From contig NZ_JAFBDH010000006.1 of NCBI RefSeq assembly GCF_016908115.1, positions 1 through 64,000 on the forward strand: 64,000 nt of DNA, written 5' to 3'. The stretch's first letter is position 1. Every line of letters starts with the position of its first letter. Shown piece after piece: positions 1 through 64,000 of this stretch. The translations under genes were made by a program, and so were the position numbers. The notes under the pieces are model-generated. The model saw only the letters and a program-made list of their open reading frames with translations, did not search any database and was not told the DNA's origin. This DNA comes from Peptoniphilus gorbachii. Its GTDB lineage: Bacteria; Bacillota; Clostridia; Tissierellales; Peptoniphilaceae.

Positions 1-44
1 TACAACTGTACACATTCTTTTTTAAATTCATAACTATATTTCAT
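1..44 (-). CDS. N-terminal fragment of a probable transposase (IS3/IS150 OrfA-like), cut by window edge
   Basis: Seen: an ATG at 44-42 on the minus strand opens a frame reading MKYSYEFKKECVQL up to the window edge, preceded by AAGGAGG about 9 nt upstream. The opening K-Y-S-Y-E-F-K is typical of the helix-turn-helix OrfA of IS3/IS150-type transposases, recognised from memory of the family. Only 14 codons are visible, so the call rests on a short motif. The gene would run leftwards out of the window, and the sequence around 60-75 may be the end of an insertion element. It could instead be another small HTH protein. Confidence 0.4.
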   Translation of the reverse strand, partial: MKYSYEFKKECVQL

Positions 45-85
45 AAAAAATACCCTCCTTACTGGTTTGTCCAGTAAAGAGGGTA
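45..85 (-). terminator. Hairpin with T-run; terminator of the thioesterase gene and cover over the next RBS
   Basis: Arms TACCCTC-CTTACTGG (51-65) and CCAGTAAA-GAGGGTA (71-85) pair with one mismatch around a 5-nt loop. On the minus strand the stem is followed by TTTTTT (50-45), so it fits a Rho-independent terminator for the gene ending at 115. The 3' arm also contains the AAGGAGG that would serve the ATG at 44, so incoming transcripts would both terminate and have that ribosome site masked. RBS-masking hairpins that block read-through into transposase genes are known in several IS families. Confidence 0.7.
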
Positions 86-114
86 CATATCATTTTGTTA
101 CTTACAGCTTTCTT

Positions 115-627
115 TTATTTTAAAAATTCTCTTAGATCTTTATTATTTTTTTGTCTTATTTTATTTATCTCTCTTCTACTTTCGTATCCGTCAATTACTT
201 TTTTCTCTTCAAGACTTTCCCCAATAATTCCAGGAATTTTTCCTGGCTCAGTACCCTTACACTTAAAAGTCAAAAAGCAAAAGGCAGCCACTTCTTTTTC
301 ACCTGTCATTGGAGCTTCCTTGGTAAACTTTGTAAAAACTTCAACGGAAGAATTGCCAACGCCAGAAATAAAAGTTGTTGCAGTTAAAAAGTCTCCTTGA
401 TTTATTGGCTTTAAAAAAGTAAAACTGTCACAAGAAATTGTTGCAACTCTTCCCCTAGTGTGTCTAATGGCGCAAGTTCCTGAACTGTGGTCAGCAATTT
501 CAAAGAGCCTTGGTCCATACATAGTGCCACCAGTATTTAAATCTGTTGGCATTACTCCATAGGTAAAAATTACTTTGGATTCAGAAACTTTTTTTGTCTT
601 AGTAAAGGTATTTTGCAACTTCAGCAC
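115..627 (-). CDS. Hotdog-fold acyl-CoA thioesterase (YciA/YkhA-like)
   Basis: Predicted to hydrolyse acyl-CoA thioesters in the cytoplasm. The roughly 160-170 residue length, the N-terminal N-T-G-G-T-M-Y-G motif followed by a helix with D-H-S-S, the [15 protein letters not shown] strand and the G-N-S-S-V-E-V strand match the 4HBT/hotdog family. The substrate cannot be read from the sequence. The frame opens with GTG at 627 but no clear Shine-Dalgarno precedes it; TTG at 618, with AGGTG just upstream, is an equally good start. It overlaps the 3' end of psuG by up to 29 bp, so it is probably translated from the same mRNA. A terminator hairpin follows the stop. Confidence 0.8.
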
Positions 628-1522
628 CTAATCTTGCATTATTTTTTACAAGGGCAATATTTGCTTCAAGAGATTTTCCTTCAGTTACTTCAAGAACTTT
701 AGAAAGTAAGAAAGGAGTTGTTTCTTTTCCGTGAATTCCCTTTTCATCAGCTTCAACTAAAGCTTTTTCAATTGCAGTATTGATTTTTTCTTCATCCATT
801 GAATCACTTTCAGGAATTGGATTTGTAAGAAGGATTCCACCTTGAAGTCCTAATTCCCATTGAGTCTTAGCTGCTTCTGCTGCTTCCTTTGGATTTTTTA
901 TATTGTAATCAACTTTAAATTCGCTCTTTCTTGCGAAGAAAGCTGGCATATAATCTGTTTGATAACCAAATACTGGAACACCTTTAGTTTCAAGATATTC
1001 AAGAGTATGTCCAATGTCTAAGATTGACTTACAACCTGCACAAACTATCATGATGTCATTTGCTGCTAATTCTTCAAGGTCTCTTGATATATCAAATGTA
1101 GTTTCAGCATGTCTGTGAACGCCACCAAGTCCACCAGTTACGAAGATTTTAATTCCAGCAAGTCTTGATGCAATAATTGTTGATGCAACAGTTGTAGCAC
1201 CATTTAAACCACGAGAAACTATATAAGCAAAGTCTCTTCTTGATGTTTTTATGATGTCCTTTGATGTTGCCATAAATTCTAATTCTTCATCAGAAAGACC
1301 AATTTTAATTTTTCCGCCGATAATAGCAGTTGTTGCAGGAACAGCACCCTTTTCTCTAATGATTTCTTCACAAGCTTTAGCTGTTTCAATATTTTGTGGA
1401 TAAGGCATGCCATGAGAAATAATTGTAGATTCAAGAGCAACTACTGGTTTTCCTTCTTCCATAGCTTTTTTTACTTCATCGCTATATTCAACATACTTTT
1501 TTAACATTTCATTACTAATCAT
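599..1522 (-). CDS. psuG: Pseudouridine-5'-phosphate glycosidase
   Basis: Cleaves pseudouridine 5'-phosphate to uracil and ribose 5-phosphate, the second step of pseudouridine breakdown. The 307-residue length and the motifs [10 protein letters not shown] (Glu31, the family's catalytic acid position), T-T-A-I-I-G-G-K and [11 protein letters not shown] are characteristic of Psu[10 protein letters not shown] supplies the likely catalytic lysine. It starts 4 bp inside the end of psuK, indicating translational coupling. Kinase followed by glycosidase is the usual arrangement for salvage of pseudouridine from RNA turnover. Confidence 0.95.
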
Positions 1523-2583
1523 AAAATCTCTCCCTTTAAATTATTTTCATTCATATCTTTTGAACATGAGTTAACACTTTTTAGTGCAATTCTTGCTGCA
1601 GCTTCAGCTGCTTTCATTCTCTTATCTATTTCAAAATCCTTGTAAAGACCGTAGGCATAACCAGCCATAAAGGCATCTCCTGCTCCACTGGCATTTGCAA
1701 CTTTAACAGCTTCTGGCTTTCTCATCATTTTAAAATCTTTTTCAAAATAGAAGGCGCCTTTTCCTCCACAAGTTATGACAAGACTTTCTAAACCTTTTGC
1801 TATTAAGTCTTCTCCAAGTCTATCGATGTTTTCTGTTTCAAGACCTGAAAGAGCTTGAGCCTCGTAAATATTTACCTTTAAGAAATAAATTTTATCTAAT
1901 AAATTTCTTATTTTCATTACCTTTTTTGTGGAAACTCCATCAATTAAAAACTTGCCCTTTAAATTTTTTAGGACATAGTCTAAAGTTTTCTCTTCTAGAT
2001 TTGTATCCATTATTGTAAATTCTGCATTTTCAATAATTTTCTTGTTTCTGTCAACATAATCTTTATCAATATTTTTTAAGAGATCCATGTCGCTAATTGC
2101 CACAAACATATCCTTGTCTTCATCTAAAATTGCAAGATAGTGAGGAGTTATGCCGTCAGCAAATAAAATTTTGGAAGTATCCACGTTAATTCTATTTAGT
2201 TCTTCTAAAATATTTTTGCCAGCGTCATCCTTTCCTAAAACCGAAAGAAAAGTTGTGTTGACATCAAGCCTTGCCAAATTTTCGCAAATATTTCTTCCAA
2301 CGCCGCCGCTAGAATATTCAATTTTCCCTGGATTTGAATCTCTTTCCTTTAAGTTATCAAAGGAATAACCAGTGATGTCCATGTTGCAACCACCAAGAAC
2401 TGCCACATAAGAATCTTCTCTAAGAATATATCCTCTACCCAAAATATATCCAGAAGTCATCAAATTATTGATGTGAGTGGATACACCAGATCTTGTGATA
2501 TTTAATTCATCAGCAATTTCTTGTTGTGAGATTCCTGGATTTTTCTTCAAAAGATTTATAATTTCTTTCTCTCTTGGAGTCAA
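1519..2583 (-). CDS. psuK: Pseudouridine kinase, PfkB family with N-terminal winged helix-turn-helix
   Basis: Phosphorylates pseudouridine at the 5' position to make the PsuG substrate. The first ~60 residues form a winged helix ([21 protein letters not shown] region) like MarR/ArsR-type DNA-binding domains. The rest is a ribokinase/PfkB fold with G-G-V-G-R-N and the catalytic signature A-S-G-A-G-D-A-F near residue 300. HTH-PfkB fusions are known in this subfamily. I place the start at TTG 2583 because AGAGGTGA ends 5 nt upstream; GTG at 2592 is in frame but overlaps that Shine-Dalgarno. The HTH together with the inverted repeat just upstream suggests autoregulation (inference). Confidence 0.88.
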
Positions 2584-2591
2584 AAAAATCA

Positions 2592-2639
2592 CCTCTAATC
2601 ATTTAATTATATTTTAATCAAATGATTAGAGGCTGTCAA
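2592..2639 (-). promoter_or_regulatory. psuK promoter with overlapping inverted-repeat operator
   Basis: Minus-strand TTGACA (2639-2634), 17-bp spacer, TAAAAT (2616-2611) form a near-consensus promoter. A perfect 13-bp inverted repeat, CCTCTAATCATTT (2592-2604) and AAATGATTAGAGG (2620-2632), has one arm between -35 and -10 and the other over the RBS. Within it are two copies of a smaller half-palindrome, TAATCATTTAATTA (2596-2609) and TAATCAAATGATTA (2615-2628), 19 bp apart. This is operator-like. A T-run follows the second arm, so a weak terminator for tdk read-through is an alternative or additional role. Confidence 0.65.
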
Positions 2640-2643
2640 TACT

Positions 2644-3246
2644 TTATAAAAATTTTTCTTGGTTTTCTTTTAATTTATCTTCATGAATAGCTTCCCTATA
2701 ACATGATCTACATAGTGGTTCATATTCTTCTACTGCTCCAAGTTCCACTCTCTTGTCACTTTTAATTTTTCTGTGAGACACCCAGGCATCTGTGCCACAT
2801 CTCTTGCAAACTGCGTGATGCTTGTTTAAATAATCAACCTTGGGCATTATTTCCTTAACAATTTCAAAAGGTTTAGCCATATAATCCATATCAAGACCAG
2901 CCATTACAACTGTTATTCCCATTTCAAGAATTTTTTCTAAATTTTTCTCAACTTCATCCGGTGAGTCCTTTAAAAATTGAACTTCATCAATTCCTATTAC
3001 TTCAGGAGAATTTTTCTCAGCAAATTCTAAAATTTCAGCACTAGATTCTACCTCTATTGCCTCTAAAGAAATCTTATCATGAGTTACAATTTCTTTTCTT
3101 GAATATCTTTTATCAATCATAGGTTTAAAGGCAACAACCTTATAATTTGCTATAGAAAATCTCTTTAAATCCTTTTCTAGGGAGCTGGTCTTTCCTGAAA
3201 ACATTGAACCAGTGTGTAAAATCATTCTTCCTTTATATTGATGCAT
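2644..3246 (-). CDS. tdk: Thymidine kinase (type II)
   Basis: Phosphorylates thymidine to dTMP with ATP for nucleoside salvage. The P-loop G-S-M-F-S-G-K-T-S near residues 13-21, the G-I-D-E-V-Q-F Walker B region, and two Cys pairs (C-K-R-C near 147 and C-R-S-C near 178) that form the lasso zinc site identify the human-TK1-like class. The 200-residue length is normal. ATG start with AAGGA upstream. It lies 3 bp after the cyclophilin gene, and the psuK promoter begins immediately after its stop. Confidence 0.95.
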   Translation of the reverse strand: MHQYKGRMILHTGSMFSGKTSSLEKDLKRFSIANYKVVAFKPMIDKRYSRKEIVTHDKISLEAIEVESSAEILEFAEKNSPEVIGIDEVQFLKDSPDEVEKNLEKILEMGITVVMAGLDMDYMAKPFEIVKEIMPKVDYLNKHHAVCKRCGTDAWVSHRKIKSDKRVELGAVEEYEPLCRSCYREAIHEDKLKENQEKFL

Positions 3247-3249
3247 AAT

Positions 3250-3855
3250 TTATCCTTGGAAGTCTCTTACTATTGCTTCTTCAATTACAATGTCAAATAC
3301 AGGTTTATCCATAAAGCCAACCTTTGCCTTTGCAATATCATCAACTACATCCATTCCTTCAAAAACTTGTCCAAAGACAGTGTGTTTGCCGTCAAGCCAG
3401 AAAGCTCCGCCAACTTTTTCATAGGCATCAACAATTTCTTCTGGATAGCCTCTATCTTCTCCTGCCTCTCTCATTTGTAATAAAATATCGTCACTTAGTT
3501 TATCCCCTTGGACAATAAAAAATTGTGAGCCATTTGTATTTGGTCCTGCATTTGCCATAGATAAAGCTCCCCTAAAATTTCTAAAATTTGGATTAAATTC
3601 GTCTTTAAAGGGTTTTTTCCACTTACTTTCGCCACCGCGACCAGTTCCAGATGGGTCTCCACCTTGAATCATAAAGTTTTCAATAACTCTATGGAATATT
3701 ATTCCGTCATAATATTTATCTTCAATTAGTGAAATGAAATTTTCAACAGCAAGAGGTGCTGCTTCTTCAAATAATCTAATTTTTATTTCGCCCTTATTAG
3801 TTTTTAATACTGCAATTTTTTCTCCAAGTGCAGGTTTTTCAAATTGTTTTAACAT
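3250..3855 (-). CDS. Peptidyl-prolyl cis-trans isomerase, cyclophilin type
   Basis: Catalyses proline isomerisation during protein folding. The cyclophilin core shows F-H-R-V-I-E-N-F-M-I-Q-G-G-D-P (catalytic Arg), G-A-L-S-M-A-N and N-T-N-G-S-Q-F-F-I motifs. No signal peptide is present, so it should be cytoplasmic. The chosen start is ATG 3855, which follows AAAGGAGA; the frame extends upstream to a TTG at 3870, but that would place the Shine-Dalgarno inside the gene. The loop R-E-A-G-E-D-R-G-Y-P-E-E-I between the active-site strands is longer than in minimal cyclophilins. It follows the MATE gene closely. Confidence 0.92.
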   Translation of the reverse strand: MLKQFEKPALGEKIAVLKTNKGEIKIRLFEEAAPLAVENFISLIEDKYYDGIIFHRVIENFMIQGGDPSGTGRGGESKWKKPFKDEFNPNFRNFRGALSMANAGPNTNGSQFFIVQGDKLSDDILLQMREAGEDRGYPEEIVDAYEKVGGAFWLDGKHTVFGQVFEGMDVVDDIAKAKVGFMDKPVFDIVIEEAIVRDFQG

Positions 3856-3866
3856 GCTTTCTCCTT

Positions 3867-5231
3867 TCAAACATAAGTCTTAATATTTATTCTAAAGCCA
3901 TCTGTCCTTTTACGCAAATATAAATAAATTAAAGATAAAAATATTCCCTTTAGGACTGAGGATAAACTCATGGCTATCCAAATCCCATTTGCTGCGAAAA
4001 TTGGTATAAAAATAAATGCAAGTGGAATTCTTGATATATTTAGAATCATGGCATTTATGGCAGGATATTTTGTAAGTCCAAGACCATTTAACATACCTGT
4101 TGTTCCAATTTCAAGAGCCATAAAGTACTGTGAAATTGAAACAATTTTTAAATAGTCGATTCCCTTTATTATAGCTTCAGGATCTCTTGGAATAAAAAGA
4201 GTAAATAAATTTTTAGCAAAGAAAAATAATAAAAGTGAAGTGGAAATCCCAATTATATTTACTATTTTCATTGCCTCTCTTCTTCCATGGTGAAGTCTTT
4301 CATAGTTTTTTGCTCCAAAATTTTGACCAAAGAAGGCAGAAAATGCTACAGAAAATCCGTCAGCTGTCATCCATGAAATTGACTCTATTTGAGATCCTAT
4401 AGAATAAACTGCAATGTAGAGAGCTCCAAAACTTGCAATGTATTTATTTAAAACCATGCCTACCATAGCGTGAATTAAAGATTGTAGTGAAGCTGGAAAT
4501 CCTAAACTTAAAATTGACCTAAAATATTCTTTTTGAGGAATAGTAAAATAATTAGTCCTCACAAAAATTTCTCTATCTTTATATCCAACATATAAATATA
4601 AAAGTGTTGAAATCATTTGTGCAAATACAGTTGCTAGAGCTGCTCCCCTTATGCCAAGTTTTGGGAAAATAGAAAGTCCAAAAATTAAAAAGGGATCAAG
4701 TATTAAATTTACAAAAAGTGAAATTATTGAAATTTTAAAAGTAGTAATAGAATTTCCCTTAGAAAAAAATGCAGCTGATAAAACTGGATTTAAAAAAGTA
4801 AAAATTAAGCCTGCACTTACTATTAAAAGATAGTCTGCTGCCATTTTGTGGACTTCACTATCAAGATTATAAATACCAATTATTTTATTTCTCATAGAAA
4901 TATATAAAATAGTTAAACTTAGGCAAAAAATTAAATTTAAAATAAATCCTGATACCCAAACCTCTTTTGCACTTTTACTATCTCCTCTTCCATAGGCTTG
5001 TGAAAGTCCAACGGAAATTCCTGTCTTTGCAATAAGAGTAATAGATTGGGCAATCCAAACAAGAAAGGAACAAGTACCTACAGCAGCAACAGCTCCTGTG
5101 GAAAGTCTCCCCAGCCACATTAAATCAACTAAGGAATAAGCCATTTGCACAAAGGCAGTGCCCATTAGGGGCAGAGCCATCTTTAGCAGTGCAGAAAAAA
5201 TATCCCCCTTTAATAAATTGACTTCCCTCAT
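3867..5231 (-). CDS. MATE-family multidrug/cation efflux transporter
   Basis: A polytopic membrane protein of about 454 residues with some 12 predicted hydrophobic segments and the two-fold repeat of the MATE (multi-antimicrobial extrusion) fold: M-A-L-P-L-M-G-T-A-F-V-Q in TM1 and the matching L-G-F-P-A-S-L-Q-S at the start of the second half. It should exchange Na+ or H+ for cationic compounds; the substrate is unknown. ATG 5231 lies 4 bp past the map stop, with AAGGCG about 10 nt upstream, so translation is probably coupled to map. A TTG at 5240 is an alternative start. Confidence 0.88.
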   Translation of the reverse strand: MREVNLLKGDIFSALLKMALPLMGTAFVQMAYSLVDLMWLGRLSTGAVAAVGTCSFLVWIAQSITLIAKTGISVGLSQAYGRGDSKSAKEVWVSGFILNLIFCLSLTILYISMRNKIIGIYNLDSEVHKMAADYLLIVSAGLIFTFLNPVLSAAFFSKGNSITTFKISIISLFVNLILDPFLIFGLSIFPKLGIRGAALATVFAQMISTLLYLYVGYKDREIFVRTNYFTIPQKEYFRSILSLGFPASLQSLIHAMVGMVLNKYIASFGALYIAVYSIGSQIESISWMTADGFSVAFSAFFGQNFGAKNYERLHHGRREAMKIVNIIGISTSLLLFFFAKNLFTLFIPRDPEAIIKGIDYLKIVSISQYFMALEIGTTGMLNGLGLTKYPAINAMILNISRIPLAFIFIPIFAANGIWIAMSLSSVLKGIFLSLIYLYLRKRTDGFRINIKTYV

Positions 5232-5233
5232 TA

Positions 5234-5989
5234 TCAACAATCGCCTTGATCAGTAATAATTATTGGTCCGTCCTTTGTTATGGCAAGTTGATGTTCATAT
5301 TGTGCAGAAAGAGAGCCATCGAGAGTTCTAGCTGTCCAACCATTATCATCAATTGTAAGTTCCTTTTTTCCCATGTTAATCATTGGCTCAATAGTAAATA
5401 CCATACCCTCTTGAAGTCTTAGTCCACGACCAGCCTTACCATAGTGAAGGACTTGTGGATCTTCGTGCATTTCTTGACCAATACCGTGACCAACAAATTC
5501 TCTTACAACAGAATAACCATTTTCTTCTGCGTGTTTTTGAACTGCTGCACCAATGTCTCCAAGTCTATTTCCAATTACTGCCTTTTCAATTCCCTTGTAC
5601 ATACATTCACGAGTTACGCGCAAAAGTTTTTTTGCTTCTTCTGAAACTTCTCCTACTTCATAAGACCATGCAGAGTCTGCAAGCCATCCATCAACATTAA
5701 CAACCATATCAACAGTTATTATATCCCCATCTTTAAGCACATATTCAGAAGGAAAGCCGTGACAAATTTCATCATTTACTGAAGCACAAATTGAATAAGG
5801 ATAACCTTCATATCCCTTTTGTTCAGGATAAGCCCCTCTTTCCTTTAAATAATTTTCTACAAATCTATCAATTTCAATAGTTTTTACACCAGGTTTAATA
5901 AAATCTCTAAGCTTGTGGTGCACATCAGATAAAACTTTACCTGCAACTTGCATCTTTTTTATTTCTTCTTCTGTTTTAATAATAATCAT
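5234..5989 (-). CDS. map: Methionine aminopeptidase type I
   Basis: Removes the initiator methionine from nascent proteins. The five metal ligands can be placed: Asp in I-T-V-D-M-V-V, Asp in G-W-L-A-D-S-A-W, His in G-H-G-I-G, Glu in I-E-P-M-I and Glu in Y-E-H-Q-L. The 251-residue length fits the type Ia class without an N-terminal extension. Unlike the common Firmicutes layout, it is not next to secY/adk/infA here. It overlaps the end of the TPR gene by 4 bp and is followed immediately by the MATE gene. Confidence 0.95.
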   Translation of the reverse strand: MIIIKTEEEIKKMQVAGKVLSDVHHKLRDFIKPGVKTIEIDRFVENYLKERGAYPEQKGYEGYPYSICASVNDEICHGFPSEYVLKDGDIITVDMVVNVDGWLADSAWSYEVGEVSEEAKKLLRVTRECMYKGIEKAVIGNRLGDIGAAVQKHAEENGYSVVREFVGHGIGQEMHEDPQVLHYGKAGRGLRLQEGMVFTIEPMINMGKKELTIDDNGWTARTLDGSLSAQYEHQLAITKDGPIIITDQGDC

Positions 5990-6882
5990 TTTAACTCCTT
6001 TACAATATCACATAAATCATTGTCCGTCTTTGCCCACTTATAGGCATCCTTATTTATTTCTATTGCTATTTTTAATTCTTCCTTTGCCCTTTTTTTATCA
6101 TTTAATAAAGAAAAAGAGCAAGCTTTATTATAGTGTAGATTTACAGAATTTGGAAAATCCAAAAGTCCTCTATCTAAAATATTTATAGCAGATTTATAAT
6201 TTTTTTCTTCAATATATACTGCAGACATATTTAAAAATAAAAAGGGGTCTTCAAATTTGTCAATTGCCTCATAATAATATTTTAAAGCCAAAGAATTGTC
6301 GCCCTTCTTTTTTGATAGAACGCCCATATTGTATAGGGCTCTGCCATAATCTGGATTTATCTCCAGAGATTTTTTTACAAATTTTTCTGCCAAAGCATTT
6401 TTGTTTTCTATTTCATAAATTGAACCTAAATCATTATAAGTTACAAAATCATATTCGTCTATAGCGAGAACTTTTTTAAATTCCTCTATAGCAAGATCTG
6501 TCTTTCCAATTTTATCGTAGGCATGGGCCAGATAATAATGGGCTCTGTCATAATTTTCATCAAGTTCAATTGCCCTTTTATAATTTTTTATAGAATAATC
6601 TATATCTCCCTTAGAAAAATCATTTGTAATGGCAAGACCATAATAGGCTCCCGCCATTTCTTTTAAGCTTAAAATTTTTTCAAAATAAATTTTTGCCTCA
6701 TGGTAATTTTCTTTTTTTAGATATATGTCAGATAATTCAAAATAGACAGAAATTTTCTCGTCAATATCTTTTTCACATGTGAATTTTAAAGATTTAAGCA
6801 ATAAATCCTTTGCTTTATCTAAGTCTTTATCTAATAAAAATTCTTCTGCTAAAATTAAATAATTTTTAAACTTTAAGTCCAT
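5986..6882 (-). CDS. Tetratricopeptide-repeat protein
   Basis: About 298 residues built almost entirely of TPR-like helical pairs. Recurring A-x-x-Y-y-K-A-I-x-L-D-x-N-Y / G-R-A-L-Y-N-M-G-V-L patterns with ~34-residue spacing can be followed from residue ~40 to the end. There is no signal peptide or membrane segment, so it is probably a cytoplasmic scaffold; the partner is unknown. I chose ATG 6882 (GAGG 6 nt upstream). The frame continues open another 64 codons upstream but would then run through the divergent promoter region and into the opposing gene. Confidence 0.8.
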   Translation of the reverse strand: MDLKFKNYLILAEEFLLDKDLDKAKDLLLKSLKFTCEKDIDEKISVYFELSDIYLKKENYHEAKIYFEKILSLKEMAGAYYGLAITNDFSKGDIDYSIKNYKRAIELDENYDRAHYYLAHAYDKIGKTDLAIEEFKKVLAIDEYDFVTYNDLGSIYEIENKNALAEKFVKKSLEINPDYGRALYNMGVLSKKKGDNSLALKYYYEAIDKFEDPFLFLNMSAVYIEEKNYKSAINILDRGLLDFPNSVNLHYNKACSFSLLNDKKRAKEELKIAIEINKDAYKWAKTDNDLCDIVKELK

Positions 6883-6979
6883 ATAAACCTCAATTCTTAT
6901 TATATTATATAGTATTTTTAATAATTTCAAAGTCATGGAAATAATTTTTAAAAGAATATATAATATATTTGGTGATTTA
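6883..6979. promoter_or_regulatory. Divergent promoter region between TPR and radical SAM genes
   Basis: A 97-bp A+T-rich gap between two outward-reading genes. On the plus strand TATAAT occurs at 6959-6964 but with a poor -35, and it lies close to the ATG at 6980. On the minus strand TTGAAA near 6931-6926 is followed by overlapping TATAAT-like hexamers near 6911-6903. Both directions must be promoted from here, but individual elements cannot be fixed confidently by eye. Confidence 0.4.
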
Positions 6980-7945
6980 ATGAGAAGATTTTTATCCTTT
7001 AATGATTTTTTTCGTGAATATTTTTCTGGGAAAAGTGTAAAACTTTCTTTAGATGCTGGTTTTTCCTGTCCCAATAGAGATGGAACTTTATCTGATATTG
7101 GCTGTATTTTTTGCTCTGATGAGGGAAGTGGAGAATTTGCTGCATCTAAAAATTTATCCTTAGCTAATCAAATAGATTCTCAAAAAATTTTTTTGGAGAA
7201 AAAATGGAAGGCAAAAAATTATATTGCCTACTTTCAAAATTTTACCAACACCTATGCTTCTCTTGAATCTTTAAAAAATATTTACGATGAAATTGCTAAT
7301 AGAGACGATATTTCTGCAATCTCAATTGCTACAAGATGCGATTGTCTCGACAAAGAAAAAATTAAATATTTAAAGGAAATTTCTTACAAAAAAACACTGT
7401 GGCTTGAACTTGGCATGCAAAGTGTAAATGAAAAAACTATTAAACTCATAAATCGAGGATATTCTCATAAAATTTTCAATGAAACTATAGAAAAATTAAA
7501 GGATGAAAATTTATTATTTTTAATTCACGCAATTATTGGCCTGCCCTTTGAAGATGAAATTGATTATAAAAAAACTGTTAAATATATAAAAGATCTTGTT
7601 CCCTTTGGAGTTAAATTTCACAATTTGTATATTTTAAAAGACAGCCCAATATATAACTTGTATCAAAATAAAAATTTTAAAATACTGTCAAAAAAAGAAT
7701 ACGTGGATTTTTTAATATATGCCATAGAAAATATAGATCCTAAAACTGTAATACATAGAATTACAGGTGATCCACCTAAGAAAAAACTTTTTGAACCGAA
7801 ATGGTGTGCAGATAAACTTTCTGTTATTTCTGAAATTGAAAAAAACTTAAAAGATATTGATAGAAAAATTGTAAATAAAGATGACATTAGAGAAATTGTC
7901 TCCTATTGGAAGGATAAAGACAATGCATTTTCCTGTAAAAGTTAA
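6980..7945 (+). CDS. Radical SAM protein, YhcC/YtqA-like (TIGR01212 type)
   Basis: A 322-residue radical SAM enzyme. The cluster motif is the expanded C-x11-C-x2-C (F-S-C-P-N-R-D-G then G-C-I-F-C), characteristic of the TIGR01212 family rather than the usual C-x3-C-x2-C. An Elp3-like barrel follows (L-W-L-E-L-G-M-Q-S, H-A-I-I-G-L-P, K-F-H-N-L-Y-I-L-K). The family's reaction is not firmly established. ATG 6980 is preceded by GGTGA; the frame is open back to 6935 but that would overlap the promoter region. It is transcribed against its left neighbour. Confidence 0.88.
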   Translation: MRRFLSFNDFFREYFSGKSVKLSLDAGFSCPNRDGTLSDIGCIFCSDEGSGEFAASKNLSLANQIDSQKIFLEKKWKAKNYIAYFQNFTNTYASLESLKNIYDEIANRDDISAISIATRCDCLDKEKIKYLKEISYKKTLWLELGMQSVNEKTIKLINRGYSHKIFNETIEKLKDENLLFLIHAIIGLPFEDEIDYKKTVKYIKDLVPFGVKFHNLYILKDSPIYNLYQNKNFKILSKKEYVDFLIYAIENIDPKTVIHRITGDPPKKKLFEPKWCADKLSVISEIEKNLKDIDRKIVNKDDIREIVSYWKDKDNAFSCKS

Positions 7946-7964
7946 ATAATTTTATTCTCTAGTG

Positions 7965-7970
7965 TATAAT
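7965..7970 (+). promoter_or_regulatory. -10 element of the ATP-grasp ligase gene
   Basis: A perfect TATAAT lies 36 bp before the ATG at 8006, in the 60-bp gap after the radical SAM stop. No good -35 is seen at the matching distance, so the promoter may be weak or activator-dependent. Confidence 0.45.
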
Positions 7971-8005
7971 ATAAGTTAATTTATAGACCTATTGTGAGGA
8001 GAAAA

Positions 8006-9244
8006 ATGAAAAATATTTCTAAAGATATACTAAAAAAATTAAATGTAAAGTTTGTAATTCTTGGCTCTGATGAAAATGCCTATGGTATTGCTCGTATATT
8101 AAATGATAATTACGATTTAATTTCCAATGTTTTCTGCCAAAAAGCTTTACCAGCCACTGACAATTCAAAAATTTTAAAGAGAAAAATCATTGAAAATTTT
8201 TCTGATGATAAAATTTTTGTAAAAGAAATGATAAATTTTGCAAAAGAAAATAAAGATGCAACTCTAATAACAATCCCTTGTGGAGATGAATATTCAAAGC
8301 TACTTTCTAACAATAAGGAAAAAATTAAAGAGTATTATAGATTCAACACACCTTCAACAGAATTAAATGAAAAATTAGAAAATAAAATTGATTTTTATAA
8401 GTCTTGCCAGGAGCTTGGCATTCCTTATCCAAAATTTGCCATCATAAATAATTCTAAAGAAATTGAGTGTCTTGATTTACAATTTCCACTAATACTAAAG
8501 CCCAATGATTCTATTTCTTATGTGAAATTATCTTTTCCTAATAAGTATAAAGTTTATACAATTCATAATTTTGAAGAACTAAAATCTGTTGTAGAAACAA
8601 TTTATGACGATAACCATTATGAAGGCACAATGTTAGTCCAAGAATTTATACCAGGACCTGCATCAAATCAAGCATCTTTTAATGCTTATTGTGACAAAAA
8701 TGGAAAAGTACGAATGATGGTTTATGGACAAATTCTTCTTGCAGACCCTCTTCCACTTAGAATTGGAAATAACGATGCAATATATACAAAATATATGCCT
8801 GAACTTTTTAAATTTTATAAGGAAAAACTTGAATCTATTCATTATACAGGTTTTTCAAATATTGATTTAAAGTTTGATCCAAGAGATAACACTTACAAGG
8901 CCTTTGAAATGAATTTAAGACTTCCACAAAGCCATTATTTTATGGCTGTAGGTGGAGTAAATGTTTTAGATTTTTATTTAAGAGACCTTTTAGATTTGGG
9001 TTTTGAAGAAGAAGTTTATTATCACAAAGATACTTCAAAAATTTGGATGAATGCTCATCCAAAACTTTTAAAAATGTATACAGATAAAAAATACCACAAG
9101 ACAATTGATGAACTTTTAAAAAATGGTTATGAGTTTACAATTAATAACAATAAAGACTTCAGTGTAAGTAGAAAAATTACTTATCTAAAGAGAAAGTACG
9201 GATCAATTAAACATTACAAAATGTATTATAAGGACGAAAAATAA
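8006..9244 (+). CDS. ATP-grasp carboxylate-amine ligase, D-aspartate-ligase-like
   Basis: About 412 residues. The N-terminal segment V-I-L-G-S-D-E-N-A-Y-G-I-A-R resembles the start of enterococcal D-aspartate ligase (Asl), which adds D-Asp to the lysine of the peptidoglycan stem. ATP-grasp elements follow: F-P-L-I-L-K-P near 155, L-V-Q-E-F-I-P-G near 205, and the Mg-binding E-M-N-L-R-L-P near 300. Peptoniphilaceae cross-bridges contain D-Asp or D-Glu in several genera, so a bridge-forming ligase is plausible (inference); the exact amino acid cannot be told. ATG 8006 has GAGGAG upstream; an in-frame GTG at 7994 overlaps it. It stands alone between a promoter and a terminator. Confidence 0.75.
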   Translation: MKNISKDILKKLNVKFVILGSDENAYGIARILNDNYDLISNVFCQKALPATDNSKILKRKIIENFSDDKIFVKEMINFAKENKDATLITIPCGDEYSKLLSNNKEKIKEYYRFNTPSTELNEKLENKIDFYKSCQELGIPYPKFAIINNSKEIECLDLQFPLILKPNDSISYVKLSFPNKYKVYTIHNFEELKSVVETIYDDNHYEGTMLVQEFIPGPASNQASFNAYCDKNGKVRMMVYGQILLADPLPLRIGNNDAIYTKYMPELFKFYKEKLESIHYTGFSNIDLKFDPRDNTYKAFEMNLRLPQSHYFMAVGGVNVLDFYLRDLLDLGFEEEVYYHKDTSKIWMNAHPKLLKMYTDKKYHKTIDELLKNGYEFTINNNKDFSVSRKITYLKRKYGSIKHYKMYYKDEK

Positions 9245-9260
9245 TAAATTTAAGTAATAA

Positions 9261-9289
9261 AAAAAACCAGTTTACATAACTGGTTTTTG
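9261..9289. terminator. Bidirectional Rho-independent terminator
   Basis: CCAGTT (9267-9272), a 5-nt loop and AACTGG (9278-9283) are flanked by an A-run on the left and TTTTT on the right, so the hairpin can terminate the ATP-grasp gene on the plus strand and the thiN operon converging on the minus strand. Confidence 0.8.
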
Positions 9290-9319
9290 TCATCTTTAAA
9301 TTTTTAAATTATTTTTTAA

Positions 9320-9955
9320 TTAATCTCTTGATTGAATGATAAAAGCTGAGCCATAATTTATTTTTATTGTCGCCTTATCGCCAAGCATAACATTGCTTAC
9401 AGCTCTACTTGAATTTAGGGAATTTATTTCAAGATCTTCGACTTCATAATAAAGACCCTTAGTAGTAAAACTCATTTTATCTCCTGCATTTATAAGAGAA
9501 AAATATTTTTTATCAGACTTTTCAAATTCATAGACGCCTTCTTCTGCATATATGACTTCATTGTAATCGTCAATGATTTTTGCAGAAACTCCTAATTTAT
9601 AAAGCATTTTTAAGTTAAATAAATTTGCAAGTTCGTGGTCAAGCCTTGTGCCAAGTGCACCAATAATAACTATATCCTTATAGCCTTCCTCTAAAAGATA
9701 ATCCACACAAAGTGCAGTGTCAGTAAAATCTTTTTTTGTAGGAAATTTCTTTATTTTAATATTATGCTCTTTTATATAAGTAATTGCTTCATCATCAATA
9801 GAGTCTAAGTCTCCAAGTAGAAGGTCTGCCCCTATTTTATACTTTTTTAAAAGCCTTGCTCCACCGTCAGCTACTATAATGAATCTATCTGTATATTTTT
9901 CAATTAATTCTTTTGAAACCTGTCTTCCAGCTGAAATTAAAAGTGCCTTTTTCAT
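9320..9955 (-). CDS. thiN: Thiamine pyrophosphokinase
   Basis: Transfers pyrophosphate from ATP to thiamine, giving thiamine diphosphate. The motifs I-V-A-D-G-G-A near 27, L-L-G-D-L-D-S near 46 and T-K-K-D-F-T-D-T-A-L near 74 (Mg/ATP-binding acidic residues) are diagnostic. The 211-residue length is usual, with the small C-terminal thiamine-binding domain present. It overlaps rpe by 4 bp and ends the prpC-prkC-rsgA-rpe-thiN run known from Bacillus. No TPP riboswitch was seen upstream. Confidence 0.93.
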   Translation of the reverse strand: MKKALLISAGRQVSKELIEKYTDRFIIVADGGARLLKKYKIGADLLLGDLDSIDDEAITYIKEHNIKIKKFPTKKDFTDTALCVDYLLEEGYKDIVIIGALGTRLDHELANLFNLKMLYKLGVSAKIIDDYNEVIYAEEGVYEFEKSDKKYFSLINAGDKMSFTTKGLYYEVEDLEINSLNSSRAVSNVMLGDKATIKINYGSAFIIQSRD

Positions 9956-10596
9956 AATATTTCCTTAAAAGCCTTGATATTTTCTCTAGTTCTGCCCTTT
10001 TCAAAAATTCCTGAACCAGAAACTAAAATATCAGCGCCAGCATCTAAAACTTCTTTTGCATTACCAAGTTTAATTCCACCGTCAACTTCTATTAAAGTCT
10101 TTAAATTTCTTTTTTCAATTAATTTTTTTACATCACTAATTTTTCTAAGGGCAGATGGAATAAATTTTTGTCCACCAAAGCCTGGGTTGACACTCATAAT
10201 TAAAACTAAATCAATATTTTCTATATTGTAATCAAGAATATCAAGACTATCTCCAGGATTTAGTGCAAGACCTGCCTTTTTGCCATAAGATTTTATAAGA
10301 GATAAAGTTCTATCAAGATGCTTTGTTGTACTTGGATGAATTGTAATTATATCTGAGCCTGCCTCAACAAAGTCTTCAATAAAATTTTCTGGTCTTTCAA
10401 TCATTAGGTGTGTGTCAAAAAGAATATCAGTTAGAGGTCTAAGCTTTTTTACCACTCCTGGACCGTAGGAAATATTTGGCACGTAATTTCCATCCATAAT
10501 ATCAAGATGAATGAAGTCAACTTTTTCTTCATTCATAATTTTAAATTCCTTTTCTAAATTTGTAAAATCTGCTGAAAGCAAGGAAGGTGAAAGCAT
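9952..10596 (-). CDS. rpe: Ribulose-phosphate 3-epimerase
   Basis: Interconverts ribulose 5-phosphate and xylulose 5-phosphate in the pentose phosphate pathway. The TIM-barrel markers are all present: P-S-L-L-S-A-D-F at the start, H-L-D-I-M-D-G-N-Y-V-P-N near 35, D-T-H-L-M-I near 65, M-S-V-N-P-G-F-G-G-Q near 139 and E-V-D-G-G-I near 174. These hold the metal-binding His and catalytic Asp residues. The 214-residue length is standard. Its ATG overlaps the final base of rsgA. Confidence 0.95.
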   Translation of the reverse strand: MLSPSLLSADFTNLEKEFKIMNEEKVDFIHLDIMDGNYVPNISYGPGVVKKLRPLTDILFDTHLMIERPENFIEDFVEAGSDIITIHPSTTKHLDRTLSLIKSYGKKAGLALNPGDSLDILDYNIENIDLVLIMSVNPGFGGQKFIPSALRKISDVKKLIEKRNLKTLIEVDGGIKLGNAKEVLDAGADILVSGSGIFEKGRTRENIKAFKEIL

Positions 10597-11447
10597 TAAT
10601 ATTCTCCTTTTTCTTTTAATTCATTATAAATATATAGATAATTTTCATATCTTGACTTTTCTATTTCGCCCCTACCTACTGCATCTTTAACAGCACATTT
10701 GGGCTCTTTTATGTGATTGCAATTATTAAATTTGCAATTGTTAAACTTTTTAAATTCTCTAAAATAATTTTTTAAATCATCAGCTTCTATTTTTAAAGAT
10801 AAGGAAGAGAAGCCAGGAGTATCAAAAATATAAATATCATCATTATAGAGTATTTCTGTGTGTCTAGTGGTGTGTTTACCCCTCTTAGTTTTTTCAGAAA
10901 CTCTTCCTACTTCTACTTCTTTATTTAAAATTCTAGATGTAATAGTAGACTTTCCTGCACCAGATACTCCACAAAGGGCAACTGTCTTTCCGTGAAGATA
11001 GTCTCTTAAATCTTCTATGTTATCATCCTTATTTGAAATCATAAAAGTTTTAAATCCAGAATTTTTATAGATTTTTGTAAGCTCTTCTGCGCTACTTCTA
11101 TCTAAGTCTGATTTATTAATAATTATTGCAAGATCAATACCCTGATACTCAGCTTGAATAATGGTCTTATCTATTATTACAAGATTGTACTTTGGATCTA
11201 GCACTGGTATAACAATAAGAGCCAAATCTACATTGCTTACCTTTGGTCTTGTGAGCATATTTTTTCTGGGATATACTTTTTCAATATATCCCAGAGTTTT
11301 TTCTTCATATTTAAATTCTACATCATCACCTACAATGGGTTCTACTTTAGTATGTCTAAAATTTCCTCTAGCCCTACTTTCAAAAACTTTGTCGCCAGAT
11401 TTTATATAGTAAAAACCACCTGTAAGTTTAATAATTTTTCCTATCAT
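10596..11447 (-). CDS. rsgA: Small ribosomal subunit biogenesis GTPase RsgA
   Basis: A circularly permuted GTPase that assists late 30S maturation. The domains in order are an N-terminal OB fold, then the G4 motif N-K-S-D near 115 placed before the P-loop G-V-S-G-A-G-K-S near 160, then D-T-P-G-F near 210, and a C-terminal zinc knuckle with C-K-F-N-N-C-x-H and a final Cys. The permuted order is the family hallmark. It directly abuts prkC and rpe, matching the Bacillus order. Confidence 0.95.
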   Translation of the reverse strand: MIGKIIKLTGGFYYIKSGDKVFESRARGNFRHTKVEPIVGDDVEFKYEEKTLGYIEKVYPRKNMLTRPKVSNVDLALIVIPVLDPKYNLVIIDKTIIQAEYQGIDLAIIINKSDLDRSSAEELTKIYKNSGFKTFMISNKDDNIEDLRDYLHGKTVALCGVSGAGKSTITSRILNKEVEVGRVSEKTKRGKHTTRHTEILYNDDIYIFDTPGFSSLSLKIEADDLKNYFREFKKFNNCKFNNCNHIKEPKCAVKDAVGRGEIEKSRYENYLYIYNELKEKGEY

Positions 11448-13420
11448 TATTTTATTTTCTCAGTTTTAACAAGATTTCCATCAACATAAATGTTATATTC
11501 GCCAGGACCAATTAATTCAACATTACTGACATCTCCGCCATCAACATTGTAATTCCAAACTGAAGTTGCACCAATTTTATTTCCACTTCCGTCTTTTACT
11601 CTTTCAGCTGAAACATTGTGTGTTGATCCATCATCTGGAACTTTAACTTTGACATGGTTTACTTTGTTATAACTATCATCATTTTGTTTATTATCATTTT
11701 CATCATTTTCTTCTTGGTCATTTTTTGAACCCTTAGAAATGAAAAGAGTAACTGTTGATCCCTTTTCTACACTTTGATTTGGCTTTGGATCCATGTCATA
11801 AACTTGACCTTCAGCAACTTTGTTGCTGTATCCATTTTCAATTACAACGGTAAAGCCAAAACTCTTTAATTGATTTACAACTACATCTTGGTCCATTCCC
11901 TTGTAGTCGCTTAAAACAACAGGAGTTTTATCAATTCCCTTTGAAACTATAATCTTTACTGCTGTGCCTCTTTTTACAGAATAACCACCGTCTGGATTTG
12001 AATAGATAACTTTTCCTTCCTCAACTTCTTCGTTGAATTCTTCTTCAACAGATCCAAGTTTTAGGGAATTATCTTCAAGAGTTTTTTGTGCTTCTTCTTT
12101 AGTTAGTCCTTTAAGAGGTGGAACTGGAACAGAATCAGGAAGCTCATTAATTTCTAGAGTAATAGTTGATCCTTTATCAACTGATGTTCCTTCTTCAGGC
12201 TTTTGACCAAGCACAACTCCATCAGGTTCATTTTCATTTTCAACTGTATTTACATCTAAAACTAGTCCCTGTGCTTCAATTAATTCTTTAGCTTCTTCTC
12301 TAGTTTTGCCAATGTAATTTTCAACAGCAATTTTTTCTACTACATCGCTATTTTTCATTCCCTTTATAGCTTTAGGAACAACGTAAATTAATAAAGCAAT
12401 TATTACTATAGCGGAAAAAATTCCTAGTATAGCCGGCGCTGCCGATTTTTTCTTTTTCACAACTTTTTTAGGTTTTTGTCTATCATTATCTAAATTGTTG
12501 GAATGATTTCTATTTTGTTTTCTATTAACCACTGGAGTTACGACAGTCCTATCATCTTCTTCATAATCTCTTTTTACAGAAAAAGTTTTGGCTCCAATTG
12601 TATAATCTTTTATATCTTTAATTAAATCAAAGACATCTCTATATCTATCATCAGGATTCTTTTCTGTCATTTTTAAAACTAAAGCATCTACAGAAGGATC
12701 TATACTCTTAATAAAATCAGATGGCTTTGGCATTTGTGATTGAACTTGCATAAGGGCAACTGAAACAGGATTATCTGCATCAAAAGGAAGTCTTCCCGTT
12801 AGCATCTCAAAAAGAACTATTCCTAGAGAATAAATATCTGATCTGTTATCAACTTTTGCACCTCTAGCTTGTTCTGGAGAAAAATAATGGACTGATCCCA
12901 TTACAGCATTTGTTGCAGTAACAGTTGTATTATCAGCAACTCTTGCAATACCAAAGTCTGTAACTTTAATCCTGTCATCACGAGTTACCATTATATTTTG
13001 AGATTTAATGTCTCTGTGAACAATATGTTTTGAGTGAGCAACCTTTAAAGCTTCTGCAATTTGAATGCAGTAGTTTAATGCTCTCTTTTCAGAAAGTCTT
13101 CCCTCATCATTTATTAAATCTTTTAAAGTTTTTCCATCAATATATTCCATGACAATGTAATGAACTTCTTTGTCTTCAATTATTTCTGTACCAACATCAT
13201 AAATACTTACAATATTTGGATGAGAAATACTTGCTGCCGCAAGAGACTCTCTCTTAAATTTTCTAATAAAATTATTGTCTTCGTTGTATTCTAATTTTAA
13301 AACCTTAATGGCAACAATTCTATCAAGCTTTCTATCATGAGCTTTAAATACATTACCCATGCCGCCTGTGCCAATTTTTTCTAATATTTCATATCTATTT
13401 GCTAAAATTTTATTTATCAT
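11447..13420 (-). CDS. prkC: Stk1/PrkC-type Ser/Thr protein kinase with PASTA domains
   Basis: A membrane kinase that senses muropeptides or lipid II through its extracellular part and phosphorylates division and translation targets. The Hanks kinase domain (about 1-270) shows G-T-G-G-M-G, A-I-K-V-L, H-R-D-I-K-S-Q-N, D-F-G and an activation loop. A basic linker and one membrane helix near 330-355 follow, then three PASTA repeats with G-x-x-x-x-x-A-x-x-x-L spacing, an Asp/Asn-rich linker and a C-terminal beta-rich domain. ATG 13420 is preceded by TAGGTG; the frame extends to ATG 13435 inside prpC. Paired with its phosphatase, as is standard. Confidence 0.95.
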   Translation of the reverse strand: MINKILANRYEILEKIGTGGMGNVFKAHDRKLDRIVAIKVLKLEYNEDNNFIRKFKRESLAAASISHPNIVSIYDVGTEIIEDKEVHYIVMEYIDGKTLKDLINDEGRLSEKRALNYCIQIAEALKVAHSKHIVHRDIKSQNIMVTRDDRIKVTDFGIARVADNTTVTATNAVMGSVHYFSPEQARGAKVDNRSDIYSLGIVLFEMLTGRLPFDADNPVSVALMQVQSQMPKPSDFIKSIDPSVDALVLKMTEKNPDDRYRDVFDLIKDIKDYTIGAKTFSVKRDYEEDDRTVVTPVVNRKQNRNHSNNLDNDRQKPKKVVKKKKSAAPAILGIFSAIVIIALLIYVVPKAIKGMKNSDVVEKIAVENYIGKTREEAKELIEAQGLVLDVNTVENENEPDGVVLGQKPEEGTSVDKGSTITLEINELPDSVPVPPLKGLTKEEAQKTLEDNSLKLGSVEEEFNEEVEEGKVIYSNPDGGYSVKRGTAVKIIVSKGIDKTPVVLSDYKGMDQDVVVNQLKSFGFTVVIENGYSNKVAEGQVYDMDPKPNQSVEKGSTVTLFISKGSKNDQEENDENDNKQNDDSYNKVNHVKVKVPDDGSTHNVSAERVKDGSGNKIGATSVWNYNVDGGDVSNVELIGPGEYNIYVDGNLVKTEKIK

Positions 13421-13427
13421 TGTGCAC

Positions 13428-14144
13428 CTACTCATTAAATACTAAAATAAATGTAATATTATCCATGCCGCCATTTTCAAGGGCGAGATCCAAAAGTTTA
13501 TCCTTTACAACTTCAGGAGTATTTTCTTTTACTATTTTGAAAATTTCTTCATCAGGAATCATATTCGTAAGTCCGTCTGAACAAAATAAAAATATGTCAT
13601 TTTTTTCTATCTTCAAAGTGTTTACTGAAACATCTATATCCTCTGTTGTTCCCATAGCTTTTGTAAGCACATTTTTTTTGGGATGAACTTTTGCCTCTTC
13701 TTCAGTAATTTCTCCGATTTCCATTAAATAGTTTACAAAGGAATCATCTCTTGTTATTTGTTCCATATCTCTATTTATCTTGTAAATTCTTGAATCACCA
13801 ATATTGGAATATACTAAAACATCGCCAAGGATTATTCCACAAGATAAGGTTGTACCCATGCCTCTGTAATCCTCATGCTCTTCAGAGCTTATAAAAATTT
13901 TGCGATTGGCATCTCTAATAGAAGATGATAAAATCTCAATAGCATCCTCAATCTTTTTAACTTCCCTGGCATTTTCAAAATCTGATGCGATTATTTCCGT
14001 TGCCATCTTCGAAGCCCTTTCACCAGCAAGATGTCCACCCATTCCATCAGCTAAAATATATAAATTTTTTGATTCATTTATTAAATAACTGTCCTCGTTA
14101 TTTTTTCTGTAGTTTCCTACATTTGTTGCTGACACAACTTTCAT
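13428..14144 (-). CDS. prpC: PP2C-type protein phosphatase (PrpC/Stp)
   Basis: Removes phosphate from Ser/Thr residues modified by the adjacent kinase. PPM-family metal ligands are visible: E-D-S near 17, A-D-G-M-G-G-H near 32, S-N-I-G-D-S-R near 112, S-D-G-L-T-N near 185 and a terminal G-G-x-D-N-I-T. The 238-residue length is typical of a stand-alone cytoplasmic phosphatase. It follows rlmN with no gap and is immediately upstream of prkC. Confidence 0.95.
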   Translation of the reverse strand: MKVVSATNVGNYRKNNEDSYLINESKNLYILADGMGGHLAGERASKMATEIIASDFENAREVKKIEDAIEILSSSIRDANRKIFISSEEHEDYRGMGTTLSCGIILGDVLVYSNIGDSRIYKINRDMEQITRDDSFVNYLMEIGEITEEEAKVHPKKNVLTKAMGTTEDIDVSVNTLKIEKNDIFLFCSDGLTNMIPDEEIFKIVKENTPEVVKDKLLDLALENGGMDNITFILVFNE

Positions 14145-15164
14145 TTATTTCACCTCAACCTTGCGCCTTAGTTGTCCACATGAAGCGCTGATGTCTCTTC
14201 CGAGTTCTCGTCTAATTGTAACATTAAAGCCCTTCTTCTCAAGTTTTTCTTTAAAAATATTTATTTCAGATTTAGAAGGTCTTTTTTCATCAAATTCATC
14301 AATTGGATTTAATGGTATTAAATTAATATGACACTTCATATTTTTTGCAAAATTATAAAGTTCGTCAATATTTTTTTTGCTATCATTTTGATTTTTAATT
14401 AAAGTGTATTCAAAGGTTATTCTGTTATTTGTTTTCTTTATATAATATTCCAAAGATTTTTTCAATTCATCTAAATTAAATTTTCTATTAATGGGCATTA
14501 AATCTGATCTATCATTGTCATTTGTTTGATGAAGGCTCACTGCAAGATTAATTGGAAGATTCATATCTGCAAGTTCATAAATCTTATCTGCCACGCCGCA
14601 AGTGGAAATTGTAATATTCCTATAACTTGTATTGTGTCCCTTTTCATCATGGAGTAATCTTATAAATCTAATAACTTCAGAAAAATTATCTAGTGGCTCA
14701 CCACTTCCCATTAAAATAAAATTAGAAACCTTAATGCCTAAAGTGTTTTCAATCTCATAAACTTGACCTAACATTTCTGCCGCCGTAAGATTTCTCACCA
14801 GTCCAGATTTTGTTGAGGCACAAAAATTACATCCCATTCTACATCCAACTTGAGTTGATATACACTGAGAATAGCCATGCTTATATTCCATGAGAACACC
14901 CTCTATTAAATTATCATCTTTTAATTTAAATAGAAATTTTTTTGTCTCATCTAATTTTGAATCGAAAATTTTAAAAATTTCAACTTTATTTATTTCTTCT
15001 TTTTTTATTATGGAGATTGCTTTATCTGAAAGATTTGAGTTTTCAATATCATATCTCTTTTTATCATGAAAAAATGTAAAAAGTTGAGAGCCTCTAAAAG
15101 CTTTCTCATCCTTATTTACAAAAAATTCACGCAGCTCATCTTCATACATAGAATTTAATTCCAT
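14145..15164 (-). CDS. rlmN: Dual-specificity 23S rRNA/tRNA adenine C2-methyltransferase RlmN
   Basis: Radical SAM enzyme that methylates C2 of A2503 in 23S rRNA and A37 of some tRNAs. The cluster motif is G-C-R-M-G-C-N-F-C (C-x3-C-x2-C) near 108-116. G-S-G-E-P-L near 155 and the C-terminal R-R-E-L-G-R-D-I-S-A-S-C-G-Q, holding the Cys that carries the transferred methylene, are also present. At 339 residues it is the expected size. It directly precedes prpC; a 96-bp gap and a terminator separate it from rsmB. Confidence 0.96.
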   Translation of the reverse strand: MELNSMYEDELREFFVNKDEKAFRGSQLFTFFHDKKRYDIENSNLSDKAISIIKKEEINKVEIFKIFDSKLDETKKFLFKLKDDNLIEGVLMEYKHGYSQCISTQVGCRMGCNFCASTKSGLVRNLTAAEMLGQVYEIENTLGIKVSNFILMGSGEPLDNFSEVIRFIRLLHDEKGHNTSYRNITISTCGVADKIYELADMNLPINLAVSLHQTNDNDRSDLMPINRKFNLDELKKSLEYYIKKTNNRITFEYTLIKNQNDSKKNIDELYNFAKNMKCHINLIPLNPIDEFDEKRPSKSEINIFKEKLEKKGFNVTIRRELGRDISASCGQLRRKVEVK

Positions 15165-15240
15165 TAAACCACCTATTCATCTTTTCATTATACCATTAGA
15201 CTACAACAATTAAAAATATAATTAAAAAAATAAATTAAAA

Positions 15241-15268
15241 TTTAAAAGACTGTGAATAAATCACAGTC
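15241..15268 (-). terminator. Terminator overlapping the rsmB stop
   Basis: GACTGTGA (15248-15255), a 5-nt loop and TCACAGTC (15261-15268) form a perfect 8-bp stem. On the minus strand it is followed by TTTTAAATTTT. The rsmB stop codon lies in the stem. It may partly separate the upstream def-to-rsmB genes from rlmN onward. Confidence 0.65.
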
Positions 15269-16559
15269 CAATTTTTTCAAAAAGAGTAATAGAAAAACCA
15301 TCACTTCCATCTTCTGATGGAAATAGTTTTAAAACTTCTCTGTCTCTTAATTTTTTAATTTTAAAATTTTTATTATTTTCTAAAAATTTATTTACTACAT
15401 TTTCGTTTTCTATTTTAGATAAAGAACAAGTTGAATATAAAAGATTTCCACCATCTTTTAAATATTTACTTGCCTTATCTAATATTTCAGTTTGGATTTT
15501 AGAAAGCTCCCTAATGTCTTCTATGTCCTTATTCCATTTTATGTCAGGTTTTTTTCTGTAAAGTCCAATTCCAGAACAAGGTGCATCTACTAAGACATAG
15601 TCAAATTTATTTATAAAGTCCTCATTTAAAATTGTGGCATCATTAACTAGAGTCTCAATATTTTTTACACCAAGCCTTTTTGCATTTTCTTCAATTAACT
15701 TTATTTTTCCTTTAGATTTATCGCAGGCAATAATTTTTCCACTATTATTCATAATTTCTGAAAGATGAGTGGATTTCCCACCTGGAGCTGCACATAAATC
15801 TAAGACATAGCTATTTTCTTTTGGATTTAAAAAGCTTGCGACTAAAATTGAGCCCAAATCCTGCACATAAAAATATCCCTCTTCAAAGTATTTTGTGTCA
15901 ATTATACCCTTAGGGTTTAAAATATTTAGGGCATTATCATAAATAGTTTCTTCTATTTCAAAACCAAGTTCAGTTAAATTTTTAATTAAATCACTTCTTT
16001 TGGTCTTTAAAGTATTTACTCTAATTGTAAAAGGTGGCTTTTCATTGTTGGCTTTTAAAAGCCTTTTTGTAAAATCTTCTCCATAATTTTTATAAAAATA
16101 TTCTGTATAAAATTTTGGATGAGAATAATATACTGACAAATTATCTATACTATCTTCAATTTTTACTTGTGGTGCATCTTTTTTCGAAATACTTCTAAGA
16201 ATTCCATTGGTAAAGGAAATTGAACCTCTATTGCCATAAATCGTTGCAAGATTTACAGATTCATCTACAATTGAATAATCTGGAACCTTGTCCAAAAAAT
16301 ACATTTGATATATAGCCATCTCTAAAATAGTCAAAATAATTTTATGAATCCTTTTAATCTTTACGCTTGAATTTATTTTTATTACATAATCTAAATAGGA
16401 CCTATTTCGAATTACACCAGTAGTTATTTCTTTTATAAAATTGTAGTCTCTATCGTCTATATTTGATTTTTTTAAAATTTCAAGACTTTCTTCTAAAAAT
16501 GCCCCCTTGTAGAGGACATCGTTAATAATCTGTAATGCTTTTTCTCTAGTATTTTTCAT
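15261..16559 (-). CDS. rsmB: 16S rRNA cytosine-967 C5-methyltransferase RsmB
   Basis: An N-terminal NusB-like RNA-binding domain (about 1-130) is followed by a Rossmann methyltransferase. The SAM site is L-D-L-C-A-A-P-G-G-K-S near 250, and the two catalytic cysteines lie in D-A-P-C-S-G near 325 and S-T-C-S near 378. The 432-residue length matches the family. It abuts the yugP-like gene end to start, consistent with one operon. Confidence 0.94.
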   Translation of the reverse strand: MKNTREKALQIINDVLYKGAFLEESLEILKKSNIDDRDYNFIKEITTGVIRNRSYLDYVIKINSSVKIKRIHKIILTILEMAIYQMYFLDKVPDYSIVDESVNLATIYGNRGSISFTNGILRSISKKDAPQVKIEDSIDNLSVYYSHPKFYTEYFYKNYGEDFTKRLLKANNEKPPFTIRVNTLKTKRSDLIKNLTELGFEIEETIYDNALNILNPKGIIDTKYFEEGYFYVQDLGSILVASFLNPKENSYVLDLCAAPGGKSTHLSEIMNNSGKIIACDKSKGKIKLIEENAKRLGVKNIETLVNDATILNEDFINKFDYVLVDAPCSGIGLYRKKPDIKWNKDIEDIRELSKIQTEILDKASKYLKDGGNLLYSTCSLSKIENENVVNKFLENNKNFKIKKLRDREVLKLFPSEDGSDGFSITLFEKIGL

Positions 16560-17248
16560 TAATCTCTTCTTCCAAATATGCTAAGTAATCTCAAAAATTG
16601 TCCTATAGCAACTATTGTTGATGCTACATAAGTAAGTGCTGCTGCACTTAAAACTTTTCTTGTACCTGTTAAATCTTCATCAGAAATAATTCCATTGGCA
16701 AGCTCTTTTTTTGCTCTATTTGAGGCGTTAAACTCAACAGGAAGTGTAACAATTTGAAATAAAACTGCAAAGAAAAATAAGGCAATGCCCAGTTTTGTAA
16801 AAAATACTGAGAAGAAAAATCCAAGTATTATTAAAAAGAAGGAAATTTGTGTTCCCAAATTTGCAAGAGGAACTAAGGCTGCCCTTACTCTTAATGGCAC
16901 ATATTCTACTGAATCTTGAATTGCATGACCTACTTCGTGAGCAGCAATAGAAACTGATGCAATAGAATTTTTATAGTAGACATCGCGAGATAAATTTAGA
17001 GTTTTATCTCTAGGGTCATAGTGGTCCGAAAGCTTTCCATCAACCATATTTATTTTTACATAATTAAGTCCATTTCTATCTAAAATTTCTCTTGCAACTT
17101 CAGCTCCACTTAAATTAGTGGATGATCCAATTTTACTATACTTTTCATAGGCTGAACTTATCTTCGCCTGTGCATACAGTGCAAGAATTAAACCTGGAAG
17201 TATATAAATAAAATAAGTGTAATCAAAACCGTAATAATATGGATACAT
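16559..17248 (-). CDS. Zinc metallopeptidase, YugP-like membrane protein
   Basis: About 229 residues with an N-terminal membrane helix (residues 10-27), the zinc-binding H-E-V-G-H near 103 and two to three further hydrophobic segments in the C-terminal half (F-F-L-I-I-L-G-F-F-F-S-V-F). This architecture matches the YugP family of putative neutral zinc peptidases, whose substrates are not established. It sits between fmt and rsmB, a slot that is empty in Bacillus subtilis, and abuts both. Confidence 0.85.
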   Translation of the reverse strand: MYPYYYGFDYTYFIYILPGLILALYAQAKISSAYEKYSKIGSSTNLSGAEVAREILDRNGLNYVKINMVDGKLSDHYDPRDKTLNLSRDVYYKNSIASVSIAAHEVGHAIQDSVEYVPLRVRAALVPLANLGTQISFFLIILGFFFSVFFTKLGIALFFFAVLFQIVTLPVEFNASNRAKKELANGIISDEDLTGTRKVLSAAALTYVASTIVAIGQFLRLLSIFGRRD

Positions 17249-18174
17249 TATTTTCCTCCAATCACATAATATTCTTCAAATTTATTTCCTCGAAGAAAAT
17301 CGTCAATTCCCATGGCACGCTTTCCTGGTGCTTGAATTTTTTTTACAGAAATAGCGCCTTCTAAGCTTTTAATAATTAATTCCTTATCTGATTTTAAAAT
17401 TGTTCCTGGATTTTTATCTGATGAATAATCTATCTCTTCTGCATCAAAAATTTTATAGACCTTGTCATCATAAGTAAACTTTGCTCCATAATGTGGACTA
17501 AGACCTCTTATTTGATTTACAATATTTTCTGATTTGTCATAAAAGTTTAAAAGTAAATCTTCCTTTAAAATTTTCTTGGCATAAGTTTTTTTTGAATCAT
17601 CTTGAGGAGTAAAATTAACTTTATCTTCTTCCACAGCTTTTATAAATTCTTCTATAAGATCTGAACCCATAATAGAAAGTTTATCTTCAAGCTCCCCTGC
17701 ATTCATATCTTTTATTTCAATTTCTTTTACTGAAGAAACAGCGCCAGAATCAAGACCTTCTTCCACTCTCATTAGGCTAACTCCAGTTTTCTCTTTGCCT
17801 TCCATTATAACTCTATTTATTGGAGCCGCTCCTCTAAGGTCTGGAAGTAGTGATGCATGAACATTTACAATGTATTTTTTTGGAAGTTCAATTATTTCCC
17901 TCTTTAAAATTTGTCCATAGGCAACGACAACTATTATGTCTGCATTTACTTCTCTTAATTTTTCTACGGACTCATCTGAATTTACATCATGAGGTTGAAA
18001 AACTTCAAGACCAAGTTCTTCTGCTTTAACTTTTACTGGAGTTTTTGTGAATTTTTTGCCTCTTCCCTTTCTCTTATCTTCTTGGGAAACTACAAGGACA
18101 ACTTCACCTAGTTTATGAAGTCTATCTAAAATAGGAACAGAAAACTCTGGTGTTCCCATAAAAATAAATCTCAT
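17248..18174 (-). CDS. fmt: Methionyl-tRNA formyltransferase
   Basis: Formylates initiator Met-tRNA using 10-formyltetrahydrofolate. The N-terminal formyltransferase domain carries V-N-V-H-A-S-L-L-P-x-x-R-G-A-A-P-I-N near 105-125 (catalytic Asn-His) and the M-G-T-P-E-F start loop. The C-terminal OB-like tRNA-binding domain occupies about 205-308. It abuts def, the enzyme that later removes the formyl group. Confidence 0.96.
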   Translation of the reverse strand: MRFIFMGTPEFSVPILDRLHKLGEVVLVVSQEDKRKGRGKKFTKTPVKVKAEELGLEVFQPHDVNSDESVEKLREVNADIIVVVAYGQILKREIIELPKKYIVNVHASLLPDLRGAAPINRVIMEGKEKTGVSLMRVEEGLDSGAVSSVKEIEIKDMNAGELEDKLSIMGSDLIEEFIKAVEEDKVNFTPQDDSKKTYAKKILKEDLLLNFYDKSENIVNQIRGLSPHYGAKFTYDDKVYKIFDAEEIDYSSDKNPGTILKSDKELIIKSLEGAISVKKIQAPGKRAMGIDDFLRGNKFEEYYVIGGK

Positions 18175-18650
18175 TATTCTTCACTCTCCGCTTCATACAT
18201 TTCAATTGCCTTGTCTGTGTATAAAACCCCGTCTAAGTGATCAACTTCGTGTTGAATAATTCTAGCTAAAAAGTCTTCAGCTTCCATAATTTTTTCTTCG
18301 CCATCTATATCATTGTATTTTACTTTTATATCTTTTGCTCTTTTTACAGTGCCTTGTTTTCCAGGAACAGAAAGGCAGCCTTCCATAGAAACTTCTTCCC
18401 CTTCTTTTTCAAAAATTTCAGGGTTAATCATGTAAAATCTCTTGCCATCTTCTTCATCTCTATTATCTATTACAATAAGTCTTTTCAAAATTCCAACTTG
18501 TGGTGCAGCAAGACCAACGCCATAAGCTACATCCATAGTTTCATACATATCGTCAATTAAAACCTTTAGTCTATCGTTAAAATTTGATACATTTTTTGAT
18601 TTTTTTCTAAGTATTGGATCTCCATCTGTTCTAATTTTTCTAATTGCCAT
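18174..18650 (-). CDS. def: Peptide deformylase
   Basis: Metal-dependent hydrolase that removes the N-formyl group from nascent proteins. The three family motifs are intact: G-V-G-L-A-A-P-Q-V-G near 44, E-G-C-L-S-V-P-G near 90 (Cys ligand), and Q-H-E-V-D-H near 132 (two His ligands and the catalytic Glu). The 158-residue length is that of a type 1 enzyme. It lies 4 bp after priA. Confidence 0.97.
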   Translation of the reverse strand: MAIRKIRTDGDPILRKKSKNVSNFNDRLKVLIDDMYETMDVAYGVGLAAPQVGILKRLIVIDNRDEEDGKRFYMINPEIFEKEGEEVSMEGCLSVPGKQGTVKRAKDIKVKYNDIDGEEKIMEAEDFLARIIQHEVDHLDGVLYTDKAIEMYEAESEE

Positions 18651-18654
18651 TTAA

Positions 18655-20997
18655 TCACCTAAATTCTATATTTAAAAATACTTTATTATCTTCTTCTATC
18701 TTACTGTTAATAATTACCCTTTTAAGCCCATCTATTAACAAAGGTAAATCCTTTGGTCTCACCTTTACTGAAAATTTAGTTCTATTTATGTTTTTTATCT
18801 TTGGCAGCTTAATAAATTTTGTAAGCATTAAATCTAAGTTTTTTATGTCAAGAGACATTTGTCTTAAAAATTTTTCTGCCCAAACTTCAGTTAATTTTTC
18901 GTCAAAAGATGAAAATTCAAGCTCAATTAATTTTGTATAGGGTGGATACAGAAACAATTTTCTCTCTTCAATTTCATAATTGTAAAAATCTTCATAGTCA
19001 CCGCTTGCAGAATATTTTATAATTTCGCTATCTGGACTATAAGTTTGAATAATTACCTGTCCTCTTTTTGATGCGCGACCAGCTCTACCAGAAACTTGAG
19101 TTATAAGTTGGAAGGTCCTTTCCTTGGCCTTGTAGTCGGAAATATATAAAGACATATCTGCTGCCACAATTCCAACTAGAGTTACATTTTCAAAGTCAAA
19201 GCCCTTGGAAACCATTTGAGTTCCAATAATTACATCAGCTTCTCTATTTTTCACAATCTCATAAAATTTATCATAGGAATCTTTTTTTGTTGTTGTATCT
19301 CTATCCATTCGAAGAACTCTCGCCTGTGGAAATAATTTTTTTACTTCTTCTTCAACTTTTTGTGTTCCTACTCCAAACTGCTTAATAAATTTCGAACCGC
19401 AACTTGGACAAACCTTTGGAAGGGCTTTTGTACTTCCACAGTAATGACAGATGAGCCTATTTTTTGCCTTATGATAGGTCATTGATATATCACATTCGTC
19501 ACATTTTATAACTTCTCCACAAGATCTACAAGAAATAAAATTAGAAAAACCGCGACGATTTAAAAATAAAATTATCTGCTCTTTATTTTTTAATTTTTCT
19601 TCAATTGCACTTTTGAGCTCTCTACTAAAAATAGAAATATTTCCCATTATTAGCTCGTCTCTCATATCCACAATTTTTGTATCTGGAAGAAAGGCTCCCT
19701 TTTTTGCCCTATTTTTTAATTCACATAAATTATAAAAATCTTTTTTTGCATAAAAATAGGATTCAACAGATGGTGTTGCAGAACCAAGGACAACTTTTCC
19801 CTTATTCTTCATCCTATTTATTGCAACTTCAATGGTGTCGTATTTTAAATTATCGTGAAATTCATAGGATGAGTCATGAGCTTCGTCAATTATTATCATT
19901 TTTAGATTTTTAAATGGAACAAAAACTGCGCTTCTTACTCCTACAACAATTTTAACTTCGCCATTTAAGACTTTTCTGTACTCGTCATATCTTTCTCCTG
20001 AAGAAAGTTTTGAGTGAATTATTGCAACCCTATCGCCAAACCTTCCTTTAAACCTTTCAATCATTTGGGGAGTGAGACCAATTTCTGGTACAAGAACAAT
20101 AACCTCTCCGCCTTCTTCAATTATTTTTGATGACAGATTAAGGTAGACTTCAGTCTTGCCGCTTCCAGTTAGTCCATGTAAAAGAGATACAACTTTTTTA
20201 GTATTGTTAATACTAGTAAGCGCATTTTGTTGTTCTTCGTTTAAGACCAATTTCTCTCCTGAAAAAATTTTTTCTACTGGATCTCTTTTTATTTCTTTTT
20301 TATATTCACAAATTAAATCTTTTTTTATTAAAGTTTTTATTGGGGAATAAGAAATTCCAAGAAGAGACATGACTTCAACACGAGAGACATCTTTTTTTTC
20401 TTTTATAAAATTAAAAACTTGAGCCTGCTTTTCACTTAAATCCTCTAAATTTTTTGGGTCAAAATTTTCTGAAACTTTAAGGAAATTTACAAGCTTTGGC
20501 TTTACAACAACTAATGAGTCGTAAATGTATTTAATAAAGCCCTTTGCCCTTAATTTTTTTATAATTCTCTTTTCATCTTCATTTAAATCTTCAAAATACT
20601 TATTAAGGTTAATAGAATTTAATTCTTCAAGTCCTTTTCCCTGAGGATATTTTTCTACAATAATTTTCTTTTTTATTTTTTGCAAATTTCCTGGCGGTAA
20701 AATTGGTGCAAAGGCTTTTGAATAACCAATTAAATATCTATTTTTCATCCAAAGGCCAAGTTCAATTAAATCATTTGAAATAATTGGCTCATCATCTAAG
20801 ACAGAATGAATTTCTTTTAACTTATCTAAATGATCACCAGAATAATTTTTATGCAAAAAAAGGACGATACCAACTCGGTAAGACTTGCCAAAATTAACAA
20901 GAACTCTCATACCTCTCTTAACATCATCATTAACTATATAAGTATAAAGTTTATCTATTTTTTGAAAATTATTTTCTATAAAAATATCTGCGAACAT
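18655..20997 (-). CDS. priA: Primosomal replication-restart helicase PriA
   Basis: 3'-5' superfamily-2 helicase that reloads the replisome at stalled forks. An N-terminal DNA-binding domain (about 1-200) precedes the helicase with Walker A G-L-T-G-S-G-K-T-E near 275 and D-E-A-H near 370. A zinc-binding insertion follows with Cys pairs C-R-S-C, C-D-E-C, C-H-Y-C and C-P-S-C near 490-530, then the second RecA lobe and a C-terminal domain. Length 780 residues, within the family range. Confidence 0.96.
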   Translation of the reverse strand: MFADIFIENNFQKIDKLYTYIVNDDVKRGMRVLVNFGKSYRVGIVLFLHKNYSGDHLDKLKEIHSVLDDEPIISNDLIELGLWMKNRYLIGYSKAFAPILPPGNLQKIKKKIIVEKYPQGKGLEELNSINLNKYFEDLNEDEKRIIKKLRAKGFIKYIYDSLVVVKPKLVNFLKVSENFDPKNLEDLSEKQAQVFNFIKEKKDVSRVEVMSLLGISYSPIKTLIKKDLICEYKKEIKRDPVEKIFSGEKLVLNEEQQNALTSINNTKKVVSLLHGLTGSGKTEVYLNLSSKIIEEGGEVIVLVPEIGLTPQMIERFKGRFGDRVAIIHSKLSSGERYDEYRKVLNGEVKIVVGVRSAVFVPFKNLKMIIIDEAHDSSYEFHDNLKYDTIEVAINRMKNKGKVVLGSATPSVESYFYAKKDFYNLCELKNRAKKGAFLPDTKIVDMRDELIMGNISIFSRELKSAIEEKLKNKEQIILFLNRRGFSNFISCRSCGEVIKCDECDISMTYHKAKNRLICHYCGSTKALPKVCPSCGSKFIKQFGVGTQKVEEEVKKLFPQARVLRMDRDTTTKKDSYDKFYEIVKNREADVIIGTQMVSKGFDFENVTLVGIVAADMSLYISDYKAKERTFQLITQVSGRAGRASKRGQVIIQTYSPDSEIIKYSASGDYEDFYNYEIEERKLFLYPPYTKLIELEFSSFDEKLTEVWAEKFLRQMSLDIKNLDLMLTKFIKLPKIKNINRTKFSVKVRPKDLPLLIDGLKRVIINSKIEEDNKVFLNIEFR

Positions 20998-21009
20998 TCT
21001 TCACCTACA

Positions 21010-21033
21010 AAAGAGCTAGATTTCTCTAGCTCA
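21010..21033 (-). terminator. Terminator after coaBC
   Basis: GAGCTAGA, a 4-nt loop and TCTAGCTC form a perfect 8-bp stem followed on the minus strand by TTTTG. It overlaps the coaBC stop codon and lies just before priA, so it probably attenuates rather than fully ends transcription. Confidence 0.6.
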
Positions 21034-22219
21034 TAAGTTTTTTTACTCTATCTAAAATTTCCTTTGCAAGTTCTGATTTACTCATAATTTCTAAATCATC
21101 AGTATTATTTTTGCTAATAATAGAAACTATATTGGTGTCAGTCCCAAAACCTGCTCCCTTTTTCTTAATATTATTTACAACAATCATGTCAAAATTCTTT
21201 TTTACAAGTTTTTCTTTGGCATATTCATAAATATTTGTTGACTCAGCAGCAAATCCTACAATGACTTGATTTTTTTTCAAACTTCCATAATGAGCAGCTA
21301 TGTCTGGATTTTTTTCCATTTCAATTAAATTCATTTGACTGTCATTGCCCTTTTTAATCTTTTCTTCACTGTAAGATTTAGGTCTATAATCACTTGGTGC
21401 TGCAGCTTTTATTAAAACATCACAGTCATCAAAATATTTTCCTACAGCATCAAACATATCCCTTGTAGTTTTTACCCTAACAAAGTTATCAACTTTTGGA
21501 ATATCAATTTTTGTTGGACCGGAAATAAGAGTGACCTTAGCCCCTCTTTTTTTTGCATTATCTGCCAAGGCATATCCCATTTTTCCTGAAGAATAATTTG
21601 AAATAAATCTAACTGGATCAAGAGGTTCAACAGTAGGACCAGCAGTTATAACTACATGTTTACCTTCTAAGTCCTTTTCCATTAGAGCCCTATCTATCTC
21701 GTCAACAATTTCACTTGGCTCTAACATTTTTCCGCTACCATAATCGTTACAAGCCAATAAATCTTCTTTAGTATCTAAAATAATTATTCCTCTTTTTCTT
21801 AGAGTTTCCATATTTTTTTGATTGGCTTCAGAATTTAACATAACAGTATTCATGCCAGGTGCAAGCATAACTTTTGACCTTGATGCCATTAAAACTGTAG
21901 TTAGCATATCATCAGCTATGCCATTTGCAAATTTGCCAATTAAATTAGCAGATGCTGGTGCTATAACTATTATATCTGCCCATTTAGCTAATGAAATGTG
22001 CTCCACATCCATGTTTAGTAATTGATTAAACATTTCTGTGTGGACTACGTTATTTGACATAGTTTGAAAAGTTAGAGGTCTAACGAATTCAGTTGCATTT
22101 TTTGTCATTACAACCTTAACTTCAGCTCCTAATTTTCTAAGCAAACTGCAAATTCCCGGAGATTTATAGGCTGCTATTCCACCTGTTACACCTAGAAGGA
22201 TTTTTTTTCCTTTTAACAT
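21026..22219 (-). CDS. coaBC: Bifunctional phosphopantothenoylcysteine decarboxylase/synthetase
   Basis: Makes 4'-phosphopantetheine from 4'-phosphopantothenate and cysteine on the route to CoA. The N-terminal flavin-dependent CoaC half (about 1-180) has G-V-T-G-G-I-A-A-Y-K and the substrate-binding A-P-G-M-N-T-V-M-L. The CoaB half begins near 185 with V-V-I-T-A-G-P-T-V-E-P-L-D-P-V-R and contains N-P-D-I-A and G-F-A-A-E-S. The 397-residue length is standard. Preceded by rpoZ with a 1-bp gap. Confidence 0.96.
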   Translation of the reverse strand: MLKGKKILLGVTGGIAAYKSPGICSLLRKLGAEVKVVMTKNATEFVRPLTFQTMSNNVVHTEMFNQLLNMDVEHISLAKWADIIVIAPASANLIGKFANGIADDMLTTVLMASRSKVMLAPGMNTVMLNSEANQKNMETLRKRGIIILDTKEDLLACNDYGSGKMLEPSEIVDEIDRALMEKDLEGKHVVITAGPTVEPLDPVRFISNYSSGKMGYALADNAKKRGAKVTLISGPTKIDIPKVDNFVRVKTTRDMFDAVGKYFDDCDVLIKAAAPSDYRPKSYSEEKIKKGNDSQMNLIEMEKNPDIAAHYGSLKKNQVIVGFAAESTNIYEYAKEKLVKKNFDMIVVNNIKKKGAGFGTDTNIVSIISKNNTDDLEIMSKSELAKEILDRVKKLMS

Positions 22220-22220
22220 T

Positions 22221-22523
22221 TTATTCCTCTTCTAGATCTTCTGAATTTAATTCTTTTATTTTTTCTTGTTTAATTTTTTCAATTAACTCTTCTTTTTCCT
22301 CTGCAATTTTCTTTTCATATTGAGAGTCAGATAATTTATCGCCAAATTTAATTTTTCCAGCCATTATTTCTTCAATTGCAATTGTTACTGGTTTTTCACT
22401 ATCTGTATCAATAAGTGGTGGGTTTCCGTCAATTAATTTTCTTGCTCTTTTTGAAACTAAAATTGCAAGTTCATATCTAGAATCTGCCACTTCTTTTAAT
22501 TCTTTAAAAGATGGTATTATCAT
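22221..22523 (-). CDS. rpoZ: RNA polymerase omega subunit
   Basis: Small subunit that helps assemble RNA polymerase. The 100-residue product has the family core R-Y-E-L-A-I-L-V-S-K-R-A-R-K-L followed by K-P-V-T-I-A-I-E-E-I, and a charged Glu/Lys-rich C-terminal tail from about residue 65. It overlaps gmk by 4 bp; the order gmk-rpoZ-coaBC is the classical Firmicutes arrangement. Confidence 0.92.
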   Translation of the reverse strand: MIIPSFKELKEVADSRYELAILVSKRARKLIDGNPPLIDTDSEKPVTIAIEEIMAGKIKFGDKLSDSQYEKKIAEEKEELIEKIKQEKIKELNSEDLEEE

Positions 22524-23140
22524 TTATTTCTCTCCTCTTCTGCTTGAACTTCTTTTTTTATATCCTTGTGCCTTTTTACCCTTAATTTTTCTGCTGCTAT
22601 AATAGTTTCAATATCCTTAACGGCATTATCTATTACATCATTAATAACAAAATAATCATATTCGCCAACAAAGTCAAGTTCCTTAAAGGCATTTCTATAC
22701 CTTGTTTCTATTTCATCTTCCGTTTCTGTGTCTCTCTTAACAAGACGTGATTTAAGCTCGTCCATAGTTGGAGGAATTAAGAATATAAAAACTGCTTCCT
22801 TATATTTCTTTTTTACCTGTAAAGCCCCTTGAACATCAATTTCAAGAAGAACAATCTCACCCTTTTCAATTTCATCAAATACAAACTTTTTTGGGGTTCC
22901 ATAATAGTTCGTATGAACAAAGGCATGTTCTAAGAGCTCATCATTTTCTACCATTTCTTCAAACTCTTCTCTTGTGGCAAAAAAGTAATTCTCGCCATTA
23001 ACTTCACCTGGTCTTGGTGTTCTTGTAGTCACAGAGGTAGAAAAAATTATATCGTCATTGTTTTTCATGAGAGCTTCACTTACAGTTCCCTTTCCAGAAC
23101 CAGAAGGACCTGATAAAACTAATAAAAATCCGCCGTCCAA
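22520..23140 (-). CDS. gmk: Guanylate kinase
   Basis: Phosphorylates GMP to GDP. The P-loop S-G-P-S-G-S-G-K-G-T near 9-18, the GMP-binding S-V-T-T-R-x-P-R-P-G-E and G-x-x-Y-F-F, and the lid region R-L-V-K-R-D-T-E are all present. The start is most likely TTG at 3138-3140 of the 20-23 kb block (position 23140), with GGTGAT 4-5 nt upstream; the nearby ATG is in another frame. It lies 22 bp after yicC. Confidence 0.95.
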   Translation of the reverse strand: MDGGFLLVLSGPSGSGKGTVSEALMKNNDDIIFSTSVTTRTPRPGEVNGENYFFATREEFEEMVENDELLEHAFVHTNYYGTPKKFVFDEIEKGEIVLLEIDVQGALQVKKKYKEAVFIFLIPPTMDELKSRLVKRDTETEDEIETRYRNAFKELDFVGEYDYFVINDVIDNAVKDIETIIAAEKLRVKRHKDIKKEVQAEEERNK

Positions 23141-23162
23141 ATCATCACCATCCTAATAATAA

Positions 23163-24038
23163 CTATTCAACATTTTGCGCTTGTTCACGCAATTTTTCAA
23201 TTTCAGATTTAAGCATTACAACCTTACTTGTAATTTCGATGTCATTTGATTTTGAACCAATTGTATTAGATTCTCTATTGATTTCCTGAATAAGAAAATC
23301 TAATTTCCTGCCTATGGCTCCCTTTGACTTTATTATATCATTAAAATTATCTATATGTATTTTTAATCTAGTAATTTCTTCGTCAATGGAAAGTCTATCT
23401 AGCATAATTGCAATTTCAGTCAAAATTCTATCTTCATCTATTTCCTTTGAGTCTAAATATTCAGAAACTCTATCCCTAAGTCTTTTCTCATTTTCTTTAA
23501 GAGAAATTGGAGCTCTCTTTTCAATAAATGCAGTTAAATTTCTTATTTCTTCTAGTTTAACTAGAAAGTCCTCTTTAATTTTTTCGCCTTCAATGCTTCT
23601 TGCTTCTATAAAATCTTTTGATGCCATTTCAACTACCTTTAGAAGTTCATCTTTTATAAAGTCTCCATCAAATTCTTGTTTCTGAGCTTTAAAAATATTT
23701 GAATCGTCCATTAATTTTGAAAAGGAAAGGTCATCTATAACTCCAAATTTTTCCTGTAAATCTTTACTTATACTAATATACTTATTTAAAAGCTCATAGT
23801 CAACATCAATTTTTACATCACTAGAATCTAAATATTCAAAATTTATAAATACATCTACTTTTCCTCTTTTGATTTTGCTTTTTATAAAAGACTTTACAGA
23901 TTCTTCAGCATACATAATAGAATTTGGCATCCTAACATTTATGTCAAGGTATCTATTGTTTACTGATTTCATTTCCACCTTTATATAAAAATCCTCGCTT
24001 CTCTTTTCAAAAAGGCCGTAGCCAGTCATGCTATTCAT
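23163..24038 (-). CDS. YicC-family endoribonuclease-type protein
   Basis: 291 residues with the N-terminal M-N-S-M-T-G-Y-G signature and the C-terminal conserved stretch containing E-I-N-R-E-S-N-T-I-G-S-K. These are diagnostic of the YicC/YloC family, members of which were shown to act as endoribonucleases in RNA decay. Glu/Asp-rich helical middle. It sits upstream of gmk as in Bacillus (yloC). Confidence 0.92.
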   Translation of the reverse strand: MNSMTGYGLFEKRSEDFYIKVEMKSVNNRYLDINVRMPNSIMYAEESVKSFIKSKIKRGKVDVFINFEYLDSSDVKIDVDYELLNKYISISKDLQEKFGVIDDLSFSKLMDDSNIFKAQKQEFDGDFIKDELLKVVEMASKDFIEARSIEGEKIKEDFLVKLEEIRNLTAFIEKRAPISLKENEKRLRDRVSEYLDSKEIDEDRILTEIAIMLDRLSIDEEITRLKIHIDNFNDIIKSKGAIGRKLDFLIQEINRESNTIGSKSNDIEITSKVVMLKSEIEKLREQAQNVE

Positions 24039-24049
24039 AAAAACTCCTC

Positions 24050-24085
24050 ATAAAGAATGAAAAGCACTGTGTAGTGCTTTTCATT
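24050..24085 (-). terminator. Hairpin after leuS, probable weak terminator
   Basis: AATGAAAAGCACT (24056-24068), a GTGT loop and AGTGCTTTTCATT (24073-24085) form a perfect 13-bp stem directly after the leuS stop. Only CTTTA follows on the minus strand, so termination may be partial, and yicC could be reached by read-through. Confidence 0.6.
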
Positions 24086-26497
24086 TTATTTTACAACAAT
24101 ATTTACAATCTTATTTGGAATATAAATTTTCTTAACAATTTTCTTTCCTTCAATGTTTTTCGCAAAAAGTTCATCATTTTCTGCAACTTCAAAGACTTTA
24201 TCTTGTGATGCATCTCTTTCAATTTTTATTGTATATCTAACTTTTCCATTAAATTGAACTGGAATTTCAATTTCATCGTCTATAGTCATTTTTTCATCAT
24301 ATTTAGGCCAAACTTGTTCTGAAAGAATGCCACCTAAATTGCAAACTTCCCACAATTCTTCAGTTATGTGAGGAGCAACTGGATTTAATAAAATTAAGAA
24401 AGTTCTAAAATCTTCTTTAGTAATTTTACCTTTAGAATTAAAATTATTTGAAAGTGTCATAAGTTGTGCAATGGCAGTATTTGCTTTTAAATTAGCATAA
24501 TCTTCAGTAACTTTTTTAATAGTCTTGTGAATTTCAGAAGCTAAATCTTCTGTATACTTATCGCCATCAACAACTATATCTTGTAAATTCCAAACTCTTT
24601 CCAAAAATCTTCTACAGCCCTTTACACCATTTTCTGACCATGGAACTGGCTTTTCAAAATCACCAATAAACATTTCATAACATCTAAGTGTATCGGCACC
24701 ATATTCTCTTACAATGTCATCTGGATTTACAACATTTCCTCTTGATTTTGACATTTTTTCGTTGTTACCACCAAGAATCATACCATGAGATGTTCTCTTT
24801 TGATAAGGTTCTTTAGTTGGAACTGCTCCAATGTCATAGAGGAATTTGTGCCAAAATCTTGAATATAATAAGTGAAGTGTAGTATGTTCCATTCCACCAT
24901 TATACCAGTCTACTGGCATCCAATAATCAAGAGCCTCTTTACTTGCAAGTTCTTTATCATTATGTGGATCTGTGTATCTCAAGAAATACCAAGATGAACC
25001 AGCCCATTGTGGCATAGTATCAGTTTCCCTTTTTGCAGGTCCACCACATTTTGGACATCTTGTGTTAACCCAATCAGTCATCTTTGCAAGTGGTGATTCA
25101 CCTGAATCAGTTGGTTCATAATTTTCAACTTCTGGAAGTAGAAGTGGAAGTTCTTCTTCTGGAAGAGCAACATAACCACATTTTTCGCAGTGAACTATTG
25201 GAATTGGTTCTCCCCAATATCTTTGTCTTGAGAAAACCCAGTCTCTAAGCTTATAATTTATTTTTCTATCGCCAAGATTATTTTCCTCTAGGTAATCTAT
25301 CATCTTAGCAATAGCATCTTTTACTTCTAAGCCATTTAAAATACCAGAGTTAATCATTTTTCCACTAGCAGTTTCTGTGTTTGCCTCTTCACTTACATCT
25401 GAACCTTCGATTACTGGGATAATTTTTAATCCGAATTTCTTTGCAAAGGCATAATCACGATCATCATGAGCAGGAACTGCCATAATTGCACCAGTTCCGT
25501 AAGTCATAAGAACATAATCTGAAATCCAAATTGGTATTTCTTTATTTGTAAGAGGATTTATTGCTTTAATTCCCTTTATTTCCACACCAGTTTTGTCTTT
25601 TTCAAGTTCAGTTCTTTCAAACTCACTTTTCTTAGCACATTCTTCTTTGTAGGCATTTATTTCATCTAAATTTTCTATTTTATCTGCGTGTTTTTCTATT
25701 AAAGGATGTTCTGGCGCAATTACCATATAAGTTGCACCATAAATTGTATCAGGTCTAGTAGTAAAAACTTCAAGTTTTTCATCAAAATCTTTTAAGGAAA
25801 AGTTTATACTTGCCCCTTCACTTCTTCCAATCCAATTTTTTTGTTGAGTGACAACTCTATCTATAAAGTCTAAATCGTCAAGGTCATTAATAAGTCTATC
25901 TGCATATTCAGTAATTTTTAGCATCCATTGACTTTTAACACGTCTTACAACTTCTTCGCCACATCTTTCACATTTTCCACCAACAACTTCTTCGTTGGAA
26001 AGTCCTACTTTACAAGAAGGGCACCAGTTTATTGGCATTTCTTTTTTGTAAGCAAGTCCATGCTTATAAAGTTGAAGGAAAATCCATTGTGTCCATTTAT
26101 AATATTCTGGATCTGTTGTATTAATTTCTCTTGACCAGTCAAAAGAAAATCCAATAGATTTTAGCTGTTCTTTAAAATGTGCAATATTATTTTTTGTAAC
26201 TATAGCAGGATGAATTTTATTTTTTATTGCATAATTTTCTGTTGGAAGACCAAAGGCATCCCATCCCATTGGAAAAAGCACATTATAACCTTGCATTCTT
26301 TTCATTCTTGAAACAATATCAAGAGCTGTATAAGGTCTTGGATGTCCTACATGAAGTCCTTGTCCAGATGGATAAGGAAATTCAACAAGTCCGTAAAATT
26401 TTTCTTTTTCCGAATTATTTTCACAGACAAAGGATTGATGTTCATCCCAAAAGTCTTGCCACTTTTTTTCTATTTCACTTGGTGTATATTTATTCAT
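24086..26497 (-). CDS. leuS: Leucyl-tRNA synthetase
   Basis: Charges tRNA-Leu. Class I signatures are H-V-G-H-P near 46-50 (HIGH variant) and K-M-S-K-S near 570. The CP1 editing domain lies around 220-400 ([10 protein letters not shown]), and a C-x2-C zinc-like region is near 155-175. The 803-residue length is typical for Firmicutes. The 9-bp gap after asnS places both synthetases in one transcript driven by the strong promoter upstream of asnS. No T-box leader is visible. Confidence 0.97.
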
Positions 26498-26505
26498 ATT
26501 AACTC

Positions 26506-27894
26506 CTAAAATTCAGCATTTCCTACTGTTCTTGGAAATGGTATTACATCTCTAATATTTTTCATTCCAGTTATATACATTACCGCTCTTTCAAATCCTA
26601 AGCCATAACCAGAGTGAACAACTGAACCATATCTTCTTAAATCAAGATACCAATCGTAAGTATCCATATTCATACCAATTTTTTTCATTTTATCTTCAAG
26701 AACTTCAAGTCTGTGTTCCCTTTGGCTTCCACCAATTATTTCCCCAACACCTGGTACTAAAAGATCCATTGCTGCAACAGTTTTTTTATCTTCATTTTCA
26801 TACATGTAAAAAGCTTTGATTTCCTTTGGATAGTCTGTTACAAAAACTGGTTTTTTATAAACTTCTTCTGTGATATATCTTTCATGTTCAGTTTGCAGGT
26901 CAATTCCCCAGCTAACTGGATAATTAAATTCTCTATCTGCTTTTTCTAAGATTTCAATAGCTTCTGTATAAGTTATTCTTGCAAATTCATTATCAACAAC
27001 ATTTTGTAGTCTTTCTAAAAGACCCTTATCTATAAAGTTGTTGAAAAATTCCATTTCTTGTGGAGCATTTTCAAGAACATAGGAAATAATGTATTTTAAC
27101 ATTTCTTCTGAAACGTCCATATTTACATTTAAATCTGCAAAGGCCATTTCAGGTTCAATCATCCAAAATTCTGCAGCGTGTCTTTGTGTATTTGAATTTT
27201 CTGCTCTAAATGTAGGTCCAAAAGTGTAAATATTTTTGAAAGCTTCTGCAAAGGCTTCAGCTTCAAGTTGACCTGATACAGTTAAATGAGTTTTCTTGTT
27301 AAAGAAATCTTTTGAGTAATCAACTTCTGTTGGCTCTGACTTTGCAATCTTATCTATATCAAGAGTTGTTACTTGGAACATTTCTCCTGCACCTTCAGCA
27401 TCTGATGTAGTAATTATTGGAGCGTGAACATATACAAATCCCTTTTCTTGGAAGAATTTGTGAATCGCATAAGCAATTAGTGATCTTACTCTAAAAACAG
27501 CATTAAATGTGTTTGCTCTAGGACGCAGATGAGCAATTGTCCTCAAATATTCCATTGTATGTCTCTTCTTTTGAAGTGGATAAGATGGATCAGATGAACA
27601 AATAGCAAGGATTTTATTTGCTTGAAGTTCAAAAGATTGATTCTTACCTGGAGATTTAACAATTTTTCCTGTAACTTCTAAAGAAGAAGAAATTGGATAC
27701 TTTTCAACTTCATCAAAATTATCAAGTTCTTTTCCATAAACTACTTGAATTGGTTTAAAAACTGTTCCATCTGTAAGTTCGATAAAACCAAAATTCTTTG
27801 AAGCTCTACTTGTCTTTATCCAACCACTTAATACTATTTCTTTATCTAAAAAATCTTCTGGATTTTTAAAAATATCTCTAATGCTAATTGACAT
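26506..27894 (-). CDS. asnS: Asparaginyl-tRNA synthetase
   Basis: Class II synthetase charging tRNA-Asn. An N-terminal OB-fold anticodon domain (about 1-110) is followed by the catalytic core with F-R-A-E-N-S-N-T near 228, [10 protein letters not shown] and the motif-3 G-Y-G-L-G-F-E-R-A near 437. The N-T and M-A-F features, and the length of 462, fit AsnRS rather than AspRS. Direct charging here means the GatCAB genes at 43-46 kb are probably used mainly for Gln-tRNA (inference). Confidence 0.95.
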
Positions 27895-27930
27895 AATTCC
27901 TCCTAATTTGTATTCCTTACATAATGTTTA

Positions 27931-27959
27931 AGTATATAATTAAATCCCACATTTGTCAA
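27931..27959 (-). promoter_or_regulatory. Promoter of asnS-leuS
   Basis: On the minus strand TTGACA (27959-27954), an exact 17-bp spacer, and TATACT (27936-27931). This is one of the best sigma-A-type promoters in the window. A good AGGAGG lies just before the asnS ATG. Confidence 0.8.
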
Positions 27960-27965
27960 TTTAAC

Positions 27966-29267
27966 TCACTTTAAAGAGTCAAGATAATTCCTTATATTTA
28001 TTTCATAACCAATATTTTTAGGCTCATAATATTTATTGCCAATAAAATTATCTGGCATATACTTTTGCTCTACATAAGAACTATCATAATTATGAGGATT
28101 TAAATATTTTTCTTTAGTTTCATTTTGGGGATTGTTTTTATCTCTTATAATTTTTGGAATATTTATATTGTTTTCATTTTTTACATCTTCCAGAGCTTTA
28201 TTTATTCCAAGATAAGATGCATTGGATTTTTCTGAAGAAGCGAGATAAGTTACCATTTGTGCCAAAATAATTCTAGCCTCAGGCATTCCAACAGTATTAA
28301 TGCTGTTAAAACAAGCTGAAGCCATTATCATAGCCTGTGGATTTGCATTTCCCACATCTTCTGATGCAAAAATTATAAGTCTTCTTGCAATAAATTTTAT
28401 ATCTTCTCCACCTTCAAGCATCTTTGCAAGATAAATTAGTGCTGCATCAGGGTCAGCCCCTCTCATAGATTTTATAAAAGCAGAAATTGTATCATAATGC
28501 TCATTATTATTCTTATCATAATTTACATTTTTTATTAAAAGAGAATTTTTTATTACATTCTCATCTACAAAAATTTTCCCATCAACTTCATCAGTTGATA
28601 AAATAGCAATTTCTAAACTATTTAATAAATATCTTCCATCACCATTGGAATTTTTTATGAGTATATTTTTTGCAAGGTCTGTAATTTCAATATTTTTACT
28701 TCCAAAGCCTCTTTCCCTATCCTTTAATGCCATATCAAGCATTTTATAAAGATCTAAATCTTTAAGCGGAAGTAAATTTATAATTTGCATCCTAGATAAA
28801 AGGGCTCTATTAACTTCAAAATATGGATTTTCAGTTGTGGCTCCTATTAAAGTTATTACGCCTCTTTCCACAAAGGGCAAAAGTGCATCTTGTTGACTTT
28901 TATTAAATCTGTGGATTTCATCAATAAAAACTATTGTAGAAATATTGTGAAACTTCATAGAATCTTCAGCTTTTTTCAAAACTTCACGCAGTTCTTTTAA
29001 ATTTGAAGTTACAGCAGAAAGTTTAATAAAATTTTTGTTTGTTGTCTTTGCAATTATTTCTGCCAAAGTTGTCTTGCCAACTCCTGGAGGTCCATAAAAT
29101 AATATTGAACCCAGTCTGTCACTTTTAATTAACCTTGAAAGGTATTTTCCATCTCCAATTACATGATCTTGACCTGCAAATTCATTTAAATTTCTAGGTC
29201 TCATCCTGTCGGCAAGTGGAGATGACTTCATTAAATTTTTTTCCATGCTAAGTTCAAATAAATCCAT
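27966..29267 (-). CDS. rarA: Replication-associated recombination protein A (RarA/MgsA)
   Basis: AAA+ ATPase related to clamp loaders that acts at stalled forks. Walker A G-P-P-G-V-G-K-T-T near 60, Walker B F-I-D-E-I-H-R-F near 117, sensor 1 G-A-T-T-E-N-P near 143, and the C-terminal tetramerisation region containing A-L-Y-Y/A-L-I-Y-L-A-K-M-L-E-G-G-E-D and P-E-A-R-I-I-L-A. Length 433 is standard. It follows nrdR by 1 bp. Confidence 0.94.
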   Translation of the reverse strand: MDLFELSMEKNLMKSSPLADRMRPRNLNEFAGQDHVIGDGKYLSRLIKSDRLGSILFYGPPGVGKTTLAEIIAKTTNKNFIKLSAVTSNLKELREVLKKAEDSMKFHNISTIVFIDEIHRFNKSQQDALLPFVERGVITLIGATTENPYFEVNRALLSRMQIINLLPLKDLDLYKMLDMALKDRERGFGSKNIEITDLAKNILIKNSNGDGRYLLNSLEIAILSTDEVDGKIFVDENVIKNSLLIKNVNYDKNNNEHYDTISAFIKSMRGADPDAALIYLAKMLEGGEDIKFIARRLIIFASEDVGNANPQAMIMASACFNSINTVGMPEARIILAQMVTYLASSEKSNASYLGINKALEDVKNENNINIPKIIRDKNNPQNETKEKYLNPHNYDSSYVEQKYMPDNFIGNKYYEPKNIGYEINIRNYLDSLK

Positions 29268-29268
29268 T

Positions 29269-29736
29269 TTAATTCTTCTTTTTTACAAAATTTTCAAGCT
29301 CATCAACAAAAGATTGAAGGTCCTTAAATTCTCTATAAACTGATGCAAATCTTACATAAGAAACTTCATCTAAATCCTTTAATTCTTCCATTACCATATC
29401 TCCTATTTCAAGAGATGTAATTTCTCTTCTCATTGAGTTTTCAATTTTCTTTTCAATATTATTTACTGCTTCTTCTATTTCATCAGCAGAAACTGGTCTC
29501 TTTTCACAAGACTTTATCATTCCTCTAACTATTTTGTCGCGGTCAAAAGCTTGTCGATTCCCGTCTTTTTTAATAACCATTACTGGAGATTTTTCAATCT
29601 TTTCATAAGTTGTAAATCTTTTTTGACATTTTAAACATTCACGTCTTCTTCTAATTGTATAACCTTCATCTGTAGGTCTTGTATCTAAAACTTTTGAATC
29701 ATCATATCCACAAAAAGGACATTTCATTGTCTTCAC
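29269..29736 (-). CDS. nrdR: Transcriptional repressor NrdR
   Basis: ATP/dATP-sensing repressor of ribonucleotide reductase genes. The N-terminal zinc ribbon C-P-F-C-x-C-x2-C (Cys 5, 8 and a second pair in R-E-C-L-K-C near 35-38) is followed by an ATP-cone domain (V-I-K-K-D-G-N-R-Q-A-F-D). 155 residues, standard. No nrd gene is in the window, so its targets lie elsewhere. Confidence 0.96.
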   Translation of the reverse strand: MKTMKCPFCGYDDSKVLDTRPTDEGYTIRRRRECLKCQKRFTTYEKIEKSPVMVIKKDGNRQAFDRDKIVRGMIKSCEKRPVSADEIEEAVNNIEKKIENSMRREITSLEIGDMVMEELKDLDEVSYVRFASVYREFKDLQSFVDELENFVKKKN

Positions 29737-29905
29737 CTCATTTAAGTAGAGTCTCTAGGACTATTTAGATTTATGATATCACTTAAATTTTTAATAATCA
29801 ATTAATGACTTTATAAAACAAAAATCTATTTTATTAGCTTTAAAATTTTTATATATAAATTTATTTTTAGAATTTTAAAAATATTTTTTTTAATTAATTT
29901 TAAGC

Positions 29906-29938
29906 AAAAAAAAATTAGCAACAATTAAGTTGCCAATT
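29906..29938 (-). terminator. Terminator after ftsZ
   Basis: AATTAGCAAC (29913-29922) and GTTGCCAATT (29929-29938) pair with one mismatch around a 6-nt loop, and a T-run of 8-9 follows on the minus strand. It closes the ftsZ transcript. The rest of the ~170-bp gap up to nrdR is A+T-rich and shows nothing further that I can support. Confidence 0.75.
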
Positions 29939-29946
29939 TCTTTTAA

Positions 29947-31038
29947 TTATTTTCTATTAATTCTCAAGAAAGAAGGGATTTTAAGTTCTCCATTATCTTC
30001 TTCATCATTTTCTTCAAGTGATGCAATGGGATTTTTACCTGTAAGTTCAGTTTTGTTTTCCTTTTTATCTTTCTTTTCGTCTTTATATTGGTCAAATTCT
30101 GTAGCAATAACAGTGATTTTAACTTCATCTTTAAGTGATTCGTCAATTCCTGCACCGAAGATAATATTTGCATCTTCAGATACACAATCTCTAATTAAAT
30201 CAGCTGCTTCATTAACTTCAAATATACCAAGGTCTGATCCTGCTGTAATGTTTAATAGAACAGATTTTGCTCCTTCAATAGAAGTTTCTAGTAGAGGAGA
30301 ATTAATTGCAAGCTTAGCTGCTTCAGTAGCTCTGTCATCGCCAGACGCACGACCGATACCCATGTGAGCAACACCCTTATCATACATAATTGTTTTAACA
30401 TCTGCAAAGTCAAGGTTAATTAAGTTTGGAACAGATATTAAATCTGAGATACCTTGAATACCTTGTTTTAATATATCGTCAGCCATTTCAAAAGCTTGAG
30501 AGAAACTTGTCTTTTTATCTGCAATACTTAGAAGTCTGTCATTTGGAATTATAACTAATGTATCAACTTTTCCTTTTAGAGCATTTATTCCTAATTCAGC
30601 AGATTTTGCTCTTTTTCTACCTTCAAAAGTAAATGGTTTAGTAACAACACCTACTGTAAGTAGACCTAATTCTTTTGCAACATCAGCAATAACAGGAGCT
30701 GCACCAGTACCAGTACCTCCGCCCATTCCAGCTGTGATAAATACCATGTCAGCACCTTCAAGAGCTTCTCTGATTTCATCAATTGATTCTTCTGCTGCTT
30801 GTTCTCCTACTTCAGGATTTGCACCTGCTCCAAGACCTTTAGTGATTTTTTCACCAAGTTGAATCTTATTTTCAGCAAGTGAATTTTTAAGTGCTTGTTT
30901 ATCAGTATTGAAAACTAAAAATTCTACACCCTTTACACCTGCATCAATCATTCTATTAACAGCATTATTTCCGCCGCCACCAACGCCAACAACTTTAATT
31001 TTGGCAAATTCGTCTTGGTCCATATCGAATTCCAACAT
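29947..31038 (-). CDS. ftsZ: Cell division protein FtsZ
   Basis: Tubulin-like GTPase that forms the Z ring. [11 protein letters not shown] near 16, the tubulin signature G-G-G-T-G-T-G-A-A near 105, a charged linker from about 315, and the conserved C-terminal peptide I-P-S-F-L-R that binds partners such as SepF, FtsA or ZapA. I prefer ATG 31038, six nt after GAGGAGG, over ATG 31044, which touches the Shine-Dalgarno. No ftsA is adjacent. It has its own promoter downstream of ftsQ. Confidence 0.97.
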
Positions 31039-31087
31039 AAACATCCTCCTCGTATACTATATAATTGTTTTTATATTCATTACTATT

Positions 31088-31116
31088 ATTTTATAGAAAT
31101 ACTCTTAAATAGTCAA
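31088..31116 (-). promoter_or_regulatory. ftsZ promoter
   Basis: Minus-strand TTGACT (31116-31111), 17-bp spacer, TAAAAT (31093-31088), inside the 106-bp gap between ftsQ and ftsZ. This would allow ftsZ to be expressed independently of the rest of the division cluster. Confidence 0.65.
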
Positions 31117-31150
31117 TATATAAAGGTCATTTGCTAACTTTTATTTACTC

Positions 31151-32008
31151 CTAATCAGTTTTTTCCTTTTCTATATAACTTTTTTCATTGTTTTCTTTAT
31201 TATATTCTTTGTTTTTTTCCTTACTGCTCCTGTCACTATCCTCTTTTTCACCATCTGTTATAAGAATTGGGCTTTCCCCTTTTTCCATTTGAATAATTAC
31301 AGCATTTTTATTTGTCTTTTTTATGTCATCTAAAATAAGAGATAACATTTTTAATTTGTAAGAAGAATTGCTATAAGATCCAAATTCAACTTTTATTCCA
31401 TCAACTGTTGTAAAGGTGGCTATTGAATCCATAAGTTCAATTTCTCTAATATTTCCATGAAGAGAATAATCATCTTTTTTTAATTCAATAAGAAGGTCTC
31501 TTTTTTCTTGGTCTTCTGCATTAGATAAGATATAATTTCCAGCTTTAAGATTATCAACATTAAATCCAGTTAAATTAACTAAGTTATCATATTTTTTCTT
31601 GGAATTTTGTAAAATTCTAAATTCTTCATCTATTAAAAGGTATCCATTCGAATACATTTGATAATATGGAGTTCTTTCAGTTACATTAACTTTTACATTA
31701 CCTAAGATGCTGTGAGAAATCTTCGCTTCTTTTATGTAAGGAAGAGACTTAATTCTTTTTAGTCTTTCCCTTTTTGAAATAAGAAAATATTTATTCCCTA
31801 TCTTTAAATCAGAAACTTTTTTTATTGTAGCTCTGCTTATATTTTTATTCCCTTCAATTGTTACATTTTTAATGTTAAATAAATTAGAATTTTTTAGAGC
31901 AAAAATTATCAAAAAAATTAAGGAAAAAAATATAAAAAACCTAGTAAAGATTCTAAAATATTTCCTTTTCTTATTCAGTTTTCTTTTTTTCTTTTCCAAT
32001 TTTTTCAT
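31151..32008 (-). CDS. ftsQ: Cell division protein FtsQ/DivIB
   Basis: Bitopic divisome protein. A very basic N-terminal cytoplasmic segment (K-K-L-E-K-K-K-R-K-L-N) precedes a membrane helix near 20-40. A POTRA domain (V-T-I-E-G-N-K-N-I-S near 50-120) and the FtsQ/DivIB beta domain follow. The final ~35 residues are a Lys/Glu/Asn-rich tail. 285 residues. It follows murG by 4 bp. Confidence 0.88.
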   Translation of the reverse strand: MKKLEKKKRKLNKKRKYFRIFTRFFIFFSLIFLIIFALKNSNLFNIKNVTIEGNKNISRATIKKVSDLKIGNKYFLISKRERLKRIKSLPYIKEAKISHSILGNVKVNVTERTPYYQMYSNGYLLIDEEFRILQNSKKKYDNLVNLTGFNVDNLKAGNYILSNAEDQEKRDLLIELKKDDYSLHGNIREIELMDSIATFTTVDGIKVEFGSYSNSSYKLKMLSLILDDIKKTNKNAVIIQMEKGESPILITDGEKEDSDRSSKEKNKEYNKENNEKSYIEKEKTD

Positions 32009-32012
32009 AAAA

Positions 32013-33092
32013 TCACTTTAAAATTATATCAACTATTTTAGAAACAGCTTCTGGACTTGCTAACTTTTTGGAGTTATCTGCCATAAGCTTTCTTTCTTCT
32101 TCATTCTCTAATATTTTATTTATTTCTCTAAGTAGAGATTCTCCATTTAAATCTTTTTCTTCAATTACTGCACTGGCACCCATATTACTGTAACTCATGG
32201 CATTATAATACTGATGATTTCCAGCTGTATAAGCCTTTGGAATTAGAACTGATGCTATTCCAATAGCAGAAATTTCTGCCAAGGTCATGGCAGATGATGA
32301 TGCAATTACAAGGTCTGCACTGGAAAGATAATCATAGACTCTGTGTGTGTAGTCTAATATTTCTACATTTTCTGGAACTTCTTTTAGTTTTTCCATAAAA
32401 TAGTCATAGTGTTCTCTACCAGTTACATGTGTTAATTTAAAAGGTAATTTTTCCTTTTTGTTTAGAATCTCTAGAATTGCATCGTTAGTAGACTCTTGTC
32501 CACCACTACCTCCAAAGGAAAATACAAATTTTTCATTATCCTTTATTTTTAATTCTTCTCTTGATTTTTTTCTATCAAGATGTGAAAAAACGTCTCTAAT
32601 TGGATTTCCTGTAAAAATAATATTTTCATTGCTTAAATATTTTTTGGCTTCCATAAAGTTTATAAAGACATAGTCTGCTTTTTTTGCCAAAATTTTGTTA
32701 GTCTTTCCTGGATAAGCATTTTGTTCTTGGATTGCTGTCTTGATATTTTTTTGTTGTGCCTTAAAAACAATTGGAGCACAAACATATCCACCAGTTCCAA
32801 TTACAATATCTGGCTTAAATTCATTTAAAATCTTTGTGCACTGTCTCAAACCTTTCATCAAATTATAGAAAGTTATAACTGTGTCTTTATTTAATTTTTT
32901 TCTAGGAAGTCCAGAAATATCTATACCTTGAAAATCAAAATTATATTTTTTTGCTAGTTCTTCCTCTAGTGAGTTTTTTTTGCCTACATATAAAATTTTT
33001 GCTTCTTTATCTTGTTTTTTTATTTCTTCTCCAATGGCTAAAGCTGGATAAATGTGTCCTCCAGTTCCGCCACCAGATAAAATATATTTCAT
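32013..33092 (-). CDS. murG: UDP-GlcNAc:lipid I N-acetylglucosaminyltransferase MurG
   Basis: Converts lipid I to lipid II at the inner face of the membrane. The product starts at ATG 33092 (M-K-Y-I-L-S-G-G-G-T-G-G-H), 4 bp inside the end of ftsW. The open frame upstream is an extension that merely shadows ftsW. The GT28 C-terminal motif with A-S-S-S-A-M-T-L-A-E is present near 250. About 359 residues, standard. Confidence 0.96.
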   Translation of the reverse strand: MKYILSGGGTGGHIYPALAIGEEIKKQDKEAKILYVGKKNSLEEELAKKYNFDFQGIDISGLPRKKLNKDTVITFYNLMKGLRQCTKILNEFKPDIVIGTGGYVCAPIVFKAQQKNIKTAIQEQNAYPGKTNKILAKKADYVFINFMEAKKYLSNENIIFTGNPIRDVFSHLDRKKSREELKIKDNEKFVFSFGGSGGQESTNDAILEILNKKEKLPFKLTHVTGREHYDYFMEKLKEVPENVEILDYTHRVYDYLSSADLVIASSSAMTLAEISAIGIASVLIPKAYTAGNHQYYNAMSYSNMGASAVIEEKDLNGESLLREINKILENEEERKLMADNSKKLASPEAVSKIVDIILK

Positions 33093-34201
33093 ATAGTGCC
33101 TTCTTTCGAAATTTTCAGTAAGATTGCTGTAGATGCAATTGCCATTACTAGTGCAGTTCCACCATAGGATATAAAGGGCAGTGTGATTCCCGTAACAGGA
33201 AGTAATTTTGCACATACACCCATGTTAAAAAATGCCTGAATACCAACATAAGTTGTCATACCAATTGCTGTAAATTTATCAAAATAATTTGTAGCCTTAA
33301 AAGCAATCATAAAACCTCTATAAATATAAATTATAAAAAGTAAAATAATTATTAAAGTTCCAATAAATCCAAATTCTTCTGCTATTACAGAGAAAATAAA
33401 ATCTGTGTAAGCTTCTGGAAGATTTGTATATTTTTGACGAGATCTAAAAAGTCCAACGCCAGAATATCCTCCAAGGGCAAAGGCATAAAGAGACTGCCTA
33501 GCTTGATATAAACTTGATGATTGATAATTAGTAGAATCAGATACAAAACCTAAAATTCTCTTAATTCTAAACTCATTCTCTGGATCTTTTAGAATTAACC
33601 ATATGAAGATAATACCCATTACCACTAAAAATAAAAATTGCTTTTTGTCAATTCCAGCTGCAAGAAGTATTGCAAATAATGCGACACCTATAACAACAGC
33701 AGTAGAAAAGTCCTTTATCATTATGGGAACAACAGATATACCCATTATAGCAACTGCAATTAAAAAAGTTTTAGCTTCTCTTAGTGAGTAAATATTTCTT
33801 GAAAGATATTTTGATAAGTATAGTATTGATGTTAATTTTAAAAGATCTGATGGTTGAAATTTTATAGGTATTACTCTAAAGTCAAGCCATCTTGCTTGCC
33901 CCTTTGTAGATGAACCGAGTGGAGTCCATAATAAGAGAATTAATACTACACTAAAGGGAAATAGCCAAGTAATATTTTTATAAATTACAGACCTTGGCAC
34001 TCTCATTATAAAAATAAAGGCAATTATTCCTAAAATTAAAAATACTCCCTGCCTAATTAGATAATGAAAACTATTCAAATTGTATTTTTTTGCAGTGGGA
34101 AAAGATGCTGAGGTTACTGCTATTAAACCAATTACTATTAAAAGTATCATGGTAATTAAAAGCACTAAATCTACATCTTTAATATCCCTTTTTAATTTCA
34201 T
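33089..34201 (-). CDS. ftsW: Septal peptidoglycan polymerase FtsW (SEDS family)
   Basis: About 370 residues with ten hydrophobic segments. SEDS landmarks are R-W-L-D-F near 105, the large extracellular loop containing Y-Q-S-S-S-L-Y-Q-A-R-Q-S-L, E-E-F-G-F-I-G-T near 275 and P-F-I-S-Y-G-G-T-A near 343. It polymerises lipid II with its partner PBP. Its location among murD and murG supports FtsW (or SpoVE) rather than RodA. Confidence 0.93.
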   Translation of the reverse strand: MKLKRDIKDVDLVLLITMILLIVIGLIAVTSASFPTAKKYNLNSFHYLIRQGVFLILGIIAFIFIMRVPRSVIYKNITWLFPFSVVLILLLWTPLGSSTKGQARWLDFRVIPIKFQPSDLLKLTSILYLSKYLSRNIYSLREAKTFLIAVAIMGISVVPIMIKDFSTAVVIGVALFAILLAAGIDKKQFLFLVVMGIIFIWLILKDPENEFRIKRILGFVSDSTNYQSSSLYQARQSLYAFALGGYSGVGLFRSRQKYTNLPEAYTDFIFSVIAEEFGFIGTLIIILLFIIYIYRGFMIAFKATNYFDKFTAIGMTTYVGIQAFFNMGVCAKLLPVTGITLPFISYGGTALVMAIASTAILLKISKEGTI

Positions 34202-35521
34202 TTATACCAACTCTCTAACTAAATCTTTAAAATGTCTTCCTCTTGCTTCATAATTACTATACATATCCCAAGAAGCACAGGCTGGAGAAAGAAGTACATC
34301 TTCTCCTTTAACAGCTAATTTTTTTGCCAGCTCCACTGCCTTGTTTAAATCTTTTACAATGTAAAATTCTACATCTGATTTTTTGCAAGAATTAGAAATT
34401 TTGTCAGCAGTTTCACCTAATAAAATTACAGTTTTTAATTTATCCTTTGATTTTTCAATTAAATTATCAAAGTTTGAATTTTTATCATAACCACCTGCAA
34501 TTAATATTACATCTCCATCCATTGCTGCTATTGCAACTTCTGTTGAGTCAGGATTTGTTCCCTTTGAGTCATTATAATATTTTACACCATTAAGTTCTCT
34601 AACAAATTCAATTCTATGTTCAACTCCAGTAAAAGAGCTAATGCTTCTTTTTATAGTATTAGAATCAATTCCAAAAAGTTTGGCTATTATAATAGCAGCC
34701 ATTACATTTTTTATATTGTGAACTCCAGGAATTTTTAAATCTTTTACATCCAAAATCTCTTCAGTACTTTTGCCGTCATTATAATAAATTTTTCCATCTT
34801 CAAAATAAGATCCCCTTTCAGAAATCTTTTCCATAGAAAAATAATACTTTTGAGCCTTAATGTTGTGTTTTTTTGCAAGATTTCTGTCTTCATAATTTAA
34901 AATTGCAAAATCATCTTCATCTTGATTTGCAAAAATTTTAAACTTGGCATTTACGTAATTTTCCGTAGTTTTATGCCAATCTAAGTGATCACTTGTTACA
35001 TAAGTTAAAAGTGCAATATGTGGTTTAAATTTTATTGTATCCTCTAATTGAAAGGATGATGCTTCTATTACAACAAAATCATCTTTTTTTGCTTCTTTAG
35101 TAATTTCTAAAATTCCCCTGCCAATATTTCCAACTACAAAGGTCTTTGCCTTTCTTTTTAAAATATCGCCAACAATTGTAGTTGTTGTTGTTTTTCCATT
35201 TGTGCCTGTTACCGCAACAACATTATCTGTTTTTAAATATCTGTAGCTAAGCTCAATATCAGAAATTATTTCAATATTTTTTTCTCTTGCCTTTACTAGA
35301 AGATCGTCGAAAGGATAAATTCCAGGGCTTTTTACAATTAAGTCAATTTTGTCTAAATCTTCATCTTTGAAAATAATAAAATCTTCATCTACTTTTAAAC
35401 TTTGAAGATCAATTTTTTTGTCATAAATATAAATTTTTACTGGAAATTCCCTTAAAAATTTCAAGCTTGACTTACCCGTTACTCCAAAACCCATTATTAA
35501 GATATTTTTGTTTTCTAACAT
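34202..35521 (-). CDS. murD: UDP-N-acetylmuramoyl-L-alanine:D-glutamate ligase
   Basis: Adds D-Glu to UDP-MurNAc-L-Ala. The Mur ligase P-loop G-T-N-G-K-T-T-T-T lies near 107, the carbamylated-lysine region and H-R-I-E-F-V follow, and Y-N-D-S-K-G-T-N-P-D-S-T is near 300. The ATG at 35521 is preceded by AGGTG; an in-frame GTG at 35530 overlaps it. About 439 residues. murC, murE and murF are not in this cluster. Confidence 0.95.
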   Translation of the reverse strand: MLENKNILIMGFGVTGKSSLKFLREFPVKIYIYDKKIDLQSLKVDEDFIIFKDEDLDKIDLIVKSPGIYPFDDLLVKAREKNIEIISDIELSYRYLKTDNVVAVTGTNGKTTTTTIVGDILKRKAKTFVVGNIGRGILEITKEAKKDDFVVIEASSFQLEDTIKFKPHIALLTYVTSDHLDWHKTTENYVNAKFKIFANQDEDDFAILNYEDRNLAKKHNIKAQKYYFSMEKISERGSYFEDGKIYYNDGKSTEEILDVKDLKIPGVHNIKNVMAAIIIAKLFGIDSNTIKRSISSFTGVEHRIEFVRELNGVKYYNDSKGTNPDSTEVAIAAMDGDVILIAGGYDKNSNFDNLIEKSKDKLKTVILLGETADKISNSCKKSDVEFYIVKDLNKAVELAKKLAVKGEDVLLSPACASWDMYSNYEARGRHFKDLVRELV

Positions 35522-35530
35522 GTATATCAC

Positions 35531-36481
35531 CTAAAATAAAATTAAATATGAAAGTATACAAAGTATAAGTTCGACTAAGGAAAATACTGCTACAACTTTT
35601 TTCTCATGCCAACCCTTTTGTTCAAAATGATGATGTAGGGGTGACATTAAAAATACTCTCTTACCTCTTGTTTTAAAACTTACAACTTGAATAATTACAG
35701 ATAGAGTTTCTATAAAATATATTCCACCAGCTATAGGAAGAATTAAAGGTACATTTAAAAGAAGTGCTATTGCAGAAATAGCTCCACCAAGTGCAAGAGA
35801 TCCTGTGTCTCCCATAAATACCTTGGCTGGATATTTGTTGAAAAATAAAAATCCAATTAAAGCTCCAGCAAGTACAAGTGAAAATGCTGCTATTTCATAT
35901 CTTTGAAACTTTACAGCCACGACATTAAAAAATAATAGACAAATAATTGTAACGCTTGTTGAAAGCCCATCTAGACCATCAGTTAAATTAACAGAATTTA
36001 CAGTTCCAACTATAACAAAAATTATAAAGGGAATATAAAAAACTCCAATAGATCTATAATCTTTTAAAAAAGGAATATATAAATCTGTGCCCATATGTTT
36101 AGAATTATATTGATAAATAATTAAGATTACAGCAGTTAAAATTTGTAAAAATAACTTCTGATAAGCACGGAGTCCTAAATTTCTTTTCATTACAACTTTT
36201 ATATAGTCATCTACAAATCCAACTGCTCCAAAGGCTAATGTAGAAAAAAGTATCATGAATACAGAAACTTTAAAATTTCCTGTTAATAAAGTTGTAATTA
36301 TTGCAGAAAATAAAAATATAAGTCCACCAATAGTTGGTGTTCCACTTTTAACCATGTGGCTCTTAGGTCCCTCTTCTCTTATACTTTGTCCTGCGTGCAA
36401 TTTTTTTAATACTGGAATTAAAATCTTTCCTAAAATTAATGATAGAATTAATCCCAATCCTATATTTACTAAATAATTCAT
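35531..36481 (-). CDS. mraY: Phospho-N-acetylmuramoyl-pentapeptide transferase
   Basis: Makes lipid I by transferring phospho-MurNAc-pentapeptide to undecaprenyl phosphate. About ten membrane helices; cytoplasmic loops carry F-V-D-D-Y near 90, N-L-T-D-G-L-D-G-L near 163, F-M-G-D-T-G-S near 223 and L-H-H-H-F-E near 283, all active-site landmarks. 316 residues. Confidence 0.97.
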   Translation of the reverse strand: MNYLVNIGLGLILSLILGKILIPVLKKLHAGQSIREEGPKSHMVKSGTPTIGGLIFLFSAIITTLLTGNFKVSVFMILFSTLAFGAVGFVDDYIKVVMKRNLGLRAYQKLFLQILTAVILIIYQYNSKHMGTDLYIPFLKDYRSIGVFYIPFIIFVIVGTVNSVNLTDGLDGLSTSVTIICLLFFNVVAVKFQRYEIAAFSLVLAGALIGFLFFNKYPAKVFMGDTGSLALGGAISAIALLLNVPLILPIAGGIYFIETLSVIIQVVSFKTRGKRVFLMSPLHHHFEQKGWHEKKVVAVFSLVELILCILSYLILF

Positions 36482-36503
36482 ATTACTTCTGTCCTAGTCC
36501 TTT

Positions 36504-38972
36504 TTAATTTTTATCCTCTTTATTAGATTTTTTATTAATTGAATTTTCCTTTAAATTATTTTTATTATTTTTTAACAATTTTTTCTTTTTGTGAGAATTT
36601 TTTTCTTTTAAATTCTCATTATTTATAATTTTCTTATTATTTGTTTTTAAATTTCCTTCATTTAAAGATTCTTCTGAAGATTCTTCATAATGAGATTTTT
36701 GATAATTTATAGTAATTGTTTCATCGCCAGTTAATTTTTTTCCTGCCATAGGGCTTTGGCTTACAAAGTCGCCATTTCCTTTGATATTATACTCTATATT
36801 CATTGAATTTAAAATAGATTCAGTCTCTTTTCTAGTTTTTTTAGATAGATTTGGCATTATTAAAAGTCCGCTATCTTTATCATTAATTGCAAGATCAACT
36901 ATAGTATCTTTTATTACATTAGATCCCTTAGATGGACTTTGGTTTATTACTACAGAATAATTTTCTACCTTTTCAGCATTTGTATTAAATCTTAAGCCTG
37001 CTTTTAATAAAATTTTTCCAGCATCTTCTAAAAGTAAACCTTCAACATCAGGAACTGATATAAAATCTTCCTTCTCATCCACTTCTTCAGTTTTTTGAAT
37101 CTTCATATAGTTAAGTGATTTACTTAAAACTTCTTGAACTACTGGTGCTGCAACTGCTCCACCGAGGATTCCTCCCTTTGGATTATTTACAACAACTAAA
37201 ACTGTCAATCTTGGATCATTTAAAGGTGCAACTCCAACAAAAGATGAATTGTAGGCTTCTAAGTATCCTGTTGGTGTTGCAATATTGGCAGTACCAGACT
37301 TACCTCCAACTTGATAGCCAGGAACTTGTGCAAGTTTACCAGTTCCCTTATCTACAACTCTTTTCATCATATATTTCATCTTTTCAGATGTTTCTTCTGA
37401 AATCACTCTTCTTCTAAGCTCAGTTTTCTTTTTTTCAATTACATTTCCATTGGCATCTACTAACTCTTTTACAAGAGTTGGCTTGTTTAAATATCCACCA
37501 TTTGATATTGCACTAACTGCATTTATTAGTTGAAGTGGAGAAACTGCAATTGAATGTCCATAAGACATTGTGGCAAGTTTTACTTTACTAATATCCTTAG
37601 CTGATGATGGAATAAGTCCAGTTGATTCTCCATATAACTCAATACCTGTTTTTTTGCCAAAACCAAAAGCATTAATATATTTTAAGAATTTTTCAGCTCC
37701 TAAATCTCTTCCAACTTGAATCATTGTCATATTACAAGATTCTTCTATTGCCTTAGCAAGGCTCTTCTTTCCTCTAGTATGACTTGTACAAGATAATTTT
37801 CTATCGCCAATTTTCATACTACCTTGACAAGTATATTGTGAATCTGGCTGAGATGTATTTTCTTCTATTGCAGCTGCTGCTGTTATTAGTTTAAAAGTTG
37901 ATCCTGGTTCATATTGATCATTTACATTAAAATCTCTCCAATTTTCATAGAGGACATCCATTTTCTCATCTTCATCAAGATTTTTCCATTCTTCTTCTTG
38001 TTTTTCATTAATCGGACCTCTTGGATCATTTAAATTGTAATCATCCTTAGTTGTCATAGCCAAAATTTCACCAGTCATAGTGTCTTGAACAATTACAGAA
38101 ACTCTGTCGGCTTCATTTTCTTTTTTTGCATTTTCTGCAGCAGTTTCTGCAAATTGTTGGATATTTGAATCAATTGACAAAACTACTGAATAACCTTCTT
38201 TTGGAGCATAAGTTTCTTCATCTGTAAGCGGAATTTTATTTTGAGCATTGTCCTTTAAAGAAACACTTTTCCCTGATATACCAGAAAGTTCTTCATCATA
38301 ACTTGCTTCTATTCCATATTGTCCTACGTTTTCGTCATTAGTAAAACCTATTATATAGGATGCCAGATTGTTAAAAGGATAAAGTCTTCTTGTAACATCA
38401 TCAATTGAAATAGCCATTAAGTTATATTTTTTATTTTTCTTTTTACTTTGATTTTCTTTTATGATTTTTGTTCTAAAGTCCTTTAATTCATTCGCCTTAT
38501 TACGGTCAATATTAGTTGCAACTCCTACAACTTTATCTCCTACCATTTTATCTCTAATTTCATCAAATTCTAAACCAGTTATATCAGAAATAATTTTGGC
38601 ATCTTCATCATAAATTTCTTTTTTTCTATTTTTAAATTCGCTATCACTTTCATCTTTTGATTGTTTCAAGTAATCCATATTATAAAAAACATTGCATTTA
38701 GTTATATTAACTGCTAATTCTTTATTATTTCTGTCATAAATTATTCCACGATTGGAATTTATAACTTCTGTTCTTGTAAGCTGATTTAAAGCAGCTATAG
38801 TTAATTCTTGTGACTGAACAACTTGAATATATAAAAGCTTAAATATTAGTGCTACAAATAAAAAAGCTAGAAAGATAAAAAATATAAATATGAATTTATT
38901 GGCATTATAGGAGTGCCTTATAAATCCACCTTTCTTTTTTCTATCTCTAGCTTTAATTTTATTATTTTTCAA
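36504..38972 (-). CDS. Class B penicillin-binding protein with PASTA domains (PbpB/SpoVD-like)
   Basis: Septal transpeptidase working with FtsW. Short basic cytoplasmic N-terminus, membrane helix near 27-50, dimerisation domain near 65-270, and transpeptidase motifs S-T-F-K near 355 (catalytic Ser), S-C-N near 412 and K-S-G-T near 555. Two PASTA repeats follow (about 640-770). The last ~65 residues form a Lys/Asn-rich tail that is not part of the family core. The start is TTG 38972 with GGAGGATATAA upstream. It lies between ftsL and mraY. Confidence 0.93.
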   Translation of the reverse strand: MKNNKIKARDRKKKGGFIRHSYNANKFIFIFFIFLAFLFVALIFKLLYIQVVQSQELTIAALNQLTRTEVINSNRGIIYDRNNKELAVNITKCNVFYNMDYLKQSKDESDSEFKNRKKEIYDEDAKIISDITGLEFDEIRDKMVGDKVVGVATNIDRNKANELKDFRTKIIKENQSKKKNKKYNLMAISIDDVTRRLYPFNNLASYIIGFTNDENVGQYGIEASYDEELSGISGKSVSLKDNAQNKIPLTDEETYAPKEGYSVVLSIDSNIQQFAETAAENAKKENEADRVSVIVQDTMTGEILAMTTKDDYNLNDPRGPINEKQEEEWKNLDEDEKMDVLYENWRDFNVNDQYEPGSTFKLITAAAAIEENTSQPDSQYTCQGSMKIGDRKLSCTSHTRGKKSLAKAIEESCNMTMIQVGRDLGAEKFLKYINAFGFGKKTGIELYGESTGLIPSSAKDISKVKLATMSYGHSIAVSPLQLINAVSAISNGGYLNKPTLVKELVDANGNVIEKKKTELRRRVISEETSEKMKYMMKRVVDKGTGKLAQVPGYQVGGKSGTANIATPTGYLEAYNSSFVGVAPLNDPRLTVLVVVNNPKGGILGGAVAAPVVQEVLSKSLNYMKIQKTEEVDEKEDFISVPDVEGLLLEDAGKILLKAGLRFNTNAEKVENYSVVINQSPSKGSNVIKDTIVDLAINDKDSGLLIMPNLSKKTRKETESILNSMNIEYNIKGNGDFVSQSPMAGKKLTGDETITINYQKSHYEESSEESLNEGNLKTNNKKIINNENLKEKNSHKKKKLLKNNKNNLKENSINKKSNKEDKN

Positions 38973-38982
38973 TTATATCCTC

Positions 38983-39390
38983 CTAATCTCTTGTAAAGGA
39001 TCTAAGGACTGAAACAATAGGACTCAAGAAAACATTGTAATTAATATCTGCAAGATTTTTTTCTTCTCCTGAATCTATATAAACTATTTGATCTTCTGAT
39101 GGATAAACCATGCCAAGTTTATACATAGCTTCTTCAGCAATTTGTTCAGAAGATTTAATAGCTTTGATTTCTCCTACAAGAGTTATCTTAGTTTTATTTA
39201 ATTCATCAATTTCAGCCTTTTGTTTTAAAATTTCTCTATCAAGACCTGCAATTTGTGAATACAAAATTAAAATCGCAACAAATACAATTGTAACAATTGC
39301 CACGGTGAAAATAAAAGGCTTATTATTTAAAATCTGATTCTTATATATATTATAACTTTTATTTGAAATTTTAGTTAGTTTTTTTGCCAT
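38983..39390 (-). CDS. ftsL: FtsL/DivIC-type septum formation initiator
   Basis: 135 residues: a basic cytoplasmic start, a single membrane helix near 28-48 and a leucine-zipper-like coiled coil (L-D-R-E-I-L-K-Q-K-A-E-I-D-E-L-N-K) near 50-85, then A-M-Y-K-L-G-M-V-Y-P. The position between rsmH and the PBP gene identifies it as FtsL, because sequence identity in this family is low. Confidence 0.82.
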   Translation of the reverse strand: MAKKLTKISNKSYNIYKNQILNNKPFIFTVAIVTIVFVAILILYSQIAGLDREILKQKAEIDELNKTKITLVGEIKAIKSSEQIAEEAMYKLGMVYPSEDQIVYIDSGEEKNLADINYNVFLSPIVSVLRSFTRD

Positions 39391-39391
39391 T

Positions 39392-40330
39392 TTACACCTC
39401 TAATTTTTCGGCAATTCTTAGTTTTGCAGAGTGGGATCTATTGTTTTCTTTTAGTTCATCTTCACTTGCAGTAATAGGCTTTCTTGTAATAATTTTTATT
39501 TCTCTTTTTTTATCGCATGTGCAAATTGGAGAAGTTGGTGGACATATGCAGTCTTTTTCCAAATATTTAAAGGAATTTTTAACAATTCTATCTTCAAGAG
39601 AATGAAAAGTAATAATTGCAATCCTCCCACCAGGATTTAATCTCTTTACAAATTTATCAATAGAATTTTTCAAAACATCAAGTTCTTTATTTACTTCAAT
39701 TCTTAAAGCTTGGAAGGTTCTCTTTGCAGGATGGGGACCATTTCTTCTTGCTGAAGCAGGAATTGCATTTTTTATTATTTCAACAAGATCAAAAGTTGTG
39801 TCAATGCTTTTGTTTTTCCTCTCTTCTACAATAAATTTAGAAATTCTCGAAGCCCACTTTTCTTCACCAAAATCCTTTATAATTTGTGTGATTTCACCTT
39901 CACTATATGTATTTACAATTTCTTTTGCAGAAATCTCAAAATTTTGGTCCATTCTCATATCTAGTGGTGCATCAAACCTGTATGAAAACCCTCTCTCTGG
40001 ATTGTCAAATTGATAAGATGAAACTCCAATATCAAGTAGGACTCCGTCGATCTTATCTATGCCAAGTTCATCAAGAGCTTTTTCAAAATCTATGTAATTT
40101 AAATTAAAAAATTCTACATTTTTAAAATCAGAAAGTTTTTCTCTTGCAGCTTTAAGAGCTTCTTCATCTTGATCAATTCCTATTAAAAGTCCAGTTCCAT
40201 CAAGCTTTTTTAGAATTTCATAACTATGGCCTGCGCCTCCAAGAGTTCCATCAAGATAAATTTTTCCCTTTCTAACATTTAGTCCTTCAATTGTTTCTTT
40301 TAAAAGAACACTTTTATGTGAAAAATCCAT
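39392..40330 (-). CDS. rsmH: 16S rRNA cytosine-1402 N4-methyltransferase
   Basis: Methylates N4 of C1402 in 16S rRNA (formerly MraW). Starts with [16 protein letters not shown] loop [10 protein letters not shown] near 28, [13 protein letters not shown] near 97 and F-H-S-L-E-D-R near 247. 312 residues, normal. Its ATG overlaps the last base of mraZ. Confidence 0.97.
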
Positions 40331-40758
40331 TATATTCCCAACTCCGACATCTTTTCAGCAAGCTCTTCATAAGAAAGTGCTTCTTCTTCATTGTATTTAT
40401 TCCAATTTTCTTCAGACCAAACTTCTGCACGATTGGAAAGTCCAATAATTACGCATTTATCCTCAAGATTTGCGTAATCCCTTAAATTTTCTGTTATGAG
40501 AACTCTCCCCTGCTTATCTAAGACGCAATCAACTGCACCAGAGAAAAATGTTCTCACAAAGGAACGAACTGCTTTATTAGTCATTGGAAGTTCCTTTAAT
40601 TTATTTTCAATTTTCTCCCATTGATCCTTTGGATATAAGAATAGGCAATCGTCTAGACCCTTTGTCATTACAAATATAGAAAGGTCATCTCTAAATTTTG
40701 ATGGAATTGTAATTCGACCCTTTGGATCCAAGTTGTGTCTAAATTCACCTATTAACAT
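40330..40758 (-). CDS. mraZ: Transcriptional regulator MraZ
   Basis: DNA-binding repressor of the dcw cluster that it heads. Two AbrB-like half-domains are visible, with L-D-P-K-G-R-I near 10-16 and L-D-K-Q-G-R-V near 84-90 (the D-x3-R repeat). 142 residues. The repeats directly upstream of its start match the type of site MraZ binds, so autorepression is likely. Confidence 0.95.
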
Positions 40759-40764
40759 TTAACT

Positions 40765-40811
40765 CTCCACTTTATTCCATTTATATGAATTATTACTCCA
40801 CTTCGCTCCAC
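40765..40811 (-). promoter_or_regulatory. Four MraZ-box-like direct repeats
   Basis: On the minus strand just upstream of the mraZ ATG, TGGAG-type boxes occur as CTCCAC at 40765-40770, TTCCAT at 40775-40780, CTCCAC at 40796-40801 and CTCCAC at 40806-40811 (plus-strand reading). Spacing is 10, 21 and 10 bp, so all fall on one helix face. MraZ is known to bind clustered AAGTGG/TGGG-type direct repeats about 10 bp apart. The two GTGGAG copies furthest upstream read AAGTGGAGCG then AAGTGGAGTA. Confidence 0.7.
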
Positions 40812-41055
40812 TTAACATAATTTTACTACATAAACTATCTATTTTCTAGTCATATAAAAGCTTTTTGAAAATGAGGACTAATGGCATTATTTTTTATTTT
40901 TTATTAAATAATGTCTTATATTAAATACATTTTTTATTATTTTTTTAGAGCTAAGAATTTTTATTGAAAAAGAAATTACTTATAAACTTTTTAAATTTCT
41001 TGGAAAATAAAATATTAAATAAGAAAATGTTTCTTATTTTATAAAATTTAGGGCA
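40812..41055. other. A+T-rich intergenic stretch upstream of mraZ with a short perfect palindrome
   Basis: This gap contains the mraZ promoter region; a TAAAAT lies near 40826-40821 on the minus strand but without a convincing -35. A perfect inverted repeat, AAATAAGAAA (41017-41026) and TTTCTTATTT (41030-41039) around ATG, is present. No coding potential was seen. Confidence 0.4.
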
Positions 41056-41082
41056 TAAAAAAATCGACTATTTCTAGTCGAT
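41056..41082 (-). terminator. Terminator after the histidine kinase gene
   Basis: ATCGACTA (41063-41070), a TTTC loop and TAGTCGAT (41075-41082) form a perfect 8-bp stem with a seven-T run on the minus strand. It insulates the dcw cluster from the two-component operon. Confidence 0.85.
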
Positions 41083-41098
41083 TCTTAAAAATTATTTT

Positions 41099-42535
41099 CT
41101 ATTTATTTGCAATGAAATAAAAATCCGATCCTTCATTTATTTTTGAATGAACTCCATATTTAAATCCGTGAAGATCCATAATAGTTTTTACGATATAAAG
41201 ACCCAGTCCTGTTCCTATTTCTGGTCTAGTGTGATTATTCCTAACCCTATAAAACCTATCCCAAATTCCTTTTATATCTTCTTCTTTTATTCCTATTCCC
41301 TTGTCAATGCAGTGAAATTCAGTTTCCTTTTCATCTCCCCTAATAAGTATTTTAATATTTTTATTAACTGGAGAATAATTTATTGCATTATTAATAAGAT
41401 TATAAATAACTTGATTTATTTTTGACCTATCTCCTAAAATTCTCGTGTCACCACTTGATTGAATTTCAAATTTATAATCAGAATAGTTTTTATTAATTTT
41501 AAATCTGTTAAGGACTTCATTAAGGGAATCCTCTAGGTCAAATTCTTCTTTTCTTATTTCATCAAGATTAGATTCAATTTTTGAAAGATCCAACAAATCA
41601 TTTACAAGGTCTGTCAAATTATCTGCTTCACTTATTATTGTTTCAAGATGTTTATTTCGTAACTTTTCGTTTGAACCTGAAATATCTCTAATCATCTCTC
41701 CATAAGATTTTATAACAGTAAGTGGCGTCTTTAAATCATGACTTACATTTGCAACTAAATCCTTTCTCATTTCAATTGTCTTAGTTAATTCATTTTTTGC
41801 ATAGTTAAGTGTGTTGGAAAGATCGTCAATTTCGGTGTATTCGCCCTTCCTAAACTGAACTTTATAATCTCCTTTGGCAAGTTCCTTTGCAGTGTTTGAC
41901 ATTCTTACAAGAGGTCTTGAAAGTCTTCTTGAAACAAAGTAAGCAGTAATAGATGCAAAAATAAGTGCCAAGAAAGAAATTATTAATAACATTCTTCTTA
42001 TAACATCTACTGTGGCATCTACTGGTTTTAAAACAGAATTTATGTAAAGATAATAATCTTCACCATCAGTATTTCCAAGATATCCAGCATAAATAATTGA
42101 AGGGTCCTTTAAATTTTCATATCTAACTGTATAAATTTTATAAATCCTATTGTCTCTTTTTAAGGATCCAAAAAACTTGTCAAAATTTTCCCAAATCATT
42201 CTCGGTCTTTCCACAAATTCATCAAATAATCTCAAAGGAAAAACCCAGGCTCCTTTTTCATCAAGAACTTTTATCTCAAGACCTTTTGTATTTGCATAGT
42301 TTGAAAGTTTTGTCTCAAAATCTTGTGATTTATAATCATTTCTTAATTCGTTACCAACCTTTGTTACTTCACGAATTTTCATAGTTTCATAAAAGCTTGA
42401 CAAAAAAACTGTTTGAAATAGCCAAATAGAAATTAAAATTAGTCCAGCAAAAAAGACAAAGGACTTCCATAGCTTAAAGAGGATGCTATTTTTGTCGATC
42501 TTAACTCTCCTAATTTCTTTAATTTCTTGTATCAA
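41099..42535 (-). CDS. Sensor histidine kinase (HAMP, HisKA, HATPase)
   Basis: 478-residue membrane kinase. TM1 near 25-45, an extracytoplasmic sensor region to about 175, TM2 near 185-205, a HAMP domain near 205-260, the phospho-acceptor H in N-V-S-H-D-L-K-T-P-L near 268, and an HATPase domain with N-L-I-N-N-A-I-N-Y, G-I-G-I and G-T-G-L-G-L-Y-I boxes. The stimulus is unknown. Starts at TTG 42535, overlapping the end of the response-regulator gene by 17 bp. Confidence 0.93.
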   Translation of the reverse strand: MIQEIKEIRRVKIDKNSILFKLWKSFVFFAGLILISIWLFQTVFLSSFYETMKIREVTKVGNELRNDYKSQDFETKLSNYANTKGLEIKVLDEKGAWVFPLRLFDEFVERPRMIWENFDKFFGSLKRDNRIYKIYTVRYENLKDPSIIYAGYLGNTDGEDYYLYINSVLKPVDATVDVIRRMLLIISFLALIFASITAYFVSRRLSRPLVRMSNTAKELAKGDYKVQFRKGEYTEIDDLSNTLNYAKNELTKTIEMRKDLVANVSHDLKTPLTVIKSYGEMIRDISGSNEKLRNKHLETIISEADNLTDLVNDLLDLSKIESNLDEIRKEEFDLEDSLNEVLNRFKINKNYSDYKFEIQSSGDTRILGDRSKINQVIYNLINNAINYSPVNKNIKILIRGDEKETEFHCIDKGIGIKEEDIKGIWDRFYRVRNNHTRPEIGTGLGLYIVKTIMDLHGFKYGVHSKINEGSDFYFIANK

Positions 42536-43190
42536 ATTTATATCCCACTCCTCTTACAGTAATTATAAATTTTCTGTAGTCCTTAATTGAATTTCTTAGC
42601 ATTTTTATATGGGTATCAACTGTTCTGTCTTCTCCATAAAAGTCATAACCCCAAACTTGATTTAAGAGTTTGTCTCTTGAAAGAGCTATGTTTTTATTTT
42701 TAACCATATAGACTAAAAGATCATATTCCTTTGGAGTTAAATCTACTATTTCATCATCGACAAATACAACTCTTCCGTCTAAATCAATTTTTAAGCCTTC
42801 AAATTCCATAGTATTATTTTCTTCAACCTTATTATTTCTATTTACTATAACATTTAATCTTGCCATTAATTCCTTTGGAGAAAAAGGCTTTGTAACATAA
42901 TCGTCAATTCCAATTTCAAAGCCAAATAATTTATCATACTCCTCATCTCTCGCTGATAGCATTAAAACTGGAATGTTCTTTATTTTTTTTATTTCTTTGT
43001 AGGAAGAAAATCCATCTAGTTTTGGCATCATAATATCCATTACTATTACATCAAAATCTTCTTCACGAACTTTATCAATTGCTTCAAGGCCATCTCCTGC
43101 CTCCACAACTTCATGACCTTCAAATTCTGCATAAGTTCTAATTACTTCTCTTATGCTTTTTTCATCATCAACAACTAAAATTTTAAACAT
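42519..43190 (-). CDS. OmpR-family response regulator
   Basis: Receiver domain (1-120) with D-D near 8-9, phospho-acceptor Asp in V-I-V-M-D-I-M-M-P near 52, and Lys in V-T-K-P-F near 101. A C-terminal winged helix follows (L-T-P-K-E-Y-D-L-L near 150 and V-D-T-H-I-K-M-L-R near 190). It is the partner of the adjacent kinase. No target gene can be named from context. Confidence 0.94.
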   Translation of the reverse strand: MFKILVVDDEKSIREVIRTYAEFEGHEVVEAGDGLEAIDKVREEDFDVIVMDIMMPKLDGFSSYKEIKKIKNIPVLMLSARDEEYDKLFGFEIGIDDYVTKPFSPKELMARLNVIVNRNNKVEENNTMEFEGLKIDLDGRVVFVDDEIVDLTPKEYDLLVYMVKNKNIALSRDKLLNQVWGYDFYGEDRTVDTHIKMLRNSIKDYRKFIITVRGVGYKFDTRN

Positions 43191-43205
43191 TTAATCACCT
43201 GCTTT

Positions 43206-43233
43206 ATTATAATAAAAATTTGTGAATAATCAA
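43206..43233 (-). promoter_or_regulatory. Promoter of the two-component operon
   Basis: Minus-strand TTGATT (43233-43228), 16-bp spacer, TATAAT (43211-43206), shortly before the response-regulator ATG with its GGTGAT Shine-Dalgarno. Confidence 0.55.
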
Positions 43234-43340
43234 TGAAAGCTTTGTTAAGTATAATAAAAAGTATAATTTGTATTTTATTACATTATTATATCAATACTTT
43301 TAGGAATTTGAAAAAGAATTTATAATTTAAAAATTATATA

Positions 43341-43368
43341 AAAAAATAAGGTGCCATCTCGACACCTT
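43341..43368 (-). terminator. Terminator after gatB
   Basis: AAGGTG (43348-43353) and CACCTT (43363-43368) pair around a 9-nt loop, with a T-run of six on the minus strand (43346-43341). It ends the gatCAB transcript. Confidence 0.75.
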
Positions 43369-43377
43369 TTTAAAAAA

Positions 43378-44808
43378 TTATCTTTCCTTTAATTTTTTAA
43401 CAAGCATTTCATTTGCAATCTTTGGATTTGCCTTTCCTCTTGATTTTTTCATTACTTGTCCAACTAAAAATCCTAGAGCCCTGTCCTTGCCTTCCTTGAA
43501 GTCAATGATTGACTGCTCATTTTCGTCTAGAACTTCATCTACAATTTTTTCAATTGCAGATACATCGGTCATTTGAACAAGACCGAGTCTTTCTATTATT
43601 TCTTTAGCTCCGTCGCCTGTTTCAAACATTTGACGAAGAACTTTTTTACCAGCATTGTTGCTAATTTTTTCGCTTTTAATTGAATTTAAAAGTTCAATAA
43701 ATTCTTTATTTTCAAAAGGAAGCTTAAACTCTTCTTCATCAGAAATTTCAACTCTTCTTAAAATTTCTGTTTGAATCCAATTTGAAAGAAGTGTATAGTC
43801 TTTAAAATTCTTTGCAAGGTCTTCGAAGAATTTGGCTAGTTCTCTTGATGATGCAAGAACTTCAGCATCTTCTCTTGTTATGTCATAATCTTTTACAAAT
43901 CTTTCAATCATTTGATCTGGAAGTTCTGGCATTTTATCTACAATTTCCTTTATCTCTTCGTCAGTAATATGAACTATGGGAAGATCTCCTTCAGGTGCAA
44001 ATCTGTAGTCGCTTGCAGTGTATTTAACTCTCATTAAAATAGTTTCATTTTTTGCATCGTCCCATCTTCTTGTAGTTCTAATTTCTTCTTCATTATTTTC
44101 AAGAAGTTTTATATGTCTTTCAACTTCAAAGTCAATTGCTTTTTCTACTCCTCTAAAGGAATTTAGGTTTTTAACTTCAGTGATGGCAGTTTTTTCTCCT
44201 GTCTCCATATCTTTAATGTTGACATTTACATCACATCTTAAAGAGCCTTCTTCCATTTTACAGTCAGAAATATTTAAAAATCTTAAAGTTGATTTTAATT
44301 TTTCAAGAAATACGCGGGCTTCTTTACCACTTGAAATATCTGGTTTAGTTACAATTTCAATTAGAGGAACACCACATCTGTTGTAGTCCATAAGTGTTTC
44401 ATTTTCTTCTGTGTGAAGGCTCTTTGCAGTGTCTTCTTCCATTTGAATTTGGAAAAGTCCAATTTTTTTAGTTCCTTCATCACCTTCAATTTCAAGATAA
44501 CCATCAGTACAAATCGCATTATCATTTTGTGTTATTTGAAATCCCTTTGTTAAATCTGGATAGAAATAATTTTTTCTGTCAAATTTTGATTTATTGTTAA
44601 TTTTGCAGTTAAAGGCAGTACCAGCCATTACAGTGTAATTTACTACATTTCTATTTAAAACTGGCATACCACCAGGTAGTGCCAAGCAAACTGGGCACAC
44701 ATTTGTATTTGGTTCATCTCCAAAGGAGTTCTTGCATGAACAAAAAGCCTTTGTCTCTGTGGAAAGTTCGACGTGAATTTCCAAACCTACAATTGTTTTA
44801 TATTTCAT
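43378..44808 (-). CDS. gatB: Asp/Glu-tRNA amidotransferase subunit B
   Basis: Binds the misacylated tRNA and activates its side chain in the GatCAB complex. The N-terminal cradle domain starts G-L-E-I-H-V-E-L-S-T-E-T-K-A-F-C-S-C and has the Cys residues that can hold zinc. The helical and C-terminal YqeY-like tail domain spans about 300-476. Length 476 is standard. Its ATG overlaps the gatA stop by 4 bp. Confidence 0.96.
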   Translation of the reverse strand: MKYKTIVGLEIHVELSTETKAFCSCKNSFGDEPNTNVCPVCLALPGGMPVLNRNVVNYTVMAGTAFNCKINNKSKFDRKNYFYPDLTKGFQITQNDNAICTDGYLEIEGDEGTKKIGLFQIQMEEDTAKSLHTEENETLMDYNRCGVPLIEIVTKPDISSGKEARVFLEKLKSTLRFLNISDCKMEEGSLRCDVNVNIKDMETGEKTAITEVKNLNSFRGVEKAIDFEVERHIKLLENNEEEIRTTRRWDDAKNETILMRVKYTASDYRFAPEGDLPIVHITDEEIKEIVDKMPELPDQMIERFVKDYDITREDAEVLASSRELAKFFEDLAKNFKDYTLLSNWIQTEILRRVEISDEEEFKLPFENKEFIELLNSIKSEKISNNAGKKVLRQMFETGDGAKEIIERLGLVQMTDVSAIEKIVDEVLDENEQSIIDFKEGKDRALGFLVGQVMKKSRGKANPKIANEMLVKKLKER

Positions 44809-46256
44809 TTATTTAAACTCCTTTCAAAAGCAAATGACGCTTGAAGTAAATCTTTATCCTTAAATCTCTTTGCACTAAATTCAATTCCAACAGAAAGTCC
44901 GTCATCTCCAGCTGGCATTGGAAGTGAAATTGATGGTGATCCAACCATATTTGCAGGAATTGTAAATAAATCTGCTTGATACATTTCTATTGGACTCATG
45001 TCATCATCAATTTTAAAAGGAAGAACTGGGAAAGTTGGACAAATCATAAAGTCGTAATCCTTAAACATCCTGTCCATGTCTCTCTTTATAAGTCCCCTAA
45101 CCTTTAGGGCCTTATAATAAAATTCATCGGCATTTTCCATGGAAAGTATGTGAGTTCCAATCATTATTCTTCTCTTAACTTCTTCGCCAAAGCCTTCTTG
45201 TCTTGATGCACGATACATTTCTTCAACTGTATCAAATTTTTTGTCTGTCCTATGACCGTAACGAATGGAATCAAATCTAGCCAAGTTAGATGCAATTTCG
45301 CCATTTACTAAAATATTATAAGTTTCAATAGTGTGATTAAGTGAATCAATATCGTAGGCTTCTACTTTTGCTCCATTGTCCTTTAAAATTTCAATTGCCT
45401 TATCAAGTTCTCCTCTTACTCTTTTATTTAAATCCATATCTAAATAAGTTTGAGGTATAGCAAATTTTTTGCCCTCAAGATTTTTTATTGCATCTTCAGA
45501 AAAATCAAAATCAAATTTTAGTCCAGGATTACCAACAGAAGTTGCATCTTTTTCGTCACGGCCTTCTATAACATTAAACATCATAGCAAGATCTCTTACA
45601 TCATTGGCAATAACACCTGCTTGGTCAAAAGTATTTGCCATTGATGCCACGCCAAATCTTGAAATAGAACCATAAGTTGGTTTCATACCAACAGTTTTAC
45701 AAAAACTTGAAGGTTGTCTAACTGATCCACCTGTATCTGTTCCTATAGAAATTGCTGCCATATTTGCACTAACTGAAGCTGCAGATCCACCTGATGATCC
45801 TCCAGAAACTCTTCTAGTATCAAGTGGGTTTTTTGTAACTCCAAAATAAGAAGTTCTAGTTGTTGCACCCATGGCAAATTCGTCCATGTTTACCTTGCCA
45901 AGGATTACTCCATCCTTATTTTTTATTTTTTTTACTAAAGTTGCATCATAGGGTGAAATATAATTTTCTAACATTCTTGATGCACAAGTCATCTTTACAT
46001 CCTTAACAGAAATATTGTCCTTTATAGAAATTGGAATTCCAGCAAGGGGAGATACTTCTTCTCTGTTGTGAAATTTTTCATCAACTTCTTTAGCCTTTTT
46101 CATTGCCATTTCTTCAGTAACAGTGATGTAGGCATTTATTTCGTCATCTTTTTCTTTTATATTATCTAAAAATTCTCTAGTAACTTCCTCACAAGAGAAA
46201 TCTTTATTTCTATATCCTTGGGCAATTTCCCAGGCTCTTAAATTGCTAAAAGTCAT
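44805..46256 (-). CDS. gatA: Asp/Glu-tRNA amidotransferase subunit A
   Basis: The glutaminase subunit of GatCAB, an amidase-signature enzyme. The Ser-cisSer-Lys triad can be placed: Lys in I-S-I-K-D-N near 76, the first Ser in the G-G-S-S-G-G-S-A-A block near 150 and the nucleophile in G-T-D-T-G-G-S-V-R near 175. 483 residues. It follows gatC by 9 bp. Confidence 0.97.
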   Translation of the reverse strand: MTFSNLRAWEIAQGYRNKDFSCEEVTREFLDNIKEKDDEINAYITVTEEMAMKKAKEVDEKFHNREEVSPLAGIPISIKDNISVKDVKMTCASRMLENYISPYDATLVKKIKNKDGVILGKVNMDEFAMGATTRTSYFGVTKNPLDTRRVSGGSSGGSAASVSANMAAISIGTDTGGSVRQPSSFCKTVGMKPTYGSISRFGVASMANTFDQAGVIANDVRDLAMMFNVIEGRDEKDATSVGNPGLKFDFDFSEDAIKNLEGKKFAIPQTYLDMDLNKRVRGELDKAIEILKDNGAKVEAYDIDSLNHTIETYNILVNGEIASNLARFDSIRYGHRTDKKFDTVEEMYRASRQEGFGEEVKRRIMIGTHILSMENADEFYYKALKVRGLIKRDMDRMFKDYDFMICPTFPVLPFKIDDDMSPIEMYQADLFTIPANMVGSPSISLPMPAGDDGLSVGIEFSAKRFKDKDLLQASFAFERSLNK

Positions 46257-46265
46257 GAGTCCCTC

Positions 46266-46547
46266 CTAATCAACAAACTTAATAAGTTTAAAATAACCGT
46301 ATTTTTTAGTAGCGGCATTTTCAAGTGCCTCTTCCTGTGAAAGAGACTCTCCAGTTTTATCTTCACGAATATTATTTTCTGTTCCATTGACTTGAAAAAC
46401 TTTTTCAACACCTTCTGTGTCAATTTCTTTAATTTTATTTACAAGTTCAATATTTTCATCAAAGCTTGGTGCAAATTTGTCAAGCTCTTCATCAGTAAAA
46501 TCAATTTGAGCAATATCTGCAATATGCTTTATATCTTCCTTATTCAT
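46266..46547 (-). CDS. gatC: Asp/Glu-tRNA amidotransferase subunit C
   Basis: Small subunit that wraps and stabilises GatA. 93 residues with the start I-K-H-I-A-D-I-A-Q-I-D-F-T-D-E-E-L and the later acidic R-E-D-K-T; weakly conserved but unambiguous by position. It overlaps ligA by 8 bp. Confidence 0.92.
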   Translation of the reverse strand: MNKEDIKHIADIAQIDFTDEELDKFAPSFDENIELVNKIKEIDTEGVEKVFQVNGTENNIREDKTGESLSQEEALENAATKKYGYFKLIKFVD

Positions 46548-48537
46548 TTAAACCTCCTACTAATTTATAAAGTTCATCTAAACTTAAAATTTTTATATCT
46601 AGGGACTTAGCCTTGTCATACTTTGATCCAGGATTTTCGCCAGCAACTACATAGTCTGTCTTTTTGCTGACAGATCCTGTTACTTTAGCTCCAAGAGAAA
46701 TTAATTTCTCTTCCAATTCTTTTCTCGGTATATCTAGGCTGCCAGTTATAACAATAGTCTTGTCAAGAAGTGGCTTTGGAATGTCTTTATCATCTTCATA
46801 ATAAGGACTTACACCTAATTCAAAAAGTTCATCTACAGCTCCAACAATTCTTTCATCATTAAAAAATTGAACAATTTCTTCTGCCGTTATATTTCCAATA
46901 TCACCAATTGAAATTAATTCTTCTTCCTTAGAATTTTTTAACTTTTCAAAATCTTTAAAGTGATTCGCTAAATCTCTTGCAGTTTTTATTCCTACATTGG
47001 GAATCCCAAGTGCATAAATAAAATTTGAAAGATGAACATTTTTTGAAGCTTCAATTGCTTTTAAAAGATTATTTGTCCTCTTTTCCTTAAATCCCTCAAT
47101 TTTTATAATGTCCTCATACTTTAATTTATAGATGTCAGGGATTTCTTTTAAATCAACGGTTTCCATTAATTTTTCAATTGTCTTTTCGCTAAAGCCATCT
47201 ATATTCATAGCATCTCTCGATGCAAAATGAGTAAGCCTTGAAACAAGTTGCGGCACACAAGAAAGTGTGTTGGGGCAAAAGATGTGAACACCATTTTGAT
47301 AAAGGTGTGACCCACAATAGGGGCAAGTCTTTGGCTTTTCAATTTCATGAGTTTTATTTTCTGATGGAAGTGTTCCAAGTATTTCGGGAATTACATCATT
47401 GGATCTCCTAATTAAAACTCTTGAACCAATTTTAACCTTTTTTCTCAAAATGTCATCGTAATTATTTAAGGTTGCCCTCTTTACTGTTACTCCGCCAATA
47501 TCTACAGGTTCAAGTATTGCCGATGGTGTAACCTTGGCGGTTCTTCCAACATTCCAAACAACATCTAAAAGAGTTGTTGAAATTTCTTCTGCCTCAAATT
47601 TATAGGCAACAGCCCATCTTGGAAATTTATTAGTGTAGCCCAAGGCTTTTCTCGTCTCAATATCATTTACCTTAATAGTAACTCCGTCAATTAAAATATC
47701 AAGCTTATCTCTATTATCTCCTATTTCATGAATCTTATCTATGATTTCCTGATATTTTTTTACTTTAAAATTATATTTGGAAACTTTAAAATTATTTTCT
47801 CTTAAGAAATTTTTTATGTCATCGTCAGATTTAAATAAGTCCTCTTCAGTATAGCCTACATTGTAAAAGAAAGCTGTAAGATGTCTTTTCTTGGTAACTT
47901 TTGGATCTAAATTTCTAAGGGCACCTGCTGCTGCATTTCTAGCATTTTTTAATTTTTCTTCATTATTTTCATTGTATTTTTTAAGTTCAGATAAAGGCAT
48001 TAAACCTTCACCTTGCACTTCAATTTTACCCTTATAAGAAATTCTAAGAGGAACAGAATAAATAGTTTTAACTTGCTCCAAAATTTCTTCTCCAATTATT
48101 CCATTTCCCCTTGTAGATGCCATTACAAGATTACCATTTTCATAAGTTAAATTAATTGTAAGTCCATCAAATTTTAATTCCACAATAAATTCCGGTTCTG
48201 GAAGTTTATTTACATGATCTAAATTGTAATCTCTCACAAATTTTTCTATTCTATTATACCAAGCGAGAAGTGCATCATCCCCTTGTGCCTTATCCATGGA
48301 ATAAAGCCTTGCAAGATGAGTGTGTTTTACAAATTTATCTAAAATTGCCCCGCCAACTCTTGTAGTAGGAGAATAAGATAAAACTGTTCCACTTTCATTT
48401 TCAAGCTTTACTAGTCTATCGTATAATTTGTCGTACTCCCCGTCAGATAAAAGTGGATCATCTAAGGTATAATAATGGTAATTTAATTTGTCGATTTCAG
48501 CAATTAAACTATCCATTTCTTTTATTTTATCATCCAT
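46540..48537 (-). CDS. ligA: NAD-dependent DNA ligase
   Basis: Seals nicks in DNA. Domains in order: Ia (Y-H-Y-Y-x-L-D-D-P near 20), adenylation domain with nucleophile Lys in E-L-K-F-D-G-L near 115, OB fold, zinc finger (C-P-Y-C and a later C-P-N-T-L-S-C near 405-430), helix-hairpin-helix repeats, and a C-terminal BRCT domain (about 585-660). 665 residues. Located just downstream of pcrA, the common Firmicutes arrangement. Confidence 0.97.
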   Translation of the reverse strand: MDDKIKEMDSLIAEIDKLNYHYYTLDDPLLSDGEYDKLYDRLVKLENESGTVLSYSPTTRVGGAILDKFVKHTHLARLYSMDKAQGDDALLAWYNRIEKFVRDYNLDHVNKLPEPEFIVELKFDGLTINLTYENGNLVMASTRGNGIIGEEILEQVKTIYSVPLRISYKGKIEVQGEGLMPLSELKKYNENNEEKLKNARNAAAGALRNLDPKVTKKRHLTAFFYNVGYTEEDLFKSDDDIKNFLRENNFKVSKYNFKVKKYQEIIDKIHEIGDNRDKLDILIDGVTIKVNDIETRKALGYTNKFPRWAVAYKFEAEEISTTLLDVVWNVGRTAKVTPSAILEPVDIGGVTVKRATLNNYDDILRKKVKIGSRVLIRRSNDVIPEILGTLPSENKTHEIEKPKTCPYCGSHLYQNGVHIFCPNTLSCVPQLVSRLTHFASRDAMNIDGFSEKTIEKLMETVDLKEIPDIYKLKYEDIIKIEGFKEKRTNNLLKAIEASKNVHLSNFIYALGIPNVGIKTARDLANHFKDFEKLKNSKEEELISIGDIGNITAEEIVQFFNDERIVGAVDELFELGVSPYYEDDKDIPKPLLDKTIVITGSLDIPRKELEEKLISLGAKVTGSVSKKTDYVVAGENPGSKYDKAKSLDIKILSLDELYKLVGGLNE

Positions 48538-48547
48538 AATTTTTCAC

Positions 48548-50743
48548 CTAGTCAACTAATTTAATTGGAGCAACAGAAAGCATAAGTCTTTTTAGACCCT
48601 TTTTATCAAAGGAAATTACAACTTCATAATCGCCATTTTTTTCCTTCTTTTGCACTACCATACCCTTGCCAAATATTTTGTGCTTAACCTTATCGCCAAC
48701 ATTAATATTTTTATCATCACTTGATTTTTTACTTGTTTCAACTTTTTTATCAATGCCAAAGAATTTTTTAGGTCTAGTTACTGATCTATTTCCCTCATTA
48801 TAATCTAGAACTTTAAGTAATTCTCTACTTTTATCTTCAATAATTTCTATTTTGTCGCCCATTTCTTCAATAAATCTACTTCTCTTTGCAGGAGTTAATT
48901 TTCCATACATGGATCGAGTTCTTGAAGATGAAATAAATAAATTGTTGCAAGCACGAGTTACGCCTACATAGCAAAGTCTTCTTTCCTCTTCAACTTCTTC
49001 ATCACTTTCTAGAGCTCTACTTGTTGGGAAAAGTCCTTCCTCTAATCCAACTAAAAATACTGTTCCAAATTCAAGTCCCTTGGCAGCGTGCATAGTCATA
49101 AGGTTTACTCCACTGTCTTCAGAAGTTTTATCAACATCTGATAAAAGAGAAAGGGTATTTAAATATTCAGCAAGTTCAACTCCCTCTCTGTCATATTCCA
49201 TAATATTTGAGTGGAGTTCTTCAATATTTTCAAGTCTAGTCTTTGCTTCAATAGTATTTTGATTTTTTAAGTCGTTTACATAGCCACTTTCATATAAAAC
49301 CTCTTCAAAAAGTTTTCCAATAGAAAGATTTTCTGCCCTCTCCTTTAAGATTTTTAAAATACTTCCAAAATCTTTAATGTTTTTTCTCGCTCTAAGATTT
49401 AAGTCTTCAAATTTATCTATATTTGTGACAACATCATAAAGAGAAAGTCCTTCTTTATCTGCATAGTCCAAAAGATCAGATAGAGATGTTTCTCCAATTC
49501 CCCTCTTAGGCCTATTTATAATCCTTGCAAGGCTTACATTGTCATCAGTGTTATTTAAAATTCTTAAATATGCCAAGACATCTTTAACTTCCATTCTGTC
49601 ATAGAATTTTAGTCCGCCAACTATTTTATAGGGGATTCTTTCTCTAACAAGGGCTTCTTCAAAACCTCTTGATTGAGCATTTGTCCTATAAAGAATTGCC
49701 ATATCCTTAAATTCTTCACCCTTATAATTTAGGGCAATAATTTTATTTACAACGCCATATTCCTCTTCATTTGAGTGAGGAAACTCTCTATAAATTACAT
49801 TTTTTCCTTCATCTCTTGCAGTCCAAAGATTTTTTTCAATTCTCGTAGTGTTATATCCAATAACCTCATTTGCAACATCAAGGATTTTTTGCGTTGAACG
49901 ATAATTTTGCTCAAGCTTTACAATTCTTGCACCTGGAAAATCCTTGTGGAAGTTTAAAATATTGTTTATATCTGCTCCACGCCATTTATAAATAGATTGG
50001 TCATTGTCTCCAACTACAGTGAGGTTAGGATTTTTGCCTGCAATTAACTTTATGAGCTCGTACTGAATTTTATTGGTATCTTGGTATTCATCAACAAAAA
50101 TATACTGAAACTTATCTCTATAAAAATCTCTAACATCATCTTCAGACTTTAAAATATCCACAGTTTTTATTAAAAGATCGTCAAAGTCTAAAGCATTATT
50201 TTTTCTAAGTTTTTTCTCGTATAAATCATAAATTTTGCCAAGATTTTCCTTGAAAAAATTGTCCTTATTAGTTTCTATGTATTCAATTGGACTTATGCCT
50301 TCGCCCTTAATATTTGAAATATCATTTACAATTGACCTAGGCTTATACATATCCTTATCAAGTGTTATTTCTGCAATAGCTTCCTTAACAACAGTTATCT
50401 GATCATCTCTGTCGTAAATAGTAAAGCTAGAATTATAGCCAATTCTTTCGATATTTTTTCTTAATATTCTCACACAAATTGAGTGAAAAGTTCCTATCCA
50501 CATTGAGGAGATGTCTCTATCAATTAGCTTTTGAACTCTGTCCTTCATTTCTTTTGCAGCCTTATTAGTAAAAGTTATAGCCAAAATTTTCCATGAAGGA
50601 ACATTTAATTCTTCCATTAAGTATGCAATTTTTGAAGTTACAACTTTTGTCTTTCCTGATCCTGCTCCTGCTAATATTAAAACTGGACCTTCTGTTGTCA
50701 AAAGTGCTTCTCTTTGTTTATCGTTTAATGTATTTATATCCAT
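48548..50743 (-). CDS. pcrA: UvrD/PcrA-type DNA helicase
   Basis: SF1A helicase for repair and rolling-circle replication. Walker A G-A-G-S-G-K-T near 26, T-F-T-N-K-A-A-K-E-M, Walker B V-D-E-Y-Q-D-T-N near 222, G-D-N-D-Q-S-I-Y-K-W-R-G, and motif VI V-G-V-T-R-A near 600. The C-terminal ~50 residues (V-G-D-K-V-K-H-K-I-F-G-K-G) form the Tudor-like RNA polymerase-binding module typical of PcrA. 731 residues. Confidence 0.96.
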   Translation of the reverse strand: MDINTLNDKQREALLTTEGPVLILAGAGSGKTKVVTSKIAYLMEELNVPSWKILAITFTNKAAKEMKDRVQKLIDRDISSMWIGTFHSICVRILRKNIERIGYNSSFTIYDRDDQITVVKEAIAEITLDKDMYKPRSIVNDISNIKGEGISPIEYIETNKDNFFKENLGKIYDLYEKKLRKNNALDFDDLLIKTVDILKSEDDVRDFYRDKFQYIFVDEYQDTNKIQYELIKLIAGKNPNLTVVGDNDQSIYKWRGADINNILNFHKDFPGARIVKLEQNYRSTQKILDVANEVIGYNTTRIEKNLWTARDEGKNVIYREFPHSNEEEYGVVNKIIALNYKGEEFKDMAILYRTNAQSRGFEEALVRERIPYKIVGGLKFYDRMEVKDVLAYLRILNNTDDNVSLARIINRPKRGIGETSLSDLLDYADKEGLSLYDVVTNIDKFEDLNLRARKNIKDFGSILKILKERAENLSIGKLFEEVLYESGYVNDLKNQNTIEAKTRLENIEELHSNIMEYDREGVELAEYLNTLSLLSDVDKTSEDSGVNLMTMHAAKGLEFGTVFLVGLEEGLFPTSRALESDEEVEEERRLCYVGVTRACNNLFISSSRTRSMYGKLTPAKRSRFIEEMGDKIEIIEDKSRELLKVLDYNEGNRSVTRPKKFFGIDKKVETSKKSSDDKNINVGDKVKHKIFGKGMVVQKKEKNGDYEVVISFDKKGLKRLMLSVAPIKLVD

Positions 50744-50789
50744 GACTTCTCCTTACTGCTAATTATTATATGTTTTTTTGGCTATCATT

Positions 50790-51470
50790 TCAACTTTTTA
50801 AGATATCAGAGATCACGTAGGATGCTAAAACCATGCCACAAACAGGTGGCACAAAAGAAATTGAACCTGGAGTCCTATCTCCTGTCTTTATTGGGATTTC
50901 TTTTGAGCAAACTACCTTTAATTTTTTTATATTCATTTCTTTTAATTTTTTTCTCATAATCCTTGCCACTGGATCATTTTTCGTCTTTTCAATGTCTAGG
51001 ACTTCAAATTTTGTCGGATCAAGGCGATTGCCTGCTCCCATGGCAGAAATTATTTTTATATTTTTTTCATGTGCTGCCTTTATTATTAAAAGTTTTGATG
51101 TAATAGTGTCAATGGCATCGACAACATAATCATAGTTTTCAAAATCAATATCTTTTATATTTTCTTCTGTAATAAATAAATCGTATTTTTTAATTTTAAC
51201 TTCTGGATTAATTTCCAAAAGTCTTCCTTGACAAGCGTCTACTTTTCTCATGCCAATAGTTTTTGTAGTCGCAAAAACTTGTCTATTCACATTTGTAATT
51301 TCGTATTCATCGCCATCTACAATTCCTACTTTTCCTATACCAGAACGAACAAGTGATTCAACCGAGGAACCACCTACTCCTCCAAGTCCAAAAACCAAGA
51401 CAGCTTTTGAATTAATTTTTTTTATATCATCAGATGAAATCATTCTTTCAGTTCTACTTAAAAATTCCAA
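50790..51470 (-). CDS. tcdA: tRNA threonylcarbamoyladenosine dehydratase (TcdA/CsdL-like)
   Basis: E1-like ATP-dependent enzyme expected to cyclise t6A37 of tRNA. The Rossmann ATP site G-L-G-G-V-G-G-S-S near 31, D-G-D-E-Y near 55, R-Q-V near 64, and D-A-I-D near 117; P-G-S-I-S-F-V-P-P-V near 200 is typical of the TcdA branch. The start is TTG 51470 with GGAGGAAAA directly upstream. No CsdA/CsdE partner is in view. Confidence 0.9.
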   Translation of the reverse strand: MEFLSRTERMISSDDIKKINSKAVLVFGLGGVGGSSVESLVRSGIGKVGIVDGDEYEITNVNRQVFATTKTIGMRKVDACQGRLLEINPEVKIKKYDLFITEENIKDIDFENYDYVVDAIDTITSKLLIIKAAHEKNIKIISAMGAGNRLDPTKFEVLDIEKTKNDPVARIMRKKLKEMNIKKLKVVCSKEIPIKTGDRTPGSISFVPPVCGMVLASYVISDILKS

Positions 51471-51486
51471 TTTTCCTCCAATTTGA

Positions 51487-51510
51487 AAGGGCCGTTATAA
51501 AACAGCCCTT
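51487..51510 (-). terminator. Hairpin after the 358-residue SLH gene
   Basis: AAGGGC (51487-51492) and GCCCTT (51505-51510) form a GC-rich stem extended by a wobble pair. Only TTTC follows on the minus strand, so termination may be incomplete before tcdA. Confidence 0.55.
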
Positions 51511-51515
51511 AATCA

Positions 51516-52592
51516 TCACTTTAATTTTATATTTGTTAAACTATTTTCGCCAAAAATTCCAGACCCCTCAACAATATCATTTTTATTGTGATTTCTAAAA
51601 GTATTGACTGTTATAATATTTCCTGGCGTAAATTTATTTGAGTCAGACTCAGTTATTTCTACTCTAATATATTTAACTTTTCCACCATCAATTACTTCAA
51701 TAACTTTACCCTTAAAATTAACTGTAAAATACTCTTCAGCAGGCTTTAATTCTTCTCTTATTTCTGTATCTTTTTTATTTTCAAAAATTAAATTATTATT
51801 TTCATTGTTGTTATTATTATTGTTGTTTTGATTATCTAAATTATTTACTTCATTATTTTTTTCTTCTGTATTATTTATTAAAAGATCATTAGCTTCAGTA
51901 GGATTTACTTGATTTTTTATTTTATCTTTATTAAGTTCTACATAAGAAAGACCTTTTGAAGTTATAACAGCAATTTCACTTCTTCTAATGGCAAGATTTC
52001 CGTTAAATTTACCATCAGAACCTGTACTTGTAAAAATATTATAATTTACAAGATTTGGAAGATACTCTAAAGTATGAGAATTAATATTATTTAAGTCCTT
52101 GTATTTTAAATTTGATAGGTCAGTATTTTTTTCAATTTTAAAGGCTCTAGCAAAATAAACTGCAATAGTATTTCTATTTGGATAAACTTTGTTTTCCAAA
52201 AATCCTTTTTCACTGGCGACTTTTAGAGTTTTTTCAGTAATTGTTCCTTGATAAAGATTGTAACATACTGCATCTTTCGCCCAATCAAGAACTCCATTTG
52301 AATTTACAAGTTCAAGATAAGTATCCTTTGCTGCTTTTATTTCATCTTGACTAGGATTTAAAACAGTTTTTAGAATTTGCATAATTTCCAAAAAGCTTAC
52401 TGGCTTATTGGGTTTAAAACTTCCATCTTCGTAACCCTTTAAGATGTTTTTATTTGACAATTCATCAACATAATTATATGCCCAAGCACTTTTACCATTT
52501 TTACTTAAATCTTTAAAAGATTTTGCAAAAAGACTAGCTGGTGCTAATAAAATAATTAAAACTAAATTTATTGCTATAATTTTTTTCTTCAT
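51516..52592 (-). CDS. Secreted S-layer-homology (SLH) domain protein, Asn-rich linker
   Basis: 358 residues. A signal peptide (residues ~1-23, ending in a hydrophobic L-L-A-P-A-S-L-F-A) leads into three SLH modules (about 27-80, 100-155 and 165-215, with S-A-W-A-Y and G-S-F-K-P-N signatures) that bind secondary wall polymers. After these comes an Asn/Glu-rich low-complexity linker with an eight-residue Asn run (~225-270), then a small beta-rich C-terminal domain (about 280-358). The module order and sequence closely parallel the downstream-numbered 677-residue paralogue, pointing to gene duplication. It has its own hairpin after the stop. Confidence 0.88.
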   Translation of the reverse strand: MKKKIIAINLVLIILLAPASLFAKSFKDLSKNGKSAWAYNYVDELSNKNILKGYEDGSFKPNKPVSFLEIMQILKTVLNPSQDEIKAAKDTYLELVNSNGVLDWAKDAVCYNLYQGTITEKTLKVASEKGFLENKVYPNRNTIAVYFARAFKIEKNTDLSNLKYKDLNNINSHTLEYLPNLVNYNIFTSTGSDGKFNGNLAIRRSEIAVITSKGLSYVELNKDKIKNQVNPTEANDLLINNTEEKNNEVNNLDNQNNNNNNNNENNNLIFENKKDTEIREELKPAEEYFTVNFKGKVIEVIDGGKVKYIRVEITESDSNKFTPGNIITVNTFRNHNKNDIVEGSGIFGENSLTNIKLK

Positions 52593-52630
52593 TTCATCAC
52601 TCCGAAATGTATTATAACATAAATTTGGGC

Positions 52631-52660
52631 AAAAAAAATAGAAACCACTAAGGGTTTCTA
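52631..52660 (-). terminator. Terminator after the 677-residue SLH gene
   Basis: TAGAAACC (52639-52646), a 6-nt loop and GGTTTCTA (52653-52660) form a perfect 8-bp stem, followed by eight T on the minus strand. It separates the two SLH genes. Confidence 0.85.
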
Positions 52661-52670
52661 CTTAAAATTA

Positions 52671-54704
52671 TTAATTAAAATGATTAAGATTGCTTAATCC
52701 TTCACCATTTCTATTATTATAGTAACTATTATTATTCAAGAAATATTTATAGTCTTCAAAATCGCTTTTTCTTGTAGTTCTATTAGCATAATTTAAATAT
52801 TGTCTAGGATTTCCAAGAATTCTATTATTTGAATCAGAAATTATTTCTCCATCATTATTCAAGTAACCATCAAAGGATAAAACATCGTATAAATCTAGAT
52901 TTTGACTTGTTTGGAAATAAAGAGTTTTTCCAGGTTTTAATCTTTCATTATCAGATTGGATAACTCTAAGTCCTATTTTATAGATATTATAATTATATCC
53001 AACATTTTCTTTGCTTACAACTTGGAACATTCCACTAAATTCTAAATTTGAATCAATTAAAGTAATAGTTTCAACTTCTTGAGATTTGTTGAATGTCAAG
53101 ATTACATTTTTGCCCCTTAAATAGCTTTCAGTAACTTGACTTTGTCTAAATCCATCATAAGTTTTTATATCAAATTTATAAGCAAGATAATACTTATTGC
53201 GATATCCATCTTTATTTATAATTTCAATGTAGCGATTCTTATCTGAAAAAGATGATTCGTTTCCACTATAGGCAACAACTTCTCCAGATACATCTCCATT
53301 TTTATTATAGTTAGATGAAAGACCCATTACAACTTTATAGTTAACATAAATATTTACATTGTCATTTAAAGTAATTCTATCTAAATCCTTAGTTTCGCTT
53401 GTGATATAAAATTCGTAATCTTTATTGTCTTTAAGTCTAATCTTTAAATAAGCTTTATCCTTATTTGAAGTGTCAAGAGAAATAATTTTACCACTTATTT
53501 GAGCTTCTTTAGGGAATACTGTCATTTCTGTTATTTTGCTGTCAGAATTTGTCTTAAATTCAACTAAATCATCAACTTTTATATCTTCAAGTTTTAAATC
53601 TTTGCCATAAGCTTTGATTTTAACATTTGAATCAAGTGTGAAAGTCTTTGTGTCAGATGTTGAAATTTTTGAAGTTGTTCTAAAGTTTAAAGAATCTGTT
53701 TTATCTCTATATCTAAGAGTAATTTCATTAGTTCCTTTAGAATTTACATATCCAACCATATCAAGCATTGCATTTGTAACATTGATTGTCTTTGCAGTGC
53801 CTTCTCTGTCATTGGAATTGCTCTTAAAATATTCAATTTCTACTTCTTGACCTGCTTTAATATCTTCTAATTTAATATCTTTGTCTTTTATTTTATATTT
53901 TGTATTGTTATTAATATCAAAAGAATATTTTTGATTATTTGCTTCGATTATAATTACATTTACATTGTTTAACTTAGAAGAAAGGATTACAGTACCTTTT
54001 TTCTTTTCAGTTTTAGCATTTAAATTATTCTTTTCAAGATAATCAAAAGATGCCTTAGTAATTATTGCAGTTTCAGCACGAGTAATAGCTCTTTCACTTT
54101 TAAAGTAACCATCAGATCCAGTTGATGTAAAAATACCTGCATCTACAAGAGAAGCTAAATAGCCCTTTAAAGTATCACTCAATTTATTTCGATCTTTATG
54201 TTTTAATAAACTTGTGTCACCATTTGCCTTTAAATTAAGAGCTCTTGCAAAGAAAATTGCAATATCTCCTCTGCTTGGATATTCTCTTGAAGAAGTTTTG
54301 AAAAATCCCTTTTCAGAAGCTTTCTTTAATGCAGCTTCATCTAAATAATTTCTATCAAGAGCTAAACAAACTGCATCTTCCGCCCATGAGTTAACACCAT
54401 TTTCCTTTGCCATCTTAGAATATTTATCACGTGCAGCTTTTAATTCATCAGCACTTGGATTTAAAACTTGTTTTATTAATTGTAAAAGTTCTTCAAGAGA
54501 TACTGAATTTCCTGGTTTAAATTCTCCATCAGGATGCCCGCTAATTACATGCTTATCACTTAATACATCGATTGCATTGTAAGCCCAAGAGTATTTATTG
54601 TCTTTTTTAACATCTTTAAACTCTTTAGCAAAAGTTGCACTTGGTGCAAGCATAATTGTAGCAAGGCCAAGAGCAGCTACTCTTCTTAAATTTTTAGATT
54701 TCAT
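52671..54704 (-). CDS. Large secreted SLH-domain protein
   Basis: 677 residues. Signal peptide (1-26, L-A-T-I-M-L-A-P-S-A-T-F-A), then three SLH modules in about the first 220 residues (W-A-Y-N-A-I, G-E-F-K-P-G, G-S-D-G-Y-F). The remaining ~450 residues are a run of beta-rich repeats around conserved L-E-D-I-K-x-x-x-x-V-E phrases (near 270, 375), which I do not recognise as a named family. Anchored to the wall surface. Its first third aligns by eye with the 358-residue neighbour over nearly all of the SLH region. Confidence 0.88.
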   Translation of the reverse strand: MKSKNLRRVAALGLATIMLAPSATFAKEFKDVKKDNKYSWAYNAIDVLSDKHVISGHPDGEFKPGNSVSLEELLQLIKQVLNPSADELKAARDKYSKMAKENGVNSWAEDAVCLALDRNYLDEAALKKASEKGFFKTSSREYPSRGDIAIFFARALNLKANGDTSLLKHKDRNKLSDTLKGYLASLVDAGIFTSTGSDGYFKSERAITRAETAIITKASFDYLEKNNLNAKTEKKKGTVILSSKLNNVNVIIIEANNQKYSFDINNNTKYKIKDKDIKLEDIKAGQEVEIEYFKSNSNDREGTAKTINVTNAMLDMVGYVNSKGTNEITLRYRDKTDSLNFRTTSKISTSDTKTFTLDSNVKIKAYGKDLKLEDIKVDDLVEFKTNSDSKITEMTVFPKEAQISGKIISLDTSNKDKAYLKIRLKDNKDYEFYITSETKDLDRITLNDNVNIYVNYKVVMGLSSNYNKNGDVSGEVVAYSGNESSFSDKNRYIEIINKDGYRNKYYLAYKFDIKTYDGFRQSQVTESYLRGKNVILTFNKSQEVETITLIDSNLEFSGMFQVVSKENVGYNYNIYKIGLRVIQSDNERLKPGKTLYFQTSQNLDLYDVLSFDGYLNNDGEIISDSNNRILGNPRQYLNYANRTTRKSDFEDYKYFLNNNSYYNNRNGEGLSNLNHFN

Positions 54705-54725
54705 TATAAAACCTCCATTTTTATA

Positions 54726-54770
54726 AGCTTCTTTATAGCTTCTTTATCCTATTATAACATATATTATACC
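54726..54770 (-). promoter_or_regulatory. Leader of the SLH gene: two TATAAT hexamers and an 11-bp tandem repeat
   Basis: On the minus strand two TATAAT sequences (54756-54751 and 54768-54763) precede the gene, without convincing -35 hexamers. Between them and the ATG, AGCTTCTTTAT (plus-strand reading) occurs twice back to back at 54726-54736 and 54737-54747. The good AGGT Shine-Dalgarno follows. Promoter placement is tentative; the repeat is exact. Confidence 0.45.
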
Positions 54771-54861
54771 CATATAATTTTAGAAATATTAAAATTATAT
54801 TAAATTACTTATTAAAAGTTGCAAATAAATCAATAATCTGCTTAAAAAACCTAATATTTGG

Positions 54862-54867
54862 TATAAT
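54862..54867 (+). promoter_or_regulatory. -10 element of the siroheme-synthase-like gene
   Basis: Perfect TATAAT in the 217-bp gap between the two divergent genes, 55 bp before the ATG at 54922. No good -35 was found. Confidence 0.5.
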
Positions 54868-54921
54868 TAATTTAAACGTTACATATTATTGTAAGAAAAT
54901 TTAATATAAAGGAGTGATATT

Positions 54922-55734
54922 ATGCGTTACCTTCCAGTAAGTGTTGACACTTATGAAAAGAAGATTTTAATTTTAGGTGGCGGCTATCTTGCCCTTTCTG
55001 CACTTAAATCTGTAATTGATACAGAGGCAGAAATATATATGATTGCAGATAGTTTTACAAAAGATATAGAAAAAAAGTCTGAAGAATCTCATGGCAAAAT
55101 AAAATTAAAAGAACACAAAATTGAAAAAGATTTTAAATTTATGGGATTTGATTATGTACTTATAGCTACAGAAGAATTTGAACTAAATGAAGCTCTAGAA
55201 AAAAGAGCAAATTCAAGGAATATGATTTATCAAAGATTCGACATTTTCTCAAAATCCTTGATGTCAATTAATAAATCCATTGAACATGGACCACTAACAT
55301 TTTCCTTAAATAGTTCAAGACTTAATCCAACTATTACAGACATAATTTTCGAAGACTTGAAAAAATTCTGTCAAAAATATAATTTGGAAAAATTAAATAT
55401 TTTAAGTGAAATAAGATCTGAACTTGTTCGCAAAAATTCACAAAACATAGATGAAATTATTCGAAAACTTTATGAAAGTGAAACAATAAATCTATCAACT
55501 TTCTTAGAAGAAATGCCTGAATATAAAATTGAAGATTTAAAATCTTCCGAGGATTTAATTAATCACATTGAAAAAGGTAGCGAAATTAATTTAGAAAAAG
55601 AAAGTAGCTTAGAAGATGATCAAATCATCAAAAAAAATTTAGATGATGCAAGAGACTTATCAAGAGATAAAGATCTTAGTAATAAGGATTTAAACTTAGA
55701 AAGTTTTCATGATTTAGATAAATTTAAGAAATGA
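54922..55734 (+). CDS. Siroheme-synthase N-domain-like (precorrin-2 dehydrogenase-type) Rossmann protein
   Basis: 270 residues. I-L-I-L-G-G-G-Y-L-A near 15-24 is an NAD-binding loop, then V-L-I-A-T-E-E-F-E-L-N-E-A-L near 75, and P-L-T-F-S-L-N-S-S-R-L-N-P-T near 125. These three blocks follow the CysG/Met8 N-domain pattern that oxidises precorrin-2. The family's usual S-T-x-G-x-S-P loop is degenerate here. From about residue 205 the sequence is a highly charged Asp/Glu/Lys tail absent from CysG. No other tetrapyrrole gene lies in the window, so the substrate is unknown. It leads a plus-strand trio with the next two genes. Confidence 0.7.
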   Translation: MRYLPVSVDTYEKKILILGGGYLALSALKSVIDTEAEIYMIADSFTKDIEKKSEESHGKIKLKEHKIEKDFKFMGFDYVLIATEEFELNEALEKRANSRNMIYQRFDIFSKSLMSINKSIEHGPLTFSLNSSRLNPTITDIIFEDLKKFCQKYNLEKLNILSEIRSELVRKNSQNIDEIIRKLYESETINLSTFLEEMPEYKIEDLKSSEDLINHIEKGSEINLEKESSLEDDQIIKKNLDDARDLSRDKDLSNKDLNLESFHDLDKFKK

Positions 55735-55743
55735 GGTAATTAA

Positions 55744-56031
55744 ATGATCGGTTATGTAGGAAGTATGCCTGGAAAAGTTTTTAGTGAAAAAGAATTTACT
55801 CTAGTAAAAAAAGTTTTAGCTTCTGGTGAAACTATTGAAAAGCACAATCACCCTGGCTTTACTGTTCTTGTAACTATTGTAAAAGGTCAAATTAAGGTTA
55901 TATTAAACGATGAAGAAGATAGAGAATTTGAACCAGGAAAAGTTTTAAAATTTGATGGTGAAAATTTCATAGCCATTGAAGCATTAAAATCAAGTGAATT
56001 TTTTGTTACTCTAATAAAAAAGGAAGATTAA
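55744..56031 (+). CDS. Small cupin-domain protein
   Basis: 95 residues forming a single cupin barrel. G-E-T-I-E-K-H-N-H-P-G-F is the first metal-binding motif (H-x-H), and G-Q-I-K-V-I-L then F-E-P-G-K-V continue the barrel. No enzyme activity can be assigned; small cupins often bind metal or a small ligand. GAGGT precedes its ATG. It is 9 bp downstream of the siroheme-like gene and 1 bp upstream of the CC-motif gene. Confidence 0.8.
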   Translation: MIGYVGSMPGKVFSEKEFTLVKKVLASGETIEKHNHPGFTVLVTIVKGQIKVILNDEEDREFEPGKVLKFDGENFIAIEALKSSEFFVTLIKKED

Positions 56032-56032
56032 T

Positions 56033-56335
56033 TTGAAAATTAAAATAACAGATGACGCACTTAAATATCTATCTGAAAAAAATGCAAGTGAAGTTACTGT
56101 TGATTATGTTACATCAAACCAGTGTTGTGGAAGTGGTTTGCCATCTTCAGACACCTATGTTTCTAGTCCAAAAAGAAGCGAAAGACAATATGAAGTCTTT
56201 GAAAAAGGTGGTCTTAAAATAAATATAGATCAGTCACTAAAATTTAAAGATGATGTTTGTATTATAGATTTAGTTAATCTTATCTTTACTAAAAGCTTAG
56301 TTTCAAATTTTTTAGACTATAACAAATTAATTTAA
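56033..56335 (+). CDS. Small CC-motif protein, HesB-like (CC/Se-type)
   Basis: 100 residues with K-I-T-D-D-A-L-K-Y-L near the start, resembling the A-type carrier (HesB/IscA) fold, and the central N-Q-C-C-G-S-G-L-P motif. From memory this fits the 'CC/Se motif' family, in which one of the paired Cys is selenocysteine in some members; here both are Cys codons (TGT TGT). A lone third Cys lies near residue 80. It lacks the C-G-C C-terminus of true Fe-S carriers. Start is TTG with GGAAG upstream. A strong terminator follows. Confidence 0.6.
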   Translation: MKIKITDDALKYLSEKNASEVTVDYVTSNQCCGSGLPSSDTYVSSPKRSERQYEVFEKGGLKINIDQSLKFKDDVCIIDLVNLIFTKSLVSNFLDYNKLI

Positions 56336-56350
56336 TTAAAATAACTTTAT

Positions 56351-56403
56351 AAAAACTGTTGAAATTTATGTGCCAACTTTTGTACAAAATTCAACAGTTT
56401 TTT
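56351..56403 (+). terminator. Terminator of the siroheme-like/cupin/CC-motif operon
   Basis: AAAAACTGTTGAA (56351-56363) and TTCAACAGTTTTT (56390-56402) form a perfect 13-bp stem around a 26-nt loop, ending in a T-run. The loop is longer than usual. Confidence 0.8.
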
Positions 56404-56490
56404 ATTTTAAATATATTTATAAAAATATTTTTCTATAAATATGTTTTATAAATTTTTTATATATACTAAACAAATTTTCTTTTTTTCTCC

Positions 56491-56549
56491 TAAACAATTG
56501 TATTTTTCGCTCAAATGTTCTAAAATATAAGTGAATAAACTTGTGTTTA
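56491..56549 (+). promoter_or_regulatory. Promoter of the UvrX cassette with two TAAAC-N4-GTWT sites
   Basis: TTGTAT (56498-56503), 17-bp spacer and TAAAAT (56521-56526) form the promoter. A symmetrical TAAAC-TTGT-GTTTA lies at 56536-56549 over the expected start site, and a weaker copy TAAAC-AATT-GTATT at 56491-56504 overlaps the -35. LexA sites of Firmicutes have the shape GAAC-N4-GTTC, so these could be a divergent LexA or cassette-specific operator. Assignment is inference. Confidence 0.5.
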
Positions 56550-56576
56550 AATATATATTTTTTTAGGAGCTGCTTT

Positions 56577-57989
56577 ATGAGTATTATTGATTATTCTTTG
56601 GAGCCAAAATCTGATATTGCTTTTGTTGATGTAAAATCTTTTTATGCCAGCGTGGAATGTGTAATGAGAAATCTTGATCCCCTAACTACTTCTCTATGCG
56701 TCATGAGTAGGTCTGATAATTCCAATGGGTTAATCCTTGCTAGTTCTCCCACTTTTAAAAGAGTTTTTGGGAAAAACAATGTTGGCCGTTCAAGAGACCT
56801 TCCCTTTGATGTTGAAACTAGAAAGTTTAGTTTTGAAAAGGCTAGAAGGCAAAATATTGAGATTACAAAAAATTACATATCTTATATAGAAAAATGGGCA
56901 AAGAATACTTTTATCGTTCCCCCAAGGATGGCTTTTTACATTAAAGAAAATTTAAAAATTCAAAAAATTTTCCAAAATTATGCATCAGATGAAGAAATTC
57001 TTCCCTACTCTATTGATGAAGGCTTTATCGATTTAACTAATAGCCTAAATTATTTCATACCCAACAAAAGTATTTCTCGCCGTGACAAGTTGGACTTAGT
57101 ATCTTCTATGATTCAAAGAGAAATTTGGGAGTCCCTTGGTCTTTATTCTACTGTTGGTATGAGCAATGCCAATCCTCTTCTTGCAAAGCTTGCCCTTGAC
57201 AATGAGGCGAAAAAAACTAGGACCATGCGTGCCAATTGGTCCTACGAAGATGTTGAAAATAAAGTTTGGGGCATTAATAATCTCACAGATTTTTGGGGCA
57301 TTGGAAATAGAATGAAAAAGAGGTTAAATGATTTATATATTTTTTCTATCAAGGACCTTGCTAATTATAATCCCGATATTTTAAAAAAAGAGCTTGGCGT
57401 AATTGGTCTTCAACTTTGGTTTCATGCAAATGGTGTGGATGAGTCAAAAGTAACCCTTCCCTACAAACCTAAGTCCAAGGGTCTCGGCAATTCTCAAGTT
57501 CTTCCACGAGATTATGTAAGTCAATATGAAATTGAACTTGTTTTATCAGAAATTGCCGAGCAGGTTGCCATTAGAATCAGAAGAATTAAAAAGAAGGCTT
57601 CTGTAATTTCTATTCATGTTGGTTTTTCTTACCTGGAAAATAAAAAATCCATAAATGCAAGGAGAACTATTTCTCCAAGTCAGTCCACTCGAGTTTTATG
57701 TGGCGAGGTTTTAAAACTTTTTCGTGAAAGATATAAGGGCGGCGCTGTAAGAAATCTCGGCGTTACTTATGATAATTTAGTTGACGAGTCTTCTACGATT
57801 TTTAATTTTTTTGAGGGCTATAGAAAAATTGAGTGCGAGGAAAATCTCGACAAGGCAATTGATTCTATTCGCGATAGGTTTGGCTTTACTTCTATCCAAA
57901 GGGCGACTTGTCTAATGCAAGGCTCTCGCGTTATTGAAAGAAGCACTTTAATTGGTGGTCACTGTGGTGGCATGGACGATACTATTTAA
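56577..57989 (+). CDS. Y-family DNA polymerase, UvrX/ImpB-MucB-SamB type
   Basis: 470 residues. Translesion polymerase: F-V-D-V-K-S-F-Y-A-S-V-E-C near 15 (catalytic Asp and steric-gate region), Y-S-I-D-E-G-F-I-D near 140 (second acidic pair), helix-hairpin-helix I-W-G-I-G near 235 and a little-finger domain to the end. The longer length than DinB and adjacency to YolD fit the UvrX group found on chromosomes, phages and mobile elements. ATG 56577 follows AGGAGC. Codon choice (more GGC, CTC and CGC) looks different from the surrounding genes by eye. Confidence 0.88.
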   Translation: MSIIDYSLEPKSDIAFVDVKSFYASVECVMRNLDPLTTSLCVMSRSDNSNGLILASSPTFKRVFGKNNVGRSRDLPFDVETRKFSFEKARRQNIEITKNYISYIEKWAKNTFIVPPRMAFYIKENLKIQKIFQNYASDEEILPYSIDEGFIDLTNSLNYFIPNKSISRRDKLDLVSSMIQREIWESLGLYSTVGMSNANPLLAKLALDNEAKKTRTMRANWSYEDVENKVWGINNLTDFWGIGNRMKKRLNDLYIFSIKDLANYNPDILKKELGVIGLQLWFHANGVDESKVTLPYKPKSKGLGNSQVLPRDYVSQYEIELVLSEIAEQVAIRIRRIKKKASVISIHVGFSYLENKKSINARRTISPSQSTRVLCGEVLKLFRERYKGGAVRNLGVTYDNLVDESSTIFNFFEGYRKIECEENLDKAIDSIRDRFGFTSIQRATCLMQGSRVIERSTLIGGHCGGMDDTI

Positions 57990-58004
57990 TTTGTGAGGTG
58001 TTAT

Positions 58005-58349
58005 ATGGTTAATAGAAACTATTTGCCCTTTAAATCTACAAGAGCTTATGTTGACAGAGGCATGGCAAAGTGGATGGGATTTTTTATTTCTGAACACACT
58101 TCTGCCCTTTCTCACATGGGAGATGTTATAGATGTAAGTGAAGAGATGAGCCGAGATGAAATTCTTCTTGCCCTTAGTCAGCTCTATGTAAATGGTCTTA
58201 ATGTCATGGTCTACACAAGGCTTAGACTTGATCCTTTTGTTGGTAAAATAAACGATATTTTTCAGGACTCTTTTTATTTATGTGGTCATGACGCTCTTAT
58301 TATTTCTTTTGAGGATATTATTAAGCTTGTTCTTTTGGAGGAATTATGA
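58005..58349 (+). CDS. YolD-like family protein
   Basis: About 114 residues, a small protein regularly found beside UvrX-type polymerases, thought to act like UmuD in bacteria that lack it. The family pattern of a positively charged start (R-G-M-A-K-W) followed by a beta-rich core is visible. Starts at ATG 58005 with GTGAGGTG upstream (the frame is open from 57993). It follows uvrX by 15 bp and overlaps the next gene by 4 bp. Confidence 0.82.
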   Translation: MVNRNYLPFKSTRAYVDRGMAKWMGFFISEHTSALSHMGDVIDVSEEMSRDEILLALSQLYVNGLNVMVYTRLRLDPFVGKINDIFQDSFYLCGHDALIISFEDIIKLVLLEEL

Positions 58350-58657
58350 AGGATTTAGAAAAAAGTTGTATTCAGTTTGATTATTTTTCTAGCAATTATA
58401 AAAATTTCGAGGAAGATTTTTATAAATTTGCAACTATAAATATTCCCCTTACCTTTTTAACTGATGATCTCTTGCTACACATGGTTTCAACGGGACATAA
58501 TTATTTTAGACTCAATGCAAAAAATTCTGTAGACGAGAAAGATCATTACTTTATTTTCAAAAAATTAAATAACAAAGATAATAAATATATCAGCCAATTT
58601 GAGTATCTTGGAAATCTATCTACTTTAGAATTTTTTAACTTGTATTTCAGTAAATAG
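58346..58657 (+). CDS. Unknown 103-residue protein, third gene of the UvrX cassette
   Basis: Not recognised. 103 residues rich in Phe, Tyr, Asn and Lys, with no signal peptide, membrane segment or obvious motif; one Cys. It overlaps the YolD gene by 4 bp (ATGA) and ends the operon before a strong terminator, so it is almost certainly co-translated with the polymerase and YolD. A role as an accessory or inhibitor of translesion synthesis is possible but is only inference from position. Confidence 0.7.
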   Translation: MKDLEKSCIQFDYFSSNYKNFEEDFYKFATINIPLTFLTDDLLLHMVSTGHNYFRLNAKNSVDEKDHYFIFKKLNNKDNKYISQFEYLGNLSTLEFFNLYFSK

Positions 58658-58660
58658 ATT

Positions 58661-58683
58661 TCAGCCTCTGGCTGATTTTTTTT
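58661..58683 (+). terminator. Terminator of the UvrX cassette
   Basis: TCAGCC (58661-58666), a TCT loop and GGCTGA (58670-58675) followed by eight T. A standard Rho-independent terminator 4 bp after the stop codon of the third cassette gene. Confidence 0.85.
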
Positions 58684-58811
58684 GCAATCTTTTATTCTTC
58701 TTTTAATTTAATTTTAATAAAATTTTATACTCATAAATATTATTTTCTATTCAATGAATTTTACGTCTCTACCTAAAAATATCTGCTAGAGTTTTTTTCC
58801 AGCAGATATTT
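58684..58811 (+). other. Intergenic stretch with an 11-bp hairpin; possible backup terminator or short transcript
   Basis: AAATATCTGCT (58777-58787) and AGCAGATATTT (58801-58811) are perfectly complementary around a 13-nt loop and are followed on the plus strand by ATTTTTAT. A TATACT lies near 58721-58726. Taken together this could be a ~90-nt small RNA with its own terminator, or simply a second terminator for the UvrX cassette. No open frame of note. Confidence 0.35.
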
Positions 58812-58821
58812 ATTTTTATAA

Positions 58822-58855
58822 AAAAAATTTGGCTATATCCTTTGATATAGCCAAA
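58822..58855 (-). terminator. Terminator of the ACAD-rubredoxin / flavodiiron operon
   Basis: TTTGGCTATATC (58828-58839), a CTTT loop and GATATAGCCAAA (58844-58855) form a perfect 12-bp stem. On the minus strand it is followed by a T-run of about seven (58827-58821). Confidence 0.88.
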
Positions 58856-58879
58856 CTAAATATCCACACCGCTTTGGTA

Positions 58880-60121
58880 TTATTGGTTAGCGGATTTTTC
58901 TTTAACTTCTCTAATTTTTGCCATAGATTCAATAATAGAATCTGCAAGAGCTTCCATGTCATTTTCGTTAGCTTTGTTAAGAGCAGAGTTAAGTGTAACT
59001 CTTTCAGGAAGAACGTCGAACATCTTAAGATTTTCGTCAATGTATTCTTCAATCTTATCGCCAACTGTACAAGCCCAAGTACCATTTTCAATGATACCAA
59101 CTGTTCTGTTTTGAACATTAAGAGCTTCAAGATCCATTAAGAAGTTCTTCATTACAGGATAAATACCTAGATTGTAAGTTACTGATGCAATTACAATGTG
59201 AGAGTATTTAAATGTGTCTGCAATTAGATAAGACATGTGAGTGTTACTTACATCGTGAACTACTACATTAGTCATTCCCTTGTCACAAAGTCTTGATGCA
59301 AGGGCTTGTGCAGCTCTTTCAGTATTTCCATACATTGATGCGTAAACAATCATTACGCCTTCTTCTTCTGGTTCGTATCTTGACCATTTGTCATATTTTC
59401 CAATGAACCAACCAAGATTATCTCTCCAAACTGGTCCGTGAAGTGGACAAATCATTTTAATGTCAACAGTTGATGCTTTTTTAAGAACATCTTGTACGAA
59501 TGGACCATATTTTCCTACGATATTAGTTAAATATCTTCTTGCACTGTCAAGCCAATCTCTTTCAAAATTAACTTCATCAGCAAATAATTTTCCATCTAGT
59601 GTTCCGAAAGTACCAAAGGCATCAGCTGCAAATAGTACTCCGTCTGTTGTATCAAAAGATACAAGAACTTCTGGCCAGTGAACCATTGGAGCTTCTAGGA
59701 ATACAAATTCGTGTTTACCAAAGGAAATTGTATCTCCTTCTGCAACTATCATTGCTTGTTCTTCATTTACATGGAATCCATATTGACGCATGAATTCAAA
59801 ACCTTGTTCACTTGCAATAACCTTAACATCAGGGTATCTTAAAGTGATTTCATCAATAGCAGCTGCATGGTCTGGTTCTAAGTGGTGGATTACAAGATAA
59901 TCAAGATCTTCTCCATCAAGAACTTCAGATATGTTTTCTAGATAATCTTTTACAATTGACCAATCAACTGTATCAAATAATACATTTTTTTCGTCTTTTA
60001 ATAAATATGAATTATATGTTACTCCTTCAGGAATAGGAAATATATTTTCAAATAATTCTAGTCTATGATCATTGCCACCAACATAGTAAAGATCATCTGT
60101 AACTTTTCTAACAGTATACAT
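58880..60121 (-). CDS. fprA: Flavodiiron protein (FprA-type A flavoprotein)
   Basis: 413 residues. Reduces O2 to water or NO to N2O in anaerobes. An N-terminal metallo-beta-lactamase diiron domain (1-250) keeps the ligand set: H80-x-E82-x-D84-H85 (H-L-E-P-D-H), His in M-V-H-W-P-E near 147, Asp in A-A-D-A-F near 166 and His in C-P-L-H-G near 226. A flavodoxin-like FMN domain (about 255-400) has Y-A-S-M-Y-G-N-T-E. It has no rubredoxin domain of its own and follows the rubredoxin-bearing fusion gene by 11 bp. Confidence 0.94.
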   Translation of the reverse strand: MYTVRKVTDDLYYVGGNDHRLELFENIFPIPEGVTYNSYLLKDEKNVLFDTVDWSIVKDYLENISEVLDGEDLDYLVIHHLEPDHAAAIDEITLRYPDVKVIASEQGFEFMRQYGFHVNEEQAMIVAEGDTISFGKHEFVFLEAPMVHWPEVLVSFDTTDGVLFAADAFGTFGTLDGKLFADEVNFERDWLDSARRYLTNIVGKYGPFVQDVLKKASTVDIKMICPLHGPVWRDNLGWFIGKYDKWSRYEPEEEGVMIVYASMYGNTERAAQALASRLCDKGMTNVVVHDVSNTHMSYLIADTFKYSHIVIASVTYNLGIYPVMKNFLMDLEALNVQNRTVGIIENGTWACTVGDKIEEYIDENLKMFDVLPERVTLNSALNKANENDMEALADSIIESMAKIREVKEKSANQ

Positions 60122-60132
60122 TATATCCTCCT

Positions 60133-62070
60133 TTATTTTCTATCAGCAGGGAAATCAGCTTCAATAAAGTTTTGCTTTTCTTCTTGACATTCTGGACAAG
60201 TCCAGTCATCTGGTAATTTATCGAAATCTGTACCAGGATCAATTTCGCCTTCTGGATCGCCATAGTTTGGATCATATTCATATCCACAACCTGGACATAC
60301 CATTACTTTATAGTTTGGAGCTAGTTTTCTAGGTTTAGATCTTCTAACTTTCTTCATTGGAGGTGCTGGTTCTTTTTCGCCAGTTCCAAGAGCTTCTGCA
60401 AGAAGTGGCATAATTTCGAAAATATCTCCAACTATACCATAGTCACAGTTCTTGAAGATTGGAGCACCTGCATTTTTGTTGATTGCAACAATTGTTGATG
60501 CGTTTTTAATACCCTTTAAATGTTGGCTTGCTCCAGAAATACCACATGCAATGTATAGGTTGCCATTGAATTTTTGTCCAGACATACCAACATATCTTTC
60601 AAGAGGTACAAGCTTTAATGTTTCAGCAACTGGTCTTGAAGAACCAAGAGCAGCACCTGCAGCGTGAGCAAGTTCTCTAGCAATATCCATGTTTTCTTCT
60701 CCGCCGATTCCCTTACCAACTGAAACAACCCTTTCAGCATCGTAAACAGGAGTGTCTATATCAATTCCAACAGAGAAATCATATCCATCTTTCTTTAAGT
60801 TTTTAACTAAAATTTCAACAGCTTCTTCTGCTGTGTCAGCTTTAATTATTTCTCTCTTTCTATCTCCAGTGATAGGACCTGCTTTTTTATCAATTGCAGC
60901 AGCTCTACCCTTCTTCTTTGGAGCTTTACCAACAAGGTGACTTGCAACTACAACTCTTTGGATTTCAGAAGTACCTTCATAGATAGTAGTAATCTTAGCA
61001 TCTCTGAAGAATCTTTCTACATCCATTCCCTTTAGATATCCATTACCTCCGTGGATTTGAAGAGCTTCATTTACAACCCACATAGCAACTTCAGATGCAA
61101 CAGTTTTTGCCATTGCAGCTTCCATTGAATAATTTTCATGATTTTGTTTCATTTCAGCAGCTGAATAAATCATAAGTCTTGCAGCTCTAATCTTAGTAGC
61201 CATATCAGCAAGCTTAAATGCAACAGCTTGTTGTTGAGCAATTGGTCTACCAAATTGGATTCTTTCTTTTGCATAAGAAAGAGCAGCTTCAAAAGCACCT
61301 TGTGCAATACCAAGAGCTTGTGATGCAATACCAATTCTACCACCATCAAGAGTTTGCATTGCAATTCTAAATCCTTGACCTTCTTTACCAAGTAAGTTTT
61401 CCTTTGGAACCTTAACATTGTTGAATTGAAGTTCAGCAGTAGTTGAAGATCTAATACCTAATTTGTCATAGTGATCTCCAAAAGTAAATCCGTCCCAGCC
61501 TTTTTCTACGATGAAAGCTGAAATTCCGTGAGTACCAATTCCTGGTGTAGTAACTGCGTATACTACGTAAGTATCTGCAGCAGGAGCATTAGTAATAAAG
61601 ATTTTATTACCATTTAAAATATAATAGTCACCATCAAGCACTGCAGTAGTTTCTGTACCGCCTGCATCAGAGCCTGCATTAGGTTCTGTTAAACCAAAAG
61701 CACCAAGTTTTTTACCTTGAGCAAGTGGTTTTAAATATTTTTCCTTTTGTTCTTTTGTACCAAAAGCTTGTATAGGATAAGAACCTAGTGATGTATGTGC
61801 TGATAAAACAACGCCGACACCTGCATCAACTCTTGATAATTCTTCAACAGCGATAGCATAAGAAATTACATCCTTACCTGCGCCGCCTTCTTCTTCAGGA
61901 TAAGGTAAACCCATCCAACCGTTTTCGCCAATTTTCTTGATGATTTCTTCTGGAAATTCATTGTTTTGATCAAGTCCAAATGATAATGGCTTAATTTCTG
62001 CTTCTGCAAACTCTCTAATAGCTTTACGAAGAGCTTCATGTTCAGCAGTAGTCTTATACAAATTTGACAT
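60133..62070 (-). CDS. Fusion of acyl-CoA dehydrogenase, ETF-alpha FAD domain and rubredoxin
   Basis: 645 residues in three parts. About 1-378 is a short-chain acyl-CoA dehydrogenase: F-G-L-T-E-P-N-A-G-S-D near 125, A-L-Q-I-H-G-G-N-G-Y near 340, and the catalytic-base loop I-Y-E-G-T-S-E-I-Q-R near 365. About 435-565 matches the FAD-binding C-domain of electron-transfer-flavoprotein alpha (G-S-S-R-P-V-A-E, L-Y-I-A-C-G-I-S-G-A-S-Q-H, Y-G-I-V-G-D). About 590-640 is a rubredoxin with two C-P-x-C-G/C-P-E-C knuckles. The ETF N-domain and a beta subunit are missing. No EtfB is in view. It is followed by fprA on the same transcript. Confidence 0.92.
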   Translation of the reverse strand: MSNLYKTTAEHEALRKAIREFAEAEIKPLSFGLDQNNEFPEEIIKKIGENGWMGLPYPEEEGGAGKDVISYAIAVEELSRVDAGVGVVLSAHTSLGSYPIQAFGTKEQKEKYLKPLAQGKKLGAFGLTEPNAGSDAGGTETTAVLDGDYYILNGNKIFITNAPAADTYVVYAVTTPGIGTHGISAFIVEKGWDGFTFGDHYDKLGIRSSTTAELQFNNVKVPKENLLGKEGQGFRIAMQTLDGGRIGIASQALGIAQGAFEAALSYAKERIQFGRPIAQQQAVAFKLADMATKIRAARLMIYSAAEMKQNHENYSMEAAMAKTVASEVAMWVVNEALQIHGGNGYLKGMDVERFFRDAKITTIYEGTSEIQRVVVASHLVGKAPKKKGRAAAIDKKAGPITGDRKREIIKADTAEEAVEILVKNLKKDGYDFSVGIDIDTPVYDAERVVSVGKGIGGEENMDIARELAHAAGAALGSSRPVAETLKLVPLERYVGMSGQKFNGNLYIACGISGASQHLKGIKNASTIVAINKNAGAPIFKNCDYGIVGDIFEIMPLLAEALGTGEKEPAPPMKKVRRSKPRKLAPNYKVMVCPGCGYEYDPNYGDPEGEIDPGTDFDKLPDDWTCPECQEEKQNFIEADFPADRK

Positions 62071-62106
62071 ATTTTCCTCCTTTTTAAATTAAAGAATACT
62101 TGAAAT

Positions 62107-62193
62107 ATTTTTCACTGAAATTGTGAAAAATAAAAGATACACCAAAGCGGTATACAATAATTAAAGTATACATCAACTTATCTAAAGTGTCAA
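62107..62193 (-). promoter_or_regulatory. Promoter and structured 5' leader of the ACAD-rubredoxin operon
   Basis: On the minus strand TTGACA (62193-62188), exact 17-bp spacer and TATACT (62170-62165) form a strong promoter. About 7 bp after the likely start is GTATACCGCTTTGGTGTATC, an imperfect palindrome whose core ACCGCTTTGGT (62151-62141) reappears in inverted orientation after the fprA stop at 58868-58878. A perfect 9-bp inverted repeat ATTTTTCAC (62107-62115) / GTGAAAAAT (62123-62131) lies further along the leader. The leader is about 85-90 nt long. Confidence 0.65.
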
Positions 62194-62378
62194 AACATTT
62201 TCATAAAATTTGAGTTAAATTTTTTAAAAATTTTTTCTCGCATTATTATATTCTTTGACTAAAGTATGTATACCCCTTTTTAGTAAATAAAACATGAAAT
62301 TATATAATTTTAATAATTTATTTGTAAAATAATTTTTTTGCTATAAAATATAAAGTTAATAAGAAAAAAATTTATTTT
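62194..62378 (+). other. A+T-rich divergent intergenic region with a weak nitroreductase promoter
   Basis: Gap between the minus-strand ACAD operon promoter and the plus-strand nitroreductase. TTTGTA (62321-62326), 17-bp spacer, TAAAAT (62344-62349) is the best plus-strand promoter candidate. Long homopolymer and AT runs otherwise; no gene seen. Confidence 0.4.
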
Positions 62379-62448
62379 AATGGAGGAAAAAATAAATTTA
62401 CAAAATTTATTAGAATGGAGGAAAAAATGAATTTACAAAATTTATTAG
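62379..62448 (+). repeat. 35-bp tandem duplication covering the nitroreductase RBS and start
   Basis: Two adjacent 35-bp copies (62379-62413 and 62414-62448) differ at one base. Each holds GGAGG and the first codons; copy 1 has ATA where copy 2 has the ATG. The short direct repeat AATGGAG borders each copy and recurs immediately after the second, as expected for replication slippage. Because 35 is not a multiple of 3, translation from copy 1 would leave the gene's frame. Confidence 0.9.
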
Positions 62449-63008
62449 AATGGAGACGAAGCTATAGGAAGTTTGACGAAAGTAGGTTAATTTCAAAGAA
62501 TGATATTGATGAAATTTTAAATTCCATTAAATTTGCCTCTTGTGCCAACAACAGGCAGTATCTTAGATTTATTTCTGTTGAAAATAAAGATAAGGTTTTA
62601 GAAATTTTTGATAATACTAAATGGGCTGCTTCCCTTCCTAATAATATAGGACGTCCTAAAGAAGGAGAAAGACCAGTTTACTTTATTGCAATTTTAAGTG
62701 ACGAAGCTAAAAAGCTTAGATTTAATGGACTTGATGAAGGTTTAGTTATTTCTAACTTAACTCTTACTGCTGCTGAGAAAGGCATTGGCTCTTGCATTAT
62801 TGGAAGTGTGAATGATAAAAAGATGCGTGAAATTTTAAATTATAAAGATAATTATTCCTGTGAAGTTGTAATTGCCTTTGGATATCCAAAAGTTAAATCT
62901 ACTATAAAAGAAATAGATTTAGAAGAAGATCAATCTTATTACCTAGACGAAGATGGCAACTACCTTGTGCCAAAATATAAAAAAGATGACATTGTTAGGA
63001 GAATATAA
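62427..63008 (+). CDS. Nitroreductase-family flavoprotein
   Basis: 193 residues. FMN-dependent oxidoreductase fold: R-R-S-Y-R-K-F near 10 (FMN-binding Arg), A-S-C-A-N-N-R-Q near 40, G-L-V-I-S-N-L-T-L-T-A-A-E-K-G-I-G-S near 105 and V-V-I-A-F-G-Y-P near 150. The substrate is not predictable. The start is ATG 62427, the second copy of the duplicated start region; the in-frame ATG at 62415 overlaps the GGAGG. It overlaps the next gene by one base (TAATG), suggesting coupling. Confidence 0.88.
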   Translation: MNLQNLLEWRRSYRKFDESRLISKNDIDEILNSIKFASCANNRQYLRFISVENKDKVLEIFDNTKWAASLPNNIGRPKEGERPVYFIAILSDEAKKLRFNGLDEGLVISNLTLTAAEKGIGSCIIGSVNDKKMREILNYKDNYSCEVVIAFGYPKVKSTIKEIDLEEDQSYYLDEDGNYLVPKYKKDDIVRRI

Positions 63009-64000
63009 TGACAGAAAAAAATTTTAATGAAATCGTAAAGAAGAAAGCAAAGTTATATTTTATTGACGCCCTTGGCGCCATGGCCTTTGGTCTTTTTGCC
63101 ACCCTTCTTGTAGGAACTATTTTAAATACTATTGGAAAGAGTTTTAACATTTCCTTTTTGACAGATGTACTTTGGCCCTTGGCACAAAAAGCCACGGGAC
63201 CAGCCATAGCAGTAGCTATTGCAACGGCAATGTCTGCACCAAGTCTTGTTGTCTATGCTGCAACTGTTGTTGGTATTGCTGGTAACGAACTTGGTGGACC
63301 AATGGGAGTTTACATTGCCACAATTTTTGCCGTTGAATTTGGAAAACTTGTCAGCAGAAAAACTAAAATTGACATTATAATTACACCTGCTGTTACAGTT
63401 TTAGTTGGTGTCTTTATAGCAAACTTCGTTGGACCATACATAGGTGCCTTTATGAATCTTCTTGGTGCAATTATTATTAATGCTACAGATAAGGCTCCAT
63501 TTTTTATGGGAATTATTGTATCAGTTATTGTTGGAATAGTTTTAACCCTTCCAATTTCATCTGCTGCCCTCTGCATGATGCTTTCTCTTTCATCTCTTGC
63601 AGGTGGAGCTGCAACTATTGGCTGTTGTTGTCAAATGGTTGGCTTTGCAGTTATATCCTACAGGGATAATAAAATGGAAGGACTTGTGGCACAAGGTCTT
63701 GGAACCTCAATGCTACAAATGCCAAATATTGTAAGAAAACCAATAATAATTATTCCGCCAATTATTTCTTCAGCAATCTTAGGACCAGTTTCAACAATGG
63801 TTTTTAAACTTGAAAACACACCACTAGGTTCTGGCATGGGCACAAGTGGACTTGTGGGACAAATTTCTACTTTCACAGCAATGCCTGATGTGCCTTTTAT
63901 GAAACTTCTCGGTATAGTTTTACTTATGCACATAATTTTGCCAGCTCTTGTAACCTTTGTTTTTTATGAAATATTTTATCGCAAGGGGCTAATTCAAGAT
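63008..64000 (+). CDS. PTS EIIC-type membrane transporter (partial, runs off window)
   Basis: At least 331 residues with no stop inside the window. About nine hydrophobic segments, with the Gly/Pro-rich loops G-N-E-L-G-G-P-M-G near 97 and P-L-G-S-G-M-G-T-S-G-L-V-G near 278 that characterise the PTS_EIIC_2 family of putative sugar-specific EIIC proteins. A C-C-C triplet near residue 205 lies in a membrane segment. No EIIA/EIIB is visible in the window, so substrate and phosphorylation partners are unknown. ATG overlaps the nitroreductase stop. Confidence 0.75.
   Translation, partial: MTEKNFNEIVKKKAKLYFIDALGAMAFGLFATLLVGTILNTIGKSFNISFLTDVLWPLAQKATGPAIAVAIATAMSAPSLVVYAATVVGIAGNELGGPMGVYIATIFAVEFGKLVSRKTKIDIIITPAVTVLVGVFIANFVGPYIGAFMNLLGAIIINATDKAPFFMGIIVSVIVGIVLTLPISSAALCMMLSLSSLAGGAATIGCCCQMVGFAVISYRDNKMEGLVAQGLGTSMLQMPNIVRKPIIIIPPIISSAILGPVSTMVFKLENTPLGSGMGTSGLVGQISTFTAMPDVPFMKLLGIVLLMHIILPALVTFVFYEIFYRKGLIQD

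Follow-up and report, generated by a model that had tools for sequence, protein, structure and literature searches.

The first gene of a three-gene block in Peptoniphilus gorbachii is probably a neofunctionalised descendant of an operon-borne precorrin-2 dehydrogenase (Met8/SirC), that is, a conserved enzyme with a different job. Homology, synteny, membership of a separate clade, absence of the tested pathway genes, residue changes and purifying selection were each established by computation. The block lies within the window, the 64,000-nucleotide stretch of DNA that we analysed. The original prediction, which took the block for part of a metal- or selenium-related pathway, missed what now looks like the main point, namely that the gene is an operon survivor belonging to a distinct operon-less clade. 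The features of the locus are as follows.

54856-54867, plus strand: putative extended -10 promoter element ATTTGGTATAAT, with TATAAT at 54862-54867 after TG
54910-54914, plus strand: ribosome-binding site AGGAG, assigned from the sequence
54922-55734, plus strand: gene 1, Met8/SirC-like, 270 aa
55744-56031, plus strand: gene 2, small cupin-like, 95 aa
56033-56335, plus strand: gene 3, CC protein, 100 aa, TTG start
56351-56402, plus strand: terminator hairpin with a 13-bp stem (56351-56363 and 56390-56402), then a T-rich stretch

As predicted, the three plus-strand genes are tightly packed: the open reading frame listing gives gaps of 9 bp between gene 1 and the cupin gene and of 1 bp between the cupin and CC genes. 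When placed as in the window, the CC start lies 1 bp past the cupin stop in each of the 9 loci compared, out of 10, a spacing that suggests translational coupling of these two genes. The TATAAT expected before the trio proved to be part of an extended -10 element, and ATTTGGTATAAT is unchanged across all 11 aligned upstream regions, which represent 11 of the 14 loci of the genus; GAGTGAT at the ribosome-binding site is likewise invariant in this alignment. A mechanical promoter scan did not return the element; it reported 21 sites, at chance level against 20.0 in shuffled sequences. The anticipated 13-bp terminator stem folds with -19.8 kcal/mol (z -5.66), a value equalled by none of 200 shuffles, and was overlooked by the mechanical scan because loops were limited there to 3-8 bases. 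An Rfam search of positions 52000-58000 returned zero matches at E-values up to 1, and an upstream riboswitch was rejected on this ground. Two SLH-domain proteins are encoded divergently to the trio (52671-54704 and 51516-52592). Directly 3' of the trio, positions 56541-58657 hold a gene for a UmuC/DinB-type DNA polymerase (IMS family) and two small genes. All nine other trio-bearing congeners carry a pyruvate-phosphate-dikinase-like gene at the UmuC/DinB position, and the block is probably an insertion particular to the P. gorbachii genome.

The product of gene 1 can be divided into two regions.

Residues ~1-205: NAD-binding Rossmann, dimerisation and helical domains
Residues ~206-270: charged tail

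The proposed resemblance of this protein to the precorrin-2 dehydrogenase domain is upheld by a match to PF13241 above the cut-off and by matches to SirC and CysG in the PDB. An AlphaFold2 model, for which 40 of 62 sequences served as input, has a pLDDT of 80.5 and contains the three-domain Met8/CysG fold. Foldseek paired the model with SirC at 1e-11, and VIA-align gave Z scores of 16.6-18.1 for CysG over ~200 residues, 16.7 for SirC and 14.2 for Met8p; the next row after these siroheme enzymes has Z 10.6, and other Rossmann proteins follow from there down. Like SirC, Met8p and the N-terminal module of CysG, the protein thus combines this fold over ~200 residues with a GGG NAD-binding motif, G19-G20-G21, all three glycines of which are present in the 14 copies of the genus. 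The siroheme model TIGR01470, however, scores it at 36.3 bits, below the cut-off of 62.3.

The original prediction had also held that the trio does not serve siroheme synthesis, and the genomes agree. HemC, which occurs in 39 of the 130 family genomes, was found in 0 of the 14 genus genomes, as were HemB, siroheme-type reductases (NIR_SIR) and CobA above its cut-off; no source of precorrin-2 (HemB, HemC or above-cut-off CobA) was therefore detected in any of the 14. Three Pfam controls gave matches in 11 of 14 known genomes each. The P. gorbachii genome itself encodes two TP-methylase-family proteins, and the CobA model gave a single hit there, below its threshold (E 9.1e-6). Elsewhere in the window, at 62415-63008, a short nitroreductase-like protein is weakly BluB-like (28.5 bits, cut-off 150), in this genome without above-cut-off CobA; it is probably an ordinary nitroreductase.

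Met8-like matches were found in 66 of 130 family genomes, at 70 places, and we examined 62 of these loci (left out, here and from the trees, were G010, G012, G025, G027, G030, G050, G052 and G053). Hem operon genes were named on one representative operon, gene calls in the relatives are mechanical open reading frames, and the neighbour labels SLH, hem and dikinase come from clustering together with Pfam/NCBIfam searches on representatives. At 26 of the 62 loci, a hemA, hemC/cobA-hemD, hemB or hemL cluster gene is found no more than 1.5 kb from the homologue. The remaining 36 have no hem neighbour, 31 being in HemC-less and 5 in HemC-bearing genomes. The operon order elsewhere in the family is hemA-met8-hemC-cobA/hemD-hemB-hemL, and in some genera the operon occupies the same chromosomal site as gene 1. 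One of the two nearest upstream genes is a divergent member of the SLH cluster at 31 of the 34 loci of the operon-less clade described below and at 9 of 26 operon loci; in G075 an SLH-cluster gene is still adjacent, but downstream, at a rearranged site. A pyruvate-phosphate-dikinase-like gene lies within five genes downstream in 15 of the 34 clade members. The partial hem operon of another genus (g2) has the same SLH neighbour at 8 of 8 loci and the dikinase-like gene at 5 of 8. Since orphan and operon copies share these neighbours, the simplest reading of the gene order is that a tetrapyrrole operon once stood at the gene 1 site and that all of it was lost except met8, the sole survivor. Within g2, hemA adjoins Met8 at 0 of the 8 loci of its partial operon.

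The 34 operon-less copies form one clade. Its support is 93/89 in a first tree and 92/81 in a second, where the copies are one-sided in 89% of bootstrap trees; both values are below the strict mark. Of the 67 copies in the second tree, 8 were taken from other families within the order; these outgroup copies all lie beside hem genes and fall outside the operon-less clade. Two further operon-less copies, L091 (in G065), which lacks the catalytic Asp, and L106, stood outside the clade on long branches in the first tree; neither enters the clade counts, and the second tree was built without them and without L105. At an E-value of 7e-17, which is our own conversion of the 62.3-bit cut-off, TIGR01470 is reached by 1 of 34 clade members, as against 19 of 26 operon copies. 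Nine genus groups are represented in the clade, with 30 genomes lacking detectable HemC (26 at least 90% complete, four below 90%) and four, G060, G075, G097 and G098, in which the clade member coexists with an operon Met8 that is 34-39% identical; G097 is 100% complete with 1% contamination. Because the orphan is kept there beside a normal operon Met8, it is unlikely that the two do the same job. In an order-wide search of 249 genomes, 27 from outside the family produced matches, every one of them weak (E 1e-17 at best). An orphan lineage outside the family was considered and rejected, the 8 of these 27 matches that were fetched all lying beside hem genes. Such a clade is described in none of the listed titles or abstract openings on precorrin-2 dehydrogenase, on Met8p/SirC or on Peptoniphilus and siroheme.

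The residues of the active site allow the fate of the enzyme to be followed. For CysG, PMC7018833 reports that Asp104 is required for both reactions, the D104A mutant being inactive, that Pro133 forms a platform, that Lys27 and the backbone amides of residues 128, 130 and 132 hold substrate carboxylates, and that Arg162 binds another substrate carboxylate. The equivalent of Asp104 in gene 1, D107, is Asp in all 34 clade members versus 10 of 26 operon copies. Since the 6 near operon copies that were inspected all have Asp, as do 7 of 8 outgroup copies, the residue was retained in the clade, not gained. Together with R105 it is among 19 positions that are invariant across the 34 divergent copies. 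The counterpart of the substrate ligand Arg162, R165, is Arg or Lys in all 34 clade members, and that of Pro133, P136, is Pro in 29 of 34, so that the clade may still bind a tetrapyrrole-like ligand.

Other contacts have gone. Of the 34 clade members, 28 have lost the second loop glycine, equivalent to Gly130 of CysG, and all 14 genus copies carry Arg or Lys in its place. The loop in the window reads S131-S132-R133, in keeping with the degraded STGG-like loop originally noted; where the window protein has this Arg, Gly stands in all 8 outgroup copies and in 16 of the 25 operon copies (8 of the 25 are gapped). At the position of Lys27, all 14 genus copies have Ala, 18 of the remaining 20 clade members have Lys or Arg, and 24 of 25 operon copies and all 8 outgroup copies have Lys. 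Gene 1 therefore resembles CysG and Met8p in its catalytic Asp, and CysG in its equivalent of Arg162, while it differs from SirC, Met8p and CysG in lacking Gly130 and Lys27, in its charged tail, in its score below the TIGR01470 cut-off and in residing in a genome without the tested pathway genes. Residue loss is by itself no proof of a new function, as eight operon copies from one genus have lost Gly130 and 16 of 26 operon copies lack the Asp. The eight are the g2 Met8 proteins (L088-L090, L092-L095 and L097), which have a shortened loop without Gly130 and are devoid of the catalytic Asp.

These observations bear on the possibility that gene 1 encodes a salvage dehydrogenase or a (reverse) chelatase acting on a tetrapyrrole scavenged from the host or from neighbouring microbes, for which precorrin-2, sirohydrochlorin, heme or a corrinoid would be candidates. 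We assign this a minor, though appreciable, probability. The whole CysG-like predicted fold and the conservation of D107, R165 and P136 in the numbers given above are what such an enzyme would show; however, siroheme-type reductases occur in 0 of 14 genus genomes, and the loop Gly130 and, in the genus, Lys27 have been lost, both of which are substrate contacts in CysG (PMC7018833). What is more, no tetrapyrrole uptake gene is found among the annotated neighbours, in neighbourhoods that are annotated in part.

Selection was estimated by the Nei-Gojobori method. Gene 1 and the cupin gene were each compared among 12 of the 14 genus members and the CC gene among 10, and only pairs with a dS of 0.05-1.5 were kept. 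The median dN/dS of gene 1 is 0.11 over the whole gene (51 of 66 pairs), 0.08 in the core (41 pairs) and 0.24 in the tail (55 pairs). Within the genus the corresponding values are 0.13 for the cupin gene (62 of 66 pairs) and 0.27 for the CC gene (29 of 45 pairs). All three genes are thus under purifying selection, which is strongest on gene 1. We consider it very improbable that gene 1 is a decaying, functionless relic of the lost hem operon. No tested operon gene is left in the genus, the loop residues are degraded, and gene 1 has no neighbouring CC gene in 4 of 14 genomes and no neighbouring cupin gene in 1 of 14, all as decay might leave them. The core dN/dS argues the other way and largely refutes a pseudogene; so do the reading frame of gene 1, which is intact in every one of the 14 genus genomes, the positions that never vary among the 34 divergent copies, and the conserved -10 element.

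The charged tail of ~65 residues ascribed to the first protein was confirmed, with an end that is poorly predicted in the model. Tails are present in all 34 clade members, at 23-308 aa (median 62.5) and with 20-55% Asp/Glu; those of operon copies measure 0-35 aa (median 3). The orphan copies L068, L069, L070 and L077 have very long acidic tails of 130-308 aa, and those of L068 and L070 finish in a short basic, aromatic stretch. An amphipathic membrane anchor at the tail end was tried and rejected, the hydrophobic moment being within the range of shuffles for most of the 34 tails; in the lowest result, 17 of 500 shuffles were as high.

The presence of a charged tail in all clade members, together with the divergent SLH-cluster gene in 31 of 34 members and its position adjacent downstream in the rearranged G075, could mean that gene 1 encodes no enzyme but a sensor of NAD(H) or a scaffold, perhaps in the service of the cell envelope or of the divergent SLH surface protein. 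In other genera the genes downstream include an ABC-type pair (3 of 5 loci in g4) and one for a hydrophobic protein of 170-185 aa (4 of 4 loci in g38), which would be consistent with this. We regard it nonetheless as quite unlikely. The SLH-cluster gene already flanks the hem operon at 9 of 26 operon loci, so that inherited synteny accounts for the pairing; the invariant D107 speaks for catalysis, and the anchor looked for in the tail was not found.

Of the 14 genus genomes, 13 have the cupin gene next to gene 1 and 10 have the CC gene there, the full block of three genes being present in 10, and this linkage is more than chance. In G121 a transposase-type helix-turn-helix gene occupies the position expected for the CC gene. 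At none of the 48 loci from outside the genus does the Met8-like gene have the cupin or the CC gene as a neighbour. The proposed co-occurrence of the trio in relatives therefore stands within the genus and fails beyond it; the trio is not a conserved system, and the cupin and CC proteins are, as judged from gene order, genus-level additions beside gene 1.

The cupin scores below the cut-offs of PF07883 (23.6 bits, cut-off 27.2) and PF07847 (23.7, cut-off 27). Metal-binding cupins are characterised by HxH plus the Glu of motif 1 and by the His of motif 2. In alignments read by eye, the window protein has the HxH (H34 and H36), lacks the motif-1 Glu and carries N74 at the place of the motif-2 His, so that the set is incomplete; HxH itself is lost in the cupin of one congener (L052). 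Among eight fetched loci with homologues from outside the genus, three (L124, L126 and L131) adjoin a PAS/hemerythrin-like/DUF1858-like gene, with PAS above cut-off in all three, hemerythrin in two and DUF1858 in one. These neighbours give a weak hint of a redox or oxygen/NO response. The window cupin differs from such small cupins of anaerobes in adjoining a Met8-like gene.

The CC protein is a member of NF041239, a CC/Se motif family (44 bits, cut-off 40), and is 72% identical to a homologue in Peptoniphilus grossensis ph5. Of the motif residues C31-C32, C31 is invariant in the 15 sequences aligned. Its model (pLDDT 86.4) has a predicted IscA/SufA-like fold: Foldseek matched it to IscA 1r94 (3.7e-4, TM 0.55) and also to 1x0g, with SufA 2d2a lower. 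In A-type Fe-S carriers a C-terminal CxC supplies cluster ligands. Unlike IscA and SufA, the CC protein ends in NFLDYNKLI, without a CxC, and its PF01521 score of 19 bits is below the cut-off of 26.3. Among the partly annotated neighbourhoods of the family that were fetched, no common partner appears among those listed.

Taking gene 1 as a neofunctionalised Met8/SirC descendant, we propose the following course. The hem operon at the locus would have been lost apart from met8, and the surviving gene would have shed parts of the loop that grips the tetrapyrrole. With its NAD fold and catalytic Asp preserved, it would have acquired a charged tail and been conserved as an enzyme with another job. 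The protein may bind NAD(P)(H) in its Rossmann domain, and D107, situated over the active site, could serve in proton transfer or metal coordination. With an altered anion pocket, its substrate would be something other than home-made precorrin-2, and the most likely step would be a redox reaction, or the insertion or removal of a metal, with a small molecule that is anionic or binds metal. Within Peptoniphilus, and this is the least certain part, two small proteins would have been added to the transcription unit of gene 1 as metal- or thiol-handling accessories. Our guess is that the trio comprises an NAD-dependent redox or metal-handling enzyme and two accessory proteins. A metal-related role is possible in view of the predicted IscA-like fold, the HxH of the cupin and the retained catalytic Asp. 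That gene 1 encodes a new NAD-dependent enzyme inserting a metal into, or removing it from, scavenged heme or another metal ligand, with the CC protein and cupin as dedicated carriers, seems doubtful to us.

Met8/CysG-type proteins are readily taken for siroheme enzymes, and the present case is a warning that siroheme or B12 synthesis should not be read from such a gene. The clade offers a testable case of an enzyme that outlives its pathway and takes up new work. Should the substrate prove to be a metal ligand or scavenged heme, the case would be relevant to iron handling by human-associated anaerobic cocci.

The selenium part of the original prediction did not hold, and we consider a selenium pathway for the trio extremely improbable. 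It had drawn on the CC protein's family, which does include selenocysteine forms: Table 1 of PMC13188914 lists NF041239 (Moor_selen_rel) among the CxxU selenoprotein families, and relatives in other genera carry an in-frame TGA of the selenocysteine type. The window protein shares with this family a score above the cut-off and the invariant C31; unlike the Sec forms it is all-Cys and comes from a genus without SelA, and its gene adjoins a Met8-like gene and a cupin gene, an arrangement seen at 0 of 48 loci outside the genus. SelA was found in 0 of 14 genus genomes, which leaves the genus no selenocysteine route, and exceeds its cut-off in only 5 of 34 clade genomes. The Met8-like gene is present in all 14 genus genomes; the all-Cys CC protein is missing beside it in 4.

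A selD gene, which might also have favoured a selenium pathway, is present in the P. gorbachii genome; there it adjoins yedF and two more genes, on a contig other than that of the trio. At this locus (L109, contig C10, ~12800-15200) selD is followed by yedF, a gene for 87 aa and what by eye looks like the beginning of a cysteine desulfurase gene. An orphan-selD trait associated with molybdenum hydroxylases is described in PMC2276186, and by analogy the selD/yedF cluster looks like this labile-selenium trait rather than a selenocysteine one. A second HesB/CC-type protein is encoded on contig C5 of the same genome (L112, 6121-6477), between genes for a CstA-like transporter and an AAA ATPase, and is below the cut-offs of both families. 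Genus g35 has adjacent TGA-bearing copies of the family to which this second protein belongs.
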